Source: Shouchella clausii
GTDB taxonomy: Bacteria; Bacillota; Bacilli; Bacillales; Bacillaceae_D
NCBI RefSeq assembly: GCF_002250115.1
Contig: NZ_CP019985.1
Location: 2,480,001 to 2,544,000, forward strand
Reading direction: 5' to 3'
DNA length: 64,000 bases
Position numbers and translations under genes: made by a program. The notes beneath the pieces were generated by a model. The model worked only from the letters and a program-made list of their open reading frames with translations. It was not told where the DNA came from and did no database searches. Shown in pieces: positions 1 through 64,000 of the stretch (positions are counted from its first letter, which is position 1; each line of letters opens with the position of its first letter).

Positions 1-614
1 ATTTGATGAAGGTCGAGCCCTGTCAGCTTAGGCACATGCCCTTCGATAGGAAGAGCAGGATAGGAACGCCGGAAATGCTTGAGGATTTGGTTTGTTTTTG
101 ACTCAGGCTTTGAAATGACATCGACATAGTTCATGATTTCTCCTAAGCATTGGATGTCCTCTGTGTCCATTAATTCAACCATTTCTGCGATTCCGATGGC
201 GCCGCCAGTCGTTTCCAAGCTAGTAGCGGGAACAGAACTAGGGATCGCATATTTCATATCAACCGTACAGGCTGCGCTTGCCTCAATCATGGCTTTAATG
301 CCTTCGATTCCAAACACATTGGCCATTTCATGAGGCTCTGCAACGATCGTTGTCACGCCATTTCGTAATAGTGCCCACGAAAAAGTTTCTGGTGTGACCA
401 TCGAGCTCTCGATATGCAAATGGATATCGATTAAGCCAGGAATCATTTGCCGGCCTTGGCCATCAATAGTTGCCTTGGCTTGAATCGATTCAAGTTCGTC
501 GCTGTGACCGATTGCCACAAATCGGCCTTCGTTAATCGCGACGTCACTGGCGATAAATTGCTGTATATAGGCGTTATAGACGCGTACGTTTTTCACTAAA
601 GTATTTACATGCAT
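1..614 (-). CDS. ade: Adenine deaminase, N-terminal part (cut by left edge)
   Basis: Adenine deaminase converts adenine to hypoxanthine and ammonia in the cytoplasm. About 204 N-terminal residues are visible with no stop before the window edge; the family is usually near 580 residues. The amidohydrolase metal-site stretch DIHLHIES (residues 63-70) and the segment EPHEMANV (93-100) point to adenine deaminase rather than to hydantoinase or dihydroorotase. The ATG at 614 has GGAGG just upstream. It lies 72 bp after the ATPase gene on the same strand with no terminator between, so it is probably the last visible member of the purine-nucleoside operon that starts at 5471. Family call is confident; whether it is the AdeC-type enzyme or a YerA-type paralogue cannot be told from this part. 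Confidence 0.88.
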   Translation of the reverse strand, partial: MHVNTLVKNVRVYNAYIQQFIASDVAINEGRFVAIGHSDELESIQAKATIDGQGRQMIPGLIDIHLHIESSMVTPETFSWALLRNGVTTIVAEPHEMANVFGIEGIKAMIEASAACTVDMKYAIPSSVPATSLETTGGAIGIAEMVELMDTEDIQCLGEIMNYVDVISKPESKTNQILKHFRRSYPALPIEGHVPKLTGLDLHQ

Positions 615-686
615 AATAAGTCCTCCAACTTCCGCAATGGACAATGGTTGTATTTCACTTTCGTATAGGGCCTAACGCAGGAAGCA

Positions 687-1742
687 TTATTGGGTAATAA
701 CGATTTTATTGCTTGGAAAATGGAGGACGACAGGCGTGCCAATGTCAAGAGGCGTCGCCATGTCCGTATGGACGGTAAACGTGCCGGCTGCCGTTTCTAC
801 GATACATTGGTAACTTCGGCCGAGAAAGGTGCAGACAAGCACTTTTCCAGCTATGTGGTTGGCAGCGTCCCCTTGGTTTAAATCGAGAACAAGCTCAATG
901 TCGTCAGGGCGGATTGCTCCTGTCATCCCTAAGTCGGAACCGGCATGTTTAGCGACTGAAAAGCGTTGTGCTCCAGAGGCAAATGCCCAATAAGCCCCTT
1001 TGTCTTCCCTGTCTGAGAATGGCAAGAAGTTTTTAAAGCCGATAAATTCAGCGACAAAGCGCGTTTTTGGATAGCTGTAAATATGGGATGGGGCATCAAG
1101 CTGTTCAATGACCCCTTTATTCATAATCGCGACATTGTCGGAAATGGAAAAGCATTCCTCCTGGTCATGAGAGACGTATACAGCTGTGATGCCGAGCTCT
1201 TGTTGAATGCGGCGAATCTCCACGCGCATTGTTTCACGCAAGTTTGCGTCCAAGTTGCTTAACGGTTCATCAAACAACAACAGGTCAGGTTCAATTACTA
1301 ATGCCCGGGCGATAGCGACACGCTGCCGTTGCCCGCCAGAAAGTTCTTTTGGAAAACGATTTTCAAACCCCGTTAAATTAACGACATCGAGGACATAGGC
1401 AATCCGTTTTTTCATTTCGCTTTGCGTTTGTTTGCGCATTTTTAAGCCAAAGGCAATGTTGTTATACACAGACAAATGGGGAAAAAGCGCATAGTTTTGG
1501 AAAACAAAGCCAAAGTTCCGTTTCGAAACGGGGACGCGTGTGTAATCTTTGTCGTTAAATAAGAAGCGGCCAGATTTCGATTCGAGAAAACCAGCAATGA
1601 GGCGCAATGTCGTCGTCTTTCCACAGCCACTTGGTCCTAGTAAGGAAAGGAGCTCGCCTTTCTCGATTTTTAAATCAAACTGTTTTAAAATGTCTTGTTT
1701 TTGGTAAGCGACCGTCACTTGGTCTAATGTTAGTAAAGCCAT
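687..1742 (-). CDS. ABC transporter ATP-binding protein, PotA-like
   Basis: Cytoplasmic ATPase that powers the importer formed with the two permeases just upstream. It shows Walker [11 protein letters not shown] (about residue 35), a Q-loop in FQNYALFPH, signature LSGGQRQR, Walker B LLLFDEP and a switch histidine in VSHDQEE. The C-terminal third (about residue 230 onward) is the TOBE-type extension typical of spermidine/putrescine, iron and sulfate importers. The ATG at 1742 is preferred over an upstream in-frame codon because TGGAGGTC sits 7 nt before it; this gives 351 residues, normal for the family. The order binding protein, hydrolase, permeases, ATPase, deaminase suggests a nucleoside or base substrate rather than a polyamine, which is inference. 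Confidence 0.9.
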
Positions 1743-1805
1743 GAGAGACCTCCATTCTTTTACAAAAGTTGCTATCAAGCATAGGGGAAACGGGAATCCG
1801 TTTCG

Positions 1806-2597
1806 TTATCGTTTCGTAAAATACGACAAGCCGACTAACCTTTCAATCGCAAACATCAATATAGCTGTCAACGCCATTAACATCACCGAAATAGCCGCAA
1901 CCGTTGGGTCAAAATAATGTTCAACGTACGTCAGCATTTGGATAGGCAGCGTCGAAAGCCCTGGTCCGGTAAGAAAGACGGAAATATCAACGTTATTGAA
2001 TGACTCTAAAAACGCGATGAGCACTGCAGCGATAATGCCAGATTTAATATTAGGCAAAATGACTTTGAAAAACGCGCCGAGGCGGCTTGCTCCGAGGCTC
2101 ATTGCTGCTTCTTCAATCGAGAAGTCAAACGTGGCCATACTAGAAGCAATTACACGGATAATAAAGGGCAGCATCAAAATCGTATGTCCTACAAATAGCG
2201 CGACTTCAAGTGGAAGCTGATAAGCGACAATCAAATAGCGTAAAAATGTAAAACCGAGCACGGTGCCAGGAATGAGTATCGGCGATACGAACAACACATT
2301 CAACAGCGCTTTTCCTGGAAACTCGTAGCGGCTTAATGCATAGGCAGCTGGGATCCCAAGCAACAATGCACACAGGTTGCCTAACAAGCTAACAAGCATT
2401 GAAAGCTTGAACGTATCCATGAACGCAGACACAGCAAAAATATTTGCGTACCATTCAAGAGAAAAGCCACTTGGCGGAAACTGCAGCACTGTACTAGGCT
2501 CAAAAGAAGCGACCGAAATAATAACGAGCGGCCCGAGCAAAAACAAAAAAATAAGAAAGGAAACAAACCCAAGGCCGATATGTTTTGATTGGTTCAT
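1806..2597 (-). CDS. ABC transporter permease, PotC-like
   Basis: Inner-membrane permease of 263 residues with an N-terminal membrane segment near residues 12-32 and about five more. The cytoplasmic EAA-like loop is readable as EEAAMSLGASRLGAFFKVILP (about 150-170), the contact site for the ATPase. The length and the C-terminal ISVMLMALTAILMFAIERL segment are typical of the PotC/type 2 permease of polyamine-class importers. ATG at 2597 follows a G-rich site, and only 4 bp separate it from the end of the first permease, so the two are probably co-translated. Substrate is not evident from the permease itself. Confidence 0.88.
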   Translation of the reverse strand: MNQSKHIGLGFVSFLIFLFLLGPLVIISVASFEPSTVLQFPPSGFSLEWYANIFAVSAFMDTFKLSMLVSLLGNLCALLLGIPAAYALSRYEFPGKALLNVLFVSPILIPGTVLGFTFLRYLIVAYQLPLEVALFVGHTILMLPFIIRVIASSMATFDFSIEEAAMSLGASRLGAFFKVILPNIKSGIIAAVLIAFLESFNNVDISVFLTGPGLSTLPIQMLTYVEHYFDPTVAAISVMLMALTAILMFAIERLVGLSYFTKR

Positions 2598-2601
2598 CTG
2601 T

Positions 2602-3423
2602 TTACCCCCTTGGATTTAAAATCGCTGCGATTTTTTGGAATAGGCCGGTAACAACAAACGTGATGACAATCATGATTGTCGCAATCATCGCAGCCGCATG
2701 CCAATCATTTAACGTAATCGCATTTTGATATAAAAACGTCGAAATGACTCGTTGCTGGCCGCCAAGAAGTGCTGGTGTTGTGTAGGCAGTAAAACTGCCG
2801 ACGAATACGAGCGTGCTGCCAATTACAAGGCCAGGTACACAGAGTGGCACCATGACTTTCAAGAACGTTTTTGCTTTTGAAGCGCCAAGGCTTTCAGCAG
2901 CTAAAAACAAATCGGAATCAATGTTTTCCATCACTCCAACTAATGTAACAATCATGAGTGGCAAAAATAAATGGATAAGGCCGATTGCGACAGCGGCTGG
3001 TGTATATAAAATTGATAATGGCTCGTTTATTAGACCAGTCGCCAAAAGAAACTCGTTAAGCAAACCATTGCGGCCGAGAATAATCATCCAGCTAAAAGAC
3101 CGAACAACTGGGCTGACGAGTAATGGGAAAATGGCGAGCATGAGCATGATTGCTTTTTTGCCGCCATTTAACTTAGAAATGTAATAAGCGGCGGGAAAAG
3201 CAAGAATGACGCAGCAAAAAGTCGTTAATAGAGCGACAAAAAGAGTTGTCCATAAAATTTCTAAAAAGTAGGCATCACCTAAAAAACGAAAATAACCGTC
3301 TAAAGAAAAGCTGCCGTTTTCGACGAATGTCGAGCTGATGGTGAGCACGAGTGGAATAAGCATAAAAACAGTTAAAAACAGCAGCCCTGGAATGAGCAAA
3401 AGCATGCGCATTGACCGGTTCAC
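2602..3423 (-). CDS. ABC transporter permease, PotB-like
   Basis: First permease of the importer, predicted six membrane segments. An EAA-like loop is visible as LAAESLGASKAKTFLKVMVP (about residues 170-190). A GTG start at 3423 fits best: GAGGTGA lies 7 nt upstream, whereas an in-frame TTG two codons earlier would be too close to that site. This yields 273 residues, usual for PotB-type permeases. It follows the nucleoside hydrolase gene by 56 bp and precedes the second permease by 4 bp, all on the minus strand. Together with the neighbouring ATPase and binding lipoprotein it completes a canonical importer. Confidence 0.87.
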   Translation of the reverse strand: MNRSMRMLLLIPGLLFLTVFMLIPLVLTISSTFVENGSFSLDGYFRFLGDAYFLEILWTTLFVALLTTFCCVILAFPAAYYISKLNGGKKAIMLMLAIFPLLVSPVVRSFSWMIILGRNGLLNEFLLATGLINEPLSILYTPAAVAIGLIHLFLPLMIVTLVGVMENIDSDLFLAAESLGASKAKTFLKVMVPLCVPGLVIGSTLVFVGSFTAYTTPALLGGQQRVISTFLYQNAITLNDWHAAAMIATIMIVITFVVTGLFQKIAAILNPRG

Positions 3424-3479
3424 GAACAAATCACCTCACAGAAAAGAATGGCCCGGCTTCAAGACGCCTAAGGCCATAT

Positions 3480-4412
3480 TCAGTTTTGAATTGAATGCAA
3501 GAAGTACGATAAAAATGCATCGCTGTCGATCTCAGTGGCAACGTTAACGTTTGCCGGTTTTCCTAAGCGCTGTTGCCTGTCGCATACCGTCTGCCCATCG
3601 CAAAATTGGCTGTTTGTTTCTACTTCGACAAACATCTCTTCCAAATGGAGCAATTCGGGTTTTAATGCATAAGCAACGGCAAGAGGATCGTGGAGGGCAC
3701 AAGCTGCCACGTTGTTGCGCGCTTCATACCGTTTTATATAGTCTGCGGTGCACGTTTTGATAAACTGCTTGACAGGCGAGTCAACGAGCGATCCAATGTT
3801 TTCCCTAGTGAGAAGTGCTTTGCGGGTAACATCTAATCCGACTTGCACAAGGGGGGCGAAGCCGGCATGGATCACCTTGCGCGCTGCTTCAGGATCGACA
3901 TACATGTTGTACTCAGCCACAGGGGTGACATTGCCATGTGTAAAGGCGGCACCACCCATATAGACGACGCCTGCCACGAGTTTTGGCAAATCAGGGCATT
4001 TTTCAAGCGCTAACGCCAAGTTCGTCAGCGGCCCTGTCATGACAAGCGTGAGTTCGCCTGGATAACGGTTTGCCTGTTCGATTATATAATCAGGAGCATA
4101 ACCGTCGGCAGGCTGTGCCGTTGGCTCAAAATGAGGCAAAGCACCGCCAAGGCCGTCATTGCCGTGGACGCTATGTTCAAAAAAGCACGGGCGCCGAAGT
4201 GGCGCATGAGCCCCTTGGATAACGGGAATGTCGCCCTCTTTATGAAGAAGTGTCAACACTTTTAACGTGTTAACAGTCGCTTTTTCTAAAGAGACATTTC
4301 CGTTCACTGTCGTAATTGCAAGCAGTTGTGCGGCCGTGCTTTTGGAGGCAAGGATAATGGCGAGGGCATCATCTACGCCTGTATCAACGTCAAGTAAGAT
4401 TTTTCTGGCCAC
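3480..4412 (-). CDS. Inosine/uridine-preferring nucleoside hydrolase family protein
   Basis: Hydrolyses the N-glycosidic bond of ribonucleosides to free base and ribose. The calcium-binding signature DVDTGVDDALAI is at residues 8-19, MTGPLTNLA at about 124 and a late HDPLAVA histidine/aspartate motif near 240, all diagnostic of the IUNH fold. It has 310 residues, normal for the family, and no signal peptide, so it acts in the cytoplasm. The GTG start at 4412 is supported by AGGAGG 7 nt upstream. It lies between the binding-protein gene and the permease genes of the same transporter. That position argues that the transported solute is a nucleoside, cleaved after uptake, with adenine then handled by the downstream deaminase. 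Exact base preference cannot be read here. Confidence 0.9.
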   Translation of the reverse strand: MARKILLDVDTGVDDALAIILASKSTAAQLLAITTVNGNVSLEKATVNTLKVLTLLHKEGDIPVIQGAHAPLRRPCFFEHSVHGNDGLGGALPHFEPTAQPADGYAPDYIIEQANRYPGELTLVMTGPLTNLALALEKCPDLPKLVAGVVYMGGAAFTHGNVTPVAEYNMYVDPEAARKVIHAGFAPLVQVGLDVTRKALLTRENIGSLVDSPVKQFIKTCTADYIKRYEARNNVAACALHDPLAVAYALKPELLHLEEMFVEVETNSQFCDGQTVCDRQQRLGKPANVNVATEIDSDAFLSYFLHSIQN

Positions 4413-4424
4413 TCAAATGCCTCC

Positions 4425-5471
4425 TTAGTTGGCAATTTCTTTATTCCAGCGGTCAATCCATTCGGCTGATTCGCTGTTTACGTATTCCATGTCAAGGAGG
4501 TTTAGCGCCTCAATCGTTTCTTCCCCATAAGTGACGCCTTCCGCTTCCTGTTCAGACAACTCAACATCGATGTTCACAGGGGAGTCGACTTTCGCTTTAG
4601 CAGACGCTTCCTGGACTTCTTTGCTCAAATGCCAATTGATAAAAGCTTCCGCTAATTCTTTGTTGTCACTGTCTTTAACGACATTGACTGTATTCATGAC
4701 TGCGTAGCCACCTTCTGTCGGGGTAACGAACTCAGCTTCAGGGACAGCGGCTTGCAAATCATGAAAATACATTTCCATAAATGGCCCAGCAGCAATCTCG
4801 CCTTGGGTAAACATGTTGACGAAGTCGGATGATTTATCATACTCTTTAACAATATTTCCTTTCAGGTCGGCAATGGCTGCAAATGCTGCATCGGCATTGA
4901 ATTCTTCCTGTCCTGCTACGATGGAAGCTGCATCTAAAAACATTGGCCCTGTTGTCGATGTAATAGAAGGAATCGTTAAATTGCCTGCAAGAGAGTCATC
5001 CCATAAGTCGCTCCAGCTTTCGATTGGGCCTTTCGTTTGTTCAGGATTGTAAGCAATCCCGAATTGGCCAATCGTGTAGGCTGGTCCGTATTCTTCGCCA
5101 AGAGGGGCTTTCGCTATATCATAGAGGTTGTCAATATTTTCGATGTTGCTGCGATCGATTTCAGCAAATAAACCTTCCTCGATGCCTTGCTGGGCGTAAT
5201 AATCGGACAAATAAACGACATCTACATTAGCAGTTCCTTGGCGGATTTTGTTAAGGCGTTCTGCGTTGTTGCCGATATCGACGACAATATTAACGTTGTA
5301 TTCTTCTTCAAATGGCTTGTAAACTTCTTCCTTAAAAAAATCCTCTGCAAATCCCCAAGTGGAAATGACAAGGTCTGTTGGTTTTTCGTTACCGTCCCCT
5401 GAACTGGAGCATGCGCTAACAGCGACCAAGCTTGACGTGATTACAAATAAGCAAGAAAGATGTTTTTTCAT
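4425..5471 (-). CDS. Extracellular solute-binding lipoprotein, PotD-like
   Basis: Predicted lipoprotein: a positively charged start (MKKH), a hydrophobic stretch and a lipobox VSAC ending at Cys21, followed by a serine/glycine linker. The mature 328 residues look like the PotD/PotF cluster of periplasmic-binding folds (STWGFAEDFFKEEVYKPFEE, DVVYLSDYY, TIPSITSTTGPMF). It would sit on the outer face of the membrane and deliver substrate to the two permeases encoded downstream. ATG at 5471 has CTAGGAGGAC upstream. It is the first gene of the run, only 12 bp before the nucleoside hydrolase, so it likely defines the operon's 5' end. A polyamine ligand is the default for the family; the neighbours suggest a nucleoside. 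Confidence 0.87.
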   Translation of the reverse strand: MKKHLSCLFVITSSLVAVSACSSSGDGNEKPTDLVISTWGFAEDFFKEEVYKPFEEEYNVNIVVDIGNNAERLNKIRQGTANVDVVYLSDYYAQQGIEEGLFAEIDRSNIENIDNLYDIAKAPLGEEYGPAYTIGQFGIAYNPEQTKGPIESWSDLWDDSLAGNLTIPSITSTTGPMFLDAASIVAGQEEFNADAAFAAIADLKGNIVKEYDKSSDFVNMFTQGEIAAGPFMEMYFHDLQAAVPEAEFVTPTEGGYAVMNTVNVVKDSDNKELAEAFINWHLSKEVQEASAKAKVDSPVNIDVELSEQEAEGVTYGEETIEALNLLDMEYVNSESAEWIDRWNKEIAN

Positions 5472-5507
5472 TTAGAAAGTCCTCCTAGTACAACATTTTT
5501 AATGAAG

Positions 5508-5559
5508 AAAAAAAGAAGACACACCTGTAGCAGCATTTGCCATCTACAGGTGCATCTTC
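5508..5559 (-). terminator. Strong hairpin with U-run: terminator or leader attenuator
   Basis: A 16-bp stem (arms 5515-5530 and 5544-5559, only two G-U pairs) with a 13-nt loop is followed, in minus-strand reading, by seven T. It sits 76 nt after the DUF2294-like stop codon and 36 nt before the binding-protein start. It may end the upstream gene or act as an attenuator in the operon leader; sequence alone does not decide. Confidence 0.75.
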
Positions 5560-5611
5560 CTTATGTAAACATAAGCAAAAGCAACCGTATTGAAAAGAAT
5601 CGCAAATCCTC

Positions 5612-5629
5612 AACCAGACATGTCCAGTT
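5612..5629. promoter_or_regulatory. 18-bp imperfect dyad, possible operator
   Basis: AACCAGACATGTCCAGTT contains the palindrome GACATGTC flanked by AAC and GTT. It lies between the DUF2294-like gene and the purine operon, upstream of the leader hairpin. Position suits an operator for the operon promoter, but no regulator is assigned. Confidence 0.3.
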
Positions 5630-5634
5630 TGCAT

Positions 5635-5976
5635 TTACGAAGTGGAAAAAAGAATGTTTGTAAAAGCCCATTGCGTTTTTGCATCATAATCACGCAGCAC
5701 AACCTCGATCGGGTCGTGGAAGTACGTCGCTAATTGTTCTGCAAGTTTCCGTTTATAGAGAAGGGAAAGATGAAAATCGACTTCCATTTTTAAAGAAGGC
5801 ACTTCTCCTTCAAGCGCGGTAGAACGGGCTGCCCGTTTATGCTTCGCTTGAATTGTTACAAGTGCCCCGGAGATGGAAACCTTTAATAAAGTTGTGCCAA
5901 CGCCGAACATTTCTTTTGAAACATCATTATATAGATGAGCCAATATTTTTTTATTTTCGTTTGTATCGCCTATCAT
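5635..5976 (-). CDS. DUF2294-like small protein
   Basis: A 113-residue cytoplasmic protein without membrane segments. The pattern of an amphipathic start (NKKILAHLYNDVSKEMFGVG), a central beta-rich stretch (LKVSISGALVTIQ) and a long helix (LSLLYKRKLAEQLATYF) resembles the DUF2294 family found in many Bacillales (for example YbcI-like proteins); function is unknown. The ATG at 5976 is chosen because AAAGGTGATG precedes it and the longer upstream frame is AT-rich and hydrophobic without family resemblance. It is followed by 76 nt and then a strong terminator-like hairpin. It is probably monocistronic, divergent from the DUF2087 gene at 6213. Confidence 0.5.
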   Translation of the reverse strand: MIGDTNENKKILAHLYNDVSKEMFGVGTTLLKVSISGALVTIQAKHKRAARSTALEGEVPSLKMEVDFHLSLLYKRKLAEQLATYFHDPIEVVLRDYDAKTQWAFTNILFSTS

Positions 5977-6163
5977 CCCATCACCTTTAAACGAAAAACA
6001 AATGATGTAAACTATTGTACATAAATTGCTATTTATATGCAATAAAATGTTCGGATTTAATTGAGTGTAATTTTCTTGAAGTCGAAAAAGGATACCAAAA
6101 ACAAGCAAACGACGAACATTGATGATAAAAAACGATATACTCTTATTTTCTATTTAGATTTTC

Positions 6164-6181
6164 ATCTAATTAGATTATAAT
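6164..6181 (+). promoter_or_regulatory. Palindrome overlapping a -10 box, upstream of the DUF2087 gene
   Basis: ATCTAATTAGAT (6164-6175) is a perfect 12-bp palindrome that abuts TATAAT at 6176-6181. The predicted start of transcription would be about 25 nt before the ATG at 6213. No good -35 box is seen, which would fit an activator- or repressor-controlled promoter. Confidence 0.4.
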
Positions 6182-6212
6182 GGAATTACTAAGTCGAAAG
6201 GAGAAAGTTAAC

Positions 6213-6518
6213 ATGAAAATCAGCCAAGAAGAGAAGGAAAACATCATCCGTCATTTTATAGGAAAAGATGGCCGCTTAAAGACGATACCGGCTAAATTCA
6301 AGAAAAAGCTCATTCTTTTAGAACATATGTTAATAGGTTTAGAGGAGAATGTCGTTTATGAAGAACGGGAGATTAACGCTCATATTCAGTCTTTTCATGA
6401 TGACTTTGCCACGATCCGTAGAGCATGGGTAGATACGGGATTTATGGAAAGAAAAGAGGGGCGCTATACACTTGTGTCGCCAGCGAAGCGGCCAGCTTTT
6501 TTTATTGAAACTAATTAG
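6213..6518 (+). CDS. DUF2087 domain protein
   Basis: A 101-residue protein that matches the DUF2087 pattern: GRLKTIPAKFKKKLILLEHML (about residues 18-38), a middle YEEREINAHIQSFHDDFATIRRAWVDTGFM stretch (48-77) and an ERKEGRYTLV ending. The second half reads like a winged-helix fold, and family members often accompany regulators, so nucleic-acid binding is plausible but unproven. The ATG at 6213 is preferred over one 33 bp upstream because GAAAGGAGAAAG lies 5 nt before it. It has its own promoter-like palindrome and its own terminator, so it is a single-gene unit. Confidence 0.7.
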   Translation: MKISQEEKENIIRHFIGKDGRLKTIPAKFKKKLILLEHMLIGLEENVVYEEREINAHIQSFHDDFATIRRAWVDTGFMERKEGRYTLVSPAKRPAFFIETN

Positions 6519-6580
6519 ATGTGTGTCTAATTTGTTCTTTCAGTGTATTTTTTCATGATTTTAGATTGGTATGACTAGTA

Positions 6581-6616
6581 GCATCTGAGCCTTTTAGAGC
6601 GCTCAGATGCTTTTTT
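6581..6616 (+). terminator. Rho-independent terminator
   Basis: Perfect 10-bp stem GCATCTGAGC / GCTCAGATGC with a 10-nt loop, followed by TTTTTT; 62 nt after the DUF2087 gene stop. Confidence 0.88.
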
Positions 6617-6699
6617 ATAGTCGTATTTAAAATACAAATTCAGTAGTTTTGTCAAAATTGGTACAATTGTTTTAATCCATGATGAAGGAAGTGAGTTGT

Positions 6700-7179
6700 A
6701 TGGTTGGAGAAAAAGAGGAACCGTTTGTCGATCTGTGCCTTGAATGGCTAGGTTGCATTCGAACAGGAAATCCTGCGCAAATGACGAATTTGCAATCAAG
6801 AGCAAGGGGGCTTTTGAGCGCTGAAAGGAATGTCGATGACGCAGTCATCTCTCTTTACTTGCTCAATTCACACCTCCATTCTGAACAGTTAAAAGGCAAT
6901 GGAAACACGCCTGACTTCATTAAACTTGTTAACATTACCTATTTTTTAAGCCATTTCATAAGTGGTAGGATTAAACAGAGCAAAGCTGATTCGAATGGAG
7001 CTTTGCGAAATTATTTAAAGGCCGAACATGTGCTTAGTTTTATTGAAGACAGCTGCGAAAAAGCAAAATTTTACGAAGCGGTAGCGGCTGCTTATAAAAA
7101 TCTTCAAGAGGAAATAGCGGCAAACGCCTATTTGAAAAAACATAAGGAAGAGGCGGCAAAGTGCATGGTGGTGATGTAG
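6700..7179 (+). CDS. Rap-phosphatase-like protein, N-terminal half only
   Basis: A 159-residue protein whose layout resembles the N-terminal three-helix bundle and first TPR of Rap aspartate phosphatases: LCLEWLGCIRTGNPAQMTNL at the start, a middle helix around NITYFLSHFISGRIKQSK, then LKAEHVLSFIEDSCEKAKFYEAVAAAYKNL, which is like the Rap [29 protein letters not shown] region. Full Rap proteins are about 370-380 residues, so the TPR domain that binds Phr peptide is mostly missing. No continuation is seen downstream before the stress-protein gene. ATG at 6700 follows AAGGAAGTG; an earlier ATG at 6679 lacks a site. It could be a decayed rap gene or a short stand-alone bundle. Confidence 0.5.
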   Translation: MVGEKEEPFVDLCLEWLGCIRTGNPAQMTNLQSRARGLLSAERNVDDAVISLYLLNSHLHSEQLKGNGNTPDFIKLVNITYFLSHFISGRIKQSKADSNGALRNYLKAEHVLSFIEDSCEKAKFYEAVAAAYKNLQEEIAANAYLKKHKEEAAKCMVVM

Positions 7180-7307
7180 CAGCAAATGTCGATGCTTAAA
7201 GTTTTTCTAAGAATGTTCATAACATGAATGCGGTAGCCGTTGCCATAGCTGTTATAATAATAGAGAAAGATGCTTTTAAAGTCTCTAATCAGGAGGGAGT
7301 TGGAAGC

Positions 7308-8198
7308 ATGTATAGACGAATTCTTGTTGGTGTCGATGGATCGAACCAGTCTGATCACGCTTTTTCGAAAGCGCTTTCCATCGCCGGAGAATGTAGGGCA
7401 ACACTCATCATCGGCCATGTTTTGGACATTCGCAATTTTCCCAATGAGCATATGCTTTATGCAGGAGAGTTGTGGGATGAGTGGAAAGGCAAGGCCGACG
7501 CCATGCTTGCTCGTTATAAAGGACAAGCAGAGGCAGCAGGCATCAAAACGGAAATCGCGTTTGCCTCAGGGAATCCGCGCATTCAAGTCGCAAAAACATT
7601 GACAAAGGAGCATGGAGCTGATTTACTCGTTACGTCAGCGACAGGGCGGAACCGAATTGAACGTTTTTTTACCGGCAGCGTCGCTGAAGCGTCCATTCGT
7701 CATGCGCCTTGTGACTACTTGATGGTCAAAGACTATGAAACGGCTTCTCCTTACTATAAGACGATTCTTGTCGGCGTGGATGGCTCCGATCAAGCAGAAG
7801 ACGCTTTGTCGGAAGCGGCATGGTTGGCCAAACCATATGAGGCAGCACTTACGATTGTTTATGTGGAGCCGATTGGCATTTATACAGGAGGAGCGATGGC
7901 CGCCGCCCCGCTATCCTATGAAGATAACAATCGACTAGAAGCTGAGCGCATGTTGACATCATATAAACAAAAGGCAGAGGAGTCTGGGGTTTCGACAGTA
8001 AAAACGGAATACTTGCATGGGAACCCCCGTGTCAAACTTTCCACCGATCTACCGGAATCGCTTCAAGCGGATTTGCTCGTTTGCGGCGCAACGGGAACAA
8101 ATACGGTCACCCGCCTGATGATTGGTAGTGTAGCAGAGGCAGCGATGCGCCATGCGCCATGCGATGTGCTAATGGTGAAGCGGGACAACAGCCGTTAG
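7308..8198 (+). CDS. Tandem universal stress protein (two UspA domains)
   Basis: A 296-residue cytoplasmic protein with two UspA folds. Domain 1 starts ILVGVDGSNQSDHAF and ends with GRNRIERFFTGSVAEASIRHAPCDYLMVK; domain 2 repeats this as ILVGVDGSDQAEDALSEA and GTNTVTRLMIGSVAEAAMRHAPCDVLMVK. The G-2x-G-9x-G(S/T) nucleotide-binding pattern is kept in both halves, suggesting ATP binding. ATG at 7308 has AGGAGGGAGT upstream; in-frame codons further up have no site and are not homologous. The gene stands alone, 109 nt after its stop-facing neighbour upstream, and is followed by a hairpin without a T-run. Confidence 0.9.
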   Translation: MYRRILVGVDGSNQSDHAFSKALSIAGECRATLIIGHVLDIRNFPNEHMLYAGELWDEWKGKADAMLARYKGQAEAAGIKTEIAFASGNPRIQVAKTLTKEHGADLLVTSATGRNRIERFFTGSVAEASIRHAPCDYLMVKDYETASPYYKTILVGVDGSDQAEDALSEAAWLAKPYEAALTIVYVEPIGIYTGGAMAAAPLSYEDNNRLEAERMLTSYKQKAEESGVSTVKTEYLHGNPRVKLSTDLPESLQADLLVCGATGTNTVTRLMIGSVAEAAMRHAPCDVLMVKRDNSR

Positions 8199-8208
8199 AG
8201 TGCAAGCA

Positions 8209-8236
8209 AGGAGTCGTCCTCAACGAGACGGCTCCT
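8209..8236 (+). terminator. Hairpin after the stress-protein gene, no T-run
   Basis: Ten-base-pair stem AGGAGTCGTC / GACGGCTCCT (one G-U pair) with an 8-nt loop, 11 nt after the stop. It lacks the usual T-tract, so termination is only possible. The rest of 8237-8432 shows nothing recognisable. Confidence 0.45.
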
Positions 8237-8432
8237 ATTGGTGCAGTGATAGAAAAGTACAGCCAAGGGGTGAGCATCTGCCTCCCTACACCGTACTGGA
8301 ATCGTCAGCTATTTGGCGATACGCGGCTACTGCGTGTACACTTGGAAATAATAAAGAGGAACAAAAAAGAGAGGACGATAAACACAAAGCTTGATAAGCC
8401 TAGCGCGAATAATATCGATAAGAGTGGTGCAT

Positions 8433-9233
8433 ATGAGCAAACCGTTATTTAACATTCCTTATAATACATTTGAACGACTTAGCGACACAGAGCGTTATTT
8501 GTTAACCTACATTCATGACCATCTAGATGAAATTGCGACGATGTCGATTGTTACATTAAGCGAACGGGCAGCAGTCTCTACTGCCACCGTTGTCCGGCTG
8601 ATGAAGAAGATTGGTTTTAAAGGCTATACGTCGTTTAAATACAAGCTAGAACAAGATAAGCAAATGGTAGACAAAGAAGGAAGTTTGAGCGATATTGGCA
8701 ACGAAATAAAGCAAGCGCTGCAAAAAAACGAAGAGGAAGTGCGCCGTACCATTCAGCTGCAAAGCATTGGCCAAATTGAGGACGCGGTGCAAAAAATGCA
8801 TGACGCCAAAAAGATTTACATCTTTGCCCGTGGCTTTTCGCAAATGATTGCAAAAGAGATGGCCGTTAAGTTGCAAGTCCTTGACAAAACGTGTGAGATG
8901 CATGATGATCCGAATATTATCCGCATCAAATCGCAAAAAATGCATCATGATACGGACTTGGCGATTTTTATTTCATTAAACGGTGAGACGAAAGAACTTG
9001 TGGAAGCTTGCCAAAACTTGAGCATCCGCCAAGTGACGACCATTACGTTAACGACCAAAGTGAACTCGACACTGAATAAGTTGTCTGATATGACGTTGAT
9101 CGGATACAAAAGTGAACACTCGTTAATTCCAGATTATGAAGTTCGCTCACGCCTTTCCTTAAATGTGATTGCGAGAGTGCTCCTTGACGCCTATGTCATC
9201 CGTACAAAAGAATCTGTAAAGCCGCCCCATTGA
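8433..9233 (+). CDS. RpiR/MurR family transcriptional regulator
   Basis: DNA-binding sugar-phosphate sensor of 266 residues. The N-terminal RpiR helix-turn-helix is clear (LSERAAVSTATVVRLMKKIGFKGYTSFKYKLEQ, about residues 43-75) and is followed by a SIS domain (about 105-240; KIYIFARGFSQMIAKEMAVKL, AIFISLNGETKELVEAC). ATG at 8433 is chosen because the upstream frame is not conserved in type; its binding site (AGAGTGGTG) is modest. It directly precedes the kinase-PTS-aldolase operon on the same strand but has its own terminator, so it is probably the operon's specific regulator, responding to a ketose phosphate. Whether it activates or represses cannot be seen. Confidence 0.88.
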   Translation: MSKPLFNIPYNTFERLSDTERYLLTYIHDHLDEIATMSIVTLSERAAVSTATVVRLMKKIGFKGYTSFKYKLEQDKQMVDKEGSLSDIGNEIKQALQKNEEEVRRTIQLQSIGQIEDAVQKMHDAKKIYIFARGFSQMIAKEMAVKLQVLDKTCEMHDDPNIIRIKSQKMHHDTDLAIFISLNGETKELVEACQNLSIRQVTTITLTTKVNSTLNKLSDMTLIGYKSEHSLIPDYEVRSRLSLNVIARVLLDAYVIRTKESVKPPH

Positions 9234-9251
9234 ACTAGAGGGCGGTTTTTT
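9222..9251 (+). terminator. Rho-independent terminator overlapping the end of the rpiR-type gene
   Basis: CCGCCC / GGGCGG stem with a 12-nt loop containing the stop codon, followed by TTTTTT. It separates the regulator from the downstream PTS operon. Confidence 0.85.
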
Positions 9252-9304
9252 CTTATGAAATCAACGCTGAAGGCGATTTTACCAAATATTGTTTTTCAGG
9301 ATGC

Positions 9305-9316
9305 GAAAACATTTTC
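9305..9316. promoter_or_regulatory. Inverted repeat before the PTS operon (possible RpiR or CcpA site)
   Basis: GAAAACATTTTC, within TGCGAAAACATTTTCA, is a near-palindrome 76 nt before the kinase start. It loosely resembles a catabolite-responsive element but lacks the central CG. Candidate operator only. Confidence 0.3.
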
Positions 9317-9391
9317 ATCTAAGCCAATGGGATAATAAAGACATCAAGGACCGCATTTCTGAGACATTAAACGAAGTTGGTGAGCGCAGAT

Positions 9392-10324
9392 ATGATTTAT
9401 ACATGCACGATGAACACAGCAATCGACTTATATGTACAGTTGGAAAAGCTTATGCCCGACAAAGTCAACCGCACGATTGATGAAGACTACCAGCCAAATG
9501 GCAAAGGCGTCAATGTGTCGATCATGCTAAAACGCTATGGAATTGAAAGCGTCGCCACAGGCTTTATAGCTGGTTTTACAGGGCAATTTATTCAGGACTC
9601 CTTACAGAAGCTAAACATTAAGACTGACTTTGTGCACGTTGACGGCATTACACGGATTAACGTGTTTATGAATGCAGACAAGGAATACAAAATAGTCAAT
9701 CAAGGGCCGTCCATTAGTAAAGAAAAGCAACGCTTGCTAATAGAAAAAATTGGCCAAATGGAAGCAGGCAGTACGTTGATTGTTTCAGGAAGTTTGCCTG
9801 TAGGCGTGTCAGAAGGCATTCTCGCCGAGATTGGCGCCATTTGTCAAATGAACGGCGTCCATTATGTCCTTGATACAAGCATTTCTTCTTTAGACGCCGT
9901 GTTGGCGACTCAACCTTATTTATTGAAGCCAAATGAAGAAGAGTTAGCAGGTTTCTTTCAAGTGCAACATCCATTGAGTGAAAAAGAGCTTGTCTACTAC
10001 GGCTATGAATTGATAAAGCGTGGAGCAAAGCAAGTACTCATTTCTCGCGGAAAAGACGGCAGCATTTATTTGAATAAGGACACTTGCTTGTTTGCGACGT
10101 CTCCTAAAGGCAAAGTATTGAACACGGCTTGTGCTGGCGATGCTTTGTTGGCCACGTTCATTGGCCATATCCAGCAAGGCACACCTGTGGAAGACGCACT
10201 AGCGAAAGCAACAGCAACAGGGGCTTCTACTGCCTTTTCAAAAGGGTTAAGCGATTTAAAAGATGTTCCAATGCTTCTCGATCAAGTACAAATCACGCGG
10301 AGGGGATTCACATGGCAAAAGTAA
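9392..10324 (+). CDS. PfkB-family ketose-1-phosphate kinase (1-phosphofructokinase / tagatose type)
   Basis: Phosphorylates a ketose 1-phosphate (fructose or tagatose) to the 1,6-bisphosphate with ATP. The 310-residue protein begins MIYTCTMNTAIDLYV, the standard FruK/LacC opening, has NGKGVNVSIMLKRYG near residue 38 and the C-terminal PfkB signature TACAGDALLATFIG, with the catalytic Asp, near 250. The ATG at 9392 aligns with this conserved opening and has GGTGAG about 10 nt upstream. Its 3' end overlaps the EIIBC start by 13 bp, so they are translationally coupled. A dedicated aldolase in the same operon hints at tagatose rather than fructose, because fructose-1,6-bisphosphate would be handled by the housekeeping aldolase. 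That is inference. Confidence 0.85.
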   Translation: MIYTCTMNTAIDLYVQLEKLMPDKVNRTIDEDYQPNGKGVNVSIMLKRYGIESVATGFIAGFTGQFIQDSLQKLNIKTDFVHVDGITRINVFMNADKEYKIVNQGPSISKEKQRLLIEKIGQMEAGSTLIVSGSLPVGVSEGILAEIGAICQMNGVHYVLDTSISSLDAVLATQPYLLKPNEEELAGFFQVQHPLSEKELVYYGYELIKRGAKQVLISRGKDGSIYLNKDTCLFATSPKGKVLNTACAGDALLATFIGHIQQGTPVEDALAKATATGASTAFSKGLSDLKDVPMLLDQVQITRRGFTWQK

Positions 10325-11730
10325 AGATTGTCGCTGCAACGGGCTGTCCGACAGGCATTGCTCATACTTTTATGGCAGCGGAAGCGCTGAAAAAAGCAGC
10401 GAAAAACATGGACGTGGAGATCAAAGTTGAAACGCATGGCCAAGCGGGAATCGAAAATGCGTTAACAAAAGAAGAAATTGAAGCGGCAGACGGTGTCATT
10501 GTCGCTGCCGACAAAGATGTCAATACGGAACGCTTTCATGGCAAGCGGCTTGTTGATGTCCCAGTAGCGAAGGCATTGCGAGGCGCCGAAGAACTAATCC
10601 AACAAATTATTGATAAAAGCGCGCCGGTTTATCGAGCCAAAGGTGGAGTGCTGCCAGAAGAAGCGACTGGCGAAGACAATCAGCCAACTGGCAAAAAGAA
10701 CATTGGTCGTTCACTTTATAAGTCACTGATGAATGGTGTTTCCCACATGCTGCCATTTGTAGTTGGCGGCGGCGTGTTGATCGCAATTTCCTTTTTGTTC
10801 GGCATTTATTCTGCTGATCCGAACCATGAATCTTACAATGCATTTGCGGCATTTCTGAATAAGGTTGGCGGCTTGAGTTTTAGTGTTATGGTACCAATAT
10901 TAGCCGCATTTATTGCCGAAGCGATCGGCAAACGTTCTGGTATGGTTGCCGGTTTTATCGGCGGTTTGCTCGCGGTCGAATCGGGGGCAGGTTTTCTTGG
11001 CGGCATCATTGCTGGTTTTGCCGCTGGCTATTTAATTGTCCTGTTGCAATACCTATTCAAAAAATTACCTCGTTCATTAGACGGACTTAAAACAATCTTC
11101 CTTTTTCCGGTGCTTGGCATCTTTCTAATTGGCGCGGTCATGTATCCATTGATGTCGCCAGTCGCCGCTCTAAACGAAGCAATGATGGCGTTTTTAGCTT
11201 CCGTTCAATCATCAAGTCCGCTGCTGCTCGGCTTAATCGTAGGCGCTATGTGCGCATTTGACATGGGCGGGCCTGTCAACAAAGCCGCATACGTAACAGG
11301 GACATTGTTGCTATCTGAAGGAAATTTGTACTTCATGGCTGGCGTGTCCGCTGCGTGTATAGCGCCACCGCTTATCACTGCATTTGCGGTCTTGTTCTTT
11401 GGAAAGTACTTCAATAAAGAAGAGCGAAACTCAGGAATGGTGAACTTTATTTTAGGATCCACCCATATTACAGAAGGGGCGATTCCGTTTGCTGCCAAAA
11501 ACCCGATTGTCGTCTTGCCGATTTTGATGGTTGGTTCAGCGATTGCAGCAATCATGACATATATGTTTGGCGTGCAAGTGCCAGCACCCCATGGAGGCTT
11601 TCTTGTACTGCCAGTTGTGACTGGAGCGGTTAAGTGGGTGATAGCAATTTTAACAGGGTCGGTTATTGGCGGGGTCTTGTTCGGGCTATACCGTAAAAAA
11701 ATAGCTAATGGAAAACCAATCGAAGGGTAA
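10312..11730 (+). CDS. PTS fructose-family EIIBC component
   Basis: Membrane permease and phosphotransfer component that imports a ketose as its 1-phosphate. Residues 1-100 form the EIIB domain of the fructose type with active-site Cys12 in VAATGCPTGIAHTFMAAEAL. Residues about 130-465 are EIIC with roughly nine to ten membrane segments, including the conserved GGPVNKAAY and GSTHITEGAIPFA stretches. The protein has 472 residues and lacks the EIIA domain often fused in FruA; that activity is supplied by the next gene. ATG at 10312 follows GCGGAGGGG, within the last codons of the kinase gene. Substrate is limited to fructose-class sugars by family; tagatose, sorbose or similar remain open. Confidence 0.9.
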   Translation: MAKVKIVAATGCPTGIAHTFMAAEALKKAAKNMDVEIKVETHGQAGIENALTKEEIEAADGVIVAADKDVNTERFHGKRLVDVPVAKALRGAEELIQQIIDKSAPVYRAKGGVLPEEATGEDNQPTGKKNIGRSLYKSLMNGVSHMLPFVVGGGVLIAISFLFGIYSADPNHESYNAFAAFLNKVGGLSFSVMVPILAAFIAEAIGKRSGMVAGFIGGLLAVESGAGFLGGIIAGFAAGYLIVLLQYLFKKLPRSLDGLKTIFLFPVLGIFLIGAVMYPLMSPVAALNEAMMAFLASVQSSSPLLLGLIVGAMCAFDMGGPVNKAAYVTGTLLLSEGNLYFMAGVSAACIAPPLITAFAVLFFGKYFNKEERNSGMVNFILGSTHITEGAIPFAAKNPIVVLPILMVGSAIAAIMTYMFGVQVPAPHGGFLVLPVVTGAVKWVIAILTGSVIGGVLFGLYRKKIANGKPIEG

Positions 11731-11744
11731 AAGGAGAGACAGAC

Positions 11745-12197
11745 ATGATTACAGAAAAGCAAATTCATTTGCACTCAAGCGCATCAACACAGGAAGGCGT
11801 TTTTCAGGCGATTGCAGATTTGGCTGTGGAAAATGGCATTGCGGTAGACAACGCTAGTGTTGTTGCTGGATTAAAAGAACGGGAGTCCTTAAGTACAACG
11901 GGCTTCCAAGATGGTTTTGCGATTCCACATACACAGTCTGACTCGATTACAAGACCAGCAATTATAATCGTCCGCACGGAAACAGGAATTGAGTGGGAAT
12001 CATTTGATGGGAAGCCAGCATTCTTTTTTATTTCATTGCTCGTGCCACATGGAGAAGCAGGAACAACGCATTTGCAGGCGTTAGCGGCTCTGTCTCGGGC
12101 TTTAATGGATGATGAGTCGCGCCAAGCGTTCCTTACTGCGCAATCTAGTAAGCAACTTGCACATTTAATTAAAAATGCCATCCAAGGAGATGAGTAA
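11745..12197 (+). CDS. PTS fructose-family EIIA component
   Basis: Soluble 150-residue phosphocarrier that takes phosphate from HPr and passes it to the EIIB domain encoded just upstream. The active-site histidine is His62 in GFQDGFAIPHTQSDSI, the PTS_EIIA type 2 signature. ATG at 11745 has AAAGGAGAGAC at good spacing, 14 bp after the EIIBC stop. Its 3' end carries the ribosome binding site of the aldolase gene. Length and motif match free-standing EIIA-Fru proteins. Confidence 0.9.
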   Translation: MITEKQIHLHSSASTQEGVFQAIADLAVENGIAVDNASVVAGLKERESLSTTGFQDGFAIPHTQSDSITRPAIIIVRTETGIEWESFDGKPAFFFISLLVPHGEAGTTHLQALAALSRALMDDESRQAFLTAQSSKQLAHLIKNAIQGDE

Positions 12198-12198
12198 T

Positions 12199-13068
12199 TT
12201 GGGAATTGTATCGACTACATCAATGCTAAAAAGAGCAAAAGCAAATAAACATGGGGTGGTAGCATTTAACGTCCACTCTTTCGACAGCATTTTTTGGGTG
12301 CTGGAAGCTGCGGCAGATTTGAGATCACCGGTTATTTTGCAAACAACGGTTGGCACTGTAAAAGCGCTTGGCGCCAAAAACATTGTGGAAGTTGCCCAAG
12401 TCGCATCTGAGCATTTTCAAGTGCCAACGGGCTTACATTTAGACCACTGTACGGATTACCAAGTAATTAAAGAAGCAATCCGGGCAGGCTATTCTTCGGT
12501 TATGATCGATGCTTCCATGTACCCGTTTGAAGAGAATGTGGCCCGTACAAATGAGGTCATGGCTCTTGCCCAATCGCTAGAGGTAAATGTTGAAGCAGAA
12601 CTCGGCAAAGTTGGCGGTGTGGAAGAGGATATTGTCGTTGCTGAAGAGGATGCCAAAAAGGCGGTGCCCGAGGAATGTAGACGGTTTGTTGAGTTGACAG
12701 GCGTACCAACGCTTGCACCGGCGATCGGAACAGCCCACGGCATTTACAAAGGCAAACCAAATATTGATTTTAACCGGATTGCCCGTATTGCTGAACTAGT
12801 TGACGTACCACTAGTGCTCCACGGAGGTTCCGCTGTCCCTGATGAGGATGTTCGCCGCTGCGTTTCATTAGGAATGGCGAAAGTCAACGTATCAACCGAA
12901 TTAAAAAATGCTTACTCTGCTGCGATCCGTGAACATTTTGCCTCTCATCCAAATAGCCTTGACCCCCGCGCCTATTTGCAAAAAGCAAGAGAGGCTGCTA
13001 TCGAAATGGCAAAAGCAAAAATCAAATTGGTAGGAAGCGAAGATACGGTTGTCCCAGCGTTTGCTTAA
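12199..13068 (+). CDS. Class II ketose-bisphosphate aldolase (GatY/KbaY/FbaA family)
   Basis: Zinc-dependent aldolase that splits a ketose 1,6-bisphosphate to dihydroxyacetone phosphate and glyceraldehyde 3-phosphate. Zinc and catalytic motifs are LHLDHCTDY (about residue 75-83), GTAHG (near 178) and LHGGSAVPDED (near 205); the NVSTELKNAY stretch is like GatY/KbaY. The TTG at 12199 is preferred because AAGGAG lies 9 nt before it. An ATG at 12190 is in frame but sits directly on that site. Either way translation is coupled to EIIA. As the fourth gene of the operon it gives a complete route from free ketose to triose phosphates; a tagatose-1,6-bisphosphate preference is plausible but not proven. 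Confidence 0.87.
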   Translation: MGIVSTTSMLKRAKANKHGVVAFNVHSFDSIFWVLEAAADLRSPVILQTTVGTVKALGAKNIVEVAQVASEHFQVPTGLHLDHCTDYQVIKEAIRAGYSSVMIDASMYPFEENVARTNEVMALAQSLEVNVEAELGKVGGVEEDIVVAEEDAKKAVPEECRRFVELTGVPTLAPAIGTAHGIYKGKPNIDFNRIARIAELVDVPLVLHGGSAVPDEDVRRCVSLGMAKVNVSTELKNAYSAAIREHFASHPNSLDPRAYLQKAREAAIEMAKAKIKLVGSEDTVVPAFA

Positions 13069-13078
13069 AAGCGATTCC

Positions 13079-13109
13079 CCCTCCTTACATAGCAAGGAGG
13101 GATTTTTTT
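13079..13109 (+). terminator. Rho-independent terminator of the PTS operon
   Basis: Perfect stem CCCTCCTT / AAGGAGGG with a 7-nt loop, then ATTTTTTT, 11 nt after the aldolase stop. Confidence 0.92.
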
Positions 13110-13186
13110 GCAAAGAAAGAAAATGAATCCGTACGTGCCAAGCACTAGGCGCATACACTGGTTTTGAATGAAAGGAGTGAAGGCAA

Positions 13187-13804
13187 ATGAAGCCTACAAA
13201 TGAAGACATTCAACACCAATACGGGATAGACCAGAATGACCAACCGAGCCAACCACACGAGGTGGGCCCAGTCTACAGAAACAGTTATGGGGCGGCAAAT
13301 CAGATGGGGAATATGGCTCAGCAAGTGAGCGGGTATCAGCCTGCCCAGCAATACGCAATGAACCAAAATGTGCAACACACTCTTGAATATGGGAGTAACA
13401 CACAGCCATTTGCACAGGCATATGGGAGCAATACACAGCCATTTGCACAGGAATATGGGAGCAATACACAGCCATTTGTACAGGAATATGGCAGTAACAC
13501 ACAGGCATTCGCACAGGCAGAAGCCAATCAGTTTTCACAGCAGGGGGCGATGAAAGAGAAGTGCCGCCAAATGAAAGACCATCATGTCGAGGTAAAGATG
13601 GCAAACGGCCAATCGGTAGACGGAATTTTAACTGAAGTGAGAGAAGACGGCATTACTGTTTTAGTTGGTGAAGATGTCCATCAAGAAGAATCCCGCCAAT
13701 TTGGTTGGCGGTATCGCCGCTATCGCCCACGCTTTTTTCCTTTCGGTGGATTTACCGGTCTTGGCTTTTTTCCATATTTCTTTCCGCCGTTTTTCTTCTA
13801 TTGA
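13187..13804 (+). CDS. Repeat-containing protein with LSm-like C-terminal region
   Basis: A 205-residue protein of unknown function with no signal peptide. Residues 1-66 are glutamine- and asparagine-rich; 68-111 are four in-frame copies of an 11-residue unit (YGSNTQPFAQE). Residues about 124-166 (KCRQMKDHHVEVKMANGQSVDGILTEVREDGITVLV) look like a small beta-barrel of the LSm type. The tail is arginine-rich and then phenylalanine/proline-rich (RYRPRFFPFGGFTGLGFFPYFF). Similar tails occur in small Bacillaceae proteins of possible spore-coat or surface association, but no firm family is recognised. ATG at 13187 follows AAAGGAGTGAAGGC. It is a single-gene unit with its own terminator. Confidence 0.75.
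   Translation: MKPTNEDIQHQYGIDQNDQPSQPHEVGPVYRNSYGAANQMGNMAQQVSGYQPAQQYAMNQNVQHTLEYGSNTQPFAQAYGSNTQPFAQEYGSNTQPFVQEYGSNTQAFAQAEANQFSQQGAMKEKCRQMKDHHVEVKMANGQSVDGILTEVREDGITVLVGEDVHQEESRQFGWRYRRYRPRFFPFGGFTGLGFFPYFFPPFFFY
13388..13519 (+). repeat. Four tandem 33-bp repeats inside a coding region
   Basis: Units 13388-13420, 13421-13453, 13454-13486 and 13487-13519 each encode the 11-residue motif YGSNTQPFAQ plus A or E; the last is slightly degenerate (QAFAQA). Nucleotide identity between units is high, so copy number may vary. Confidence 0.92.
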
Positions 13805-13821
13805 TGCAATTAGTAAAAGAG

Positions 13822-13858
13822 AGAGTGTGTCGAAGCTTGGCGACACACTCTTTCTTTT
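13822..13858 (+). terminator. Rho-independent terminator
   Basis: Stem GAGTGTGTCG / CGACACACTC with an 8-nt loop and a following TTTCTTTT, 18 nt after the repeat-protein stop. It lies tail to tail with the PgpA-family gene. Confidence 0.88.
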
Positions 13859-13892
13859 GGTAGTAGGCAGTCGCGCTTTTAGTTGTTGCGAA

Positions 13893-14390
13893 TCAATCTC
13901 TTACGCCTGCACCTTCTCGGGAATGGGCGAGCCGGCTGGAAGCAGCGGCAGCGATCGCGCCGACAATATCATCAAGGAATGTATGGCATTTCCCGCCTTT
14001 ATGTTTGTTTAACTTACCAAGAATGCCAGGTTTGATTTTATCGACATAGCCAAAGTTCGTCAGCCCAATTGAGCCATAAATGTTAACGATCGAAAGGGCA
14101 ACAATTTCATCAATGCCATAAAGGCCTTCATCTGATTGCACAATTTCTTGAAGAGGGGAGCTAAGCTTGCCTTGTTCGGCGAGGCGGTCAAGCTCGATTC
14201 CTGTTAATAACGCATTTTGCACTTCTCGCTTAGCCAGCACTTTCATTACATGCGGCCGGCACATTTCCTTCGTCAAGTCTGGAACATACGTGCTTTGCAA
14301 TTCATAAACAAGATCCATAATTTCTTCAATCGTAACCCCTCGATCTTCTAATGCTTCCAACGCTAATTCAATTGTGATTTTATGTATCAT
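13893..14390 (-). CDS. Phosphatidylglycerophosphatase A family protein (YutG-like)
   Basis: A 165-residue protein like B. subtilis YutG, annotated in the PgpA family of phosphatidylglycerophosphate phosphatases. Visible features are the N-terminal helix (ALEALEDRGVTIEEIMDLVYELQ), YGSIGLTNFGYVDK (near 110) and the C-terminal FLDDIVGAIAAAASSRLAH, which carries acidic residues of the family's active region. E. coli PgpA has clear membrane helices; this Bacillus-type form is shorter and less hydrophobic, so the enzymatic role is by family only. ATG at 14390 has AAAGGGG 10 nt upstream; the TTG three codons earlier is too close. Apparently monocistronic. Confidence 0.8.
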   Translation of the reverse strand: MIHKITIELALEALEDRGVTIEEIMDLVYELQSTYVPDLTKEMCRPHVMKVLAKREVQNALLTGIELDRLAEQGKLSSPLQEIVQSDEGLYGIDEIVALSIVNIYGSIGLTNFGYVDKIKPGILGKLNKHKGGKCHTFLDDIVGAIAAAASSRLAHSREGAGVRD

Positions 14391-14560
14391 CGAAACCAAT
14401 CCCCTTTCAAAGCTCTACCTATAAAGATACCCTATTTTTCATTGAAATACACGTTTAGCTTAAAAGGGAAGGGATCCAGAATTAGGAAACAGAAAGAGGG
14501 TGAAATGGGCTGCATCTGTTTGGATTGCTGCTTTATTTTGTAAAAAGGAAGGGAAAATAG

Positions 14561-14710
14561 ATGTTAAAGGATGATGGGGCTTATAGTAGGAGCATTCGCA
14601 AAAAAGAGGAATCGTTGGATCAAAGCAGCAATCCAAGATGCAGAGATGAAACGGGAAAAGTCCGAAAACAATTGGAAAAGCGAAAAAAAGTGAAGATGAG
14701 AGACAGCTAG
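14561..14710 (+). CDS. Possible small basic protein (49 aa)
   Basis: ATG at 14561 is preceded by GGAAGGGAAAATAG, a good binding site at 8 nt, and the frame runs 49 codons to TAG. The product is rich in Lys, Arg, Glu and Ser and matches nothing known to me. A second overlapping frame starts at 14571 (MMGLIVGAFAKKRN...). Both may be chance. The rest of 14391-14716 holds no other feature. Confidence 0.22.
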   Translation: MLKDDGAYSRSIRKKEESLDQSSNPRCRDETGKVRKQLEKRKKVKMRDS

Positions 14711-14716
14711 CCGCAA

Positions 14717-15322
14717 TTAAAGATGATTTTTCTTTAAGGAGAACACTTCTTGCTCTAGTGAGACCATTTTTGACATAAGAAAATCATGAACGGTATCTGC
14801 CCGCTTTTTGTCTTCTAACCGTTCGGCAGTGCTATGTTCAATTAGATAGCCGACCCCATTCAATCTTTTCTCCATTCGTTCAAGCCGGTTCTCTGTGTTC
14901 TGTTGAAAAGCCTCAAATGTTTGGTTGAATTTGGTTTGTTGGTTGTTAAACTTGCGCTGATTCTCGTTGAAAGCAAGTTGCTCCTTTTGGAAATGGCGCA
15001 TTTCATCATTGAAAGCAAGCTGCTCCTTTTGGAAATGGCGCATTTCATCATTGAAAGCAAGCTGCTCCTTTTGGAAATGGCGCATTTCATCATTGAAAGC
15101 AAGTTGCTCCTTTTGGAAATGGCGCATTTCGTCATTGAAAGCAAGTTGTTCCTTTCGAAAATCGCGCATTTCGTCATTAAAAGCGAGTTGATTTTGCTTA
15201 AAATTATCAAATTCGTCAAGCAGCTTTTCTTGCTGGTTGTCTAGCTTTGTCAGTATCTTGAGGATTTGTTCAGTCACTTCATTCGCCTCCATTTTGTGTA
15301 TTATAGCGCATGTTCCTGGCAT
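14717..15322 (-). CDS. Coiled-coil protein with 14-residue tandem repeats
   Basis: A 201-residue, highly charged cytoplasmic protein of unknown function. The core is five near-identical copies of a 14-residue unit (KEQLAFNDEMRHFQ) plus flanking degenerate ones; 14 residues are two heptads, so a regular coiled coil is predicted, continued by FNNQQTKFNQTFEAFQQNTENRLERMEKRL. Similar small Bacillus proteins begin TEQILKIL. Two starts are possible: ATG at 15322 with AAAGGAGGTG just upstream (used here), or GTG at 15277 with GGAGG at 8 nt, which begins exactly at TEQILKIL and gives 186 residues. Likely monocistronic. Confidence 0.75.
   Translation of the reverse strand: MPGTCAIIHKMEANEVTEQILKILTKLDNQQEKLLDEFDNFKQNQLAFNDEMRDFRKEQLAFNDEMRHFQKEQLAFNDEMRHFQKEQLAFNDEMRHFQKEQLAFNDEMRHFQKEQLAFNENQRKFNNQQTKFNQTFEAFQQNTENRLERMEKRLNGVGYLIEHSTAERLEDKKRADTVHDFLMSKMVSLEQEVFSLKKNHL
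14967..15176 (-). repeat. Five tandem 42-bp repeats in a coiled-coil gene
   Basis: Units of 42 bp start at 14967, 15009, 15051, 15093 and 15135, with a decayed sixth after 15177. The first three are nearly identical; divergence grows toward 15176. All stay in frame and encode 14 residues each. Confidence 0.93.
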
Positions 15323-15686
15323 AAACCACCTCCTTTTAATGGCATCATAAATAGGCATCATGTGCTTTACAAAAAACAAAATTTGATAAGGTGTTTCTAC
15401 ATTAGGTTGGTATTATTTAATGAGGATAGCTAGCTGTGTCGTTCGAAGTAGTCCAACAATGGAGGCCCCATTGTAGCGAGTGTAGATTGATGTTTGTCGA
15501 TGTTTTTCCTTGTATGGCCAATATTCTACATAAGGTCCATAATTCCTCCTAAAAAAGTCAATTATTTTTATAAAAAGGCGAGCTTATCAATTGGAAGCTG
15601 TGGATTTTCACGAAAAACACGGAATGCTGCATAATTTTTTAGTAACGATGACAAACTAACAGCAAAACAGGCAAGGAGGGAATGGA
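15323..15686. other. Intergenic stretch between the coiled-coil gene and tlp
   Basis: 364 bp without a supported gene. It holds the upstream region of both divergent genes. I see no convincing vegetative promoter or sigma-G box, no repeat and no RNA motif. Confidence 0.5.
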
Positions 15687-15917
15687 ATGGCAAAAAGAGA
15701 TGACCGCTCCAATAACCCAGAAAGAATTGAAAATATAATCGGCAACACGCTGCAAAACATGGATGAGGCGAGGGATTATGCCAAAGCTCATTCAGAGGAG
15801 CTAAGTGAGGAAGAAAAACAGGAGATTGAGCAAAAAAATGAACGCCGTGAGCAAAGCATCGACGGCTTACGCCAAGAATTAAAAGACGAAGTCAATGACC
15901 AAGAGAACAACAGCTAA
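15687..15917 (+). CDS. tlp: Small acid-soluble spore protein Tlp
   Basis: A 76-residue, very hydrophilic protein that matches the Tlp family of minor spore proteins: DDRSNNPERIENIIGNTLQNMDEARDYAKAHSEELSEEEKQEIEQKNERREQSIDGLRQELKDE follows the B. subtilis Tlp pattern (DRSNN near the start, EEKNRRRE-like middle). It is expected to be made in the forespore and sit in the spore core. ATG at 15687 follows GGCAAGGAGGGAATGGA. Monocistronic with its own terminator. Its presence indicates an endospore former. Confidence 0.92.
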   Translation: MAKRDDRSNNPERIENIIGNTLQNMDEARDYAKAHSEELSEEEKQEIEQKNERREQSIDGLRQELKDEVNDQENNS

Positions 15918-15926
15918 GCAATAGCG

Positions 15927-15966
15927 AACTGGCATCTGGGAACTTCCCAAATGCCAGTTTTGTTTT
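15927..15966 (+). terminator. Rho-independent terminator of tlp
   Basis: Long stem AACTGGCAT..TGGGAA / TTCCCA..ATGCCAGTT with one mismatch, followed by a T-rich run (TTGTTTTT). Confidence 0.9.
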
Positions 15967-15988
15967 TGGCAGTCAACGAATTAAAGAG

Positions 15989-16123
15989 TTAATTGTTATG
16001 ATCTTTAAACCAAGCTTTTTGCTCCCGCAATGCACGAATAAAGGCCTCTAACTTTCGCGAAATCCATTTGTTTTTATGGCAAGCAGCGTAAATGCCAATG
16101 GATTCTATTGGCGTTTTTATTAG
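15989..16123 (-). pseudogene. C-terminal remnant of a LysR-family regulator
   Basis: The minus frame ending at 15989 encodes about 44 residues that read TPIESIGIYAACHKNKW and then FIRALREQKAWFKDHNN. This is the usual end of a LysR substrate-binding domain (effector-domain strand plus the last helix). An in-frame stop lies right upstream and no helix-turn-helix part is nearby, so only the tail survives. Confidence 0.6.
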
Positions 16124-16169
16124 TGATTATATTGTTAAGCGAAGCAGGTCTCAAGGGTTTAAACTTTGC

Positions 16170-16212
16170 AAAAAACACCCCAAATATAGATAATTACTCT
16201 AGAAATGGGGTG
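16170..16212 (-). terminator. Terminator-like hairpin on the minus strand
   Basis: CACCCCA / TGGGGTG arms (16206-16212 and 16176-16182 on the plus strand) with a 23-nt loop, followed in minus reading by TTTTTT. It lies about 210 nt beyond the ketoacyl synthase stop. The remainder of 16213-16419 shows nothing recognisable. Confidence 0.6.
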
Positions 16213-16419
16213 GCGATCTATTGGTAGCTTTCTGACATAAAGATGTATTGGATGTGTTGGTTGAGCAGCTTGTCAGTCAATCAAGTTACAGCGAACTACA
16301 AAACACCAAATATACAAACAAACACATATACTAGCTCTATGGAGCATTAGGTAATTCAAATAAGTTTGCTTTGTGGACAAAAAGGAATAATTCAGTCATT
16401 TCGGTGTATTATTGTTGGT

Positions 16420-17406
16420 TTAATACGTAAGTGATAAAGCACCGAGTGATAGCCCTGCCGAAGTTCCGAATAAAAGGATGTTGTCACCTCGGTCAATTTT
16501 ACGTGTTGAAAGCAGGTCGTGAAAAAGCATAGGAATTGAAGCGGCGATGCAATTGCCATGCGTAGCAAGGTGGTCGCCAATTTGTTCTCGTTTAAAGCCG
16601 AATTTCTCAAATATTGTAATCCCTTTTTTGGATGTTTGGTGTGGAATAATGAATTTATACTCTTCTTTACTAATCGAATTTAAAAAGAACTCCTCTAAAA
16701 ATGAAGGAAGGTATCTGACAGCAGCTTTATAGACTTTTCTGCCTTCCATCTGGAATCGATTATCATTTGGCATCGTTGCTGGATCATTAGGGGGACGAAG
16801 CGTTCCACCACCTTTGACGCAAGTAAAATCTGCACCACTGCTATATGTTTTCAACAGGAATTGATTAATTTTTGAATCGCCTTTTGAGGATGTAACGACG
16901 AACGCTGCCGCCCCATCACCAAAAATGGTCCGCACTTCTTTTTCGGATTGGTCTAATGTTTTACTCGGGGTGTCTGAACTAATGATGAGGATATGTTTAT
17001 AAACTGCGTTGTTGATTAAGTTTGAAGCAACAAACAAAGCAAGTGGAAAGCTGTAGCATGTAGTGTCGACGTCAAAGCATGGAACACCAGATTCTTCTAA
17101 ACCTAGTTCGCGTTGGTATAGACTTGCAGCACATGGAATCGCTTGTAAAGGAGAGCCGTTTGCACCGATAATACAATCAATGTCCTCTAACGCAAGGCCA
17201 CTTTCCTCAATGGCCTGTTTCGCGGCAGCTACCCCCAGTGTTAAGGCTGATTCATTTCTGCTAGGATCAATGTAATAACGAGATTGCACGCCTGAAGCTT
17301 TCTCCATCCACCCTTTTGGCAATGACATTTCCTTTTCAAGTTCGTCATTTTTCATTACGGTTGAACCGACAGCTTTGCCAGAGCCTAAGATTTTGGCATT
17401 TAACAT
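16420..17406 (-). CDS. 3-oxoacyl-ACP synthase III family protein (FabH-like, divergent)
   Basis: Thiolase-fold condensing enzyme of 328 residues. The catalytic triad of the KAS III family is present: Cys117 in DVDTTCYSF, His256 in IIPHQTSKKG and Asn285 in THGNCIAASIP. GTSAGLSLGALSL matches the family's closing glycine loop. The N-terminal half diverges from housekeeping FabH, and there are no other fatty-acid genes nearby, so it may make a specialised beta-keto product rather than prime membrane lipid synthesis. ATG at 17406 has AAAGGAG 8 nt upstream, better than the GTG three codons earlier. It lies 158 bp after the tetR-type gene and may be transcribed with the exporter operon. Confidence 0.85.
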   Translation of the reverse strand: MLNAKILGSGKAVGSTVMKNDELEKEMSLPKGWMEKASGVQSRYYIDPSRNESALTLGVAAAKQAIEESGLALEDIDCIIGANGSPLQAIPCAASLYQRELGLEESGVPCFDVDTTCYSFPLALFVASNLINNAVYKHILIISSDTPSKTLDQSEKEVRTIFGDGAAAFVVTSSKGDSKINQFLLKTYSSGADFTCVKGGGTLRPPNDPATMPNDNRFQMEGRKVYKAAVRYLPSFLEEFFLNSISKEEYKFIIPHQTSKKGITIFEKFGFKREQIGDHLATHGNCIAASIPMLFHDLLSTRKIDRGDNILLFGTSAGLSLGALSLTY

Positions 17407-17564
17407 CTTCTCCACTCCTTTTGTTTTGATTTGCTCTCAATGAATAGCAGCGTTTATTTCTTCTATCGCCCCCTTTTCACACTAAAATTGACTTTATTTA
17501 TTTTTAATACGGCCAAAAACGAGATGAAAATGTTTCTGGCCATGCTAAAAATCGTTATCCAGAA

Positions 17565-18245
17565 TTACTTGGTGGTAGCAATTCCCTCCAAAATAATGTC
17601 AATCAATTTTTCAGGTTCATCCCCGTGTTTAGGTTGAAGCCCTTCGCCAAGAACTTGGTGGTAAAAGATATAGCCGAAGATAATATAAAAAAATAAGTTG
17701 GCAATAACAGACTCATCCATGTCCTTAAACTCACCTTGTTCTTGTTTTTGCCTAATAAATGATTTTGTCGATTCCATCGCAGGAGTAGTGATGTTCGTTA
17801 CAATTGCTTTTTTAATCTCGTCCTGTGAATAAGCTTCTCGAAAGAGGACTTTTATAATGGATTGGTTTTGGGCGAGCTGTTCCAGCCTGTCTCGAAAAGC
17901 CATTGTCAATGTTTCTTTCGCATTATTTGGCTCGGGTGAACGGAAAATTTCTTGGATCGTTTCCAGATATTTTTTTGAACCAAGTTCAATAAAAACAGGT
18001 GCTAAAATATGGTACAACAGATTTGATTTTGACTTGAAGTTACGGAATAATGTTACTTCGGCAACGCCAGCTTGTTTAGCGATATCAGCAGTTGAACTAG
18101 CCTCATACCCCTTTTCTGCGAATAGCTTGGCAGCTGCTTGGATAATTTGTTCTTGTTTTGCTGTTTTTTTCTTCGATTCATTTAGCGAATCTAAGAAAAG
18201 CTGAAATGCTTCAGTTATTGATGGGCTATTGTCGTCGTTTTTCAT
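17565..18245 (-). CDS. TetR family transcriptional regulator
   Basis: A 226-residue regulator. The helix-turn-helix is at about residues 30-76 (IIQAAAKLFAEKGYEASSTADIAKQAGVAEVTLFRNFKSKSNLLYHI), followed by a helical ligand-binding domain. It starts 12 bp after the ABC permease stop, as the last gene of the efflux operon, a common arrangement for a repressor that controls its own exporter. The palindrome at 20967-20978 in the operon promoter is a likely binding site. Inducer unknown. Confidence 0.9.
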   Translation of the reverse strand: MKNDDNSPSITEAFQLFLDSLNESKKKTAKQEQIIQAAAKLFAEKGYEASSTADIAKQAGVAEVTLFRNFKSKSNLLYHILAPVFIELGSKKYLETIQEIFRSPEPNNAKETLTMAFRDRLEQLAQNQSIIKVLFREAYSQDEIKKAIVTNITTPAMESTKSFIRQKQEQGEFKDMDESVIANLFFYIIFGYIFYHQVLGEGLQPKHGDEPEKLIDIILEGIATTK

Positions 18246-18257
18246 ATGATCACCTAT

Positions 18258-19415
18258 TTACTGCAGATGCTTTTTAAATTTTGCAATTGTCGCGATGGAA
18301 AGCAAAACGGTAAATCCGAGCAATACAAGACTTTGGGGCCACAGAAGCTGGAGAGAGTTCGCTTTTAAGAAAATCCCCCTTAAAATCTCCAAAAAATACG
18401 TTAGAGGGATCAACCCTCCCAATAGCTGAATCAGCATTGGCATCGATTCTCTCGGAAAAACAAAACCAGAGAGGATCACACTTGGAAGAATGACGGCAAA
18501 GGACATATACATGGCTTGGAGTTGATTTTTGGCGATGGTGGAAATGAAAATACCCATCGCTAAAGTAGCAACAAGGAATAGCAAACTTAATAATACCAAT
18601 AAGAAAGGGTCGCCTGCAATTGATACATCAAACCAAAACACGCCTGCTAAAAGAACAAAAGCAAAAGACATTGTCCCAATGACTGTATAAGGCACTAATT
18701 TACCAATAATTAGCTCTACTGGACGAATTGGCGTAACGATCAACTGCTCAATCGTGCCTTGCTCTTTTTCACGGACAAGGGCAAATGCAGTCAAAATTAA
18801 TGTGACCTCTTGCATGATGAGACCAATTAAAGCTGGAATATTAAATTCCATACTGTCCATGGAAGGATTATAAAACACCTGTGTTTCATGCTTTAATGGG
18901 CTATTAGGAACTTCTGCTCCACTCCGGACCAATTGTTCCGTCTGAACTGTCTGTGCATAGTTTAGCAAAAGCGACTCGCTTCGGAACAACGCCTCTTGTG
19001 CATAAGTCGGATCGGAACCGTCGATTAAAAATTGTACAACCGCTGTATCCGTGGCAAGCTCTTTTGAATAATCCGCTGGAATAATAAGACCTGCATGAAT
19101 GTCGCCCTTATCCAGGAGGTGTTCCAGAACACTGACGTTGTGTTCATAACTCATAATGTTAAAGTCGCCTTGGCTTGTTAAACGGTCAATTAGTTCTCTG
19201 CTTTCTGCCGTTTGTGACTGGTCTAGAACAGACAAATGAACCGATTCGACATCGTCATTCATCGCATAACCAAGCAAGACAAGCAGCAAAACGGGGAGGA
19301 TAAGGGCAATGGCAAGGCTTGCAGGGTCTTTCTTTATTTGAATGAATTCCTTGCGAACGATTGCTTGCAGTCGAACAAAACGAAAACGCTTTTCTCGGCT
19401 ATTCAAACGAATCAC
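18258..19415 (-). CDS. ABC-2 type efflux permease (YbhR/YhfE-like)
   Basis: A 385-residue membrane protein with the ABC2 pattern: one N-terminal membrane helix (SLAIALILPVLLLVLLGYA, about 32-50), a large extracellular domain (about 55-210) and five C-terminal membrane segments. The EQGTIEQLIVTPIRPVELIIGKLVPY stretch is the conserved coupling region. The GTG start at 19415 overlaps the end of the ATPase gene by 17 bp, so translation is coupled. With the ATPase and the membrane-fusion lipoprotein it forms a drug or lipid exporter. Substrate is not evident. Confidence 0.88.
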   Translation of the reverse strand: MIRLNSREKRFRFVRLQAIVRKEFIQIKKDPASLAIALILPVLLLVLLGYAMNDDVESVHLSVLDQSQTAESRELIDRLTSQGDFNIMSYEHNVSVLEHLLDKGDIHAGLIIPADYSKELATDTAVVQFLIDGSDPTYAQEALFRSESLLLNYAQTVQTEQLVRSGAEVPNSPLKHETQVFYNPSMDSMEFNIPALIGLIMQEVTLILTAFALVREKEQGTIEQLIVTPIRPVELIIGKLVPYTVIGTMSFAFVLLAGVFWFDVSIAGDPFLLVLLSLLFLVATLAMGIFISTIAKNQLQAMYMSFAVILPSVILSGFVFPRESMPMLIQLLGGLIPLTYFLEILRGIFLKANSLQLLWPQSLVLLGFTVLLSIATIAKFKKHLQ

Positions 19416-20172
19416 CCTTTTTTAGATAGGAAGCATGTTCTTGTTCTTGCTGCTCTACTAGCTTAACAAACAAATCATCTAAGTTTTTGACCCCGTATTG
19501 GTCCATAATCTCTTTTGGTCCGCCATTAACAAGCAAGTTTCCTGCATACATAAAGCCGATGTTGTCACAAGTTAAGGCTTCGTCCATGTAATGGGTGGTG
19601 ACGAGAACGGTGACGTCGTCTTTTTTCAATTGATGGATAATATCCCAAAATATTTTGCGCGAGACAGGGTCCACGCCTGCAGTTGGCTCATCAAGTATGA
19701 GCAACTCCGGTTTATGGAGCATAGCACAACATAATGCAAGCCGCTGTTTCCAGCCACCAGACAACGCTCCTGCCCGTTGGGAAATGCGGTCCTCTAACTT
19801 TGTTAGTTGCAAAAGCGTTTGGATACGAGCTGCAAGTTCTTTCTTCTTTAGTCCATAAATTGCGCCATAAAACTGCAAATTTTCAAGTACCGTTAATTCC
19901 AAATACAAACTGAATTTTTGCGACATATAGCCGATTTGCTGCTTAATCTGCTCTGGTTGTTCTGCAAGACTATAACCAAGCACAGTTCCACTACCAGATG
20001 AGGGTGGAAGAACACCGCACAGCATGCGAATGACAGTCGATTTTCCGGCTCCATTGGAACCAAGAAAGCCGTAAATGGTGTTTTTTTTCACGGAAAGGTT
20101 TAGGGGCTTAACAGCCATCTTAGATCCGAACTTTTTTGACAACGCGTTACAACGAATAGCATCCTCTGTCAT
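19399..20172 (-). CDS. ABC exporter ATP-binding protein
   Basis: A 257-residue single nucleotide-binding domain: Walker A GSNGAGKST (about 37-45), Q-loop in GYMSQKFSLY, signature LSGGWKQRLALCCA, Walker B LLILDEPTAGVDP and the switch histidine in VTTHYMDEA. The Gly-Trp signature variant LSGGWKQ is the type seen in YbhF/CcmA-like exporters, agreeing with the ABC-2 permease next to it. ATG at 20172 has CAGGAGCG at 9 nt. It is 23 bp after the lipoprotein gene. Confidence 0.92.
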   Translation of the reverse strand: MTEDAIRCNALSKKFGSKMAVKPLNLSVKKNTIYGFLGSNGAGKSTVIRMLCGVLPPSSGSGTVLGYSLAEQPEQIKQQIGYMSQKFSLYLELTVLENLQFYGAIYGLKKKELAARIQTLLQLTKLEDRISQRAGALSGGWKQRLALCCAMLHKPELLILDEPTAGVDPVSRKIFWDIIHQLKKDDVTVLVTTHYMDEALTCDNIGFMYAGNLLVNGGPKEIMDQYGVKNLDDLFVKLVEQQEQEHASYLKKGDSFE

Positions 20173-20195
20173 GTGATTAAATCGCTCCTGACCGC

Positions 20196-20945
20196 CTATA
20201 ATGAATTAATCCAAATTTCTACATCCATCCCGGCTTTTAATTGCTCGTCGTTGCTTTCAATTGTAATGTGCACAGGAAAAACTTGGCTGGCTTTGTCTTC
20301 GTTTGTTTCAATCGTTTGCGAACTGTATATCGCTTCATTTTCAATAAAGTCGACAGTGCCTTCGAATGTTTCTCCAGGCAAAGCAACAGCGCTTATTTGA
20401 ACGGACATACCTTCAGAAAACTCGGGAAGTTCACTTTGTGGTACATAAATGGTTGTTTCAAAAGGAGCGTCTGTCAAAATCGTTACAAGTGGAGTGCCAG
20501 TTTGCACAAAATCGCCCTCATCGATTAGCCACTCAAAAACGGCGCCGTCTTTTGGTGAATGAATGCTTGCTTTTGATTGTTGGTATTGAGCCTGTTCTAG
20601 ACGGGCTTGTGCTTGGTCTCGTTGGCTGTTAAGAGCATCTAGTTGCACATTAGAAGCGGCTTCATTTTCTGCTTGCTCAATTTCGGCATCGGCTAATCGT
20701 ACCGATGCTTCCGCTTCTACCGTTTGTAGCTCCAATAAACGCTCGTCTAAAGACACAAGCAATTCATCTTTCGCAACGGCTTCCCTTTCAGCGACATGGA
20801 TATGTTCGATTTCCCCTTGTAAAGGGCTATAAATCGTTTGTTTTTTCGCTTCAATCGAACCAGTGTAATTTGCTTCTTCCGTTTGCGAACAGCCAATTAA
20901 TAAAAGCAAAGAAAAGGAAAAGATTGCTGGTTTTGCAAAAGACAT
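20196..20945 (-). CDS. HlyD-type membrane-fusion lipoprotein (efflux accessory)
   Basis: A 249-residue predicted lipoprotein: hydrophobic start and lipobox LIGC with Cys19. The mature part has a biotinyl-lipoyl-like half (YSPLQGEIEHIHVAEREAVAKDELLVSLD), a helical hairpin of about 55 residues (ETVEAEASVRLADAEIEQAE and DQAQARLEQAQYQQSK), the second lipoyl half (IHSPKDGAVFEWLIDEGDFVQTGTPLVTI) and a beta-barrel region. This is the YbhG/HlyD layout. First gene of the operon with the ATPase, permease and TetR regulator. Confidence 0.88.
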   Translation of the reverse strand: MSFAKPAIFSFSLLLLIGCSQTEEANYTGSIEAKKQTIYSPLQGEIEHIHVAEREAVAKDELLVSLDERLLELQTVEAEASVRLADAEIEQAENEAASNVQLDALNSQRDQAQARLEQAQYQQSKASIHSPKDGAVFEWLIDEGDFVQTGTPLVTILTDAPFETTIYVPQSELPEFSEGMSVQISAVALPGETFEGTVDFIENEAIYSSQTIETNEDKASQVFPVHITIESNDEQLKAGMDVEIWINSL

Positions 20946-20966
20946 AGCAGCACCTCGTTATTGAAT

Positions 20967-20978
20967 GTAAGTACTTAC
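20967..20978 (-). promoter_or_regulatory. 12-bp palindrome in the efflux-operon promoter (likely TetR operator)
   Basis: GTAAGTACTTAC is a perfect palindrome. In minus reading it lies between TTGAAA (-35-like) and AATAAC (-10-like, weak) with a 16-bp spacer, about 20 nt before the lipoprotein start. This is where a TetR repressor would block polymerase. Confidence 0.6.
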
Positions 20979-21205
20979 TTTCAAATATAATGGAAGAAAA
21001 AGAGAAAATCAATGGATAGTGAAAAAATTTTTCTAGAGCATGCCAGTAACAGAATAGTTATTGGCGGCTCATTAGGTAAAAGGCGGTTATTTCTCGATTT
21101 TCTTAAAGACACTACGAGTGCAAAAATGCTGCAAAGCCAACCGATGTGCATAAAGAAGGTGGAAAACAAAAACGCATTTCAAACGTTTGCTTTGGAAGGT
21201 TGGTA

Positions 21206-22333
21206 TTATTTTGCTATGTGGTCACTTGCCTTTGTCCCAGAACCACATAAAGGGATGACGATCGTTTCTGTTTCACAGTGTCGGTAAACGTGAAAGGCGG
21301 CGTAGGTAGCGGCGCTAGTAAGTTCCACATCAAAACCTTGCTTGGCAAGTGCCGAGCGTGCTCTCGCTATTTGTGCTTCGCTAACAGTTATGAAGGTGCC
21401 GTCCGTATTGCGGACTGCCTCTAAAATTTGCGTTGCCCGAGGTGGTGCAGCGATCGCAATCCCTTCAGCAATCGTCGTTTGGCCTAATGTAGGCGTAATA
21501 GATGGTTCTCCTGTTGCAAACGCATGAGCAAGGGGGGCACATTGTTGAGCTTGCACGGCAACAATTTTCGGGCATTTGCCAATAAGACGGTTCGCTAAAA
21601 GCTCAGAAAAGCCGTAATAAGCACCAAGTAAAAGTGTGCCGTTGCCAACGGGGACAATCACTGTGTCTGGTGCTTCGCCAAGCTGTTCATAAATTTCGTA
21701 CGCATACGTTTTCGTCCCTTCATAAAAGTAGGGATTATACACATGGCTTGCATAAAAACCGCCTTCTTCTAAGTTGGCGGCTTTTTGCTGTGCGGCACGT
21801 GCGACATCTTCACGTGTACCGGCAATGGTATGAACCGTGGCATTGTATGCCGCCATTTGTGCTTGTTTTTTCGGGGAAACCGTATTGCTGCAAAACACTT
21901 CGCAAGCGATGCCAGCTCTTGCTGCATAGGCCGAAACGGCAGTCCCTGCATTGCCGCTGCTATCGGCAATGACAGATGTAGCACCAAGCTCCAGCGCTTT
22001 TGCGATTAGGACAGCAGCGCCACGGTCTTTAAAAGAGAGCGTCGGCATTAAATAGTCGACTTTTACATAGACATTCGGCTTATCAGCAGAAACAGGTAGA
22101 AGCGGAGTATCGCCTTCGCCTAAAGTCACGTTTTGCCAACTTTTCGCGTCTTTTTCAAACGGCAATGCGTCCAAAAAGCGCCATAATGTAGGAGGTCCAG
22201 ATTTCCAAGCCGTAGGGTGGAGCAACGGCATTTGTTTGTCAAGGTCGAGCAGACCGCCACAAGGGCATTTCCAAAGGTCACGCGAAACAGGGTAAGTGGT
22301 ATGGCAACTGTGGCAAACATAGGATTGCTTCAT
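21206..22333 (-). CDS. thrC: Threonine synthase-like PLP enzyme
   Basis: Converts O-phosphohomoserine to threonine with pyridoxal phosphate (family function). The 375-residue protein has an N-terminal zinc ribbon (CHSCHTTYP, then CPCGG), the PLP-binding lysine in PTLSFKDRGAAV (about 104), the SSGNAGTAVSAYAARAG loop and the phosphate loop VPVGNGTLLLG. These fit fold-type II threonine synthases. It is alone, not beside hom/thrB, so it may be a second copy; a related dehydratase-like role cannot be excluded. ATG at 22333 follows AGGAGCG. Confidence 0.82.
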   Translation of the reverse strand: MKQSYVCHSCHTTYPVSRDLWKCPCGGLLDLDKQMPLLHPTAWKSGPPTLWRFLDALPFEKDAKSWQNVTLGEGDTPLLPVSADKPNVYVKVDYLMPTLSFKDRGAAVLIAKALELGATSVIADSSGNAGTAVSAYAARAGIACEVFCSNTVSPKKQAQMAAYNATVHTIAGTREDVARAAQQKAANLEEGGFYASHVYNPYFYEGTKTYAYEIYEQLGEAPDTVIVPVGNGTLLLGAYYGFSELLANRLIGKCPKIVAVQAQQCAPLAHAFATGEPSITPTLGQTTIAEGIAIAAPPRATQILEAVRNTDGTFITVSEAQIARARSALAKQGFDVELTSAATYAAFHVYRHCETETIVIPLCGSGTKASDHIAK

Positions 22334-22485
22334 CAGACGATCGCTCCTTTTGTCGAGTCTTTTTACAATAGAAAAAGGCTAGTTTAATTGTTTACTTCCC
22401 TATTGGGAAAATTGGGAAACTACTAGATTTATAAATCATTCTAATAGATAATAGATTTAAACCAACTATAAAGGAGGCATAATCA

Positions 22486-23277
22486 ATGAAACGAAATCAC
22501 TTATTTACTAGCATTACATTAGCATCCGTTGTTACGTTGGCAACTGCTCCGGCAGCTTCTGCTGCTAGTTTCCTGTCACCGTTACAAGCTTTGAAAGCAT
22601 CATGGTCGTATGAGGGGGACACGGGACCTGAATTTTGGGGAGACTTAGACGAAGCGTTTGCTGCGTGTTCGAATGGAAAAGAGCAATCACCAATCAATTT
22701 GTTTTATGATCGTGAGCAAACACCGAAGTGGAATTGGGCCTTTTCATATAGCGAAGCTGCTTTTTCTGTTGAAAATAATGGGCATACGATTCAAGCTAAT
22801 GTGGAAAATGAGGATGCCGGTGGTTTAGAAATTAATGGCGAAGCTTATCAGCTGACACAATTCCATTTCCATACTCCGAGTGAACATACGATTGAAGAAA
22901 CATCCTTTCCGATGGAGCTTCATCTTGTTCATGCAAATCATGCAGGGGATTTAGCGGTGCTCGGCGTTTTGATGGAAATTGGCAATGATCATGAAGGCAT
23001 TGAAGCCGTTTGGGAAGTCATGCCCGAAGAAGAAGGGACTGCTGAGTATTCCATTTCTATAGACCCGAGCCTATTCCTGCCTGAAAGTGTGACTGCTTAC
23101 CAATACGACGGTTCATTGACAACCCCTCCTTGTAGCGAAGGCGTGAAATGGACGGTGCTTAATGACACCATTTCGATTTCAGCAACGCAACTTGATGCAT
23201 TTAGGGCCATCTATCCACAAAACTACCGTCCAGTCCAAGAGCTAGGCGACAGAGAAATCGGGTTTCATTATCATTAA
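22486..23277 (+). CDS. Secreted alpha-class carbonic anhydrase
   Basis: Hydrates CO2 to bicarbonate outside the cell. A Sec signal peptide is clear (KR start, hydrophobic core, cleavage after ASA near residue 27). The mature part has the alpha-CA zinc triad His127, His129 (FHFHTPSEH) and His146 (ELHLVH), the EQSPINL segment and the SLTTPPCSEGVKW strand with its cysteine; Cys61 can pair with Cys206-region to form the conserved disulfide. It has 263 residues, typical of bacterial alpha forms. ATG at 22486 has AAAGGAGGCATAATCA. Divergent from the threonine synthase gene. A secreted enzyme could affect pH or carbonate balance at the cell surface of an alkaliphile. Confidence 0.94.
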   Translation: MKRNHLFTSITLASVVTLATAPAASAASFLSPLQALKASWSYEGDTGPEFWGDLDEAFAACSNGKEQSPINLFYDREQTPKWNWAFSYSEAAFSVENNGHTIQANVENEDAGGLEINGEAYQLTQFHFHTPSEHTIEETSFPMELHLVHANHAGDLAVLGVLMEIGNDHEGIEAVWEVMPEEEGTAEYSISIDPSLFLPESVTAYQYDGSLTTPPCSEGVKWTVLNDTISISATQLDAFRAIYPQNYRPVQELGDREIGFHYH

Positions 23278-23282
23278 TGAGA

Positions 23283-23340
23283 AAGCGCCCACTAGGTAGT
23301 GCGCCCACTACCTAGTGCGCCCACTACCTAGTGGGCGCTT
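23283..23340 (+). repeat. 19-bp perfect inverted repeat with nested tandem repeat after the carbonic anhydrase gene
   Basis: Arms AAGCGCCCACTAGGTAGTG (23283-23301) and its exact complement (23322-23340) enclose 20 nt that repeat the 16-nt unit GCGCCCACTACCTAGT. Alternative hairpins are possible within. No T-run follows, so it is at best a poor terminator. Nothing else is seen in 23341-23485. Confidence 0.9.
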
Positions 23341-23485
23341 CAGCTTAACAAAACCTCGCATCGCCTGTGTTTTCTTTCAGTCTGAGCGACAAACGCTTAC
23401 TGACATTTTCGGTTGCTATGATCCTCCATTTTACTCGCGTCTTCATTCCTCGTCTCACATGCGTTGATTATTCCACGCATTCACT

Positions 23486-24763
23486 CTAATGGAACAGGAG
23501 CCGGTACCTTTTACGTGGCCGGCCACGAAGTTTTTCCTGCCTTACTGTTGTTTCTTCTGCGGCTTGTCCTTGTTCTAATTTCTTTAAAATGCGATTGGCG
23601 CTTCGAGTCGTGATGCCTAAATGGAGCGCGAGATCATTTGCACAGACATCATGGCGCTTTGTTTTTGCAGGTATTGCCAAAATTTTTTGCAGTTGCAACA
23701 CAGATACGCCAGTTTGTTTGCTCCATTTTTGCAATTGAAGCGGATCCAGTTGTAGTTCTAGGCGTTTCCCGTCGCCTAGAGGGCCGAGCAACGTGCTTTC
23801 AGTCAAGATATAAGGGCAGCCGATTTTCTTTTGTTGCTTGTTGGCCGTTTTTGCGTTTGTCCGTGCTTCATGAAGTGTTTTTCCCGTCCCCCAGCCTAAT
23901 TGAAACGCAATTTTGGGGTGTTTGCCTTTTAAATAGGCGGATAAAGCACATTGTTTGAAGCTGTTGGTAAGGCGCTCTAAATCGCCAAATGACGTTACTA
24001 ACTCAAAGCTTGTTTCATTCGCATGAACTAAAAGTGGCTCTCCTTCCATTTCTGAGTAAGAAAGCAATGCATGGTGGAGCTTGATTTTTTCTATTTCTGT
24101 TTTTGCCTTAAAAGTCAAATAACCAATCGCGATTTGTTTGTCTGCTAATTCTTGTGTTTCTAACTGTAGCAGCAATGTTTCTACTTGTTTATGGATGGAA
24201 CTAGTTGATGGCGCTAAAAAAAGTGTCGGGATGCCGTCCTTTTGCAAGACCGGCAAAATATTGCTGAACCTCGTAATTGATAATTGCGCGCCATCCATAT
24301 GTGCGTGTCGATGAAAGGCAATCAGTTGCTCGTACATTTGGTCGTTGACGTCTTGAAAAAGCGAATCGCTATAGTAAAGGGGGAAATCGTCTGAAGGCAC
24401 AAACGACTTTAAGTTCATATAGCCATTCTCTTTGTTGAGAAAATCAATGACCGTTCGCTTCATTTCAAAGGATCGTTCAAATGTGCAAGTGAGCAACGTT
24501 TTATAAAAGTCTTTTTCGCTTAAATCGACAAACACAGAAGGCTTAGGCAAAGGGCCAATATTTTGTTCAAAATAGAGTTTTGGAATAATGCCGCCAAAAA
24601 CCCAGCCATCAATGTCATGGCGGTACTGCTGATAAATGGTTTTGATTTCACTTAAGCTTTTATATGAAAAATAAATAAAGCTAGCATTTGTTTGCAAACT
24701 CATTAATGCTTTCTTTATATGGGGAGTGGTATGGAAGGCGGCCATAATGCCGATCGTTGCCAT
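23486..24763 (-). CDS. Transcriptional regulator with GGDEF/cyclohydrolase-like and winged-helix domains
   Basis: A 425-residue protein divergent from the Abg-type operon and so its likely regulator. The N-terminal 200 residues are of an unrecognised sensor type (possible PBP- or response-like fold: IGIMAAFHTTPHIKKAL). Around 285-320 the stretch IAFQLGWGTGKTLHEARTNAKTANKQQ resembles the G-x-G-x-(T/G)-x-x-EA motif of GTP-cyclohydrolase III/GGDEF-like folds. Residues about 370-400 (CANDLALHLGITTRSANRILKKLEQG) form a helix-turn-helix. It is not the LysR-type AbgR known from E. coli. ATG at 24763 has a GGAGGAT-like site. Confidence 0.65.
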   Translation of the reverse strand: MATIGIMAAFHTTPHIKKALMSLQTNASFIYFSYKSLSEIKTIYQQYRHDIDGWVFGGIIPKLYFEQNIGPLPKPSVFVDLSEKDFYKTLLTCTFERSFEMKRTVIDFLNKENGYMNLKSFVPSDDFPLYYSDSLFQDVNDQMYEQLIAFHRHAHMDGAQLSITRFSNILPVLQKDGIPTLFLAPSTSSIHKQVETLLLQLETQELADKQIAIGYLTFKAKTEIEKIKLHHALLSYSEMEGEPLLVHANETSFELVTSFGDLERLTNSFKQCALSAYLKGKHPKIAFQLGWGTGKTLHEARTNAKTANKQQKKIGCPYILTESTLLGPLGDGKRLELQLDPLQLQKWSKQTGVSVLQLQKILAIPAKTKRHDVCANDLALHLGITTRSANRILKKLEQGQAAEETTVRQEKLRGRPRKRYRLLFH

Positions 24764-24903
24764 TGGTCATCCTCCAAATGTCTTATTTTTTTTAGTTTAC
24801 CAGACTTTTTTTAAAAAAGTATTGGCGATTATGGCGATTTTATAATAAAGTAAGGAAAATACATATGTCTAAAAACTGTCTTTTAATTCATAGGAGGGAA
24901 ATT

Positions 24904-26349
24904 ATGGATCAACGACTTTTTCTAAAGCGCTATATTGGCGAACATCAAGAATTATTTCGGCGGGCAGCGTTGGCCATTTGGAATTATGCTGAGTTGCGTT
25001 TTGAAGAGTGGGAATCTTCAAAACTCCTTAGTGGCATCCTTGAGGAAGAAGGCTTTGCAGTTGAACGAAGTATTGGCGAAATGAAGACAGCCTTTATCGC
25101 AACGTATGGAACAGGAAAACCTGTCCTTTCATTTTTAGGAGAATTTGATGCGTTGTCTGAACTGAGTCAAGCAGGCGGTACAGCCGAGCAACAATCGATT
25201 GTAGCTGGAGGGGCAGGGCATGGCTGCGGTCACCATTTGCTCGGAACTGCGTCACTAGCGGCAGCGCTCGCGACGAAAGCCTACATGGAACAGCACGGGT
25301 TAGTTGGCACGATCCGTTATTATGGCTGCCCAGGCGAAGAAGGGGGCTCCGGCAAAACGTTTATGGCAAAAGAGGGCGCATTTGCTGGTACTGATACTGC
25401 GATTAGTTGGCACCCTGGCACTTATACGAGCGTATGGACGGCCGAAACATTGGCGAATATCCAAGCTTCGTTTGCTTTTATAGGGAGAGCTTCCCATGCT
25501 GCCGCCGCTCCCCATTTAGGGAGGAGCGGACTTGATGCAGTCGAGTTAATGAATATCGGGAGCAATTATTTGCGGGAACATCTCATTGATGAGGCAAGGG
25601 TACATTATGCCATTACAAACGCAGGCGGCCTTTCGCCAAACGTCGTCCAGCCAAAAGCAGAAGTCCTCTATTTAATGCGTGCGCCGACACTCGAACAAAC
25701 ACAAGCTATTTATGAACGTGTGAAAAAGATAGCAAAGGGTGCTGCGCTAATGACAGACACAACGTTAGAGATCCGTTTTGATAAAGCGTGCTCGAATTTT
25801 GTACGCAACTACGTGCTTGAGGATGTAATGAGAGAGGAATTAGCTGCAATTGGCGTGCCATCTTATACGGAAGAAGAGACACGATTCGCTGAAACAATCC
25901 GCAAGACATTTTCGAACGAAGACCGGGAACAAACGATGGTAGAGTTGGCAAATCTCGTCGAGAATCCGAAGCAAGAATGGCTTGGACAAGTGCGCAACAA
26001 AGCACTGATTGATGAAATTATACCTGTCTCAAGAAAGCGAACGCTCCTGGCTGGCTCGACTGATGTAGGCGATGTAAGCTGGATTGCACCAACTGTTCAA
26101 TGCTATGTGACATGCTTTGCATCAGGGACAGCGTTCCATACATGGCAAATGGTTTCCCAAGGGGCAACGACGACTGCCTATAAGGGAATGAACCACGCGG
26201 CCCTCGTAATGGCTGCAACAGCAGTGCGCTTATTGCATGATCCAGACTTGGTGCGTCAAGCGAAAGAAGAATGGGAAGAACGGTTTGCCAACCTGCAATA
26301 TGTTTCCCCTATTCCAAACGGGGTAAAACCAGCACCTATTTCGCGCTAA
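24904..26349 (+). CDS. M20 amidohydrolase, AbgB-like (p-aminobenzoyl-glutamate hydrolase subunit)
   Basis: Zinc-dependent M20 family hydrolase of 481 residues. Features match AbgB: FLGEFDALSELSQ (about 72), the metal-binding GHGCGHHLLG (about 108-117), CPGEEGGSGKTFM (about 142), a dimerisation domain with ASHAAAAPHLGRSGLDAVELM (about 198), and a late STDVGDVSWIAPTVQ and H-T-W-Q stretch. In E. coli AbgA and AbgB together split p-aminobenzoyl-glutamate. ATG at 24904 has TAGGAGGGAAATT upstream; an earlier in-frame ATG has none. First gene of the operon with AbgT- and AbgA-like genes. Confidence 0.85.
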   Translation: MDQRLFLKRYIGEHQELFRRAALAIWNYAELRFEEWESSKLLSGILEEEGFAVERSIGEMKTAFIATYGTGKPVLSFLGEFDALSELSQAGGTAEQQSIVAGGAGHGCGHHLLGTASLAAALATKAYMEQHGLVGTIRYYGCPGEEGGSGKTFMAKEGAFAGTDTAISWHPGTYTSVWTAETLANIQASFAFIGRASHAAAAPHLGRSGLDAVELMNIGSNYLREHLIDEARVHYAITNAGGLSPNVVQPKAEVLYLMRAPTLEQTQAIYERVKKIAKGAALMTDTTLEIRFDKACSNFVRNYVLEDVMREELAAIGVPSYTEEETRFAETIRKTFSNEDREQTMVELANLVENPKQEWLGQVRNKALIDEIIPVSRKRTLLAGSTDVGDVSWIAPTVQCYVTCFASGTAFHTWQMVSQGATTTAYKGMNHAALVMAATAVRLLHDPDLVRQAKEEWEERFANLQYVSPIPNGVKPAPISR

Positions 26350-26451
26350 TTGTTCGTGCCAGGTTATCTGCCAGAAAAGGCATTTGCACGTTCAAAACGT
26401 GATAGACTGTTAGCGAATTAAAGACATATTTAAGACATTGGAGGAACAGCG

Positions 26452-27993
26452 ATGACAGAACAAACTGAAAAACGTTCATTTTTTACGAAAGTGCTGGATG
26501 GAATTGAACGTATCGGAAACAAACTCCCGCATCCGTTCATGTTGTTTATTTACTTGGCCGTGTTTTTAATGGTCATTTCAGCGGTTTTACATGCGTTCGA
26601 CTTAACGGTGCTAGATCCAGGCACCAATGAAACAGTAGCTGTAAGGAGTTTGCTATCTCAAGAAGGCTTTCTCTACATTCTCTCGTCGATGCTTAGCAAT
26701 TTTACAGGATTCGCCCCTTTTGGGCTTGTTATTACGATGATGCTTGGTATCGGCTTGGCCCAAAAAGCGGGGCTATTTGAAACATTCATGAAGACAACGA
26801 TTTTAAAAGCGCCAAAATCACTTGTTACATACGCGGTTGTTTTTGCAGGAATACTTGGCAACATTGCTTCTGACGCGGCGATGATTATTATACCGCCGGT
26901 GGCAGCAATGGTTTTCCACGCTATTGGACGGCATCCCCTTGCTGGGTTAGCCGCTGGGTTTGCAAGTGTTGGAGCAGGCTTTACAGCCAATTTTATGATT
27001 GCTGGAACAGATGCGTTATTAGCAGGCATTTCCACTGAAGCAGCTCGGACAATTGACCCTGATTTCGTTGTAACCCCTATCGACAACTGGTTTTTTATGT
27101 CAGCTTCGGTTGTCATGCTCGTTTTCCTTGGTGTATGGATCACAGAGAAAATTATTGAAAAACGCCTTGGCACTTATAATCCAGCTTATGCAGACGAAGG
27201 CATCAACGACCAAAGCCTCGATTATCCAACAAAACAGGAAATAAAAGCATTGCGCAATGCTGGGATTGCCCTGCTGCTTTATATTGGGGCTGTGGCTATG
27301 CTTATTGTTCCAACAAACGGAATATTGCGTGGCGAAGAAGGGACCATTATCCCGTCGCCATTTATCGACAATATCATTCCGATTTTGCTTGTCATGTTTG
27401 TCGTTGTAGCGGTTGCCTATGGGATCACAGCAGGGACGATAAAGTCCACGGCAGACGTGCCGATCTTAATGGGAGACGCGATGAAAGACATGGCCGGTTA
27501 TATAGTGCTTGTGTTTGCTGCCGCCCAGTTTATTGCTTACTTTAATTGGACGAATATTGCGACGTTGATTGCTGTAGGCATTGCTGATTTTTTACAACAA
27601 GTCGAATTTACAGGGTTAGGATTGTTCGTTGTCTTTATTTTGCTCGTAACCGTGCTAAACTTGTTTATAACAAGTGGTTCCGCGCAATGGGCGCTTATGG
27701 CCCCTGTGTTTGTGCCGCTGTTCATGTTGCTTGACTACAATCCAGCATTTACTCAGCTTGCATACCGGATCGGCGATTCGGCGACCAATGTCATTACGCC
27801 GATGAATCCATATGTCGTGATGGTGCTTGGCTTTATGAAACGTTATGACAGCAGGGCCGGTTTTGGCACGCTAATGTCGACGATGCTCCCATATAGTTTG
27901 ATCTTCCTTGGCGCTTGGATTGTCCTCTTTATCATTTGGAACGTAGTTGGTTTGCCGATCGGTCCAGGCAGTGGCATGTTATTAACGAAATAA
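26452..27993 (+). CDS. abgT: AbgT family transporter
   Basis: A 513-residue membrane protein with roughly 11-13 membrane segments, a good match to the AbgT family (p-aminobenzoyl-glutamate importers; some relatives export sulfonamides). Typical stretches are NKLPHPFMLFIYLAV (about 22), LGNIASDAAMIIIPPVAAMVF (about 138), GFTANFMIAGTDALLAGIST and, near the end, GDSATNVITPMNPY. It lies between the two M20 hydrolase genes, which supports uptake of an aminobenzoyl-amino acid. ATG at 26452 follows TTGGAGGAACAGCG. Confidence 0.92.
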   Translation: MTEQTEKRSFFTKVLDGIERIGNKLPHPFMLFIYLAVFLMVISAVLHAFDLTVLDPGTNETVAVRSLLSQEGFLYILSSMLSNFTGFAPFGLVITMMLGIGLAQKAGLFETFMKTTILKAPKSLVTYAVVFAGILGNIASDAAMIIIPPVAAMVFHAIGRHPLAGLAAGFASVGAGFTANFMIAGTDALLAGISTEAARTIDPDFVVTPIDNWFFMSASVVMLVFLGVWITEKIIEKRLGTYNPAYADEGINDQSLDYPTKQEIKALRNAGIALLLYIGAVAMLIVPTNGILRGEEGTIIPSPFIDNIIPILLVMFVVVAVAYGITAGTIKSTADVPILMGDAMKDMAGYIVLVFAAAQFIAYFNWTNIATLIAVGIADFLQQVEFTGLGLFVVFILLVTVLNLFITSGSAQWALMAPVFVPLFMLLDYNPAFTQLAYRIGDSATNVITPMNPYVVMVLGFMKRYDSRAGFGTLMSTMLPYSLIFLGAWIVLFIIWNVVGLPIGPGSGMLLTK

Positions 27994-28027
27994 CCCCTAT
28001 AAAAGGAATGAATGGACGGTGTATAGA

Positions 28028-29302
28028 ATGGGAAAATTACAGAATCAACTAAAAACATGGCGCCGTGATTTGCATAAGCGTCCCGAATTAGGCTGGTGTG
28101 AATACCAAACAACGGCTTACATTTATCATGTTTTAAAGCCTCTATGTTTTACCCTTCATCTTGGCAATGAAGTAAGTAGCAAAGAAAAAATGGGTGTCCC
28201 TTCTGCTGAAGTGGATCGCCTCCATTTCAAGCGGGCAGAGGAGGCAGGCATTGATGCTAAGTTGCTCGAGAAAATGGCTGGCAATCAAACGGGGCTTGTG
28301 GCGACTTTTGACACAGGCAAAGCAGGTAAACATATGGCTTATCGCTTTGACATTGACGCGCTGCCCATTTTTGAGTCAAATGACTCCTCCCATTTGCCAG
28401 CTAACGAAGGATTTCGCTCGATCTATGATGGCCAGATGCATGCCTGCGGCCACGATGGCCATACAGCAATTGGGCTCGGACTGGCTCAACTGATCCATGA
28501 AAATCGGAACGAGTTAAACGGCGTATTTACACTGATTTTCCAACCAGCTGAAGAGGGAGTAAGAGGGGCGAAAGCGATCGTTGAAAAAGGCTGGCTTGAT
28601 CATGCTGACTATTTCCTCGCTGGTCATATTATGGGTCAACCCCTTGGCACGGTCGTACCTGGCGTAGCTTCTGCATTAGCGACAACGAAGCTAAATGTCA
28701 CGTTTACAGGAAAATCGGCCCATGCAGGAGGCAACCCAGAAGAAGGCAGGAATGCATTGTTAGCCGCAGCACAGGCTACCGTTCAACTTCACAGCATCCC
28801 TCCACACTCACAAGGGGCAACACGTTTAAATGTTGGCACGTTTCACGCTGGCAGCGGTAGAAACATTATTGCTGACCGGGCAGAGCTTGAACTGGAAACA
28901 AGGGGTGAGACGACGGCGCTTAATGTTTATATGGCTGAAAACGCCAAACGAATCATCCGTCATACAGCAGAGGCATGGGGCGTCGACTATACGCTCGATC
29001 TAGTCGGAGAAGGGATTTCAGCCAAGTCTGATCCCGAGTGGCTAGAAATTGTCAAGCGAGCGCTTGCAGCGAGCGATCTAGTTCAAGAAGTTAGTGACCG
29101 CTATGAAGCAATTGGAGGTTCCGAAGATGCGACATTCATGATGGAACGTGTCCAACAACGAGGAGGGCTTGCTACTTACTTGCTTTACGGCAGCACTCTA
29201 GCGGAAAAGCACCACCACCCATTGTTTGATTACGATGAACGGGTGTTGGAAATCGCAGTTGACAGTTTATGGCGCCTAACAGCGCAACTACAACAGTCTT
29301 AA
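28028..29302 (+). CDS. M20 amidohydrolase, AbgA-like (p-aminobenzoyl-glutamate hydrolase subunit)
   Basis: A 424-residue M20 hydrolase: RRDLHKRPELGWCEYQTTAYI (about 12-32), FDIDALPI, the metal site MHACGHDGHTAIGL (about 138), QPAEEGVRGAK (about 178) and the dimerisation-domain GKSAHAGGNPEEGRNALLAAA. The insertion with SSKEKMGVPSAEVDRLHF is typical of AbgA rather than of simple aminoacylases. The start is uncertain: ATG 28028 (used) or GTG 28019, which has AAAGGA at 11 nt. Last gene of the operon; with AbgB it would release p-aminobenzoate and glutamate for folate synthesis or nutrition. Confidence 0.86.
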   Translation: MGKLQNQLKTWRRDLHKRPELGWCEYQTTAYIYHVLKPLCFTLHLGNEVSSKEKMGVPSAEVDRLHFKRAEEAGIDAKLLEKMAGNQTGLVATFDTGKAGKHMAYRFDIDALPIFESNDSSHLPANEGFRSIYDGQMHACGHDGHTAIGLGLAQLIHENRNELNGVFTLIFQPAEEGVRGAKAIVEKGWLDHADYFLAGHIMGQPLGTVVPGVASALATTKLNVTFTGKSAHAGGNPEEGRNALLAAAQATVQLHSIPPHSQGATRLNVGTFHAGSGRNIIADRAELELETRGETTALNVYMAENAKRIIRHTAEAWGVDYTLDLVGEGISAKSDPEWLEIVKRALAASDLVQEVSDRYEAIGGSEDATFMMERVQQRGGLATYLLYGSTLAEKHHHPLFDYDERVLEIAVDSLWRLTAQLQQS

Positions 29303-29375
29303 CTAGGGGTCATGCAAAATCAACCATAAATTAGAACAAAGATGGATACTAATTTGGAATGATTTAGTCAATTTA

Positions 29376-29407
29376 AAGGACATAACGTACTAGTACGTTA
29401 TGTCCTT
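29376..29407 (+). terminator. 32-bp perfect palindrome, likely operon terminator
   Basis: Arms AAGGACATAACGTA / TACGTTATGTCCTT around CTAG, 73 nt after the abgA-like stop. The following sequence is only mildly T-rich (ACTTTAATT). Beyond it, 29408-29569 is AT-rich with no visible feature. Confidence 0.65.
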
Positions 29408-29569
29408 ACTTTAATTAGAATAGGCGTTTTTGAGCTATTAAAAACATTCTTAAATTCAGTTCTTAAAGCGCAGATGACCAAGCAAATGAATATATTTTTT
29501 TCATCAAAATGGAATTTATTCCACATTATGTTGCTGTATATTATTAATTGTCTTATTCACTGTTGAATA

Positions 29570-30127
29570 TTAGCATTCGTTAGTGTGCGTCAAAAGATTA
29601 AAATACCCTGGGTAATCTAAAACAAACCCGTTATTATTTACCAAAATAACTGATTCAAATGAACCACTACTATAATTGAATACCTTATTGGTTAAATTGT
29701 TATTAATCAATCTATAAGTTTGTTGGGTTTTTTTTACGTTTAAATTACTTGCATCTATAAAGACCATTTCCAAGTGTAAAGGTTCATCTTTTGTCCAATC
29801 ACATCTATTAATAGGAAGAGTATTTGTAAAAGGTGTACAGGATAAATCAATGTCATTCGCTCCAACTAAATGGTCTAACTCTATATTATTGCCATCAAGC
29901 CATTTGCCATTGCTATCTTTACTTAATAAGAGTTCATCTTTTAATTTATCATTCGTTAACTTTAAGCGGATAAAGTTCCAATTTCTTGTCAGTATAACCT
30001 CGTATTCAATTTTGTTAGATTCTAAAGGGTCAATGATGGTACTTGTTACACTTATATTGTTCGAAGAATACTTAACCTTTAAATACTCAAGTCCCTTATG
30101 CTCGATATTCTCCCATATGTATAACAT
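29570..30127 (-). CDS. Putative glycolipid-binding family protein
   Basis: A 185-residue protein that follows the putative glycolipid-binding domain pattern (PF06475-type): IEYEVILTRNWNFIRLKL, then DGNNIELDHLVGANDIDLSCTPFTNTLPINR, and a C-terminal QTYRLINNN..KVFNYSSGSFESVILVNNNGFVLDYPGYF. The LDYPG ending and the CTPFTNTLPI core are typical. No signal peptide is seen. The gene is markedly more AT-rich than its surroundings, which suggests recent arrival. ATG at 30127 has GGGAGGGATTTTT. No neighbour suggests a pathway. Confidence 0.7.
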   Translation of the reverse strand: MLYIWENIEHKGLEYLKVKYSSNNISVTSTIIDPLESNKIEYEVILTRNWNFIRLKLTNDKLKDELLLSKDSNGKWLDGNNIELDHLVGANDIDLSCTPFTNTLPINRCDWTKDEPLHLEMVFIDASNLNVKKTQQTYRLINNNLTNKVFNYSSGSFESVILVNNNGFVLDYPGYFNLLTHTNEC

Positions 30128-30312
30128 TTGTAAAAATCCCTCCCATACTTGTCATTACAACTCACACTTTAGGCAGTATCCTACACGGAGCAAACATACG
30201 TTCTTTTATTGTATACTTACTAGACTATATTTTCAATATTAAAAAATAAATATAATTTACATAAGGAAAGAGGATATATGCTCTTGCGAACATAATATCC
30301 TCTTTAGTCTGT

Positions 30313-30552
30313 TTAATCGATCCCAAAAAACGCCTCCGCCTTTTTCAAGAAAGGCTCGTCCTCTTTGCTCATTTCATATTCTTCCACGATCGCATCCACA
30401 GGACAGACGCCTTGGCAGGCGCCGCAGTCGATGCAAATATCGGGATTGATAAAGTACTGGTCATCGCCTTCTTCAATGCAATCAACCGGGCAAACTTCAG
30501 CACATTCTCCTGCCTTTTCGCCAATGCAAGGACTTAAAATGACAAATGACAT
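30313..30552 (-). CDS. 4Fe-4S ferredoxin (possibly two clusters)
   Basis: A 79-residue electron carrier. The second half has a canonical CIDCGACQGVCPVDAI motif; the first has C-I-G-E-K-A-G-E-C-A-E-V-C-P, a CxxxxxxCxxxCP arrangement as in seven-iron (3Fe-4S/4Fe-4S) ferredoxins. The C-terminal extension PFLKKAEAFFGID is common in Bacillales forms. ATG at 30552 has GGAGGTG at 8 nt. It lies 18 bp after the yuzB-like gene, in the same direction, so the two may be co-transcribed. Confidence 0.9.
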   Translation of the reverse strand: MSFVILSPCIGEKAGECAEVCPVDCIEEGDDQYFINPDICIDCGACQGVCPVDAIVEEYEMSKEDEPFLKKAEAFFGID

Positions 30553-30570
30553 TCTTGTCACACCTCCAAT

Positions 30571-30819
30571 CTAAAGTTTGTACAAGGCAAGTTCTAATTC
30601 AATGCGGTCTTTTATTTTTGAAAGGCATTCTTCTGCAGTTTGCCCAAAAATCTTTTTGCCGTTCACGATCGCGTAAGGACGCAAGGCGCACATGCCGCAA
30701 AAAGAGAGGCAGCTGTTTGTAATGACAGCTACTTCTGGGTATTCACTTTCTAATAGCCCCTCCACATCTACAGTATGGATGAGGTTTGACTCACATATTT
30801 CTACAACAATAATTCCCAT
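30571..30819 (-). CDS. YuzB family protein (DUF1450)
   Basis: An 82-residue protein of the YuzB/DUF1450 family with thioredoxin-like fold character. Conserved residues are visible: VEICESNL near the start and SCLSFCGMCALRPYAIVNGKKI in the middle, with cysteines that could hold an Fe-S cluster or react as thiols. ATG at 30819 follows AAAGGAGTG. The nearby ferredoxin and SufR-like regulator make a link with Fe-S metabolism plausible but unproven. Confidence 0.85.
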   Translation of the reverse strand: MGIIVVEICESNLIHTVDVEGLLESEYPEVAVITNSCLSFCGMCALRPYAIVNGKKIFGQTAEECLSKIKDRIELELALYKL

Positions 30820-30854
30820 GATTTTCACTCCTTTCGCGGCCTGTGCCTGTTAAG

Positions 30855-30892
30855 CAAAAAAGAAAGGCGGAAAGCTTGGACTGCTTTCCTCC
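30855..30892 (-). terminator. Rho-independent terminator of the superoxide dismutase gene
   Basis: In minus reading GGAGGAAAGC / GCTTTCCGCC stem (one mismatch), 7-nt loop, then TTTCTTTTTTG, 10 nt beyond the sod stop. Confidence 0.82.
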
Positions 30893-30902
30893 CTTCTTAT
30901 CT

Positions 30903-31523
30903 TTAACCGATTGCCTTTTCGTATGCTTTCGATACGGCCTCCCAATTAATAATGGAGAAAAAGTTCGCAATGTACTCTGGCCGCCTGTTTTGGTAATTCA
31001 AATAGTAGGCATGCTCCCAAACGTCAAGACCGAGGATGGCTTGTTTTCCGTCCATGATCGGATTGTCTTGGTTTGCTGTACTGTAAACTTCTAACTCTTT
31101 GCTTTCATTGACGACAAGCCAAGCCCAGCCTGAGCCAAAACGTGTCGTTGCTGCTTTAGTGAATGTTTCTTTAAAGCCTTCAAAATTCCCGAATGCTTTA
31201 TCAATGGCTTCTTTTAAAGCAGGACTCATTTCATTTGCGCCTGTTGGCGGGGCAATTACTTGCCAGAACAATGAATGGTTAAGGTGGCCGCCGCCATTAT
31301 TGCGGACTGGGGTTTGAATCGATGCCGGAAGTGACTCGATGTTGGCGAGCAATTGTTCAAGCGATTGGCTTTGCAACGATGGCTCGTTTTCCAATGCCGC
31401 ATTCAAATTGTTTACGTATGTTTGATGATGCTTGCCGTGATGGATTTCCATTGTTTTTCTGTCAATCGTTGGCTCTAGCGCGTCAAAAGCAAAGCCAAGT
31501 TCTGGTAATGAATGGGTAGCCAT
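30903..31523 (-). CDS. sodA: Superoxide dismutase (Mn/Fe family)
   Basis: Dismutates superoxide to oxygen and hydrogen peroxide in the cytoplasm. The 206-residue sequence has the four metal ligands: His28 in [12 protein letters not shown], His in NHSLFWQV (about 83), and Asp/His in the signature [11 protein letters not shown] (about 166-176). [10 protein letters not shown] and GSGWAWLV are typical of Mn-type enzymes. ATG at 31523 has TTGGAGGGG upstream. A sigma-A-like promoter is seen at 31585-31614. Single-gene unit, divergent from the SufR-like regulator. Confidence 0.95.
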
Positions 31524-31584
31524 AGAATCCCCTCCAACTTGTTTATGTACTTTGTATACTTATCAGTATAAAAAGTATGTCTTT

Positions 31585-31614
31585 ATAATACCGTGAAATC
31601 CTTTTAAAAATCAA
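31585..31614 (-). promoter_or_regulatory. Predicted sigma-A promoter of sodA
   Basis: In minus reading TTGATT (31614-31609), an 18-bp spacer, then TATTAT (31590-31585). It lies 62 bp before the start codon. Confidence 0.5.
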
Positions 31615-31692
31615 GGGGGAATGCATTGCTTCTTTTCTGTTTTTATACGATATAGTAAACTAATGTGTAAGAGCAGCAGTAGGAGTGTGAAA

Positions 31693-32340
31693 ATGGAAAA
31701 ACAAACAACAAAAGAGAAAATCCTCGAGTTGCTGAAAAAGCAAGTAGAGATGAGTGTCGGCGAATTAACGGATGTGCTCGGGATCACTCATATGGCCGTA
31801 CGCAAACACCTGAATGTTCTTTTAAAAGATGGCTTTGTCCAGTTTCGTGAAATAAAGCAAGACATAGGGCGCCCCCTGCAAATGTTTTCAATTTCAGAAA
31901 AAGGAGACCGCCTTTTCCCAAAAAATTATGAAGGGTTGACAGTCGACTTTCTGCACGACATTCGAGACCTTCATGGCGACGAATCCATCCATTATTTGTT
32001 TAAAAAACGGGAACTGCGTTTAACGAATCGTTATTTTAAGCGGATGGTCCATAAATCGCCTGAAGAAAAAATGGCCGAGCTAGCGAAAATCCAAAACGAA
32101 AAAGGATACATGGCCGAAGTCACTCAGCATGATGCCTGGACATTTGAGCTTGTCGAGCATAACTGCCCTGTATTTGCAGTCGCCAAACAATTTAAAGCTG
32201 CCTGCCAATGCGAAACATCCTTGTTTAAAAATGTACTTGAAACGGAATCAGTCAAACGAGTGGCATGTCAATCAGACGGCGACACTGAATGTCGGTTCGT
32301 GATGGCCTTTTCAGAAAATCGGCAGGTAGAGCATCGTTGA
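31693..32340 (+). CDS. SufR-like winged-helix regulator with Fe-S cysteines
   Basis: A 215-residue regulator. The N-terminal winged helix is clear (MSVGELTDVLGITHMAVRKHLNVLLKDGFVQFREIKQDIGRPLQMFSISEKG, residues 19-70). The C-terminal part has four cysteines in the SufR arrangement: NCPVFAVAKQFKAACQCE (about 160-177) and ACQSDGDTECRF (about 196-207), which can hold an Fe-S cluster. Such proteins repress or activate Fe-S assembly genes according to cluster status. ATG at 31693 follows AGGAGTGTGAA. It is divergent from sodA and close to ferredoxin, in line with an oxidative-stress or Fe-S role. Confidence 0.82.
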   Translation: MEKQTTKEKILELLKKQVEMSVGELTDVLGITHMAVRKHLNVLLKDGFVQFREIKQDIGRPLQMFSISEKGDRLFPKNYEGLTVDFLHDIRDLHGDESIHYLFKKRELRLTNRYFKRMVHKSPEEKMAELAKIQNEKGYMAEVTQHDAWTFELVEHNCPVFAVAKQFKAACQCETSLFKNVLETESVKRVACQSDGDTECRFVMAFSENRQVEHR

Positions 32341-32401
32341 GCGCTAATGTGCGTGTAAAAGCGATAGCAAGTTAAGATTGTGTAAAGGATGTAAAACGTT
32401 C

Positions 32402-32430
32402 GCGCCTTTTGTAAAGGAGGGCGCTTTTTT
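32402..32430 (+). terminator. Rho-independent terminator
   Basis: GCGCC / GGCGC closing stem around an inner CTTTT..AAAGG pairing, followed by TTTTTT; 61 nt after the regulator stop. Confidence 0.75.
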
Positions 32431-32517
32431 CTTTTTGGCATGACTTTGCTACAATCATGCTGTCCATACTACATGATAGAAGGAAATGGACGGGAAGGAA
32501 AAAGGTTGTGGTAAAAC

Positions 32518-33975
32518 GTGCTTGCTAGACATGCATTTGCTTATCTCCTCTCTCACGGGGTACCGGCATTGGTCGGGTTTCTCGGCATTGCCGTTTATTC
32601 ACGGATGCTCTCACCAGAACAATACGGGCGTTACGCTCTTGTGCTTGCAGTGAGTGCACTCGTCAATGCCATTGTGTTTGAATGGCTGAAAGTCAGTGTG
32701 CTTAGGCATTACAAAAGCAGCAAGCAAAGCGAAGCTTTTTATATGACAGTAAAAGCGGCTTTTATAGGGCTAATGGCCGGAACGCTAGCGCTCGCAGGCG
32801 TAATGTTGCTCGTTTCCGATTGGCTGTCGCCGCCGCTTTTGTTTTTAGCATTGTTGCTATGTTGGGCCCAGGCATGGTACCAGTTGAATTTATCGCTTTT
32901 GCGGGCAGAGCTATCCCCTGTGAGATATGGAAGAGTGGCGTTTGCCCGCTCACTGCTCGGACTCATTTTAGGGGTCTTGTTGATTGCAGCAGGGTACGGG
33001 GAAATAGGCTTGGTCATTGGAATCGTTGTCGGTTTGGTGCTGCCGCTCCTCCCTTTATTTTGGCAACGGTGGGGATGGCATTTCCGTCAAAAAGCAATGG
33101 ACTACACGCTTTTACGGCAATTTGCGGCGTACGGATTGCCGCTTACGCTGACGTTGTTGCTTGGGATGGTGATTCACCAATCGGACCGGATTATTATTAG
33201 CGAAATGATTGGGATAGAAGCAACGGGTATGTATGCGGTGACATACGATTTGACGGAACAAACGATCTTTACACTCATGTTGATTATCAATCTTGCTGCT
33301 TTTCCACTTGCTGTTAAGGCGCTTGAGGAAAAGGGGGAAGAAGCAGCGCGAGAGCAAGTAAAAGCTAATACCAGTCTATTGCTTGCTATAGGTATTCCGG
33401 CGCTTTGCGGCTTGGTCGTGCTTCGTGAAGGGGTTGCCGAGCTATTTTTAGGAGAAGCGTTTCGGGAGACGGCCGTGCTGCTCATGCCGTACATTGCCGT
33501 GGGCGCCTTGTTAAAAGGCTTTAAACTCTATGGTGTCGATATTATGTTTCACTTGTATAAGCAAACAAAGCTGCAAATGGTGCCAGTCGCAGTAGCTGCC
33601 ATCGCCAATGTGATACTAACGATTGCCCTTCTTCCTACTTATGGCTTAGAAGGGGCCGCTTTCGCGACGGTGGTTGCTTATGGGTTGGCGATTGCTCTTG
33701 CGTGGCTGTTTATAAATAAGCAAATGGGGCGGCTGCCATTTCCGGGTAAAGATTTTGTAAAGGTTTTGTGTGCAACAGCGATCATGCTCCTTTGCATGTG
33801 GCCGTTTTTAGGCAGCGCTCACTGGGGCATGCTCATCCTTCAAGTGGGGATCGGAGGGCTAAGCTATGGTGTTGCCTGTTTGCTGCTTTTTCGAAAACAA
33901 GTACAGCTTATGTACAAAAAGGTAAATCGAAAACGAAATCAACCAGTCATTGAAAAAAGGGGAGACGGACAATGA
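32518..33975 (+). CDS. Polysaccharide flippase (Wzx/TuaB-like)
   Basis: A 485-residue membrane protein with about 12-14 hydrophobic segments, of the polysaccharide-transporter (MATE-like) family that flips lipid-linked repeat units across the membrane. Conserved features are the opening HGVPALVGFLGIAVYSRMLSPEQYGRYAL, the DRIIISEMIGIEATGMYAVTY stretch (about 223) and the pattern GLEGAAFATVVAY near 380. The GTG start at 32518 is the only reasonable in-frame choice, since an in-frame stop lies upstream in the alternative; the binding site (AAAGG at 12 nt) is modest. It begins a run of wall-polymer genes and overlaps the next gene by 4 bp (ATGA). Confidence 0.88.
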   Translation: MLARHAFAYLLSHGVPALVGFLGIAVYSRMLSPEQYGRYALVLAVSALVNAIVFEWLKVSVLRHYKSSKQSEAFYMTVKAAFIGLMAGTLALAGVMLLVSDWLSPPLLFLALLLCWAQAWYQLNLSLLRAELSPVRYGRVAFARSLLGLILGVLLIAAGYGEIGLVIGIVVGLVLPLLPLFWQRWGWHFRQKAMDYTLLRQFAAYGLPLTLTLLLGMVIHQSDRIIISEMIGIEATGMYAVTYDLTEQTIFTLMLIINLAAFPLAVKALEEKGEEAAREQVKANTSLLLAIGIPALCGLVVLREGVAELFLGEAFRETAVLLMPYIAVGALLKGFKLYGVDIMFHLYKQTKLQMVPVAVAAIANVILTIALLPTYGLEGAAFATVVAYGLAIALAWLFINKQMGRLPFPGKDFVKVLCATAIMLLCMWPFLGSAHWGMLILQVGIGGLSYGVACLLLFRKQVQLMYKKVNRKRNQPVIEKRGDGQ

Positions 33976-34772
33976 TTACATTTGTCGTGCCAACGCTTGG
34001 TGAACGATGCAACGAATTTAAACGATTGCTTGTCAGTTTGGATAAGCAAACGGATAAACGGTTTGAGTTGATTGTCGTGTCTCAAGGCAATTACGACCAA
34101 GTAGAGCAATGGCTGAGCGCTTTCCAGTTGCGCTCGACCCATATTCAACTAGGGGAAAAGGGCTTATCTAGAGCGAGAAATGCAGCTTGGCCAGCGCTGA
34201 AAGGCGACATTGTCTCTTTTTCCGATGACGATTGCTGGTACCCGCCTGATGCAGTCGAACGGGTACACAGCGCGTTTGCGCAAGAGGGCGCTGATGCCTA
34301 CTGCTTTCAAATTTATGACCCGATCCAACAAAGCCCGTATAAACACTATAATACATCGCCTGGTACTGTCCGAGGACGACGCGTTTGGAAAAAGTCCTCC
34401 ATTGAGCTGTTTTTCCGCCAGTCAGCGATTGAATCGCTGCGCTTTAATGAAGCATTCGGGCTTGGTGGAACGTATCCAAGCGGAGAAGAAAACTTGTTTT
34501 TGCGGCAGTTTTTAGTGGCAGGCCATACACTGATGTACATACCTGAAACAATTGTATTCCATGAGAAACCGTCTCAAGCATCACGGCTCCAGGAAGCGCA
34601 ATTGGTCAGCAAAGGTCCGCTATTTAAAACAATGTACAACGGGCCGTTTGGCTTCGTCTTGCTTACAGCATTGTTTGCTAAAAAATACAAACACTTAAAG
34701 CATCCAACTGCGAGCTATGCGAAAGCGGTACGGGCATTGCTGAACTATAAGCCGAAGGAGGCAAGGCCGTGA
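33972..34772 (+). CDS. Glycosyltransferase family 2
   Basis: A 266-residue GT-A enzyme at the cytoplasmic membrane face. The start MITFVVPTLGERCNEFKRLLVSL is the nucleotide-binding strand; GLSRARNAAW (about 60) and the metal-binding DDD in IVSFSDDDCWYPPDA (about 85) follow. A SGEENLFLRQFLVAGH segment (about 175) supplies the likely catalytic Glu-Glu. Overlaps the flippase stop and the next gene start, so it is part of a tightly coupled cluster. The sugar it transfers is unknown. Confidence 0.88.
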   Translation: MITFVVPTLGERCNEFKRLLVSLDKQTDKRFELIVVSQGNYDQVEQWLSAFQLRSTHIQLGEKGLSRARNAAWPALKGDIVSFSDDDCWYPPDAVERVHSAFAQEGADAYCFQIYDPIQQSPYKHYNTSPGTVRGRRVWKKSSIELFFRQSAIESLRFNEAFGLGGTYPSGEENLFLRQFLVAGHTLMYIPETIVFHEKPSQASRLQEAQLVSKGPLFKTMYNGPFGFVLLTALFAKKYKHLKHPTASYAKAVRALLNYKPKEARP

Positions 34773-35860
34773 AAATCGCATTTGTGCTCTATTCGTTTGC
34801 GGCGGGTGGGGTTGAGCGGATGACGCTTCATTTAGCAGAGGCGTTTTTACAAAAAGGCAAGCAAGTCGATTTGCTTGTTATCCATCCTGATGGCGAATAC
34901 AAACAAGCCGTTCCAAAAGGCGTCAATCTTTTCGCGTTTGGCAAAAGAACGGCAAAGGAGGCATTGCCAGGGATGATTTCTTATTTGCGCCGGGAGCAGC
35001 CAGACGTGGTTTGTTCCGCAAAAGACTACTTAAATGTACTCGTTATTGCCGCTAAGAAGCTAAGCTTTTCGAAAGCGCAGTTAATCGTCTCATGCCGCGT
35101 CCATTTGAGCGAGCAAGCACGGAAACAGCCAGGCCAGTTTGGCCGCATAAAAACAGCAGTCCGTTACAGTTATCGTTTTGCCGATGATGTCGTTGGCGTC
35201 TCCAAAGGCGTAGCTGAAGACATAAAGGCGATTGCCCAATTGCCTGATGAAAAGGTTCATATCATCTATAACCCGGTTGTGACGAAAACGTTAGAGGAAA
35301 AGATGGAACAGCCTGTTAGCCACCGCTTCTTTGAAGAAAGGAATGCCAAAGTCATTGTCACAGTTGGCCGCTTGCATGTGCAAAAAGACTACCCTACATT
35401 ATTGCGGTCATTTGCGAATCTACAACAAAACGAGTTGCCCGAAGCAAGGCTGCTGTTTATAGGCGATGGGGAAGAAAAAGAATCGTTGCAAAAGCTTGCT
35501 GCAGAATTAGAAGTTGGCCAAGCTGTTGATTTTGCTGGTTTCCAACCGAACCCTTACGCCTATATGAAAAAAGCGCATTTATTTGCCCTTTCTTCAGCAT
35601 GGGAAGGCTTTGGGAATGTCATTGTGGAAGCACTTGCGACTGGGACGCCTGTCGTAGCGACAGACTGTCCAAGTGGCCCAAGGGAAATTTTAGCGGACGG
35701 AGAATATGGCCAATTGGTTCCAGTGGGCGATACGGTGGCGTTGGCACAGGCAATGAAAGAAGCCTTGCTTAGCCATCATGACGAAGCGGAATTAATAAGC
35801 CGTGCCCGTGAATTTACAGTAGAAGCTTGTGCCGCCGCCTATGAAACATTGTTTCGTTAG
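34769..35860 (+). CDS. Glycosyltransferase family 4 (TuaC-like)
   Basis: A 363-residue GT-B retaining glycosyltransferase. N-terminal FVLYSFAAGGVERMTLHLAEAF is the acceptor domain signature; the C-terminal donor domain shows VGRLHVQKDYPTLLRSFA (about 192), a glycine-rich IGDGEEKESLQKLA and the E-x7-E motif in SAWEGFGNVIVEALATGTPVVATDCPSGPREIL (about 270-303). GTG start at 34769 overlaps the previous stop (GTGA). It ends the first three-gene block, followed by a bidirectional terminator. Confidence 0.9.
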   Translation: MKIAFVLYSFAAGGVERMTLHLAEAFLQKGKQVDLLVIHPDGEYKQAVPKGVNLFAFGKRTAKEALPGMISYLRREQPDVVCSAKDYLNVLVIAAKKLSFSKAQLIVSCRVHLSEQARKQPGQFGRIKTAVRYSYRFADDVVGVSKGVAEDIKAIAQLPDEKVHIIYNPVVTKTLEEKMEQPVSHRFFEERNAKVIVTVGRLHVQKDYPTLLRSFANLQQNELPEARLLFIGDGEEKESLQKLAAELEVGQAVDFAGFQPNPYAYMKKAHLFALSSAWEGFGNVIVEALATGTPVVATDCPSGPREILADGEYGQLVPVGDTVALAQAMKEALLSHHDEAELISRAREFTVEACAAAYETLFR

Positions 35861-35924
35861 GTGGGGAAGTCTCTTCTTTGCGGCTATCCTTCTAGACATA
35901 GGCGAACATTACCATTTACAAATA

Positions 35925-35969
35925 AAAAGATAAGAGGGGCTTCCTTTATGGGGGCCCCTCTTATCTTTT
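35925..35969. terminator. Bidirectional terminator
   Basis: Perfect 16-bp stem AAAAGATAAGAGGGGC / GCCCCTCTTATCTTTT with a 13-nt loop and T-runs in both directions. It serves the glycosyltransferase block and the convergent lipoprotein gene. Confidence 0.93.
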
Positions 35970-36315
35970 ATGGAAACGTGAGTGCGGCGATTTTAAAGAC
36001 GCCACTATCTTCTGCTTCTGCCCAATCAGCAACGTAAAGCAACTCGCCTTCCGTATCGTAACGGTAAATCCGGTTTTCGGCCAGCATATAGCGTGTGTGT
36101 TCATGTTCAGCCAGTAGTGTCTGTAGCTTTGTATAAGCGTCTTCCTCGATGGCGGCTTGTTGGGCGAGCAACGATTGGAATTGCTGCTCGGATAGTTCAG
36201 ACGCATTGTTGCGCAAATAGCTGTCTCCTTCAAGGGCGCTGCGGATGACGAGTGTTTTCTCCCCACACCCTCCTAGGAAAAGCAGCAACATAACTGCAAA
36301 AGTCAGCTTTTTCAT
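35968..36315 (-). CDS. Small lipoprotein of unknown function
   Basis: A 115-residue predicted lipoprotein: MKKLTFAVMLLLFLGGC with lipobox FLGGC and Cys17. The mature part is acidic and helical (SELSEQQFQSLLAQQAAIEEDAYTKLQTLLAEHEHTRYMLAENRIYRYDTEGELLYVADW). No family is recognised. ATG at 36315 has AAGGAGCTGAATG upstream; longer frames lack a site. It is transcribed opposite to the wall-polymer genes on both sides. Interestingly the product encoded at 39449 is similar in build (short exported protein ending in a beta segment), so both may be cluster accessories. Confidence 0.7.
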   Translation of the reverse strand: MKKLTFAVMLLLFLGGCGEKTLVIRSALEGDSYLRNNASELSEQQFQSLLAQQAAIEEDAYTKLQTLLAEHEHTRYMLAENRIYRYDTEGELLYVADWAEAEDSGVFKIAALTFP

Positions 36316-36582
36316 GATGACATTCAGCTCCTTGCTCCATTGTGCCCTAAGTATAGCGCGCTTAGACGCAGAAGTGTAGCTGGCAGAAAACGGATTGTAA
36401 AGGCGAAAAAAGGACATGCTAACAAGAGTTATCCTCTGTCAGGAGTGGGTTTACCGATTTTAAGGCTGGCGAATTTTTTACAAAGGGCCAGAAACTTTAA
36501 CCAATTCTTTACACCGCCTTTATAAATGCTCTTTGTTTGCGTGATACGATGGCGACAGTTCACGTTGAAAGGATCTTCATGT

Positions 36583-37977
36583 ATGCAATCTTACCGATTT
36601 CCGTATGTCATTTCTGCGCATGTGCCCGCTTTTGCTTTTGCAGTGGTGGGTGTTTATGCAGCGCTGGCTCCAGTAGCCGTCTCCCACATGTTCCAGCATG
36701 TTTTGTTTGTTCCCAGCTCAGTGTTATTGACTGGGTTAGCGATTTTTCTATTAGGACTAGCCTGGTTTTTGCGTGGTGAAAGAGTCTATGTCAGACAATT
36801 ACAGCCAGTCGCGATTAGCATGCTTGCTGCTGTCGTTATTCCAGCACTTTTAGCGACGATCGCTGCCGGCTATGCTTTAACGGTTTTCCAATCAACCGAG
36901 TACACTGCCTACATACAGGAGGCGTTGCCGCGCCGGCTAATGAACCTCGGTTTATTTGCTTCTTTAACCATTCTAATCTTGCTGTTTTTAAATCAGGACC
37001 CTTTGCGGATGACCCGTTCTTTGCTGATTGGCTATTTGACGGGCGCAAGCATTCTTGTCGTAGGGGGGATCTGGCAATTTCTCCATTTTTCGATTGGATA
37101 TCCGATGCCGGGGTTCGAAACGCGGGCGTTTGTGCATAGTGTTAGTCAGGATGTGCTCATAAATTTTCGACTAACTTCTTTTACTGACGAGCCAAGTTTT
37201 CTCGTTCCATTTTTAATTGATGGCCTGATTATCGGCGTGCTGCTTTTCACGAGAAAAAGCTACGCGTTGTATAGCGTTTCTGCCGTGCTGGTCTTGTTGC
37301 TTTCTTTTTCCGTCAGCGGTTACGCTAACTTGGCGCTTGTTGGGGCGGCCGCCGTTGTGTTGCTGTTTTCCCGGGGATGGATATCGAAACGAGTCGGCCT
37401 TTACGCCGCCTTAGCGTTGCTTCTATTCGCTGTTTTAGCAACGCTGGCTTTTCCGCAAGTCGTAATGGGTTTATTTATGCCGATTATCGGCCGTTTAGAC
37501 AGCCTGTTTGATGTGATGCATCATAGCCGTTTGTATATGCTCGTGTTCCCATTTGTGTGGCTGTTTGATTATTCTTTCGTCAACGCTTTGTTTGGATACG
37601 GGCCAGGAGGATATGACTTTTTGGCACGGACAAAATTTTTAAGCCACCAAGGCGCTGTTAGCGGCACGTCAAACAATGTGTTTGTCGATTTGCTATTTGA
37701 ACATGGGATGATTGGCGGCATGACTTTTGCAGTCGTCTTTCTAGCTGTGTTTGTCTATTTGTGGAAAAAGCGAAGTGGCCATTTTTACTATTCGGTTGCC
37801 TTGGTGTTGTGGCTCCATTTAGGAGTGACCTCCTTGTACCGGTCTGATTTTGTCTCACCGCGTTTTTGGATTCTAGTTGCGATTACTGCTGGTTTAGCCG
37901 AGATGGCGAGGAGAGGCATATTTTTTCAAGCACATCAGGATAACCATACATCAGAAAAGAAGGTGGAAACGTTATGA
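36583..37977 (+). CDS. O-antigen/teichuronic acid polymerase (Wzy/TuaE-like)
   Basis: A 464-residue membrane protein with about 11-12 hydrophobic segments and a long extracellular loop in the C-terminal third, the layout of Wzy-type polymerases. The NALFGYGPGGYDFLARTKFLSHQGAVSGTSNNVFVDLLFEHGMIGG stretch (about 345-390) carries the family's typical SHN/H-x-x-x-(L/V)-x-x-x-x-E-x-G-like motif. ATG at 36583 follows AAAGGATC at 9 nt. It overlaps the UDP-glucose dehydrogenase gene by 4 bp. With the flippase it would assemble and polymerise repeats outside the membrane. Confidence 0.82.
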   Translation: MQSYRFPYVISAHVPAFAFAVVGVYAALAPVAVSHMFQHVLFVPSSVLLTGLAIFLLGLAWFLRGERVYVRQLQPVAISMLAAVVIPALLATIAAGYALTVFQSTEYTAYIQEALPRRLMNLGLFASLTILILLFLNQDPLRMTRSLLIGYLTGASILVVGGIWQFLHFSIGYPMPGFETRAFVHSVSQDVLINFRLTSFTDEPSFLVPFLIDGLIIGVLLFTRKSYALYSVSAVLVLLLSFSVSGYANLALVGAAAVVLLFSRGWISKRVGLYAALALLLFAVLATLAFPQVVMGLFMPIIGRLDSLFDVMHHSRLYMLVFPFVWLFDYSFVNALFGYGPGGYDFLARTKFLSHQGAVSGTSNNVFVDLLFEHGMIGGMTFAVVFLAVFVYLWKKRSGHFYYSVALVLWLHLGVTSLYRSDFVSPRFWILVAITAGLAEMARRGIFFQAHQDNHTSEKKVETL

Positions 37978-39344
37978 AGCTTTGTGTGATCGGAACGGGA
38001 TATGTCGGTCTTGTATCAGGTGTCTGCTATAGCCACATTGGCCATGAAGTGGTTTGTGTCGACCGAGATCATGAGAAGATTAAGCGACTTAGCCAAGGGG
38101 AAGTGCCGATTTTTGAACCGGGACTTGAAGATATGCTAGCAAGCAACATGACGGCAGGACGGCTATCGTTTACGACCCGTTTGTCCGAAGGGCTGGCCGG
38201 CGCAGATGCAGCAATTATAGCAGTTGGTACGCCAGCCCGGGCAGATGGATCGGCAAATTTGGATTATGTGGAAGCTGTCGCCAAGGAGATTGGCTCATGT
38301 ATAACAGCGGGGTTTGTCGTTATTACGAAAAGCACCGTTCCAGTCGGGACAAATCGGAAAGTGAAGAGCTGGATTGCTGAAACATGCGGCCACGAAGATT
38401 TCGAAGTGGCCTCCTGCCCAGAGTTTTTGCGAGAAGGCACTGCCATAGCCGACACGCTTGAAATGGAGAGAGCCGTGATTGGCGTAGAAAGCGTCAAAGC
38501 AGAGCGGCTCCTCCGTGACTTGCATAAACCGTTTCAGACAACAATTGTCGCGTGTAATCTCGAAACGGCTGAAATGGCTAAGTACGCAGCCAATGCGTTT
38601 TTAGCAACAAAAATTAGCTTTATTAATGAAGTCGCCAACGTCTGTGAACAAGTTGGCGCCGACGTCACTTCCCTTGCCGAAGCCATTGGTTTAGATCGCC
38701 GGATTGGACGCTACTTTTTAAAAGCTGGCATCGGTTACGGTGGTTCTTGTTTCCCGAAAGACACGCAAGCGTTTATCCGCGTCGCCCAACAAGCAGGCTA
38801 CGACCTGCAAATTGTGCCTGCAGTAGAACGAGTCAATGCCGCCCAGCGCTTAACGGTTGTCAATAAACTGAAAACAGCACTCGGTCATAATTTGGCGGGC
38901 AAACGGATTGCAATCCTAGGGCTAGCGTTTAAGCCAAATACAGACGACATGCGGGCTGCTCCCGCCCTTGACGTGTATCCAGCACTAAAACGTGAACAGG
39001 CAAATACGGTTGCTTTTGATCCGATTGCCACCGAGCAAGCAAAAGCAGCGTTGCCTGGCATTCAACTAGCAAACACATGGCAACAAGCAGTCAGAGATGC
39101 TGATGCTGTTCTGCTACTAACGGATTGGGAGACATTTAAGGACATTTCCTTGCCAGAGTTGAAAAAGTTGATAAAGCAACCGATCGTCATTGACGGCCGC
39201 AACATGTTCGACCCTAAAGAAATGGAAATGCACGGCTTTTATTACGATTCAGTCGGCAGGCCGGTCGTTGATGGGCGGCTTGAACGCATCCGCGACTGGG
39301 AAGATCTTGTATTGGGGATTTATGACCGCTTTGCCAATGGATAA
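37974..39344 (+). CDS. UDP-glucose 6-dehydrogenase (Ugd/TuaD)
   Basis: Oxidises UDP-glucose to UDP-glucuronic acid with NAD. The 456-residue protein begins with the Rossmann motif IGTGYVGLVSGVCYSHIGH; IAVGTPARADGSANLDYVE, KSTVPVGTN and CPEFLREGTAI follow. The catalytic cysteine is in GYGGSCFPKDTQAF (about residue 260), and GLAFKPNTDDMRAAPALDV (about 320) is the C-terminal substrate-binding region. ATG overlaps the polymerase stop. Its presence means the polymer made here most likely contains glucuronic acid, as in B. subtilis teichuronic acid, where TuaD has the same role. Confidence 0.93.
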   Translation: MKLCVIGTGYVGLVSGVCYSHIGHEVVCVDRDHEKIKRLSQGEVPIFEPGLEDMLASNMTAGRLSFTTRLSEGLAGADAAIIAVGTPARADGSANLDYVEAVAKEIGSCITAGFVVITKSTVPVGTNRKVKSWIAETCGHEDFEVASCPEFLREGTAIADTLEMERAVIGVESVKAERLLRDLHKPFQTTIVACNLETAEMAKYAANAFLATKISFINEVANVCEQVGADVTSLAEAIGLDRRIGRYFLKAGIGYGGSCFPKDTQAFIRVAQQAGYDLQIVPAVERVNAAQRLTVVNKLKTALGHNLAGKRIAILGLAFKPNTDDMRAAPALDVYPALKREQANTVAFDPIATEQAKAALPGIQLANTWQQAVRDADAVLLLTDWETFKDISLPELKKLIKQPIVIDGRNMFDPKEMEMHGFYYDSVGRPVVDGRLERIRDWEDLVLGIYDRFANG

Positions 39345-39355
39345 ATGTTGAACCT

Positions 39356-39390
39356 GAATGATGTTGCTGACTTTGTCGGCAACATCATTC
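39356..39390 (+). terminator. Strong hairpin after ugd, no T-run
   Basis: Perfect 12-bp stem GAATGATGTTGC / GCAACATCATTC with an 11-nt loop, 11 nt after the stop. No T-tract follows, so it may stabilise the mRNA end rather than terminate. Confidence 0.6.
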
Positions 39391-39448
39391 AAATTGTCTA
39401 TATCTGGAGCACGATTCTTTGTTTTAGGACAAGCATAGGAGGAGAACC

Positions 39449-39856
39449 ATGCTAAAAAATTCCCTAGTTGCCTGTGGCATTTTGCTGTTTTTAAGTGGTT
39501 TCTTTTTTTTAGATGAGGGAGAAGCCAATCCATATAAAGAAGAAACCGCGACCATTGACCAGAAGGCTTTTATGGAATTAAAGCTTGCTCATGAAGCGGC
39601 AAAATACGTACTTGAGAATCACGAGCAGCAATGGTACAGCCATCATTTTACAAGAACACTTTCGGAAGAAGAACAAGCTGCTTTTCTTGCTATTTCGTTA
39701 GAAAAAGAGGCCGAAGTTGCAGAAGAAGGGGAAGAACAGGTGGCCCTTGCTTATAATGGCACGGTCGTCTCGTATGAAAAAGTGGACAATGTTTGGAAAA
39801 TAGCGCAAGTGGAGGAGGCGCATAGGCAGTGGAACAACAACCACTTGTATCAATAA
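39449..39856 (+). CDS. Small exported protein of unknown function in the wall-polymer cluster
   Basis: A 135-residue protein with an N-terminal hydrophobic segment (SLVACGILLFLSGFFFL, residues 5-21), either a signal peptide or an anchor. A Cys9 is present but without a proper lipobox. The rest is acidic and helical, ending in VALAYNGTVVSYEKVDNVWKIAQVEEAH, a small beta-like unit. No family is recognised. ATG at 39449 has ATAGGAGGAGAACC. Its 3' end overlaps the next glycosyltransferase start by 28 bp, so they are co-translated. Its place matches that of TuaF-like accessories in B. subtilis, but similarity is not visible. Confidence 0.7.
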   Translation: MLKNSLVACGILLFLSGFFFLDEGEANPYKEETATIDQKAFMELKLAHEAAKYVLENHEQQWYSHHFTRTLSEEEQAAFLAISLEKEAEVAEEGEEQVALAYNGTVVSYEKVDNVWKIAQVEEAHRQWNNNHLYQ

Positions 39857-40581
39857 TTACTCCTGTTTATAATTGCGAGACCTTTTTACATGAGACGATT
39901 GAATCGGTTTTAGCGCAAACATATGCCAATTGGGAGCTATGGCTGATCAATGATGCTTCTAGTGATGGCAGCAAGTACATTGCTGCTCAATTTGCCGAAG
40001 CAGACAGCCGAATCAAGCTCGTTGATTTAGAAAAAAACGGCGGTGCAGCAGTGGCGCGTAACAAAGGCCTAGAAAAGGCAGAAGGCAAGTATGTTGCTTT
40101 TTTGGATGGCGATGACCTGTGGCGTCCTCAGAAATTAGAGAGGCAAGTCCGTTTTATGGAGGATACTGGCCATTTGTTCTCGTTTACGAGTTACCGGATT
40201 ATGAGGGAGGACGGCACGGAGCGAAGCAAAGTGGTGGAAGCGCCGTCTGTCGTCACGTACGAGCAGTTGCTTTCCAACACGATTATTGGATGTTTGACTG
40301 TCATGTTAAATCAAGATGCATTAGGACCGCTGCAAATGCCTACAATAAGGACGAGACAGGATTTCATGCTGTGGCTTTCAATATTGAAGAAAGGCTACTC
40401 CGCTTACGGGATAAAGGAGGAGCTGGCGGTATACCGCAAAGTCGGCAACTCAATATCAAGCAATAAGTGGCAAGCGGCGAAACGAAATTGGGAAATTTAC
40501 CGAAAACATGAGGAACTGCCCTGGCTGAAAGCGTGCCGTGTTTTTGCCGGTTACGCGTGGAATGGGATGAAGAAATTGTAA
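39829..40581 (+). CDS. Glycosyltransferase family 2 (TuaG-like)
   Basis: A 250-residue GT-A enzyme: SIITPVYNCETFLHETIESVLAQTYANWELWLINDASSDGS (about 6-46), NGGAAVARNKGLEKAEGKYVAFLDGDDLW (about 66-94, with the DGDD metal site) and a late TRQDFMLWLSILKKGYSAYG stretch with the catalytic Asp. This is the pattern of TuaG and related enzymes. GTG at 39829 is used because GGAGGAGG lies 10 nt upstream, inside the previous gene. Transfers an unknown sugar to the lipid-linked repeat. Confidence 0.9.
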   Translation: MEQQPLVSIITPVYNCETFLHETIESVLAQTYANWELWLINDASSDGSKYIAAQFAEADSRIKLVDLEKNGGAAVARNKGLEKAEGKYVAFLDGDDLWRPQKLERQVRFMEDTGHLFSFTSYRIMREDGTERSKVVEAPSVVTYEQLLSNTIIGCLTVMLNQDALGPLQMPTIRTRQDFMLWLSILKKGYSAYGIKEELAVYRKVGNSISSNKWQAAKRNWEIYRKHEELPWLKACRVFAGYAWNGMKKL

Positions 40582-40643
40582 GGAATTTAAAGCGTTTTAA
40601 GGGTTCATGAAGAACATGTAAATTGTCCCTTTTATTCGATAGA

Positions 40644-40691
40644 TTTTGCTATTCTTGCTTAAGTAGCAAATTGATAATAAGAATAGCAAAA
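40644..40691 (+). promoter_or_regulatory. 13-bp inverted repeat in the leader of the tagO-like gene
   Basis: TTTTGCTATTCTT (40644-40656) and AAGAATAGCAAAA (40679-40691) pair perfectly around 22 nt. The right arm ends 2 nt before the ribosome binding site (GAGGGTGG), so the hairpin may affect translation or mark an operator. Confidence 0.55.
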
Positions 40692-40706
40692 GCGAGGGTG
40701 GCAAAC

Positions 40707-41801
40707 ATGGAAGCTTACATACTTGCAATCATTAGCAGCTTTGCGGCAGCCATCGCGGTCACACCCGTTGTGATCAAATGGGCACATCGCTTTGGCTTTG
40801 TCGACCAGCCAAACAAGCGAAAAGTACATCAAAAACCAATGCCTCGGATAGGCGGTTTAACATTTATTTTTGGGACAGGAATCGGATTGTTGGCAGTGGC
40901 AGACCAGTTGGCGGCTGATTGGCAAACAACAGTCGCAATTTTGGCAGGCGCCTTACCAATCATAGCCATTGGCTTACTTGATGATAAGTTTGCGCTCCGA
41001 GCTAGGACGAAGTTGTTGTTTCAACTTCTCTCCGCCTCGATCGTCGTCATCGGCTCAGGAGTGTCAATTGATTTTATTTCAATCCCGTTTGGAGAGCGGA
41101 TTGATTTAGGCCTGTTAAGCAGTATTGTAACAGTGATATGGCTGATCGCGATGATGAATGCCATTAATTTAATTGATGGCCTGGACGGGCTTGCCGCAGG
41201 CGTCGCCATCATCGCGCTAAGCACAATGCTAGTCATTGCGGCAGGAAACCCAGCAGCTTATGGGCTTGTCTTCGCCTTTGGATTCCCTTTAATTGGTAGT
41301 ATTGGCGGGTTTTTGATATTTAACTTTCATCCAGCGAAGTTCTTTATGGGCGATACAGGCTCGCTGTTTCTCGGATACATGATCGGGATTTTATCAACAA
41401 TGGGCTTTTTCAAAAGTGTAACGATTGTCAGCGTCGTGGTGCCTCTGTTCATACTCGGCGTACCTATTCTTGATACCGTGTTTGCGATTATCCGCCGCAA
41501 ACTGAACCAACAAAAAATTGGTTCGCCGGATAAAGGCCATCTTCACCACTGCTTATTAAACAGAGGGTACGGCCACAGGCAGGCGGTGTTGACGATTTAT
41601 GGCGTTAGCCTCTTGTTCGCAGCTTGTGCAATTCTTTTGTCCATGTCAAGCTTATGGTTCTCACTGCTCGTGTTGATCGTTGTCGCTTTGCTGATCCAAC
41701 TATGTGCAGAGTGTATAGGCTTAATTGGCGAAAAACGAAAACCACTTTTAAATACGATTAGAAAATGGGCAGGCGCAGGAGCGCCATTAAGAAGCAAATA
41801 A
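40707..41801 (+). CDS. Undecaprenyl-phosphate GlcNAc-1-phosphate transferase family (TagO/WecA-like)
   Basis: Integral membrane enzyme that starts wall-polymer synthesis by moving a sugar 1-phosphate from its UDP form to undecaprenyl phosphate. The 364-residue protein has about 11 membrane segments and the family loops: VHQKPMPRIGGLTF (about 34), GLLDDKFALRARTKLLFQ (about 93, the DD site), NAINLIDGLDGLAAGVA (about 151), FNFHPAKFFMGDTGSLFLGY (about 206) and PDKGHLHHCLLNRGYGHRQA (about 275). ATG at 40707 has GAGGGTGG. It would feed this cluster and possibly teichoic acid too. Confidence 0.93.
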   Translation: MEAYILAIISSFAAAIAVTPVVIKWAHRFGFVDQPNKRKVHQKPMPRIGGLTFIFGTGIGLLAVADQLAADWQTTVAILAGALPIIAIGLLDDKFALRARTKLLFQLLSASIVVIGSGVSIDFISIPFGERIDLGLLSSIVTVIWLIAMMNAINLIDGLDGLAAGVAIIALSTMLVIAAGNPAAYGLVFAFGFPLIGSIGGFLIFNFHPAKFFMGDTGSLFLGYMIGILSTMGFFKSVTIVSVVVPLFILGVPILDTVFAIIRRKLNQQKIGSPDKGHLHHCLLNRGYGHRQAVLTIYGVSLLFAACAILLSMSSLWFSLLVLIVVALLIQLCAECIGLIGEKRKPLLNTIRKWAGAGAPLRSK

Positions 41802-41802
41802 C

Positions 41803-41840
41803 AAAGCTCTGGTGCAGTCAGCTTGCACCGGGGCTTTGTC
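41803..41840 (+). terminator. Rho-independent terminator
   Basis: 14-bp stem AAAGCTCTGGTGCA / TGCACCGGGGCTTT (two G-U pairs), 7-nt loop, T-rich tail (GTCCTTTTC), directly after the tagO-like gene. Confidence 0.85.
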
Positions 41841-41914
41841 CTTTTCAAGCGGAATGCTGGCATATCGTGGCACAGATCAGGTACGATTAGGAAAAACGCC
41901 TTGGAGGAGATAGT

Positions 41915-42881
41915 ATGACAACGATCAATTGGGCAATACTTGGCCCAGGAGCCATCGCTAGCGATTTTGCCCAAGCACTAAACAACATCAACGGAACGAT
42001 TTATGCAGTCGGTTCAAGGTCGATTGAAAAAGCGCAGGCGTTTGCAAGCAAATTTGGTGTCAAGCATGCGTTTGGAAGCTATGACTCCATGCTTCACGAT
42101 GAAAACATCGACGCCGTTTATATTGCAACGCCCCATTCCAACCACTATGAATACATTAAAAAAAGTTTACAAAGTGGAAAACATGTTTTATGCGAAAAGG
42201 CCATCACGGTAAACGGCCAACAGCTTGAAGAATTAATGAGCCTCGCAAAAGAAAAACAACTTGTGCTAATGGAAGCAATGACCCTTTTTCACATGCCGCT
42301 CTATGCCAAGTTGCAACAGGTGATTCGCTCAAATACGTTAGGGCCAGTCAAAATGATCAATGTCACATTTGGCAGTTTAAAGGAAGCGAACCCGCAAAAT
42401 CGTTTTTTCAATAAAGAACTTGCCGGCGGGGCGATTTTAGACATTGGCACCTATGCGTTATCGTTTGCGCGCTTTTTTTTAGAAAGCCAGCCACATGAAG
42501 TGTTGACGACGGTCAAGCCGTTTGAAACAGGCGTTGATGAACAGTCGGGAATTGTCCTTAAAAACAAACAAGAACAGTTGGCAACAATTGCACTAGCAAT
42601 GCGCTCGAAAATGCCGAAGCGAGGCATTGTCGCCTGTGAGGGGGGGCTACATAACCGTCGATGACTTCCCACGGGCCCAATCAGCGCTGCTCACTTATCC
42701 TGATGGCTCAACCGAGGAAATCACAGCAGGCCAGACAGAACATGCCCTCCAATACGAAATCCAAGCGATGGAAGCAGCAATAGCCGGCCAAGGAGACACA
42801 CATATAGCGCTCTCCCGCGATGTAATGGAGCTAATGGATACCGTTCGCCGCCAATGGGGCATCACGTATCCATTTGAGTAA
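41915..42881 (+). pseudogene. Gfo/Idh/MocA oxidoreductase, frameshifted at a G-run
   Basis: NAD(P)-dependent sugar or diol dehydrogenase family. The first frame (from ATG 41915, after GGAGGAGATAG) has the Rossmann start WAILGPGAIASDFAQAL, YIATPHSNHYEYIKKSL and the conserved CEKAITVN (EKP-like), then AGGAILDIGTYALSF. It breaks after VACEGG and would stop at 42664. The family continues in another frame from about 42647 (YITVDDFPRAQSALLTYPDG) to TAA at 42881. Seven G at 42640-42646 instead of six explain the shift. Joined, the product is about 322 residues, a normal length. It could be a real mutation, slippage, or a base-calling error in the homopolymer. Confidence 0.85.
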
Positions 42882-42895
42882 CGGCAGAAAAAGAA

Positions 42896-42921
42896 GTTTA
42901 ACATAGCCCGATAACGTCTAT
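42896..42921 (+). promoter_or_regulatory. Predicted sigma-B promoter of the csbD-like gene
   Basis: GTTTAA (42896-42901), 14-bp spacer, GTCTAT (42916-42921). The -35 matches the sigma-B consensus exactly and the -10 matches GGGTAT at four of six. Spacing is ideal, and CsbD genes are known sigma-B targets. Confidence 0.65.
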
Positions 42922-42956
42922 TTAGATAAATACACATCTAAAAGGAGGCGTTATCG

Positions 42957-43136
42957 ATGGCAAACGGAACAACCGACAAAATGAAAAGCGCAGCAAACAA
43001 AGCAAAAGGAGCAACCAAAGAAGCTGCCGGAAAAGCGGCAGACAATAAAAAAATGCAAGCAGACGGCAAGAAAGACAAACTAAAAGGCAAAGCCCAAGAG
43101 GTGGAGGGCGATGTTAAGGAGAGGGTGAAGGATTAA
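42957..43136 (+). CDS. csbD: CsbD family stress protein
   Basis: A 59-residue very hydrophilic protein, rich in Lys, Ala, Gly and Glu. The pattern ANKAKGATKEAAGKAADN and KDKLKGKAQEVEGDVKERVKD matches CsbD-type general-stress proteins. Molecular function is unknown; expression in B. subtilis depends on sigma-B. ATG at 42957 follows AAAAGGAGGCG at 7 nt. It is a single-gene unit whose terminator is shared with the convergent signal-peptide gene at 43165. Confidence 0.9.
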   Translation: MANGTTDKMKSAANKAKGATKEAAGKAADNKKMQADGKKDKLKGKAQEVEGDVKERVKD

Positions 43137-43137
43137 A

Positions 43138-43166
43138 AAAACGGCCCGATATCGGGTCGTTTTTTT
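43138..43166. terminator. Bidirectional terminator shared by csbD and the AimP-like gene
   Basis: ACGGCCCGA / TCGGGTCGT stem around TA, A-run on one side and T-run on the other. It overlaps the stop codon of the peptide gene (43165-43167). Confidence 0.88.
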
Positions 43167-43299
43167 AATCTGAAATGACGATACCTGATCCCCCATGTGG
43201 CTGCATGTCCTCTACACTTTCGTACGTGAATAGAGAATAATTGAAAACAAAACTGAAAAGAAACATTACTAAACTAACCTGCACGAATTTCTTTTTCAA
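43165..43299 (-). CDS. AimP/Phr-like secreted signal-peptide precursor (44 aa)
   Basis: Too short for routine gene calling, but well supported. A TTG at 43299 overlaps the receptor stop (ATTGA), with AAAGGGG 9 nt upstream. The 44-residue product starts MKKKFVQVSL, has a hydrophobic core (VMFLFSFVFN, residues 11-20) and a polar C-terminal part ending HGGSGIVISD. That is the architecture of Phr/AimP pre-peptides: Sec export, then processing to a C-terminal signal that is re-imported by Opp and bound by the TPR receptor. AimP of SPbeta is 43 residues and ends in GA; this one does not, so its mature peptide would be of a different class. Mature ends are unknown. Confidence 0.75.
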   Translation of the reverse strand: MKKKFVQVSLVMFLFSFVFNYSLFTYESVEDMQPHGGSGIVISD

Positions 43300-44423
43300 T
43301 TTAAAATGCCCCTTTCATTTGTAAGAACATATTTTTCTTCAAATTTTTCAAACATCCACTTTGTAAAAACAAAATCGCCATCCATCATGGCAAAATGAAG
43401 CGCTTCTTTACATAAATGATAGTTATCAGTTGCCATTGACCGATAAAATAAATTAAACTTATTTTTTCCATTTTGCTGCTCAGCCATATCCAGTAATGCT
43501 ATTGCTTTATCAGGCTGTTTGCGAATAATATATTGGTGGGCTTGTTCTTCAATATCCATGTCTTCATCCAAAGGAAAATACTTTTGGTGCACATTGTGAA
43601 GAAAAATCAGGTCATTGTTTTTTATTACATTCGCTTGTGAAAGGACATTCATCTTTTTGTAAAGATTGTAGGAAAAAATCAAGTTCTGTTTTGATTTTTG
43701 GAAATTGTTGAAAATATAAATCTGACCAAGTATTTGATGAGCAGAAGCTAAAATGTATTCTTGAGTTGCGGGGTTTACAATGGTGCTTGAGATCAGTTGT
43801 TCTGCCTTTTTAACGTTATGTTCAAATAGAAAGTAACTATATGCAAGATTGTTAGCCACTCTTGCAGCTAATACAGACTTTAAATAACCTGGCCGGAGTG
43901 TTTTTAAAAATTCAGCTGTTTCGAGTGTAATTGCATGGGCCATTTTATATTGTTTTAATCGATAATAAGCAGAATAGCGCAAGATTTTAAGTTTTGTTAT
44001 TAAAAGATCGGATTTAATGTAAGGTAATAACTTTTCAGTTTTAGCAAGAACTTCTTTAAAATCAATATTAATGTTATATCTTAAAGTCGAAACAAGTTCA
44101 TACACTTGGCACCATTCAGTGAGCAAATCGTCGTGTTGATGTTTATCGAGTAAGGCTAATAATAAATCATAATTTCTGTAAGAGGAAGCAAACTCAAAAG
44201 CACTTTGCACACTTTCGAGCTTTGTAGCATGATAGCAATACATATTCATGATATCAAGAGAATGATCTTCATCCACATACTTCACGATCGTCAATATATC
44301 CTCAAACTCTAGCGAAGGATACTTTTTGGTCAATTGTACAACCGAATCGTATGTAAGCGTTTGTCCACGTTTCATGCCTTCTTTTGCCAGTAACGCCTTG
44401 TTTTCTTCACTGATCCAAGCCAA
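43296..44423 (-). CDS. AimR-like RRNPP peptide receptor/regulator
   Basis: A 375-residue protein resembling AimR, the arbitrium receptor of SPbeta-group phages (386 residues). The N-terminal part should hold the DNA-binding helix-turn-helix (GMKRGQTLTYDSVVQLTKKYP). The rest is helical TPR-like, with AimR-like stretches SVQSAFEFASSYRNYDLLLALLD (about 70-92), ILASAHQILGQIYIFNNFQKSKQNL and DIEEQAHQYIIRKQPDKAIALLDMAEQQ (about 300-327, like SPbeta's DLQEQAHCFINFNENSKAKEVLDKLD). TTG at 44423 is preferred: GGAGGTGA lies 5 nt upstream. The gene is followed directly by the peptide gene and faces away from the LXG toxin operon. No phage genes are near. A Rap/NprR relative is the alternative. Confidence 0.75.
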   Translation of the reverse strand: MAWISEENKALLAKEGMKRGQTLTYDSVVQLTKKYPSLEFEDILTIVKYVDEDHSLDIMNMYCYHATKLESVQSAFEFASSYRNYDLLLALLDKHQHDDLLTEWCQVYELVSTLRYNINIDFKEVLAKTEKLLPYIKSDLLITKLKILRYSAYYRLKQYKMAHAITLETAEFLKTLRPGYLKSVLAARVANNLAYSYFLFEHNVKKAEQLISSTIVNPATQEYILASAHQILGQIYIFNNFQKSKQNLIFSYNLYKKMNVLSQANVIKNNDLIFLHNVHQKYFPLDEDMDIEEQAHQYIIRKQPDKAIALLDMAEQQNGKNKFNLFYRSMATDNYHLCKEALHFAMMDGDFVFTKWMFEKFEEKYVLTNERGILN

Positions 44424-44451
44424 GCTGGTCACCTCCACGTTATCCGGTGTA

Positions 44452-44479
44452 CTAGCACTATAACATAAAAAAGTGCTAG
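44452..44479 (-). promoter_or_regulatory. Inverted repeat around the -10 box of the AimR-like gene
   Basis: CTAGCACT (44452-44459) and AGTGCTAG (44472-44479) flank 12 nt. In minus reading the arms enclose an extended -10-like TGTTATAGT, about 30 nt before the start codon. It is a candidate site for self-regulation by the AimR-like protein. Confidence 0.45.
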
Positions 44480-44917
44480 CAATAGCGGGTTTGACATTGG
44501 GAAAATTCGTTTATTGCAGTTGGGGATTTTCCATTTTTGAAGAATGAAAACATGAAAAATCCTTAAAATGGCAGTTAGGTAAATGTCATTCCTATTAACT
44601 AATAGTATATTTCCCAATAAAAGGGTAAGTTTGTCTGGGCGTTTATTTACTTTAAGTTAAAATCTGCGTACTGTTATTCAAACTGCCAAAGCTGTTGGTC
44701 TCAAAGGCGTTTCGGGGAACGTTTGATCAAAGAGAAACCGTCATTGTTAAAGTTTACGGTTGACCTCGCCTGTCTTAGTCCGAGGCTTATTTTTGTCGCA
44801 GCATACTTTCGACTTTATCACTTGTAATTACCTGGTTTTTTTAGGCTTGAAATAGTTGAACATGTAAAAGGATTTTTTTATGCTTGATATATATGGAAAA
44901 AGAAGGGGTATATACGA
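44480..44917. other. Divergent intergenic region between receptor gene and toxin operon
   Basis: Holds promoters for both directions. At 44661-44708 the plus frame reads LRTVIQTAKAVGLKG, like the end of an IS66-type transposase, without a gene around it. CCTCG / CGAGG with a following CTTATTTTT (about 44764-44793) is a weak terminator-like hairpin. AAGGGGT at 9 nt before ATG 44918 is the toxin operon's ribosome binding site. Confidence 0.4.
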
Positions 44918-45313
44918 ATGGATTATTCAGCAAACATTACCCGGTTGAGAAATGAAGTTGGTTCGCTTCGTGGGGAAATTGCGTCCATCCAGCAAGATAT
45001 CAGGCGTCTTCAAGAGGCGAAAAGCACTCTTATGGAACAACAGGTCTCTTTCCATCACGAAAAGGCACAGTTACAAGAACCAGGGTTAACCGCTGGGGTA
45101 TGGCATGGAAACGAAGCAAATGACCATGACACCAAGCGTTCTAGTTTAGAAACGTCTTATCGAGCCTCTGAAGACCAGTTGGAAGAGATCATTTCCTCAA
45201 TTGAAAGGAAAATCAACCTTTTGCGAAGTGATATTCAACACGCACACACACTTATTGACGTTAAACAATCGCAAGTAGCGATGTTCAAGCGTCTGCAAAA
45301 TGAATCAGGGTGA
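44918..45313 (+). CDS. YwqH-like protein (DUF5082), LXG partner
   Basis: A 131-residue helical protein, no signal peptide. It opens with a long coiled coil (ITRLRNEVGSLRGEIASIQQDIRRLQEAKSTLMEQQ), then a LTAGVWHGNEANDHD turn and a second helix pair (ASEDQLEEIISSIERKINLLRSDIQHAH). This is the build of B. subtilis YwqH, a small partner encoded before LXG toxins and needed for export by the type VII (Yuk/Ess) system. The W-x-G-like turn (VWHGN) fits a WXG100-type hairpin. It overlaps the next gene's start region. Confidence 0.8.
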   Translation: MDYSANITRLRNEVGSLRGEIASIQQDIRRLQEAKSTLMEQQVSFHHEKAQLQEPGLTAGVWHGNEANDHDTKRSSLETSYRASEDQLEEIISSIERKINLLRSDIQHAHTLIDVKQSQVAMFKRLQNESG

Positions 45314-45318
45314 TGAAA

Positions 45319-45582
45319 ATGGCAGAAATCAAAGTAAATGAAAGTAACGCATTAGAAGTGTTTCAACATGTCACAAAGGCTGCAACTGGCTTAGCTTCAA
45401 TAGAAGCAACAATTGAAATGGCAACATCATCACTTGATGTTCTTGAACAACTTAACCATTTGGAGAAAGCATATCAAGCGCAGCTTAAGTCCTATATGGA
45501 AACGTTAAACAAAACGAAACAAGAGAGCCAACAGCTAATTAAAATATACGGGGAAATAGACCGGGCTTTGGCTAATCAATGA
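45319..45582 (+). CDS. YwqI-like protein (DUF5344), LXG partner
   Basis: An 87-residue all-helical protein like B. subtilis YwqI. Two helices are evident (NALEVFQHVTKAATGLASIEATIEMATSSLDVLEQLNHL and YQAQLKSYMETLNKTKQESQQLIKIYGEI). Such proteins bind the LXG domain and act as targeting or chaperone factors for type VII secretion. ATG at 45319 is preferred for the GGGTGAT site just upstream; ATG 45313 is also in frame. Stop-start overlap with the YwqH-like gene and 17 bp to the toxin gene indicate an operon. Confidence 0.78.
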   Translation: MAEIKVNESNALEVFQHVTKAATGLASIEATIEMATSSLDVLEQLNHLEKAYQAQLKSYMETLNKTKQESQQLIKIYGEIDRALANQ

Positions 45583-45599
45583 AGAAAGGAGCATAGCTA

Positions 45600-47126
45600 A
45601 TGAAAAAGTATGTTGCCTCTGAATTTTTCTCTGCCCTCGATAAGATCGACTCGGACATGAATCAGTACACAGAGACATTGAGCAACGTTCATTCTGCTAT
45701 TCAAGGCGTCGTGAACTTGGGAGACAATCTCACAGGGCAAGGCGGAGAAGCACTCAAAAACTTTTATGCAAACAACCATGTACCGCTGCTTTCCTACTGG
45801 ACGATGGCCTGCCAACAAGTCAAAATAGCTACGGCAAAAATGCGGATGAACGCGCTAAGCTTTGAGAGCAGCGATGCAGTGATTGATGAAAGCTTTATTG
45901 AAGGAGAAGTCATTCCTCAATTAGAAACAAACCAGCGAAGAATCGAAGAACATGAGCACAAAATTAATCATATCATTGCTAGCGTCTCTGACATTGTATC
46001 TTTGCCAAGACTTGACACAAGCGCCATACAGACAGGGATACACGAGGCGAAGCAGCATGCAATGAATACGGTTGAAAAGCTCTATGCTTTCGACCATACA
46101 CAATCAGCAGCGGTCGATCAACTGATTTCGTTGATGGCGCCAATTAGCTCGTTTGTTGCCGGCTTAAATGGAGCGATTGAATCAGGTGTTAGCATTACGG
46201 CACTTGCCGGCTACATTGCTTCCCAAGATGTGCCGCCAGAAATAAAAGCGATGCATCCGATGCTAAATGGCACGTATAATGTATTGACTCCGTATCAGAA
46301 CTTTCAAGACCAAGCCGTACATACACAGAATTTCTTACTTTCGCCAAACCCGTTTGGATTTATTTATTTTAGCAATCCGTTTATCTTAAATGCGGCTAAG
46401 CGACTTTATTTGGCTGGTGGCCATATCGATGTGGTCCATCATTATTCGCCAGATCATCAGATTGCAGGAACAACTATTGATGCGAACGGAAACGAGATTG
46501 CATCTTCCGCTTACACCGTCGACGCTGAAATTATTAATGATTGGGGCGATGGCCATATTGAGGTTCGTGGTGGAAAAGTGGACTACGATGCACTAGAGGA
46601 ACAAGGAATTATTCCTAACAGATTTGTTACTAACTCGGGGCATGCCATACACTATACGGATATTGATGGGGAGCTTGTTATATTTATGGATGATCCTGAT
46701 GTTCATTATTATACGAATGGCTCAGTTCATACGGGATTTAATAGGCTATCAACTTATATTGCTGGTGCTGGAGGCGTATATCTGGGAGGATTATTAATGC
46801 ATTCTTGGGCAACAAGAGGAATATCAAAAGGCACAGTCCTTATGGAAGAAGTAAAGCAGCCTACAATAATAGACTCTGCTAAAAAAGTTGCATTGGGAAC
46901 AGGAGGATTGACTAGTGGTTTACCTATAATAACAACACCTATTCCAGGTATTGGTACGGAAGAACGTATATTATGGATAAGTATTGATGAAGGGGAAACA
47001 TGGGATACCAGGATCTATGTGGAAGTTGATTCAAATGGAAAAGCCCATATGACAGACTACGAAGACCGAAAAGCAGATGGTGTTTTTGGATGGCTTTTTG
47101 AGCGTTTTGTTCGGCCACATTTATAA
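45600..47126 (+). CDS. LXG-domain polymorphic toxin, putative type VII secretion substrate
   Basis: A 508-residue protein. Residues 1-200 form the helical LXG domain (YVASEFFSALDKIDSDMNQY; LGDNLTGQGGEALKNFYANNHVPLL with the Leu-x-Gly-like turn). A middle part (about 205-390) includes a VHHYSPDHQIAG..DANGNEIASSAYTVDAEIINDWGDGHIEVRGGKVDY segment of unknown fold. The C-terminal 110 residues contain glycine-rich hydrophobic stretches (YIAGAGGVYLGGLLMH, ALGTGGLTSGLPIITTPIPGIG) and end DGVFGWLFERFVRPHL. No nuclease, ADP-ribosylation or other catalytic motif is seen. With membrane-protein immunities downstream, a membrane-acting toxin is likely (inference). ATG at 45600 follows AAAGGAG. Confidence 0.85.
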   Translation: MKKYVASEFFSALDKIDSDMNQYTETLSNVHSAIQGVVNLGDNLTGQGGEALKNFYANNHVPLLSYWTMACQQVKIATAKMRMNALSFESSDAVIDESFIEGEVIPQLETNQRRIEEHEHKINHIIASVSDIVSLPRLDTSAIQTGIHEAKQHAMNTVEKLYAFDHTQSAAVDQLISLMAPISSFVAGLNGAIESGVSITALAGYIASQDVPPEIKAMHPMLNGTYNVLTPYQNFQDQAVHTQNFLLSPNPFGFIYFSNPFILNAAKRLYLAGGHIDVVHHYSPDHQIAGTTIDANGNEIASSAYTVDAEIINDWGDGHIEVRGGKVDYDALEEQGIIPNRFVTNSGHAIHYTDIDGELVIFMDDPDVHYYTNGSVHTGFNRLSTYIAGAGGVYLGGLLMHSWATRGISKGTVLMEEVKQPTIIDSAKKVALGTGGLTSGLPIITTPIPGIGTEERILWISIDEGETWDTRIYVEVDSNGKAHMTDYEDRKADGVFGWLFERFVRPHL

Positions 47127-47148
47127 TTAGGGGGTCAGATTTATACCC

Positions 47149-47490
47149 ATGAATGAGAAAACAGCTAAATTAACACCAAAGAATAAACTTATTGCATTTG
47201 TACTACTCCCCTTATACCAAATCGTATTATTTTTAATAACCAACATAATTGTCATGTATTTAAAAGGAACTTGGTACTTTGATATATGGGGATTTTTAGG
47301 ATTTTTGATAATAGTACTTGCTGTTTGTTATATTCTCAATCCAGTTTTCGATGCATTTGATTTTAATAATATCTATATTAGAAATGGAGAGGCGTCATTA
47401 ATTGAGAAAATTAAAAGGTTCAAGGTGGTTTTTATAATATTTACGGTTGCTCCAATATTAGTGGGGCTACTTGCGTTGAATACAAACTAA
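47149..47490 (+). CDS. Putative immunity protein 1, membrane (subfamily A)
   Basis: A 113-residue protein with three predicted membrane segments (FVLLPLYQIVLFLITNIIVMYL, IWGFLGFLIIVLAVCYIL, VVFIIFTVAPILVGLLAL). The core KNKLIAFVLLPLYQ ... LNPVFDAFDFNNIYIRNGEASLIEKIKRFK is shared with the genes at 48925 and 49556. It follows the toxin stop by 22 bp, the position of a cognate immunity gene. GGGGGTC lies upstream at a longer spacing. The gene's end joins abruptly onto a remnant of another immunity gene at 47491. Confidence 0.75.
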   Translation: MNEKTAKLTPKNKLIAFVLLPLYQIVLFLITNIIVMYLKGTWYFDIWGFLGFLIIVLAVCYILNPVFDAFDFNNIYIRNGEASLIEKIKRFKVVFIIFTVAPILVGLLALNTN

Positions 47491-47655
47491 CACTTGTAGG
47501 ATACGCGGCAGTCTATTGGTATTACAGTTTGGCATTGATTATGCATCATGGATAAATATTCTTTTCCGTCTCGGAACCGATAGGCTACTCGATATTTCGA
47601 GACGGAATTTGGTTCAAACGTCTATAAACCTATTAGCTTTTATTTTAATATCGAA
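47488..47655 (+). repeat. Repeated gene-end/terminator block, copy A
   Basis: Starts with the last ~20 codons of a subfamily-B immunity gene (readable as GYAAVYWYYSLALIMHHG then stop), continues with TTCCGTCTCG..CGAGACGGAA terminator hairpin (47564-47607) and ends in CTATTAGCTTTTATTTTAAT. Copies B and C are at 48605 and 52391. The overlapping long frame 47516-47740 is a by-product, not a gene. Confidence 0.85.
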
Positions 47656-47674
47656 ATCTTTATATATGCCTATA

Positions 47675-47740
47675 AAAACCTATTCTTCTGTCTACGTCCC
47701 AATCGTTGACTTTTTTACCGATGATAATGATAAAAAGTAG
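47675..47740 (+). pseudogene. Orphan toxin-tail remnant
   Basis: Encodes KTYSSVYVPIVDFFTDDNDKK then stop, 9 nt before the next immunity gene. A related tail (VVDYFSSQDDKSV) lies at about 48288-48326 before the third immunity gene. Each looks like the last residues of a lost toxin C-terminal domain, kept beside its immunity gene. Confidence 0.5.
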
Positions 47741-47749
47741 GTGAGTACG

Positions 47750-48088
47750 ATGGAGGATGGACAAAAAAATCAAGAAATGACTATATCAAACAAAATCCAG
47801 GCCTTTATTCTAATGCCTGGATATATGATGATCCTCTCGTTTGTTTTATATTACTTATTAACGTTTAGTTTTATTAAGGCAGAGGGGATTATTGCAATCA
47901 TTTCGTTTCCTTTGGTTTTTTGTTGGATATACGTTCCGCTTTTTAGAGAATATCAATTTAAGGAGATGTATTACAAAGATGGCGATATGCCCATAAAAGT
48001 TAAAATTCAAAAACACAAGCAAGCAATCACTGAATATAGCATTATAGCTGTATTTACAACTGGTTTCGCATTGTTATGTCACATATAG
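47750..48088 (+). CDS. Putative immunity protein 2, membrane (subfamily B)
   Basis: A 112-residue protein with three predicted membrane segments. The pattern NKIQAFILMPGYMMILSFVLYYLLTFSF ... PLVFCWIYVPLFREYQFKEMYYKDGDMPIKVKIQKHKQAITEY matches the gene at 48338 closely and subfamily A more distantly (same AFxLxP and EYxFKEMYY/DFNNIYI positions). ATG at 47750 is chosen over GTG 47741 because GTAGGTGAG lies just upstream. It has its own terminator. Probably protects against a toxin variant no longer encoded in full here. Confidence 0.68.
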   Translation: MEDGQKNQEMTISNKIQAFILMPGYMMILSFVLYYLLTFSFIKAEGIIAIISFPLVFCWIYVPLFREYQFKEMYYKDGDMPIKVKIQKHKQAITEYSIIAVFTTGFALLCHI

Positions 48089-48107
48089 CCGTTTGTAACT
48101 AAAAGAA

Positions 48108-48135
48108 GTAGGGCGATTTTGCCCTACACTTTTTT
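48108..48135 (+). terminator. Rho-independent terminator
   Basis: GTAGGGC / GCCCTAC stem with a 6-nt loop, then ACTTTTTT, 19 nt after immunity gene 2. Confidence 0.9.
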
Positions 48136-48337
48136 GTTGAACAAAAGATCGTTCCTTCTAATTTGTGAATTTGATGCGATATTGATTCCTATAATATAAT
48201 TGGTTTAAGTATTCTCTTAATCATTTCAGAAATGTATGTATTCGCATAATATCATGGTCTATAAACGAAAAGTTATTTCCCATCTTCAACAAAGTTGTAG
48301 ATTATTTCAGTTCCCAAGATGACAAGTCGGTGATTAG

Positions 48338-48676
48338 ATGGAACAACATGAGGAAAGAAAGATGGACTTACGTAACAAATTTCAAGCTTTTGTGTTGATG
48401 CCTGGCATTATTATGTTAGTAGCGTGGATGCTCTATTTCATTTTCACTTTAGGGAAAATGAATTATCAAGGGGTGATTCCAGTGATTGCAGCCCCTTTGA
48501 TTCTTTGCTGGGTATGTAATCCCTTCTTTGAAATAAACGAATATAAGGAAATGTTTTATGAGGATGCAGAAATGCCTCTAAAAGACAAAATAATGAAATA
48601 CAGACCAACACTAGCAGGATACGCGGCGATCACTATTGGCATTGCAGTTTGGGCATTGATTATGCATCACGGATAA
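48338..48676 (+). CDS. Putative immunity protein 3, membrane (subfamily B)
   Basis: A 112-residue protein with three membrane segments. LRNKFQAFVLMPGIIMLVAWMLYFIFTLG ... PLILCWVCNPFFEINEYKEMFYEDAEMPLKDKIMKYRPTLAGYAAITIGIAVWALIMHHG parallels immunity 2 and explains the origin of the remnant ends in copies A and C. ATG at 48338 follows GGTGATTAG. A decayed toxin tail lies directly upstream. The stop is part of a 16-bp tandem duplication (ATATGCATCACGGATA). Confidence 0.68.
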   Translation: MEQHEERKMDLRNKFQAFVLMPGIIMLVAWMLYFIFTLGKMNYQGVIPVIAAPLILCWVCNPFFEINEYKEMFYEDAEMPLKDKIMKYRPTLAGYAAITIGIAVWALIMHHG

Positions 48677-48790
48677 TATGCATCACGGATAAATTTTTCC
48701 GTCTCGAAACTAAGAGATTACTCTATATTTCGAGACGGAATTTGTTTTAAACATTAACTATTAACCATAATAGCTTTTATTTAATTATAG
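48605..48790 (+). repeat. Repeated gene-end/terminator block, copy B
   Basis: Contains the intact end of immunity gene 3, the TTCCGTCTCG / CGAGACGGAA terminator (48697-48740, followed by TTTGTTTT) and the ATAGCTTTTATTT tail. It is the best-preserved copy and probably the source form. Confidence 0.87.
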
Positions 48791-48815
48791 AAGCCTGTAA
48801 GGTTTTAAAACCAGT

Positions 48816-48928
48816 GACACTAGAATCTATGTACAAGTTGATAAAAATCAACAATGACAGATTACGAAGATAGATCACCAGAAGGACCCATAGGATGGCT
48901 TTATGAACAATGGATTGGGGATTCATGA
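48816..48928 (+). pseudogene. Decayed toxin C-terminal tail
   Basis: Reads DTRIYVQVDKNQQ, shifts frame, then MTDYEDRSPEGPIGWLYEQWIGDS and stops at 48928. The intact toxin has DTRIYVEVDSNGKAHMTDYEDRKADGVFGWLFERFVRPHL at its end. The stop overlaps the start of immunity gene 4 (ATGA), the coupling expected of a toxin-immunity pair. Confidence 0.8.
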
Positions 48929-49269
48929 AAAACATAAATGGAAAAGAAATCAAATTAAGCCGAAAAAACAAGTTTGTTGCTTTTGTTCTATTGCCGCTTT
49001 ATATGATCATCGCCTTTCTAATAGGCTATACAGTGGGCCTTGAGATAGCTAGCAAATGGTATGATTCAATGGCAATCATCACGTTCATAATAGCGGTACT
49101 TGTGCTTTGTATTATATTGAACCCAATTTTCAATGCGTTCGACTTCTATGACATATATGTTGTGAATGGGGAATTAAGCCTAAAGGAAAAAATGAAGAAG
49201 TTTAAAGCAGCTTTCATAACATTCACTCTTATTTCTGTTGTTGCAGGCTTATGGGGAGGGGTATTTTAA
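48925..49269 (+). CDS. Putative immunity protein 4, membrane (subfamily A)
   Basis: A 114-residue protein with three membrane segments. SRKNKFVAFVLLPLYMIIAFLIGYTVGLEI ... LNPIFNAFDFYDIYVVNGELSLKEKMKKFKAAFITFTLISVVAGL matches immunity 1 and 5. ATG at 48925 overlaps the stop of the decayed toxin tail; a G-rich site (TTGGGGATT) precedes it. A terminator follows at 49299. Confidence 0.7.
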   Translation: MKNINGKEIKLSRKNKFVAFVLLPLYMIIAFLIGYTVGLEIASKWYDSMAIITFIIAVLVLCIILNPIFNAFDFYDIYVVNGELSLKEKMKKFKAAFITFTLISVVAGLWGGVF

Positions 49270-49298
49270 CTTGATTTACAATGAGAATTTATAAGTAT

Positions 49299-49329
49299 CC
49301 CTCGCTGGGGCTAACAGCGGGGCTCTTTT
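49299..49329 (+). terminator. Rho-independent terminator
   Basis: CCCTCGCT / AGCGGGG stem (one bulge), loop about 9 nt, then CTCTTTT, 30 nt after immunity gene 4. Confidence 0.65.
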
Positions 49330-49490
49330 CTAAAGAATAATTTTCCTAAAGCGATTCTTTCCCATGGGACACTATCGTTTAACTATTCATCGCAAACATT
49401 GTGACAAGTGTTATTTGTCAAGCGAGTATACGTCCTAGTCATTGAAGAGGAGATCGCTGCTAATAATTACCCAGTAGATGCTAAAACCGT

Positions 49491-49535
49491 GTTTTTGGAT
49501 GGCTTTTCAACCGTTTTGTACGACCGCATTTGTAA
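49491..49535 (+). pseudogene. Toxin-tail remnant identical in style to the intact LXG toxin end
   Basis: Encodes VFGWLFNRFVRPHL and stop; the intact toxin ends VFGWLFERFVRPHL. The upstream sequence has lost frame. It lies 20 nt before immunity gene 5. Confidence 0.8.
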
Positions 49536-49910
49536 AGGAGGGGGCCAATTCATCCATGAAGGAGAAAATAGCTAAACTAACACCAAAGAATCGATTCATT
49601 GCATTTGTGTTACTTCCTTTATACCAAGTTGTGATGTTTACGATTGGATATTTGTTTTCTTTTAATATAAGCGGAGGAAACGGTATATGGAGTTTTGTGG
49701 GGTTTCTTCTTGTGACATTTTTTGTTTGTTTTATATGTAATCCAGTTTTCAACGCATTTGAGTTTGATAATATTTACATTGAAAATGGAGAGTTGTAAAC
49801 GCTAGAATAAAGTTGACACTTTTTGATCGATAAGATTTTACACTTTTGCTCAATCAATCTACCTCTTTAGTAAAATAGATCGTGATGTTATTTTACTGGG
49901 GGTTAGGATC

Positions 49911-51470
49911 TTGGAGGAGAAGTTAGTGTTATATATTAAGATTCAGGAATTACATAAGAGAAAGTTTAAAGTAGCGCAAATCGCTAAGGAGCTTAAAATC
50001 TCAAGACCGACTGTCTATAAGTACTTAGAAATGACATTCGATGAGGCAAAGGCGTATACTGAACAGCCCTTGGGAAAGAAGAAAAAACTAGATCACTATA
50101 AGGACTGGATACTGGCCTGGCTCGAAGAGTATCCCCACCTAAGTAGTGCTCAGATCCATGATTGGCTTTTAGAAAGATACCCCGACCTAGTGGTCGGCGG
50201 AAGTACTGTAAGAACATATGTGAGGGGGGTGCGAGAAGTTTATCAGATTGAGAAAAAGGGGATTGTCCGGCAATACGAAGCAGTTCCTGAACAACCAATG
50301 GGTAAACAACTCCAGGTAGACTGGGGAGAAACAAAACAGAAAACAGTGAACAACAAGGAAATCAAACTGTACTTTATTGCCTTTGTACTCGTTCACTCGC
50401 GACAAAAATATATGGAATGGCAAGCACGTCCATTCACCACAAGAGATGCGATTCGTTGTCACGAACATGCCTTCCAGTTCTATGGAGGACGAACCGAAGA
50501 AATTGTCTATGATCAGGATCACTTAATCTCAGTAAGTGAAAATGCAGGTCAACTACTTTTAACAGCTGAGTTTCAAAGCTATGTAAACGAGCGTAAATTC
50601 AACGTTCACCTTTGCCGAAGAGCGGATCCAGAATCTAAAGGGATGATTGAAAATGTAGTGAAATACATAAAAGGCAACTTCGCTGACAGTCGTGTGTTTA
50701 GAGATATAGAAGATTGGAATGAACGGGCAAGGCAATGGCTCAAGCGTACGGGAAACCACCAGGTTCACCAGACAACGAAAAAAAGACCAGCAGAAGTGTT
50801 TCTCCTCGAAAAGCAACACTTACAGCCAGTCTCTTCGTTACTTTCATATGAAAGTACCCATAACCAAAGTATAACAAGAAGTGTTAGTAAGGACAATACG
50901 ATCCGGTACAAGTCAAACCGTTACTCTGTCCCACTGGGGACTTATCAAAATAGGAGTGAGAATCTTGTGTGGATTGAAATAAGGGAAGAAGATCACAACG
51001 CCCTGATCATCCGCAAAGAAGCAAATGGTGAAGTGATTGCCGAGCATAGGATCAGCTCTGAAAAGGGAAAGCTGATTCAAAACCGTCACCATACTCGTGA
51101 TCGCTCCAAAGGTGTGGAAGAGTTTAAACAACGTCTCCTCTCTCACTTTAAAGATCAGGTTCAGGCAGCTGCCTATTTAGATGAGATTAGCCAAAGATAC
51201 CCGAGGTATCGGAGAGATCAGTTTACAATTATTCATAAGGTGAGCCAACAATACCCGGCTATAATTGATACTGTTTTGGCCAAGTGCACGACAGAAAAGC
51301 TTTACAATGCGAATGACTTTCGCGATATCGCTCATCACCTTGATGCTTTACGAGATGAGCCGATTGAAGAAGCACAATCTTTTTACACGAGTCCGCCAAA
51401 CCATTCTCATCTCAAAGCCTCTACCCGTTCTCTAAATGCCTATACTAGCATTTTAGGAGGTAGAACATGA
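49911..51470 (+). CDS. istA: IS21-family transposase IstA
   Basis: A 519-residue DDE transposase. An N-terminal helix-turn-helix (FKVAQIAKELKISRPTVYKYLEM, about 19-41) binds the ends. The integrase core has Asp137 in QVDWGETKQK, a second Asp in EIVYDQDHLI (about 200) and the Glu in ESKGMIENVVKYIKGNF (about 245). The C-terminal basic half is typical of IstA. A TTG start at 49911 with GGGGGTTAGG upstream is used. The stop overlaps the istB start (ATGA). Confidence 0.93.
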   Translation: MEEKLVLYIKIQELHKRKFKVAQIAKELKISRPTVYKYLEMTFDEAKAYTEQPLGKKKKLDHYKDWILAWLEEYPHLSSAQIHDWLLERYPDLVVGGSTVRTYVRGVREVYQIEKKGIVRQYEAVPEQPMGKQLQVDWGETKQKTVNNKEIKLYFIAFVLVHSRQKYMEWQARPFTTRDAIRCHEHAFQFYGGRTEEIVYDQDHLISVSENAGQLLLTAEFQSYVNERKFNVHLCRRADPESKGMIENVVKYIKGNFADSRVFRDIEDWNERARQWLKRTGNHQVHQTTKKRPAEVFLLEKQHLQPVSSLLSYESTHNQSITRSVSKDNTIRYKSNRYSVPLGTYQNRSENLVWIEIREEDHNALIIRKEANGEVIAEHRISSEKGKLIQNRHHTRDRSKGVEEFKQRLLSHFKDQVQAAAYLDEISQRYPRYRRDQFTIIHKVSQQYPAIIDTVLAKCTTEKLYNANDFRDIAHHLDALRDEPIEEAQSFYTSPPNHSHLKASTRSLNAYTSILGGRT

Positions 51471-52234
51471 TGAACAAAACCGTACATGAACTACAAGATC
51501 ACTTTCGTCAGCTACGCCTAGCAGAGACTGCGGAGGAGCTGCCACAGCTTCTTCGCGAAGCTGAAAAAGCATCATGGACCTACTTGGAATTTTTAGAGTC
51601 TCTCACTCGATATGAATTAGCCAAACGCGAAGAGAAAAGCCTTGAGAAAAGAATGAAATGGGCACGCTTCCCTTTCGTGAAGTCATTAGACGAGTTTGAG
51701 CTGAAAGGACAAAACGTTCTGACGGCTCGTCAGCTTTCTCAACTCCGAGAATTAAGCTGGCTGGAGCAACACTATAATCTTATCCTTTTAGGGCCTCCTG
51801 GCATCGGTAAAACGTATATCGCAATTGGACTTGGACTTGAGGCTGTTTACAGAGGGTTTAATGTTTATTTCGCTACAATGGGTGAACTGGTGCAGCTTCT
51901 AAAATCAGAAGAATACCTGAACAAATCTAAAGTTCAGCTTAAGAGAATTAGAAATGCCGACTTAGTGATTATTGATGATTTAATGTATATGGCCATGGAC
52001 CAGAGAGAAGCAAACCTATTCTTTCATTTAATTAACCATTTATACGAACGAAGTTCGATTATCCTGACATCAAATAAGAGTCCAGATGAATGGGGCAATT
52101 TAATCGGAGACCAAGGCATCACCACTGCGATTTTAGATCGCTTACTTCATCGTGTGGAAGTGATCCATGGTAGCGAAGAAGAGAGAAGTCACAGGATGAA
52201 AAATCGGAAGAGCATTTTTTCAGCAGATGTGTAA
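51467..52234 (+). CDS. istB: IS21-family helper ATPase IstB
   Basis: A 255-residue AAA+ ATPase (DnaC-like) that assembles on target DNA and stimulates IstA. Walker A is GPPGIGKTYIAIGLG (about 108-122) and Walker B LVIIDDLMYMAM (about 165-176); the N-terminal LRLAETAEELPQLLREAEKASWTYLEFL stretch is the IstB lead. Starts at ATG 51467 overlapping istA. Full length, no frameshift. Confidence 0.93.
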   Translation: MMNKTVHELQDHFRQLRLAETAEELPQLLREAEKASWTYLEFLESLTRYELAKREEKSLEKRMKWARFPFVKSLDEFELKGQNVLTARQLSQLRELSWLEQHYNLILLGPPGIGKTYIAIGLGLEAVYRGFNVYFATMGELVQLLKSEEYLNKSKVQLKRIRNADLVIIDDLMYMAMDQREANLFFHLINHLYERSSIILTSNKSPDEWGNLIGDQGITTAILDRLLHRVEVIHGSEEERSHRMKNRKSIFSADV

Positions 52235-52390
52235 AAAGGAAACGAGCAAAAAGTGTAAATTTCAACTTGACGTCTACAAGAGTTAGGGCTTAGAGAAAAA
52301 ATCGCAAAGTTTAAAGGCGTTTTTATTATTTTTACGGTTGTCCCTATCATCATAGGATTTTATGGCTAACATTTATTTTAATGGGGTAAC

Positions 52391-52532
52391 CACCTATCGG
52401 TATTGCAGTTTGGGCATTGATTATGCATTACCGATAAGTTCTTTTATCGCGAAACCAAAGGTTCATCTATATTCGAGACGGAATTTGTTTTAAACATCAA
52501 CTATAAACCTATTAGCTTTTATTTTAATATAG
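52391..52532 (+). repeat. Repeated gene-end/terminator block, copy C
   Basis: Reads ATCGGTATTGCAGTTTGGGC as in copy B, keeps only the right arm of the terminator (CGAGACGGAA) and the CTATTAGCTTTTATTTTAAT end. The left arm is mutated, so it is probably non-functional. Confidence 0.82.
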
Positions 52533-52540
52533 AGACATGA

Positions 52541-52666
52541 CCTGTTCCTTCCGTTGGTACAGAAGAACGTATTCTATGGATAAGTATTGATGAAGGGGAA
52601 ACATGGGATACCAACGTGTATATAGAAGTTGATGCAAACGGAAAGACACATATGACTGACTACGAA
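52541..52666 (+). pseudogene. Toxin C-terminal fragment at the array's end
   Basis: Encodes PVPSVGTEERILWISIDEG, then ETWDTNVYIEVDANGKTHMTDYE, nearly the same as residues about 435-490 of the intact LXG toxin. Similarity stops near 52666, 40 bp before the end of the convergent adaB gene, so the true tail and any immunity gene after it have been lost. Confidence 0.85.
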
Positions 52667-52707
52667 TTTATGACGGAACCTACTTTCCAATCATTGCACG
52701 GCAATAA

Positions 52708-53241
52708 TCACCCATTGCTCGATAAGCCTTGTCTTTCCAAATCCAAAAGCCGTGTCTTCATTTCTAATCCGCCACGGTAGCCAGTTAATGATCCATTCTT
52801 TCCTACTACACGATGACATGGTACGGTGATTAATACTGGATTCGCTCCAATCGCCGCCCCTACAGCTCGAACGGCTGCTGGTTTATTTATAGAATTGGCA
52901 ATGTCGGAATAGGACCTAGTTTGTCCGTACGGAATTGCACAAAGTGCGTTCCAGACTGCAAGCTGGAATGCTGTTCCATCGTAATCAAATGGAACCGTAA
53001 AGGTTTTCCTTTTTCCTTCTAAATACTCGGTGATTTCAACCGCATAGGGCTCAAGCTTTTCAGCTGCTTCCACCAAAGGACTTCCGCTAAAGCGTTTCTT
53101 AGCCCATTCGGACAATTCCTCGAATGGTTTGTTCGGTGAGCCAACAAACACAAGTCCCTTAGAGGTTGAAGCGATATAAAAATTCAAATCTCTAAACGTT
53201 AGCAAAGACCAATATAAGGTTGGTTTGTTGTTTGATTCCAT
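52708..53241 (-). CDS. adaB: Methylated-DNA--protein-cysteine S-methyltransferase
   Basis: Repairs O6-methylguanine by transferring the methyl group to its own cysteine. The 177-residue protein has the active-site motif VPCHRVVGKNG (about 137-147), the helix-turn-helix TRSYSDIANSINKPAAVRAVGAAIGANP and an N-terminal fold as in Ogt/AdaB. Start ATG at 53241 is 1 bp after the adaA stop, so they form an operon, as in B. subtilis adaAB. Confidence 0.93.
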   Translation of the reverse strand: MESNNKPTLYWSLLTFRDLNFYIASTSKGLVFVGSPNKPFEELSEWAKKRFSGSPLVEAAEKLEPYAVEITEYLEGKRKTFTVPFDYDGTAFQLAVWNALCAIPYGQTRSYSDIANSINKPAAVRAVGAAIGANPVLITVPCHRVVGKNGSLTGYRGGLEMKTRLLDLERQGLSSNG

Positions 53242-53242
53242 T

Positions 53243-53857
53243 TTACCGTTCCTCCATTTTACTGATTTGACGGAAGTGTGCTGGTGTATGTCCCATTTTC
53301 TTCTTAAATAAAGTAATAAAATAGGACGTGTTAGGCATACCTACACTTATGGCGATATCCGCAATCGCTTTATTTGTGTGAAGCAAATACTCTTTAGCAG
53401 CGTTTAATCTAACTTGTTGGATATATTCGACTGGTGTGATGCCTTTCATTTTTTTAAACGTTCGATGCAAATGATAGGGACTCCCGTGAGCAATCTCTGC
53501 TAACGTTTCTAGCGTTAACTTTTCGATGAAATTTTTATCAATGTATTCAGTTATAACAGCCACCCATTCACGATCAGGCAAGCTCTCATTCGTAGGCTTG
53601 CAACGTTTACAAGGGCGGAAATTGGCATCGAGAGCTTGTTTTGCGTTTGAAAAAATACGTACATTTTCTTTTTTAGGAACGCGAGATTTGCATGACGGTT
53701 TACAGAAGATCCCTGTGGTCTTTACGGCATAGAAAAATTGATTATTGTACGAGGCATCATTGTCTATAATTGCTTGCCACTTTTCATTTGTCATCAGGTT
53801 CTTGTCATTCAAAACTCCATGACTCTGTTGAAATGAATGATTGATACGATCCGGCAT
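53243..53857 (-). CDS. adaA: AdaA: methylphosphotriester-DNA methyltransferase and AraC-type activator
   Basis: A 204-residue adaptive-response regulator. The N-terminal zinc site has four cysteines (FCKPSC and CKRC; about residues 36-40 and 70-73), of which the first accepts a methyl group from DNA phosphotriesters and turns the protein into an activator. The C-terminal AraC domain (about 90-195; LAEIAHGSPYHLHRTFKKMKG, IADIAISVGMPNTSYFITLFKKKMGHTP) binds DNA. ATG at 53857 has GGAGAGGTGAG. Likely activates adaAB itself and the divergent alkA. Confidence 0.93.
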   Translation of the reverse strand: MPDRINHSFQQSHGVLNDKNLMTNEKWQAIIDNDASYNNQFFYAVKTTGIFCKPSCKSRVPKKENVRIFSNAKQALDANFRPCKRCKPTNESLPDREWVAVITEYIDKNFIEKLTLETLAEIAHGSPYHLHRTFKKMKGITPVEYIQQVRLNAAKEYLLHTNKAIADIAISVGMPNTSYFITLFKKKMGHTPAHFRQISKMEER

Positions 53858-54075
53858 TACTCTCACCTCTCCTTCCAATATCCTCCCCTTAATGGGACTC
53901 TTCCTTTTCTGTTTAGCATCTTTGATAACTAACACTATAACCTCATAAATAAAAAAATATAAGGTGTTTAGAATGTAATAGCAAGATAACAAAATTAGTA
54001 CTGATTATTATGTGATAAAGTGAACTTCAATCAGTGTGAGTTTTCTTGGTAATAATAAAGTGAGGAGATGAAAAA

Positions 54076-54981
54076 GTGACATGGCATGAAATCAACGATG
54101 AGATTATTATTGCATTAGCTGAAGAGTTTGACATGAATTCTAACCTAGGCTATCTAAAAAGGGAAAAAAATGAATGTATGTATGAAATCGAGAACGATAT
54201 CATTACAAGAATGATAGCCATTGGGGAAATTCGGTTCTTGATACAGATAAGCGTCATTGATAAGATGGTTGTTCAGTTTTTAAATGATTCTAGACCTACC
54301 GAAAAGTGGCAACGAGAAAAAATTGTAAAATATATTCATGAATGGTTTGATCTTGATAACGATTTAACCCCATTTTACGAAATGGCAAAAGCAGATCCAT
54401 TACTTAAAATGACGGTTGAAAAATTTTATGGATTGCGAGTCGTCGGCATTCCCGATTTATTTGAGGCTTTATGTTGGGGTGTTCTAGGGCAGCAAATTAA
54501 CTTAGCGTTTGCGTACTCATTAAAAAAGCAATTTGTAGAAGGATTTGGCGATTCCATCGAATGGAATGGTAAAAAGTATTGGGTCTTCCCACCGTACGAA
54601 CGAATTGCACAGTTGACAACTACCGACCTAGCAGATATTAAAATGACGGTGAAAAAAAGTGAATATATAATTGGAATTGCCAAGCTTATGGCAAGTGGAG
54701 AATTGTCGAAGGAAAAATTAATAAAAATGGACTTTAAAGATGCTGAAAAAAACTTAATTCAAATACGAGGTGTTGGTCCTTGGACAGCCAATTATGTTCT
54801 AATGCGATGTTTGCGATTTCCTGCCGCTTTTCCAATCGATGATGTCGGTTTGCATAATGTAATTAAGCTACTTACAGGATCTGAAACAAAACCAACAAAA
54901 AAAGAAATCAAAGAGTATGCTGCTGCTTGGACAAATTGGGAAGCCTATGCAACGTTTTATTTATGGAGAACCCTATATTGA
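54076..54981 (+). CDS. alkA: DNA-3-methyladenine glycosylase II (AlkA-like)
   Basis: Removes alkylated purines from DNA. The 301-residue protein has the HhH-GPD fold: the helix-hairpin-helix IQIRGVGPWTANYVLMRCL (about 228-246) and the catalytic Asp in FPIDDVGLHNVI (about 252-258); GVLGQQINLAFAYSLKKQFV (about 136-155) is the conserved lead of the glycosylase domain. GTG at 54076 follows GAGGAGATGAAAAA. It is divergent from adaA with a 218-bp AT-rich gap, the same arrangement as in B. subtilis, where AdaA controls both. Confidence 0.92.
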   Translation: MTWHEINDEIIIALAEEFDMNSNLGYLKREKNECMYEIENDIITRMIAIGEIRFLIQISVIDKMVVQFLNDSRPTEKWQREKIVKYIHEWFDLDNDLTPFYEMAKADPLLKMTVEKFYGLRVVGIPDLFEALCWGVLGQQINLAFAYSLKKQFVEGFGDSIEWNGKKYWVFPPYERIAQLTTTDLADIKMTVKKSEYIIGIAKLMASGELSKEKLIKMDFKDAEKNLIQIRGVGPWTANYVLMRCLRFPAAFPIDDVGLHNVIKLLTGSETKPTKKEIKEYAAAWTNWEAYATFYLWRTLY

Positions 54982-55038
54982 TGTATTGTTAAAACGGAGA
55001 ATGCAACATAATTTACAAGGGGGGAGGGAAATACCTGG

Positions 55039-55188
55039 ATGTGGCAAAATAGTTTTCCTCTTAATGAAAACAGGAGAGAAAAAGTGAGAACACTATTCAG
55101 GCCTATCACATTAGGTATTAGACAGTATTCATACGACAGGAGATTAACAAATTTGTACTGGCAAAATATTTTAGAATACATTAGCTAG
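55039..55188 (+). CDS. Possible small protein (49 aa)
   Basis: ATG at 55039 with GGAGGGAAATACCTGG upstream; the product is basic and aromatic (MWQNSFPLNENRREKVRTLF) and matches nothing known. The remainder of 54982-55406 has only the inverted repeat at 55244. Confidence 0.25.
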   Translation: MWQNSFPLNENRREKVRTLFRPITLGIRQYSYDRRLTNLYWQNILEYIS

Positions 55189-55243
55189 TTAGCTAAACAG
55201 AGGAGTTTTAGAGTTTCCTCTTTACCCAATTCACGGGAAGGCT

Positions 55244-55293
55244 AGCTGGATGGGAAATTTTATAGAACCAGCACAACCGTTTCCCATCCAGCT
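55244..55293. repeat. 14-bp perfect inverted repeat in an intergenic region
   Basis: AGCTGGATGGGAAA (55244-55257) and TTTCCCATCCAGCT (55280-55293), 22-nt loop, no T-run on either side. It lies 114 bp before the oxidoreductase gene at 55407. Could be an mRNA hairpin or a small mobile-repeat relic. Confidence 0.8.
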
Positions 55294-55406
55294 GATGCCT
55301 GTCCATTTGCCTTAGTCGCAATTAAATCTGAAATCAGTTGCTATTTTTCATTTACGAAATAGAATGAAAGCGCTATAATGTGGTGGACTGAAGGGAGAGT
55401 GGTGAC

Positions 55407-56504
55407 ATGAAAGCGTTAAAGGCTGGCATTGTCGGTTGCGGGAATATTAGTGACATTTATTTTCAAATGAATAACCGGTTTGATGCGATTGACATTATTG
55501 CCTGTACAGACTTGAATTTTGCGCAAGCAATGAAGCAGGCGGACCGCTACAGCGGCGTGGAAGCAATGGAAATGGATGATTTTTTCGCCAATGAAGATAT
55601 TGACATCGTTATTAATTTAACTACGCCGTCTGCCCACTATGTCGTCCATAAACGGGCGCTTGAAGCGGGCAAACATTCATATGGCGAAAAACCATTAGCG
55701 CTAACGCTTGAGGAAGCAGATGAACTGCAAGCGCTTGCCGACGAAAAAGGGCTGCTGTTAGGGGCTGCTCCTGATACATTTCTTGGCGGCGGTTTGCAAA
55801 CGTGTAAAAAACTAATTGATGACGGCTGGATTGGAAAACCGGTTTCGGCAAACGGATTTATGATGAGCCATGGCCCAGAAAGCTGGCACCCAAATCCGGA
55901 CTTCTTTTATAAAGTCGGGGCTGGTCCAATGTTTGACATGGGCCCGTACTATTTAACTGCGCTGATCTCTTTGCTTGGCCCAATTAAGCGTCTGACAGCT
56001 TCGGCTGGCAAGGCATATACAGAAAGAATGATCACGTCTGCGCCAAAATTTGGCGATACGATATCAGTGGAGACGCCAACCCATTTAGCCAGTGTGCTTG
56101 ATTTTGAAAATGGTGCAATCGCCACGCTCGTTACAAGCTTTGATGTATGGGGCTCAAAGACGCCGAACTTAGAAGTACACGGCACAACAGGGTCGTTGCT
56201 TTTGCCTGACCCGAATACATTTGGCGGGCCCGTTTATGTGAAGAGGCAAGGAGAACAAGAGTTTCAAGAAGTTCCGCTCATTTATGGCTTCCAAGACAAC
56301 AGCCGTGGCCTCGGCGTGCTTGATATGGTTCATGCCATTCAAGAACGTCGTCCGCACCGCGCAAATGGGCGCATGGCTTACCATGTCCTTGAAGCTATGC
56401 ATGGCGTTCTTGCCTCATCAGAGAATGAGCGCTCTTATTATATGAAGAGTAGTTGTGCACAGCCAGAGGCGTTGCCACTAACAATGACCACAAGAGGGTT
56501 TTAA
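55407..56504 (+). CDS. Gfo/Idh/MocA family oxidoreductase
   Basis: A 365-residue NAD(P)-dependent dehydrogenase. The Rossmann start AGIVGCGNISDIYF (residues 6-19), INLTTPSAHYVVHKRALEAGKHSYGEKPLALT (about 70-100, with the EKP motif) and the GAGPMFDMGPYYLTALISLLG stretch (about 171-191) with the family's catalytic Asp/Tyr pattern are clear. Substrate is probably a sugar or inositol derivative. GTGACATG start region: ATG at 55407 follows AAGGGAGAGTGGTGAC. Stands alone with its own terminator. Confidence 0.9.
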   Translation: MKALKAGIVGCGNISDIYFQMNNRFDAIDIIACTDLNFAQAMKQADRYSGVEAMEMDDFFANEDIDIVINLTTPSAHYVVHKRALEAGKHSYGEKPLALTLEEADELQALADEKGLLLGAAPDTFLGGGLQTCKKLIDDGWIGKPVSANGFMMSHGPESWHPNPDFFYKVGAGPMFDMGPYYLTALISLLGPIKRLTASAGKAYTERMITSAPKFGDTISVETPTHLASVLDFENGAIATLVTSFDVWGSKTPNLEVHGTTGSLLLPDPNTFGGPVYVKRQGEQEFQEVPLIYGFQDNSRGLGVLDMVHAIQERRPHRANGRMAYHVLEAMHGVLASSENERSYYMKSSCAQPEALPLTMTTRGF

Positions 56505-56514
56505 GAAAACATAC

Positions 56515-56558
56515 CTGCCGAACGATCCTTTAAGTAAGGAGAAGTCGGCAGTTTTTTT
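56515..56558 (+). terminator. Rho-independent terminator
   Basis: CTGCCGA / TCGGCAG stem with an inner ATCCTT / AAGGA pairing, then TTTTTTT; 10 nt after the oxidoreductase stop. Confidence 0.9.
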
Positions 56559-56663
56559 CGTTTGCTTGGTTTCACTGTAAATGGTTGCCGATGACGCCAC
56601 GTTGTGCTTCGCAGCAAAGTAGGCTAAAATCGAATGTGAGAGACACATTGCGGAGGGATGCAT

Positions 56664-57617
56664 GTGGGTTATTCAATTGACAAAAAAAAGTTTAAGCTTT
56701 TTACGGTTCGCTCCAATCCATTGCTGACAAATGAAATCGCTTCTTTGCTCGGTTGTGCAATTGGAAAAAGTTCGGTCAAACGCTTTAGTGATGGCGAGGT
56801 GCAAATCAATATCGAGGAAAGTGTCCGTGGTTCTGAAGTGTTTGTCGTTCAATCCACATCACAGCCTGGCAATGAGCACGTAATGGAACTATTGATTATG
56901 ATCGATGCGCTAAAGCGGGCGTCTGCAAAAGAAATCAATGTGGTTATTCCCTATTTTGGCTATGCTCGCCAGGACCGCAAAGCTCGGGCACGTGAGCCGA
57001 TTGCAGCCAAACTGGTTGCTAATTTGCTGGAGACGGCAGGGGCAGACCGGATTTTAACTGTAGATTTGCATGCTCCGCAAATTCAAGGGTTCTTTAATAT
57101 TCCTGTTGACCCTCTTCAAGGGCTGCCGCTTTTAGCGCGTTATTTCCAAAACAAAGCGCTCCAGCAACCTGTAATTGTGGCGCCAAATCATTCTGGGCTT
57201 GGCCGCGCTCGGCGGTTAGCGGAATATTTGGATGCGCCGATTGCCTTCATCGATAAACGCCACCCAGAACCAGGGTTTCCACAAGCTGTGAACATTGTCG
57301 GCGACACAGAGGGAAGGGAAGCGATTATTGTTGATGATTTAATTGATACGGCGGCCACTGTGACATTAGCGGCCAATGCGTTGCAAGAAAACAAAGTGAG
57401 TGCAATTTATGCGTGTTGTACGCATCCTGTTTTGACAGGACCAGCAATTGAACGGTTGCAAATGGCGCCAATTAAAGAGATTGTCGTCACCAACACGATT
57501 GAATTAGACGACGATAAAAAGGTTGGGAACTTGACTGTGCTTTCAATTGCCCCGCTGTTGGCAGAAGCAATTTACCGAGTTCATCGGGAGCAATCGGTGA
57601 GTACGCTGTTCCAGTAA
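56664..57617 (+). CDS. Ribose-phosphate pyrophosphokinase paralogue
   Basis: Makes PRPP from ribose 5-phosphate and ATP (family function). The 317-residue protein keeps [39 protein letters not shown] and [13 protein letters not shown], but two functional loops deviate: [15 protein letters not shown] where B. subtilis Prs has PDHGGVTRARKLA, and [13 protein letters not shown] where the PRPP-binding loop is DDIIDTAGTIT. So it is a divergent second copy, possibly with changed regulation or activity. GTG at 56664 is preferred because GGAGGG lies 6 nt before it; ATG 56658 abuts that site. No glmU or spoVG is next to it, unlike the housekeeping prs. Confidence 0.88.
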
Positions 57618-57686
57618 CCCCTTGCTTGGGAAAGGGAATCTCCCAAAGAGGCATATCGAAAAGAGAGAAGCGTAGGAGTGGAAAAT

Positions 57687-58505
57687 ATGTACAAATTGAT
57701 TGCGATTGATATGGATGGGACGTTGTTGAATGACCATCATGAAGTGACACCGGAAGTGAAAAAGGCGCTTTTAGACGCGCGCCAAGCGGGGGCGACAATC
57801 GTTCTTTGTACAGGGCGTCCTTTAGGTGGTGTCACTCGCTATTTGCAGGAGTTGGAATTGAACCAAAAAGGCGACTATGTGATCGCCTACAATGGGGCGC
57901 TTGTACAAGATACACATACAAATCAAGTCGTTGTTTCACATACGCTTCGCTATAACGATTTAGTCGAGTTAGACGAACTGGCAAAAACGTTAAATACGCC
58001 AATGCATTATTTTGACGATAAGCGGCTTTACACTGGAAATCGAGACATTAGCCCTTATACTGTATATGAATCGTTTCTGACAAAAGTTCCGTTGCGTTAT
58101 TGTCCAGTAGAGGAAGCAGATCCATCGATACTCGTGCCAAAAGTGATGTATATAGATGAACCTGAAAAATTGGATCAGGCGATTGCGGCAATTCCATCTG
58201 CTTTAAAGGAACGTTATTCCATGGTCAAGAGCGCGCCGTTTTTTTATGAAATTCTCCATCCACTCGTCAGCAAAGGCAATGCGGTCAAACATCTTGCTGA
58301 AAAGCTTGGTTTTAAGCGCGAAGAAGTAATGTGCATCGGCGACAATGGCAATGATTTGTCGATGATCGAATATGCTGGCTGCGGCATAGCAATGGAAAAT
58401 AGTATACCAGAGCTAAAAGCCGCTGCCGATATCGTCACAACTTCCAATAATGACGACGGCGTCGCCCACGCGATCCGTACGCAATTTTTGCAACATGCTC
58501 ATTAA
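57687..58505 (+). CDS. Cof-type HAD hydrolase (sugar-phosphate phosphatase)
   Basis: A 272-residue HAD enzyme of subfamily IIB. Motif I is AIDMDGTLLND (residues 6-16), motif II CTGRPLGG, motif III a lysine around SKGNAVKHLAEKLG (about 195) and motif IV CIGDNGNDLSMIEYAGCGIAM (about 218-238). YidA/SupH-like enzymes dephosphorylate small sugar phosphates, often with broad specificity. ATG at 57687 follows AGGAGTGG. Lies 69 bp after the prs paralogue and may share its transcript. Bidirectional terminator follows. Confidence 0.9.
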   Translation: MYKLIAIDMDGTLLNDHHEVTPEVKKALLDARQAGATIVLCTGRPLGGVTRYLQELELNQKGDYVIAYNGALVQDTHTNQVVVSHTLRYNDLVELDELAKTLNTPMHYFDDKRLYTGNRDISPYTVYESFLTKVPLRYCPVEEADPSILVPKVMYIDEPEKLDQAIAAIPSALKERYSMVKSAPFFYEILHPLVSKGNAVKHLAEKLGFKREEVMCIGDNGNDLSMIEYAGCGIAMENSIPELKAAADIVTTSNNDDGVAHAIRTQFLQHAH

Positions 58506-58507
58506 CA

Positions 58508-58544
58508 AAAAAGGGTTGGCGGCGTTTCGCTGCCAACCCTTTTT
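58508..58544. terminator. Bidirectional terminator
   Basis: Perfect 13-bp stem AAAAAGGGTTGGC / GCCAACCCTTTTT, 11-nt loop; serves the HAD gene and the convergent dinB-like gene. Confidence 0.92.
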
Positions 58545-58548
58545 GTGC

Positions 58549-59049
58549 CTAGCTTTGGTACCAATACAAGGAGAAGTCAGTCATTGTCGAAGCATACCCT
58601 TGTTGCCTTAACATGGTTGTGATGTTGCCTCGATGATATGTGCCATGATTGGCAACATGGAGTAAAATTTCTGCGTAAGCTGTTTCTCTAGCGCCAGACC
58701 ATGGATTATTGACTTGTATTTTTTGTTCTAAGTCTTTTTGGCGATTCATCCACTCGTCATACTGTGAAGCTAGTTGTTCAAAAGACTGAATAAATTCGTC
58801 TATAGAGTATCGATTCGTTTTTTCGACAAGGGCGATCGATTCTTCCAATGCTTCTTGCATATCGTTTCCTTTTAGAACTGCGAGCCACATTACATCTACC
58901 ACATAAATGTGGCTAAACGTTTGGGCAATTGTCGGATACGAACTACGTACCTCGTCGTATAGGACATTGCTTGGCAATTCTTTCATTTTTTCCAGTAATA
59001 CTTGATTCGCCCAAACATGATAGTGGTACATCTTTTTTGCATAGTTCAT
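58549..59049 (-). CDS. DinB family protein
   Basis: A 166-residue four-helix-bundle protein. It starts MYHYHVWANQVLLEKMKELP, has a SHIYVVDVMWLAVLKG stretch with the first metal histidine and ends with EILLHVANHGTYHRGNITTMLRQQG, where the H-x3-H pair completes a three-histidine metal site. Members act as thiol-S-transferase-like or mycothiol/bacillithiol-dependent enzymes, or are uncharacterised. ATG at 59049 has AAGGAGTCGATC. It is 3 bp after the WYL regulator gene, so the two form an operon. Confidence 0.9.
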   Translation of the reverse strand: MNYAKKMYHYHVWANQVLLEKMKELPSNVLYDEVRSSYPTIAQTFSHIYVVDVMWLAVLKGNDMQEALEESIALVEKTNRYSIDEFIQSFEQLASQYDEWMNRQKDLEQKIQVNNPWSGARETAYAEILLHVANHGTYHRGNITTMLRQQGYASTMTDFSLYWYQS

Positions 59050-59052
59050 TTT

Positions 59053-60030
59053 TTAGATCGACTCCTTAACGGTTGATAGCTGTAGTATAAAAAAAGATGT
59101 ATGACAACAGCCTGTCACACATCTCGATAAACATTTATTATTTTTTTTTGCCTCATCTACTAAAACCGTTTGTAATTCCACAGGTTTGACAATTTTAACG
59201 CCACTGCCGAAGCTTAAAAGAATCGATTTTAACCATCGAGCATGTAAAGGTTGATACACAGAAATGGTAAACGTCATACTTCCATCACTGTTCTTGACTT
59301 TTGAAGCATGCTGGAATTGGTCCAACACTTCTACTAAGGAATCGCGACTCACCCAAATGACAACATCCTCAAACCGTTCCAGGTTTTTAGCTGAAAAAGA
59401 TGGGTCCCTCTTCACGTCGTGATTTTTGGCAAATGTCTCTTTTGTCAGCGTAATATTCATCATACGTGATACTCTAAATTCTCTATAGTTGCGCCGTTCT
59501 CTGCAGTAGCCATATAAATACCAGTTACGAAACTTATATTGAATGTGGATAGGTTCTACTTCCCGTGATGTCCATTCGTTTTTCGTACTTACATAATCAA
59601 AGCGAATGATCCTTTTTTCTTGTATCGCGTTTCGCAGAGCGATTAATGAATTTGCTTCTGTTCGATGGCTTTCTAAGTCAACTGATAAAATTCCATTGTT
59701 TCCACTTGGATCGAGTGATTTTAGTCTTTCTATCGTATGGTCAATTGTTTTATCTTCAAAAATACCCGATAAACTATGAAGCACCGTAATGAGATTCGAT
59801 AGGTCATAGGAACCGATTAAGCTTTTATCAAATTTATACCCTTTGATGATACCGAATCCGCCGTTCGTACCTTGGTATGAAACAACTGGTATTCCAGCCG
59901 CACAAATGGCTTCAATGTCTCTATAAATCGTCCGCGATGATACTTGAAATTCATCAGCTAAACGAGAAGCAGACAAAATTTCATTGTTTAGGAGCTTGAA
60001 TATGATCGATATCAAACGTTCTAATTTCAA
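59053..60030 (-). CDS. YafY-type WYL-domain transcriptional regulator
   Basis: A 325-residue regulator with an N-terminal HTH_11 (LSASRLADEFQVSSRTIYRDIEAICAAGIPVVSYQG, about residues 19-53) and a WYL domain (about 140-215; IRFDYVSTKNEWTSREVEPIHIQYKFRNWYLYGYCRERRNYREFRVSRM, where WYL is literal). The family senses small molecules or nucleic acids. The last 25 residues (KCLSRCVTGCCHTSFFI) are cysteine-rich and unlike the family, possibly from readthrough of a former stop. Likely controls the downstream dinB-like gene. Confidence 0.9.
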   Translation of the reverse strand: MKLERLISIIFKLLNNEILSASRLADEFQVSSRTIYRDIEAICAAGIPVVSYQGTNGGFGIIKGYKFDKSLIGSYDLSNLITVLHSLSGIFEDKTIDHTIERLKSLDPSGNNGILSVDLESHRTEANSLIALRNAIQEKRIIRFDYVSTKNEWTSREVEPIHIQYKFRNWYLYGYCRERRNYREFRVSRMMNITLTKETFAKNHDVKRDPSFSAKNLERFEDVVIWVSRDSLVEVLDQFQHASKVKNSDGSMTFTISVYQPLHARWLKSILLSFGSGVKIVKPVELQTVLVDEAKKNNKCLSRCVTGCCHTSFFILQLSTVKESI

Positions 60031-60046
60031 TTGTAAGTTCCTTTCC

Positions 60047-60610
60047 TCAATAATCGATTAAGCGACCGTTGTCATTCCACTGACCGTACATGTTATTTTC
60101 TCTTGTATGGTCAATAAACTTTTTCAACCTCTTATTGAAAATATCCGGTTCATTTCGATAACTTTGTATCGTATCGATTCGAATCCTTCTGTATAGTTCA
60201 GGAAAATGAATAAAGTTCTGATATAATTGCTCATCTTCTTTCAAACGAGTTTCTATATCTTTATCAATTGTAAAAGATTCAGGTCGCATATCGGGGAGGG
60301 CTTTCATTCCTTCTTCTCTCATCAAACCTAATTTGTCTAATCTCCGTACTCTTTCTTTGTTTAATTCTGTCCAATGGCTGTTCTTTTTTCTCGGGGAAAG
60401 CCTTTGGGCTAGTTCAGTATCTGATATTTTCTTTTTTATGCCATCAATCCAACCAACACATAATGCTTCTTCCACAGCATCTACGTACTGGATAACATTT
60501 GGTTGTTCAGCCATGCTTACAATGATCCAACAACATTTTTCTGTCGTTGAATGTTCCTCAAGCCAATCTCTTAATTCCTGCCTTGTCTTAACGCGAATGA
60601 AATTCTCCAT
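60047..60610 (-). CDS. YdeI/OmpD-associated family protein
   Basis: A 187-residue cytoplasmic protein of the YdeI family. Typical stretches are FIRVKTRQELRDWLEEHSTTEKCCWIIVS, YVDAVEEALCVGWIDGIKKKI (about 42-62), RLSPRKKNSHWTELNKERVRRLDKLGLMREEGMKAL (about 69-104). The family is found near antimicrobial-peptide resistance genes in some bacteria, but its activity is unclear. ATG at 60610 has AAGGTAATTTC, a weak site. It is 16 bp before the WYL regulator gene, so probably the first gene of this three-gene unit. Confidence 0.85.
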   Translation of the reverse strand: MENFIRVKTRQELRDWLEEHSTTEKCCWIIVSMAEQPNVIQYVDAVEEALCVGWIDGIKKKISDTELAQRLSPRKKNSHWTELNKERVRRLDKLGLMREEGMKALPDMRPESFTIDKDIETRLKEDEQLYQNFIHFPELYRRIRIDTIQSYRNEPDIFNKRLKKFIDHTRENNMYGQWNDNGRLIDY

Positions 60611-60750
60611 TTTTGAAATTACCTTTCTTCAATCAGTATTTGTATTGAGTATCACTCACACAAAAGGTTTTAAAAATTATACCATTTATCCGATCACATC
60701 CAATAGGACTAAACCTTGATGAACCCCCTCTCCATATTCAGACTGATAGA

Positions 60751-60955
60751 AAACGCTTGTAACCAAGGCGAACAAAAAAGGTTGAGCGTTTAGCTACAAA
60801 ATGAACCGGAGGGATTCATTTGTTAGGACGTAAGCGAACCTGTTATTCATACACCAAAAGATGTATACGCGACAGAACGAAAGATGGAACCACATTTACA
60901 CCTGCCTGCTGAAGCAGGAGGAGGCCCGTTTTCTTAAGATGGGAGTATACATCTT
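60751..60955 (+). promoter_or_regulatory. Structured leader before the SDR-QueA-like-VOC operon
   Basis: Three hairpins follow each other: AAACGCT/AGCGTTT (60751-60757, 60785-60791), AAATGAA/TTCATTT (60799-60805, 60815-60821) and an 11-bp long-range pair AAGATGTATAC/GTATACATCTT (60858-60868, 60945-60955) that encloses a CCTGC/GCAGG hairpin with a short T-run. AGATGGAACCAC at 60882-60893 resembles a T-box core, loosely. The last arm ends just before the ribosome binding site. The rest of 60611-60750 shows nothing else. Confidence 0.4.
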
Positions 60956-60969
60956 AGGGAGGGATAGGA

Positions 60970-61686
60970 ATGACAACGATTGTGATGATTACGGGAGCGA
61001 CAAAAGGGCTGGGCCGTGCTTTAGCTTGGTATTACGGAAGAAAGGGGTACGCTCTTGCGGTGACAGCACGGACGGAGAATGACTTAGTGCAGCTCGCCTC
61101 GGCGCTGCAGGCTGAAAACATACCGGTCGTCGCGGTAGCAGGTGATATGGCGAAGGCTGAGGATGCGGAGCGTTTTGCTGCCCTTACGCTGGCACGGTAT
61201 AACAAAGTGGATGTGTTGATTAACAATGCGTCGATTTTCGGGCCTGGACCAAGCTTGTTGCTTGATTATCCTGATGCCGCTTTTCAAGAGGTATTGTTAA
61301 CAAATACACTTATACCGTATTTCCTTACAAAGCAAATTTTGCCGACGATGCTTGCCCGTGATAGTGGCATTGTCATTACGCTTACTTCAGAAGCAGGAAA
61401 GACAGGGTTTGCCGAGTGGGGAGCCTACGGCATTTCCAAGTTTGCAGTTGAGGGCATGGTACAAACGTGGGCCGATGAAGTTGCTGACAGCAATGTTCGT
61501 TTCCATCTCGTCGATCCTGGCGAAATGGATACAGACATGCACGCCCAAGCGCTGCCTGATTGCGATTACCCCCTTGATCCGCCGCAAAAGCGTTTGGCTG
61601 TTTTTGACTATTTAATTGAGGAAGGAGCCGCAAACGGCAGCCGTGAAGAAGCGATCATCCACCAACAGAAAGAGGGGGAGCGATAA
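60970..61686 (+). CDS. Short-chain dehydrogenase/reductase
   Basis: A 238-residue NAD(P)-dependent SDR. The cofactor motif TGATKGLGRALAWYYG (about 8-23), the NNAS of INNASIFGPG (about 78), the catalytic Ser in ITLTSEAGKTG and the Tyr/Lys pair in YGISKFAVEGM (about 152-162) are present. VDPGEMDTDMH follows. Substrate unknown. ATG at 60970 follows GGGAGGGATAGG. The stop overlaps the QueA-like start (TAATG), so these genes are co-translated. Confidence 0.9.
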   Translation: MTTIVMITGATKGLGRALAWYYGRKGYALAVTARTENDLVQLASALQAENIPVVAVAGDMAKAEDAERFAALTLARYNKVDVLINNASIFGPGPSLLLDYPDAAFQEVLLTNTLIPYFLTKQILPTMLARDSGIVITLTSEAGKTGFAEWGAYGISKFAVEGMVQTWADEVADSNVRFHLVDPGEMDTDMHAQALPDCDYPLDPPQKRLAVFDYLIEEGAANGSREEAIIHQQKEGER

Positions 61687-62684
61687 TGTTGATTCCGGCA
61701 GAAAAGCGACTAGATGCCGACACGCCTCCTGAGAAACGGGGACAAATGCGGGACGGGGTTCGTTTGCTGACGTATTGGAGTGACAGTGGGCGAATCGTAC
61801 ACGGGGGATTTCCCCAATTAGCTAACCAGTTGGAAGCCGGCGACGTGCTCGTGTTTAATAATAGTCGCACGATCCCGGCTGAACTAAAAACAGTTGATGG
61901 CATCCGTGTCCGTTTGTCCCGTGAAGTTGAAGACGGCATTTGGGATGGGCTTATTCTAGGGGAAAGCAGCAAGAAGCTTGAGTTTATGCATGGGCTAAAG
62001 GCACTTGTAACAGGCCCTGGGACAGAGCCGCCGTTAGTCAGGCTTGTTTTTTCCTGTAGTTCCGGCCGGCTGCTCCGCGAGCTTTATAGGCAAGGGGATG
62101 TGATTCGCTATGAGCATGTGGCCCGCTCTTGGCCGTTGCAAGATTACCAAACGGTCTACGCTAGCATTCCTGGTTCGGTCGAAATGCCTTCTGCTGGACG
62201 GGCATTTACGTGGCGCATGCTTGCCAATTTACAAAAACACGGCATTCGCCTTGCTTTTGTAACCCTTCATGCCGGTTTAAGCTATTATGGCGACGACAAA
62301 TGGCCAAATCCAGCGCTCCATCCGGAAGCATTCTCGATTGAAGACGAGCAGGCGGCAATCATAAACGACGCCAAAGCGAATGGAGGACGGGTGATCGCTG
62401 TTGGAACGACAGTCGTCCGTGCTCTAGAAACAGCAAGCGATGGCAATACTATCATCCCGCAAGCTGGGGTAACGTCACTCTATCTTTCCCGTACAAGCAA
62501 GCTGACCGCCGTCGATGGGTTGTTGACAGGTTTTCACGAACAAGAAGCGAGTCATATTGATTTGTTGCAAACTTTTGCTGGTGAAGAAGGGGTAAAAGCT
62601 ATTTACAAGGAAGCGGTTGCAAAGTGTTATTTGTGGCATGAGTTCGGCGATATGAATTTAATAATGAAGCAGGCGCGGTCGTGA
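61686..62684 (+). CDS. QueA-like S-adenosylmethionine:tRNA ribosyltransferase-isomerase family protein
   Basis: A 332-residue QueA-family protein. QueA adds the epoxycyclopentane ring from SAM to 7-aminomethyl-deazaguanine in tRNA. Here VFNNSRTIPAEL (about 56), VYASIPGSVEMPSAGRAFTWRMLANLQKHGIRLAFVTLHAGLSYYG and NGGRVIAVGTTVVRALE are recognisable, but signature positions differ (family PGSVAAPTAGLHF versus PGSVEMPSAGRAF). It is not next to tgt, ruvB or yajC, as housekeeping queA is, and lies instead between an SDR and a VOC gene. Likely a paralogue with another substrate. ATG overlaps the SDR stop. Confidence 0.8.
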   Translation: MLIPAEKRLDADTPPEKRGQMRDGVRLLTYWSDSGRIVHGGFPQLANQLEAGDVLVFNNSRTIPAELKTVDGIRVRLSREVEDGIWDGLILGESSKKLEFMHGLKALVTGPGTEPPLVRLVFSCSSGRLLRELYRQGDVIRYEHVARSWPLQDYQTVYASIPGSVEMPSAGRAFTWRMLANLQKHGIRLAFVTLHAGLSYYGDDKWPNPALHPEAFSIEDEQAAIINDAKANGGRVIAVGTTVVRALETASDGNTIIPQAGVTSLYLSRTSKLTAVDGLLTGFHEQEASHIDLLQTFAGEEGVKAIYKEAVAKCYLWHEFGDMNLIMKQARS

Positions 62685-63043
62685 AAATCCATCATTTAGG
62701 CTTGGCTGTCGCTGATTTACAGGCAGCCTGGCCTTATTATGTAGCAACGCTAGGCTTCAGGTGGGAATGGTGTATAAGCACGGGCGAGGAGCGCTTTGCC
62801 TTTTTCCGAAAAGGACCGTTCACACTGGAACTCGTGGAAACAGAACTGGAAGGGCAAACGCTCCATCTCGCTTTTTCTTTAGCCGATCATGAAGTGTTTG
62901 CTGTGCTGAAAAATATCAAAAAACGCGGCTTTACGCTTACCGATCGGTTTCCACTTAACCGAGACGAACAGTCGCTTTATTTTGTCCATCCAAATGGAGA
63001 AGAAGTAGAGTTTATTATTCATCCAAAAATGAAATGGGCTTAG
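62681..63043 (+). CDS. VOC family (glyoxalase-fold) protein
   Basis: A 120-residue beta-alpha-beta metal-fold protein. IHHLGLAVADLQAAWPYYVATLGF (residues 3-26) and LYFVHPNGEEVEFIIHP (about 98-114) are the paired half-motifs with metal-site His5 and Glu110-region. It could be a lyase, isomerase or resistance protein; the context does not say. GTG at 62681 overlaps the previous stop (GTGA), so it is the third gene of the operon. Its 3' end overlaps the convergent response-regulator gene by 29 bp. Confidence 0.85.
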   Translation: MKIHHLGLAVADLQAAWPYYVATLGFRWEWCISTGEERFAFFRKGPFTLELVETELEGQTLHLAFSLADHEVFAVLKNIKKRGFTLTDRFPLNRDEQSLYFVHPNGEEVEFIIHPKMKWA

Positions 63044-63671
63044 CAATCCCTGCTTGAATTGCAAACAACGCAGCTTGCGTCCGATCATGAAGCTCCAATT
63101 TGCCAAGGAGATTGGAAACATGGGTCTTTACTGTTTTCTCGGAAATAAACAGCGCGGCTGCGATTTCTTTATTGCTCTTGCCAGTGCTGATTTCTTTCAG
63201 CACGTCGACTTCCCTGTCCGTCAAACGGTTCACTTTGTCGGCGACAGAATTGGCCGGGCGCGCCACATGGGTGAGTACATGCTTCATAATCCGCGGGTCA
63301 AGGGGAAGTTCCCCGCTATTAGCGGCCTGAATCGTTTGGATCAACACGTCAGGTTCAACATCTTTTAGCTGATAGCCGCAGGCTCCTGCTTGCAGCGCTT
63401 GAATCACAAAGTCCTTTTCTCCATAGCCTGACAGCATAAAGACTTTGGCCTGTGGATGATCACGCAAAATCGCTTGTGTCGCCTGAATGCCGTCCATGAC
63501 TGGCATGTCAATGTCCATCAATAGAATATCGGGGCGATGGCGCTTATACAATGCGATTGCTTCGGCGCCATTGCTCGCTTCAGCGACAATCTCAATGTCG
63601 GGATGGGCTTCTAAAAAATAGGCCAGCCCTTTGCGGACCACGTGGTGGTCGTCAGCTAATAAAATTCTCAT
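63015..63671 (-). CDS. NarL/LuxR-type response regulator
   Basis: A 218-residue two-component regulator. The receiver domain has acidic DD at 7-8, the phospho-acceptor Asp54 in ILLMDIDMPVMDG and the switch Lys in YQLKDVEPD (about 102). The LuxR helix-turn-helix is LTDREVDVLKEISTGKSNKEIAAALFISEKTVKTHVSNLLGKL (about 149-191). Similar to B. subtilis LiaR/YhcZ/YvfU-type regulators; specific target unknown. ATG at 63671 overlaps the kinase stop (ATGA). Convergent to the VOC gene. Confidence 0.93.
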   Translation of the reverse strand: MRILLADDHHVVRKGLAYFLEAHPDIEIVAEASNGAEAIALYKRHRPDILLMDIDMPVMDGIQATQAILRDHPQAKVFMLSGYGEKDFVIQALQAGACGYQLKDVEPDVLIQTIQAANSGELPLDPRIMKHVLTHVARPANSVADKVNRLTDREVDVLKEISTGKSNKEIAAALFISEKTVKTHVSNLLGKLELHDRTQAALFAIQAGIAKPISFLDE

Positions 63672-64000
63672 TCCATTTCCCCCCTTTTATCAGGAAAGCG
63701 AATTTCCCACGTCGTTCCACTCCCTGGTGCTGCAAGCAATAACGCCTGCCCGCCTAGTTCTTTTGCCCGTTTGCGGATCGAATCAAGCCCTTGTCTACGG
63801 CTAACGTGGTTTGTTTCAAAGCCTTCGCCTTGATCAGAAATCGTTAAAAGCCATTCTCCTTGTGCTTTTGTCAAAGAAATCGTTGCTTCTTTCACGCCAG
63901 CGTGTTTTTTACAATTGTTTAATGCTTCTTGGATGATTCGGTAAGTAGCTAACTCTGTTTTTGCTGGCCAGTCAATCTCAGTAGGAAGGAGGAGGCACAC
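63668..64000 (-). CDS. Sensor histidine kinase, C-terminal part (cut by right edge)
   Basis: About 110 C-terminal residues of a NarX/LiaS-type kinase. The ATP-binding N-box ELATYRIIQEALNNCKKHAGVKEATISL and the G1 box ISDQGEGFE, then GLDSIRKRAKELGGQALLLAAPGSGTTWEIRFP (G2) are visible. The dimerisation/histidine domain and any membrane sensor part lie beyond the window. It pairs with the response regulator encoded directly downstream, with a 4-bp overlap. Confidence 0.92.
   Translation of the reverse strand: MCLLLPTEIDWPAKTELATYRIIQEALNNCKKHAGVKEATISLTKAQGEWLLTISDQGEGFETNHVSRRQGLDSIRKRAKELGGQALLLAAPGSGTTWEIRFPDKRGEME

Follow-up and report, generated by a model that had tools for sequence, protein, structure and literature searches.

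An AimR-family receptor and a putative propeptide gene at a chromosomal site of Shouchella clausii

The chromosome of Shouchella clausii carries a gene pair of the AimR-AimP kind: a receptor with the AimR profile and predicted fold, and a small gene directly 3' of it. The pair occupies a chromosomal site, it lies in a block that diverges between related species, and the receptor lacks one predicted N-terminal helix. We consider it rather probable that this is a signalling pair owned by the bacterium at a constant site of the Shouchella chromosome, that its receptor-plus-peptide block has been exchanged, and that its output would be its own operon and a neighbouring LXG cassette. All positions refer to the window, i.e. 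the whole 64,000-nucleotide stretch analysed here, which is part of the single 4.52-Mb contig of the focal genome (G000).

The gene pair and the predicted fold of its receptor

The receptor gene (43296..44423, minus strand) encodes an AimR-family protein of 375 amino acids that belongs to a class without a predicted helix-turn-helix (HTH). Its 375-codon frame in the ORF list runs from 44423 to 43296 and begins at a TTG located five bases 3' of the Shine-Dalgarno (SD) site GGAGGTGA; the longest listed reading has 380 codons and begins at an in-frame GTG at 44438. An AimP-like propeptide gene of 44 codons follows on the same strand (43299..43165). Its TTG start overlaps the receptor stop (ATTGA) and is preceded by AAAGGGG. 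The encoded propeptide has a Lys-rich start, then a hydrophobic core and a tail, MQPHGGSGIVISD, with the C-terminus HGGSGIVISD. These features of the small gene had been described in the initial annotation and were all found as stated. No Pfam or NCBIfam model exceeded its cut-off in a profile search with the small frame, and two weak PHROG matches (E 0.09 and 0.26) are both to families of unknown function.

The strong hairpin at 43125..43175 (−21.1 kcal/mol, z −6.9) has T runs on both strands and likely serves as terminator for both the aimP-like gene and the convergent CsbD-like gene (PF05532; 42957..43136, plus strand), which marks the conserved chromosomal flank. Since the hairpin lies directly 3' and csbD beyond it, there is no aimX behind the aimP-like gene. 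Near the aimR start, the palindrome CTAGCACT-12-AGTGCTAG (44452..44479), also present in the related genome G009, is possibly an operator or promoter element. The Gfo/Idh-type gene at 41915-42881 consists of two overlapping frames in the focal genome and of one 321-codon frame in G009, G004 and G011.

The receptor matches the NF038310 profile (lysogeny_AimR) with 138.5 bits (cut-off 70, E 2.7e-40) and phrog_1728 with an E of 4.6e-36. No Pfam model reaches its cut-off on this protein, including PF22871 for AimR, which is without a match on the G009 orthologue too and matches eight of the ten relatives scanned. An AlphaFold2 model was calculated from an alignment of 7 sequences (mean pLDDT 87.8, pTM 0.83). 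In a Foldseek search of the PDB its top 16 matches were AimR chains (E 1.2e-8 to 1.0e-6), followed after a gap by unrelated TPR proteins at 1.8e-3 and RapH at 4.9e-3; RapI also ranks far below. Rap membership was rejected on this basis (E 1e-8 for AimR versus 5e-3 for RapH), and a weak PDB sequence match to NadD was taken as chance. The predicted fold thus agrees with the profile search in placing the protein with AimR and not with an unrelated TPR family, as the initial annotation had proposed for this TPR regulator, and we regard membership in the AimR fold family as well supported by the model.

In the AlphaFold2 model the helices 6-14, 25-34 and 40-50 precede the TPR part. A phage AimR of the HTH type from a viral contig, modelled as a control with a 7-sequence alignment as well, has N-terminal helices at 8-24, 29-36, 40-48 and 57-67. 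Hence, the predicted focal receptor has one N-terminal helix fewer before the TPR part. The HTH segment is likewise missing from it in an alignment of 53 receptors. Judged from the model, the focal receptor seems to be without the usual DNA-binding part.

In the pocket of SPbeta AimR, Glu300 holds the amino end of the peptide and Arg228 its carboxyl end, according to the accessible part of PMC6458997. The corresponding positions (SPbeta numbering) were located by alignment to Katmira AimR, at an identity of only about 20%. In this low-identity alignment all 38 HTH-less and all 13 HTH-type receptors (12 from Shouchella, one of G021) have the Glu300 equivalent, and 37 of 38 and 12 of 13, respectively, have that of Phe276. 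By the same alignment the focal protein keeps both residues, while the equivalents of Asn202, Asn206, Arg228 and Thr236 differ and Arg228 is replaced by Glu. This combination of residues fits a groove that may still take a peptide, but not an RGA peptide. The exchanged Arg228 position, with the low identity borne in mind, and the HGGSGIVISD tail both agree with the earlier suggestion of a signal that does not end in GA.

A chromosomal site and a divergent block

The sole portal and tape-measure matches of the focal genome lie at 3.21 Mb, about 690 kb from the focal pair, and no match to any of three phage markers was found in G009, G011 and G002. None of ten tested focal neighbours matched a phage structural PHROG. 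The PHROG matches among these neighbours were to UDP-glucose dehydrogenase, to GtrB-like and other glycosyltransferases and to transposases, and those of the LXG protein to two families of unknown function. The non-phage locus claimed in the initial annotation is borne out by these searches. Pattern searches for close relatives found none of the focal type in viral contigs (IMG/VR) or phages and, for the 171-kb paralogue, none of its type in viral contigs; the plasmid search for focal-type relatives gave four weak matches of 24-26% identity. HTH-type AimR relatives of Shouchella are present in IMG/VR (L126-L129 and L133, with L132 from a related genus).

With the csbD or the Gfo/Idh gene as landmark of the focal site, the pair is found there in G009 and G002; in G002 the orthologous pair lies beside the same Gfo/Idh gene. 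At this site G004 and G011 have an open frame of 140 codons, which is a receptor remnant, and no peptide gene. Over 330 bases, the remnant of G011 and the focal allele share 81% identity. Because only the remnant is kept in these two genomes, the focal system is dispensable.

The focal block was compared in 60-nt bins, with one genome per species. Upstream of the receptor, the bins of the focal genome and G009 are 93-100% identical. Codons 1-54 of the receptor are identical, and the first mismatch within the gene is at nucleotide 164. An edge bin of 85% is followed by 23-72% per bin from 180 to 1320, and from 1320 on the bins are back at 97-100%. The divergent block (43104..44260, minus strand, approximate ends) therefore comprises the TPR part and the propeptide gene. 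Counterparts of the small frame do exist in relatives, with position and architecture conserved rather than sequence, and the frame diverges together with the TPR part.

A similar block was found at the 171-kb locus, with a boundary at about nucleotide 240 and the alleles distributed as G000 and G004 versus G009 and G011. Within each side this block is 78-100% identical, and its downstream flank about 97-100% in fully covered bins. Farther than about 180 bases upstream, identity is low as well, at 29-70% per bin. The matching 5' part thus amounts to only some 400 bases, and long matching DNA on either side is a feature of the focal block alone. A patchwork of identity is seen in the G006/G010 pair (idx 7/8). 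Judging by these alignments, the divergent block would be the pattern expected of cognate receptor-signal alleles.

The remnants in G004 and G011 would also accord with a relic of a decayed arbitrium prophage that has no present function, and AimR genes are mostly located in mobile elements (87% of hits in the accessible part of PMC9765709). Against such a relic, the receptor and peptide frames are open in G000, G009 and G002, and the same site is used in several species. The ten neighbours free of phage structural genes and the matching flanks around the divergent block argue in the same direction. Furthermore, silent codon changes exceed amino-acid changes in seven of nine related propeptide pairs at loci other than the focal one, although the counts are small, three of the pairs come from one locus and one lies within one genome. 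A functionless relic is thus highly improbable.

Receptors, propeptide genes and an upstream motif across genera

NF038310 matches above the cut-off are present in 13 of 13 Shouchella genomes, with one to 16 matches per genome. The 16 matches of G007 (15 above the cut-off; among the loci are L076, L081, L083, L090-L093, L096-L098, L103 and L109) are found in a genome of about 2.6 Mb, and many of them have their own peptide gene. In the alignment of 53 receptors, 50 of which are from Shouchella, an XRE-like HTH segment is present in 12 of the 50 and absent in 38. Eight of the HTH-less receptors had a late called start, and their full open frames hold no HTH segment either. Pfam support for the HTH is weak, as one of four scanned HTH-type proteins passes an HTH cut-off.

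In a quick, unrooted tree calculated from the TPR part alone (118 rows, 316 columns, without bootstrap), all 38 HTH-less receptors of Shouchella fall into a single clade (SH-aLRT 97). Next to it are 11 of the 12 HTH-type ones (99), and a separate clade (100) takes in 48 of the 57 HTH-less rows from other genera. At least six changes between HTH and no HTH are needed on this tree, and the simplest reading of the sequences would be that the HTH was lost more than once. Outside Shouchella, where the HTH class was set by the model start and not by structure and at most four candidates were scored per genome, 11 of 49 HTH-type hits lie within 40 kb of a portal gene versus two of 70 HTH-less hits (p 0.0016; a further 10 of 80 HTH-less hits are in genomes not searched for portals). 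HTH loss as a mark of chromosomal copies everywhere was rejected, and it is a tendency only. Three HTH-less receptors of G007 are situated 15-25 kb from a portal gene; hence, loss of the HTH does not equal a chromosomal location. In other Bacillales (L134-L184), 80 of the 129 hits above the cut-off outside Shouchella match the model only from position 22 or farther on, and some of these late-starting hits have DPG-type propeptides, which are sometimes repeated.

Three AimR-family proteins of G007 possess a C-terminal LuxR-type HTH (PF00196, 1.4e-8 to 1.5e-14). They are located at L083:8360-9772 (plus strand), L093:9070-10518 (minus strand) and L097:5511-6887 (plus strand), and none of them has a small peptide gene by the fixed rule described below. 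The one in L083 is just upstream of another AimR that does have a peptide gene. These fusions are a hint that HTH-less AimRs may work with DNA-binding partners of the LuxR type.

Propeptide genes were identified by a rule demanding a same-strand start between -60 and +100 of the receptor stop, an SD site, a basic start, a hydrophobic core and 30-85 codons. Such a gene is found behind 35 of 50 AimR genes of Shouchella, a set that includes HTH-type and prophage copies, versus 30 of 625 other genes (Fisher p 8e-29, which is too optimistic because orthologues were not collapsed). With GG, GP or PG in the tail as an additional demand, the numbers are 29 of 50 and two of 625. The controls were genes of 150 codons or more from the same loci; four truncated receptors and three outgroup loci had been dropped beforehand. 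Outside Shouchella, 27 of the 65 receptors fetched are followed by a rule-positive gene, 22 of them with the tail motif. Among the 15 Shouchella receptors that have no peptide by the strict rule, idx 2, 16, 38, 39 and 45 have a candidate in which one criterion is missing.

Inspected by eye, the tails have a core of the xPxGG or GPxxP kind, e.g. MQPHGGSGIV in the focal propeptide and HQPLGGVGG in G009. The same core is seen in IQPQGGGTN, IEPFGSGHP, VPFGGPPV, AGPTNPP and GPTQPG, and KPGQLL and KPEQT deviate from it. Several propeptides contain repeated tails (GPNQPIIE twice plus GPTQPIIN; GPTNPPVD twice), and RRNPPA propeptides with internal repeats have been described (accessible part of PMC9765709). 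Two tandem propeptide genes with similar but not identical tails, FGNPPVNVGS and FGGPPVHVGT, follow one receptor in L070 (G006 C6).

The focal genome carries three AimR-family genes. Conceivably, the focal receptor is an eavesdropper that hears phage peptides or those of the other two AimR-family genes, and its signal is not encoded by the 44-codon frame. In the accessible part of PMC9765709, a propeptide candidate accompanies just 11% of the chromosomal AimR genes outside prophages. The focal receptor, however, has a peptide frame with an SD site directly 3', which diverges together with its TPR part, and small genes are far more frequent behind Shouchella receptors than behind the controls. 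Eavesdropping is therefore an improbable explanation.

The motif ATTGGGAAA occurs at the focal locus as an inverted pair, with one arm at 44496..44504 (plus strand) and the second at 44610..44618 (minus strand). Within the 250 bp upstream of the gene, 24 of the 50 Shouchella aimR-like genes have the pattern TTGGGAAA (1.2 expected), and both architectures are represented. Of 15 non-redundant motif-bearing loci, 14 have one site located 75-115 bases 5' of the start, facing either way. In other genera it accompanies eight of 65 receptors (1.3 expected), and upstream of the 15 G007 receptors there is none. We have considered TTGGGAAA as a putative AimR operator, although HTH-bearing and HTH-less receptors have it in common and G007 is without it. 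A wide TTGGGAAA regulon in the focal genome was rejected as unsupported, since the strict 12-mer has 10 sites versus nine for a control pattern. Three of the strict sites are upstream of the three aimR-like genes, and four of the seven others are inside called frames.

Possible output and relation to known systems

A cassette related to LXG proteins is encoded divergently from the receptor. It begins with a YwqH-like LXG partner (PF16888; 44918..45313, plus strand) and a DUF5344 LXG partner (PF17279; 45316..45582, plus strand). The next gene (45600..47126, plus strand) is the LXG protein according to the cassette order, and it is followed by an array of small membrane proteins (47149..49269, plus strand). 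Four of the latter, of 112-119 amino acids, were tested and gave no Pfam match above the cut-off; perhaps the array consists of immunity genes. An IS21-type transposase and IstB pair (49911-52234) adjoins the array.

Eight of 54 AimR hits have an LXG hit at a distance of less than 10 kb (1.3 expected), and all eight are of the HTH-less class. Collapsed into 35 orthology groups of our own drawing, five of the 35 are near LXG by this measure (1.1 expected, P 0.006) and the other 30 are not. One of the five LXG-near groups, G007 C6, belongs to a prophage-like region, with a portal gene about 21 kb away. A further AimR pair of G007 has such an LXG cassette behind it, separated by one gene, and a third pair is about 5.4 kb from a YukC hit. 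In B. subtilis, transcripts of the ywq LXG operon change with RapP/ComA status (accessible part of PMC12935306). Control of the LXG cassette by the receptor is plausible from this gene arrangement. Since the orthologous pair of G002 is accompanied by neither an LXG nor a YukC hit in that genome, an LXG output is not obligatory, and we regard the link between AimR and LXG as suggestive.

It is possible, if rather unlikely, that the pair is a functional signalling pair with an output unrelated to LXG. The HTH-less receptor would then bind a response regulator or another host protein in the manner of Rap, and the toxin cassette would be a passenger in a variable site. The G002 pair, the missing predicted N-terminal helix and the G007 proteins with a LuxR-type HTH speak for this explanation. 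On the other hand, the AimR-LXG neighbourhood recurs, and both sides share a divergent promoter region at 44424-44917 of the focal locus.

For the bacteria-owned pair that we favour, we infer the following course, from export of the peptide to the output. The propeptide of the small gene would be exported and then trimmed. The mature peptide, derived from the GG-containing tail, would re-enter the cell and bind the TPR groove of the receptor encoded by the preceding gene. The receptor-plus-peptide block would be swapped between lineages as a unit by recombination, with promoter, N-terminal part and flanks unchanged, and we propose that consequently each lineage hears its own signal. The receptor most likely binds a partner protein, Rap-like, or acts jointly with another protein at the divergent promoters, because one predicted helix of the DNA-binding domain is missing, though the lineage sits beside HTH-bearing AimRs of the phage type. 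The likeliest output would be its own operon plus the divergent LXG cassette.

Since the receptor seems to be without its DNA-binding part and adjoins a toxin cassette, bacteria may have taken over a communication system of the viral type. A more far-reaching scenario, which we find doubtful as a whole, is that Shouchella domesticated a phage arbitrium receptor once and lost the HTH, converging on the architecture of Rap. The receptor would then have expanded, to 15 above-cut-off matches in one 2.6-Mb genome, into a pherotype-switching quorum system with cassettes exchanged by recombination, steering type VII (LXG) warfare between kin groups.

If the favoured interpretation is true, bacteria run a communication system of the viral type for themselves, and the question of how phages and their hosts exchange signalling genes becomes testable in a cultivable genus. 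The focal protein would be a further RRNPPA receptor without a DNA-binding domain, besides Rap and subfamily 17 (accessible part of PMC12700828), and natural receptor-signal allele pairs would be at hand for working out specificity.

AimR-like systems of the chromosome have been published before (PMC12700828; PMC9765709, both in their accessible parts). A limited search of the open-licence literature did not find a lost HTH, exchanged alleles or a link to LXG described for such systems. Because S. clausii was for some years classified in Alkalihalobacillus, the focal system may belong to a group that has been described. This group, 'subfamily 21' of the RRNPPA tree, comprises chromosomal systems of Alkalihalobacilli that branch within phage AimRs (PMC12700828). 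Like the focal system they are chromosomal and of the AimR type; the accessible text is silent on their architecture, allele exchange, neighbours and mechanism. For AimR genes located in the chromosome but not in a prophage, the accessible part of PMC9765709 uses the name 'eavesdroppers', whereas in Shouchella a propeptide gene lies directly 3' of most receptors (the 35 of 50 above, HTH-type and prophage copies included).

Compared with Rap-Phr, the focal predicted fold is far nearer to AimR than to Rap. In Rap-Phr systems an HTH-less TPR receptor is combined with an exported peptide encoded downstream. The focal pair resembles them in its HTH-less TPR receptor and downstream peptide gene, and RapP/ComA status affects an LXG operon, that of ywq (accessible part of PMC12935306).

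With AimR-AimP of the SPbeta group and other Bacillus phages, the focal pair shares the receptor profile, the predicted fold and a small propeptide gene directly 3'. The AimR proteins of Katmira and SPbeta are conserved on the N-terminal side and diverged on the TPR side (accessible part of PMC9232636), as are the focal alleles. In contrast to the phage systems, the focal pair is chromosomal, has one predicted N-terminal helix fewer and adjoins a divergent LXG cassette. A terminator and a convergent csbD take the place of aimX and an AimR operator 3' of aimP, and the tail has a GG core instead of an RGA/GA C-terminus. Of the arbitrium-like reading in the initial annotation, the AimR family and the propeptide gene directly 3' are supported, and membership in arbitrium as a system is not; with one predicted N-terminal helix fewer and no aimX, the focal system is not arbitrium in its output.
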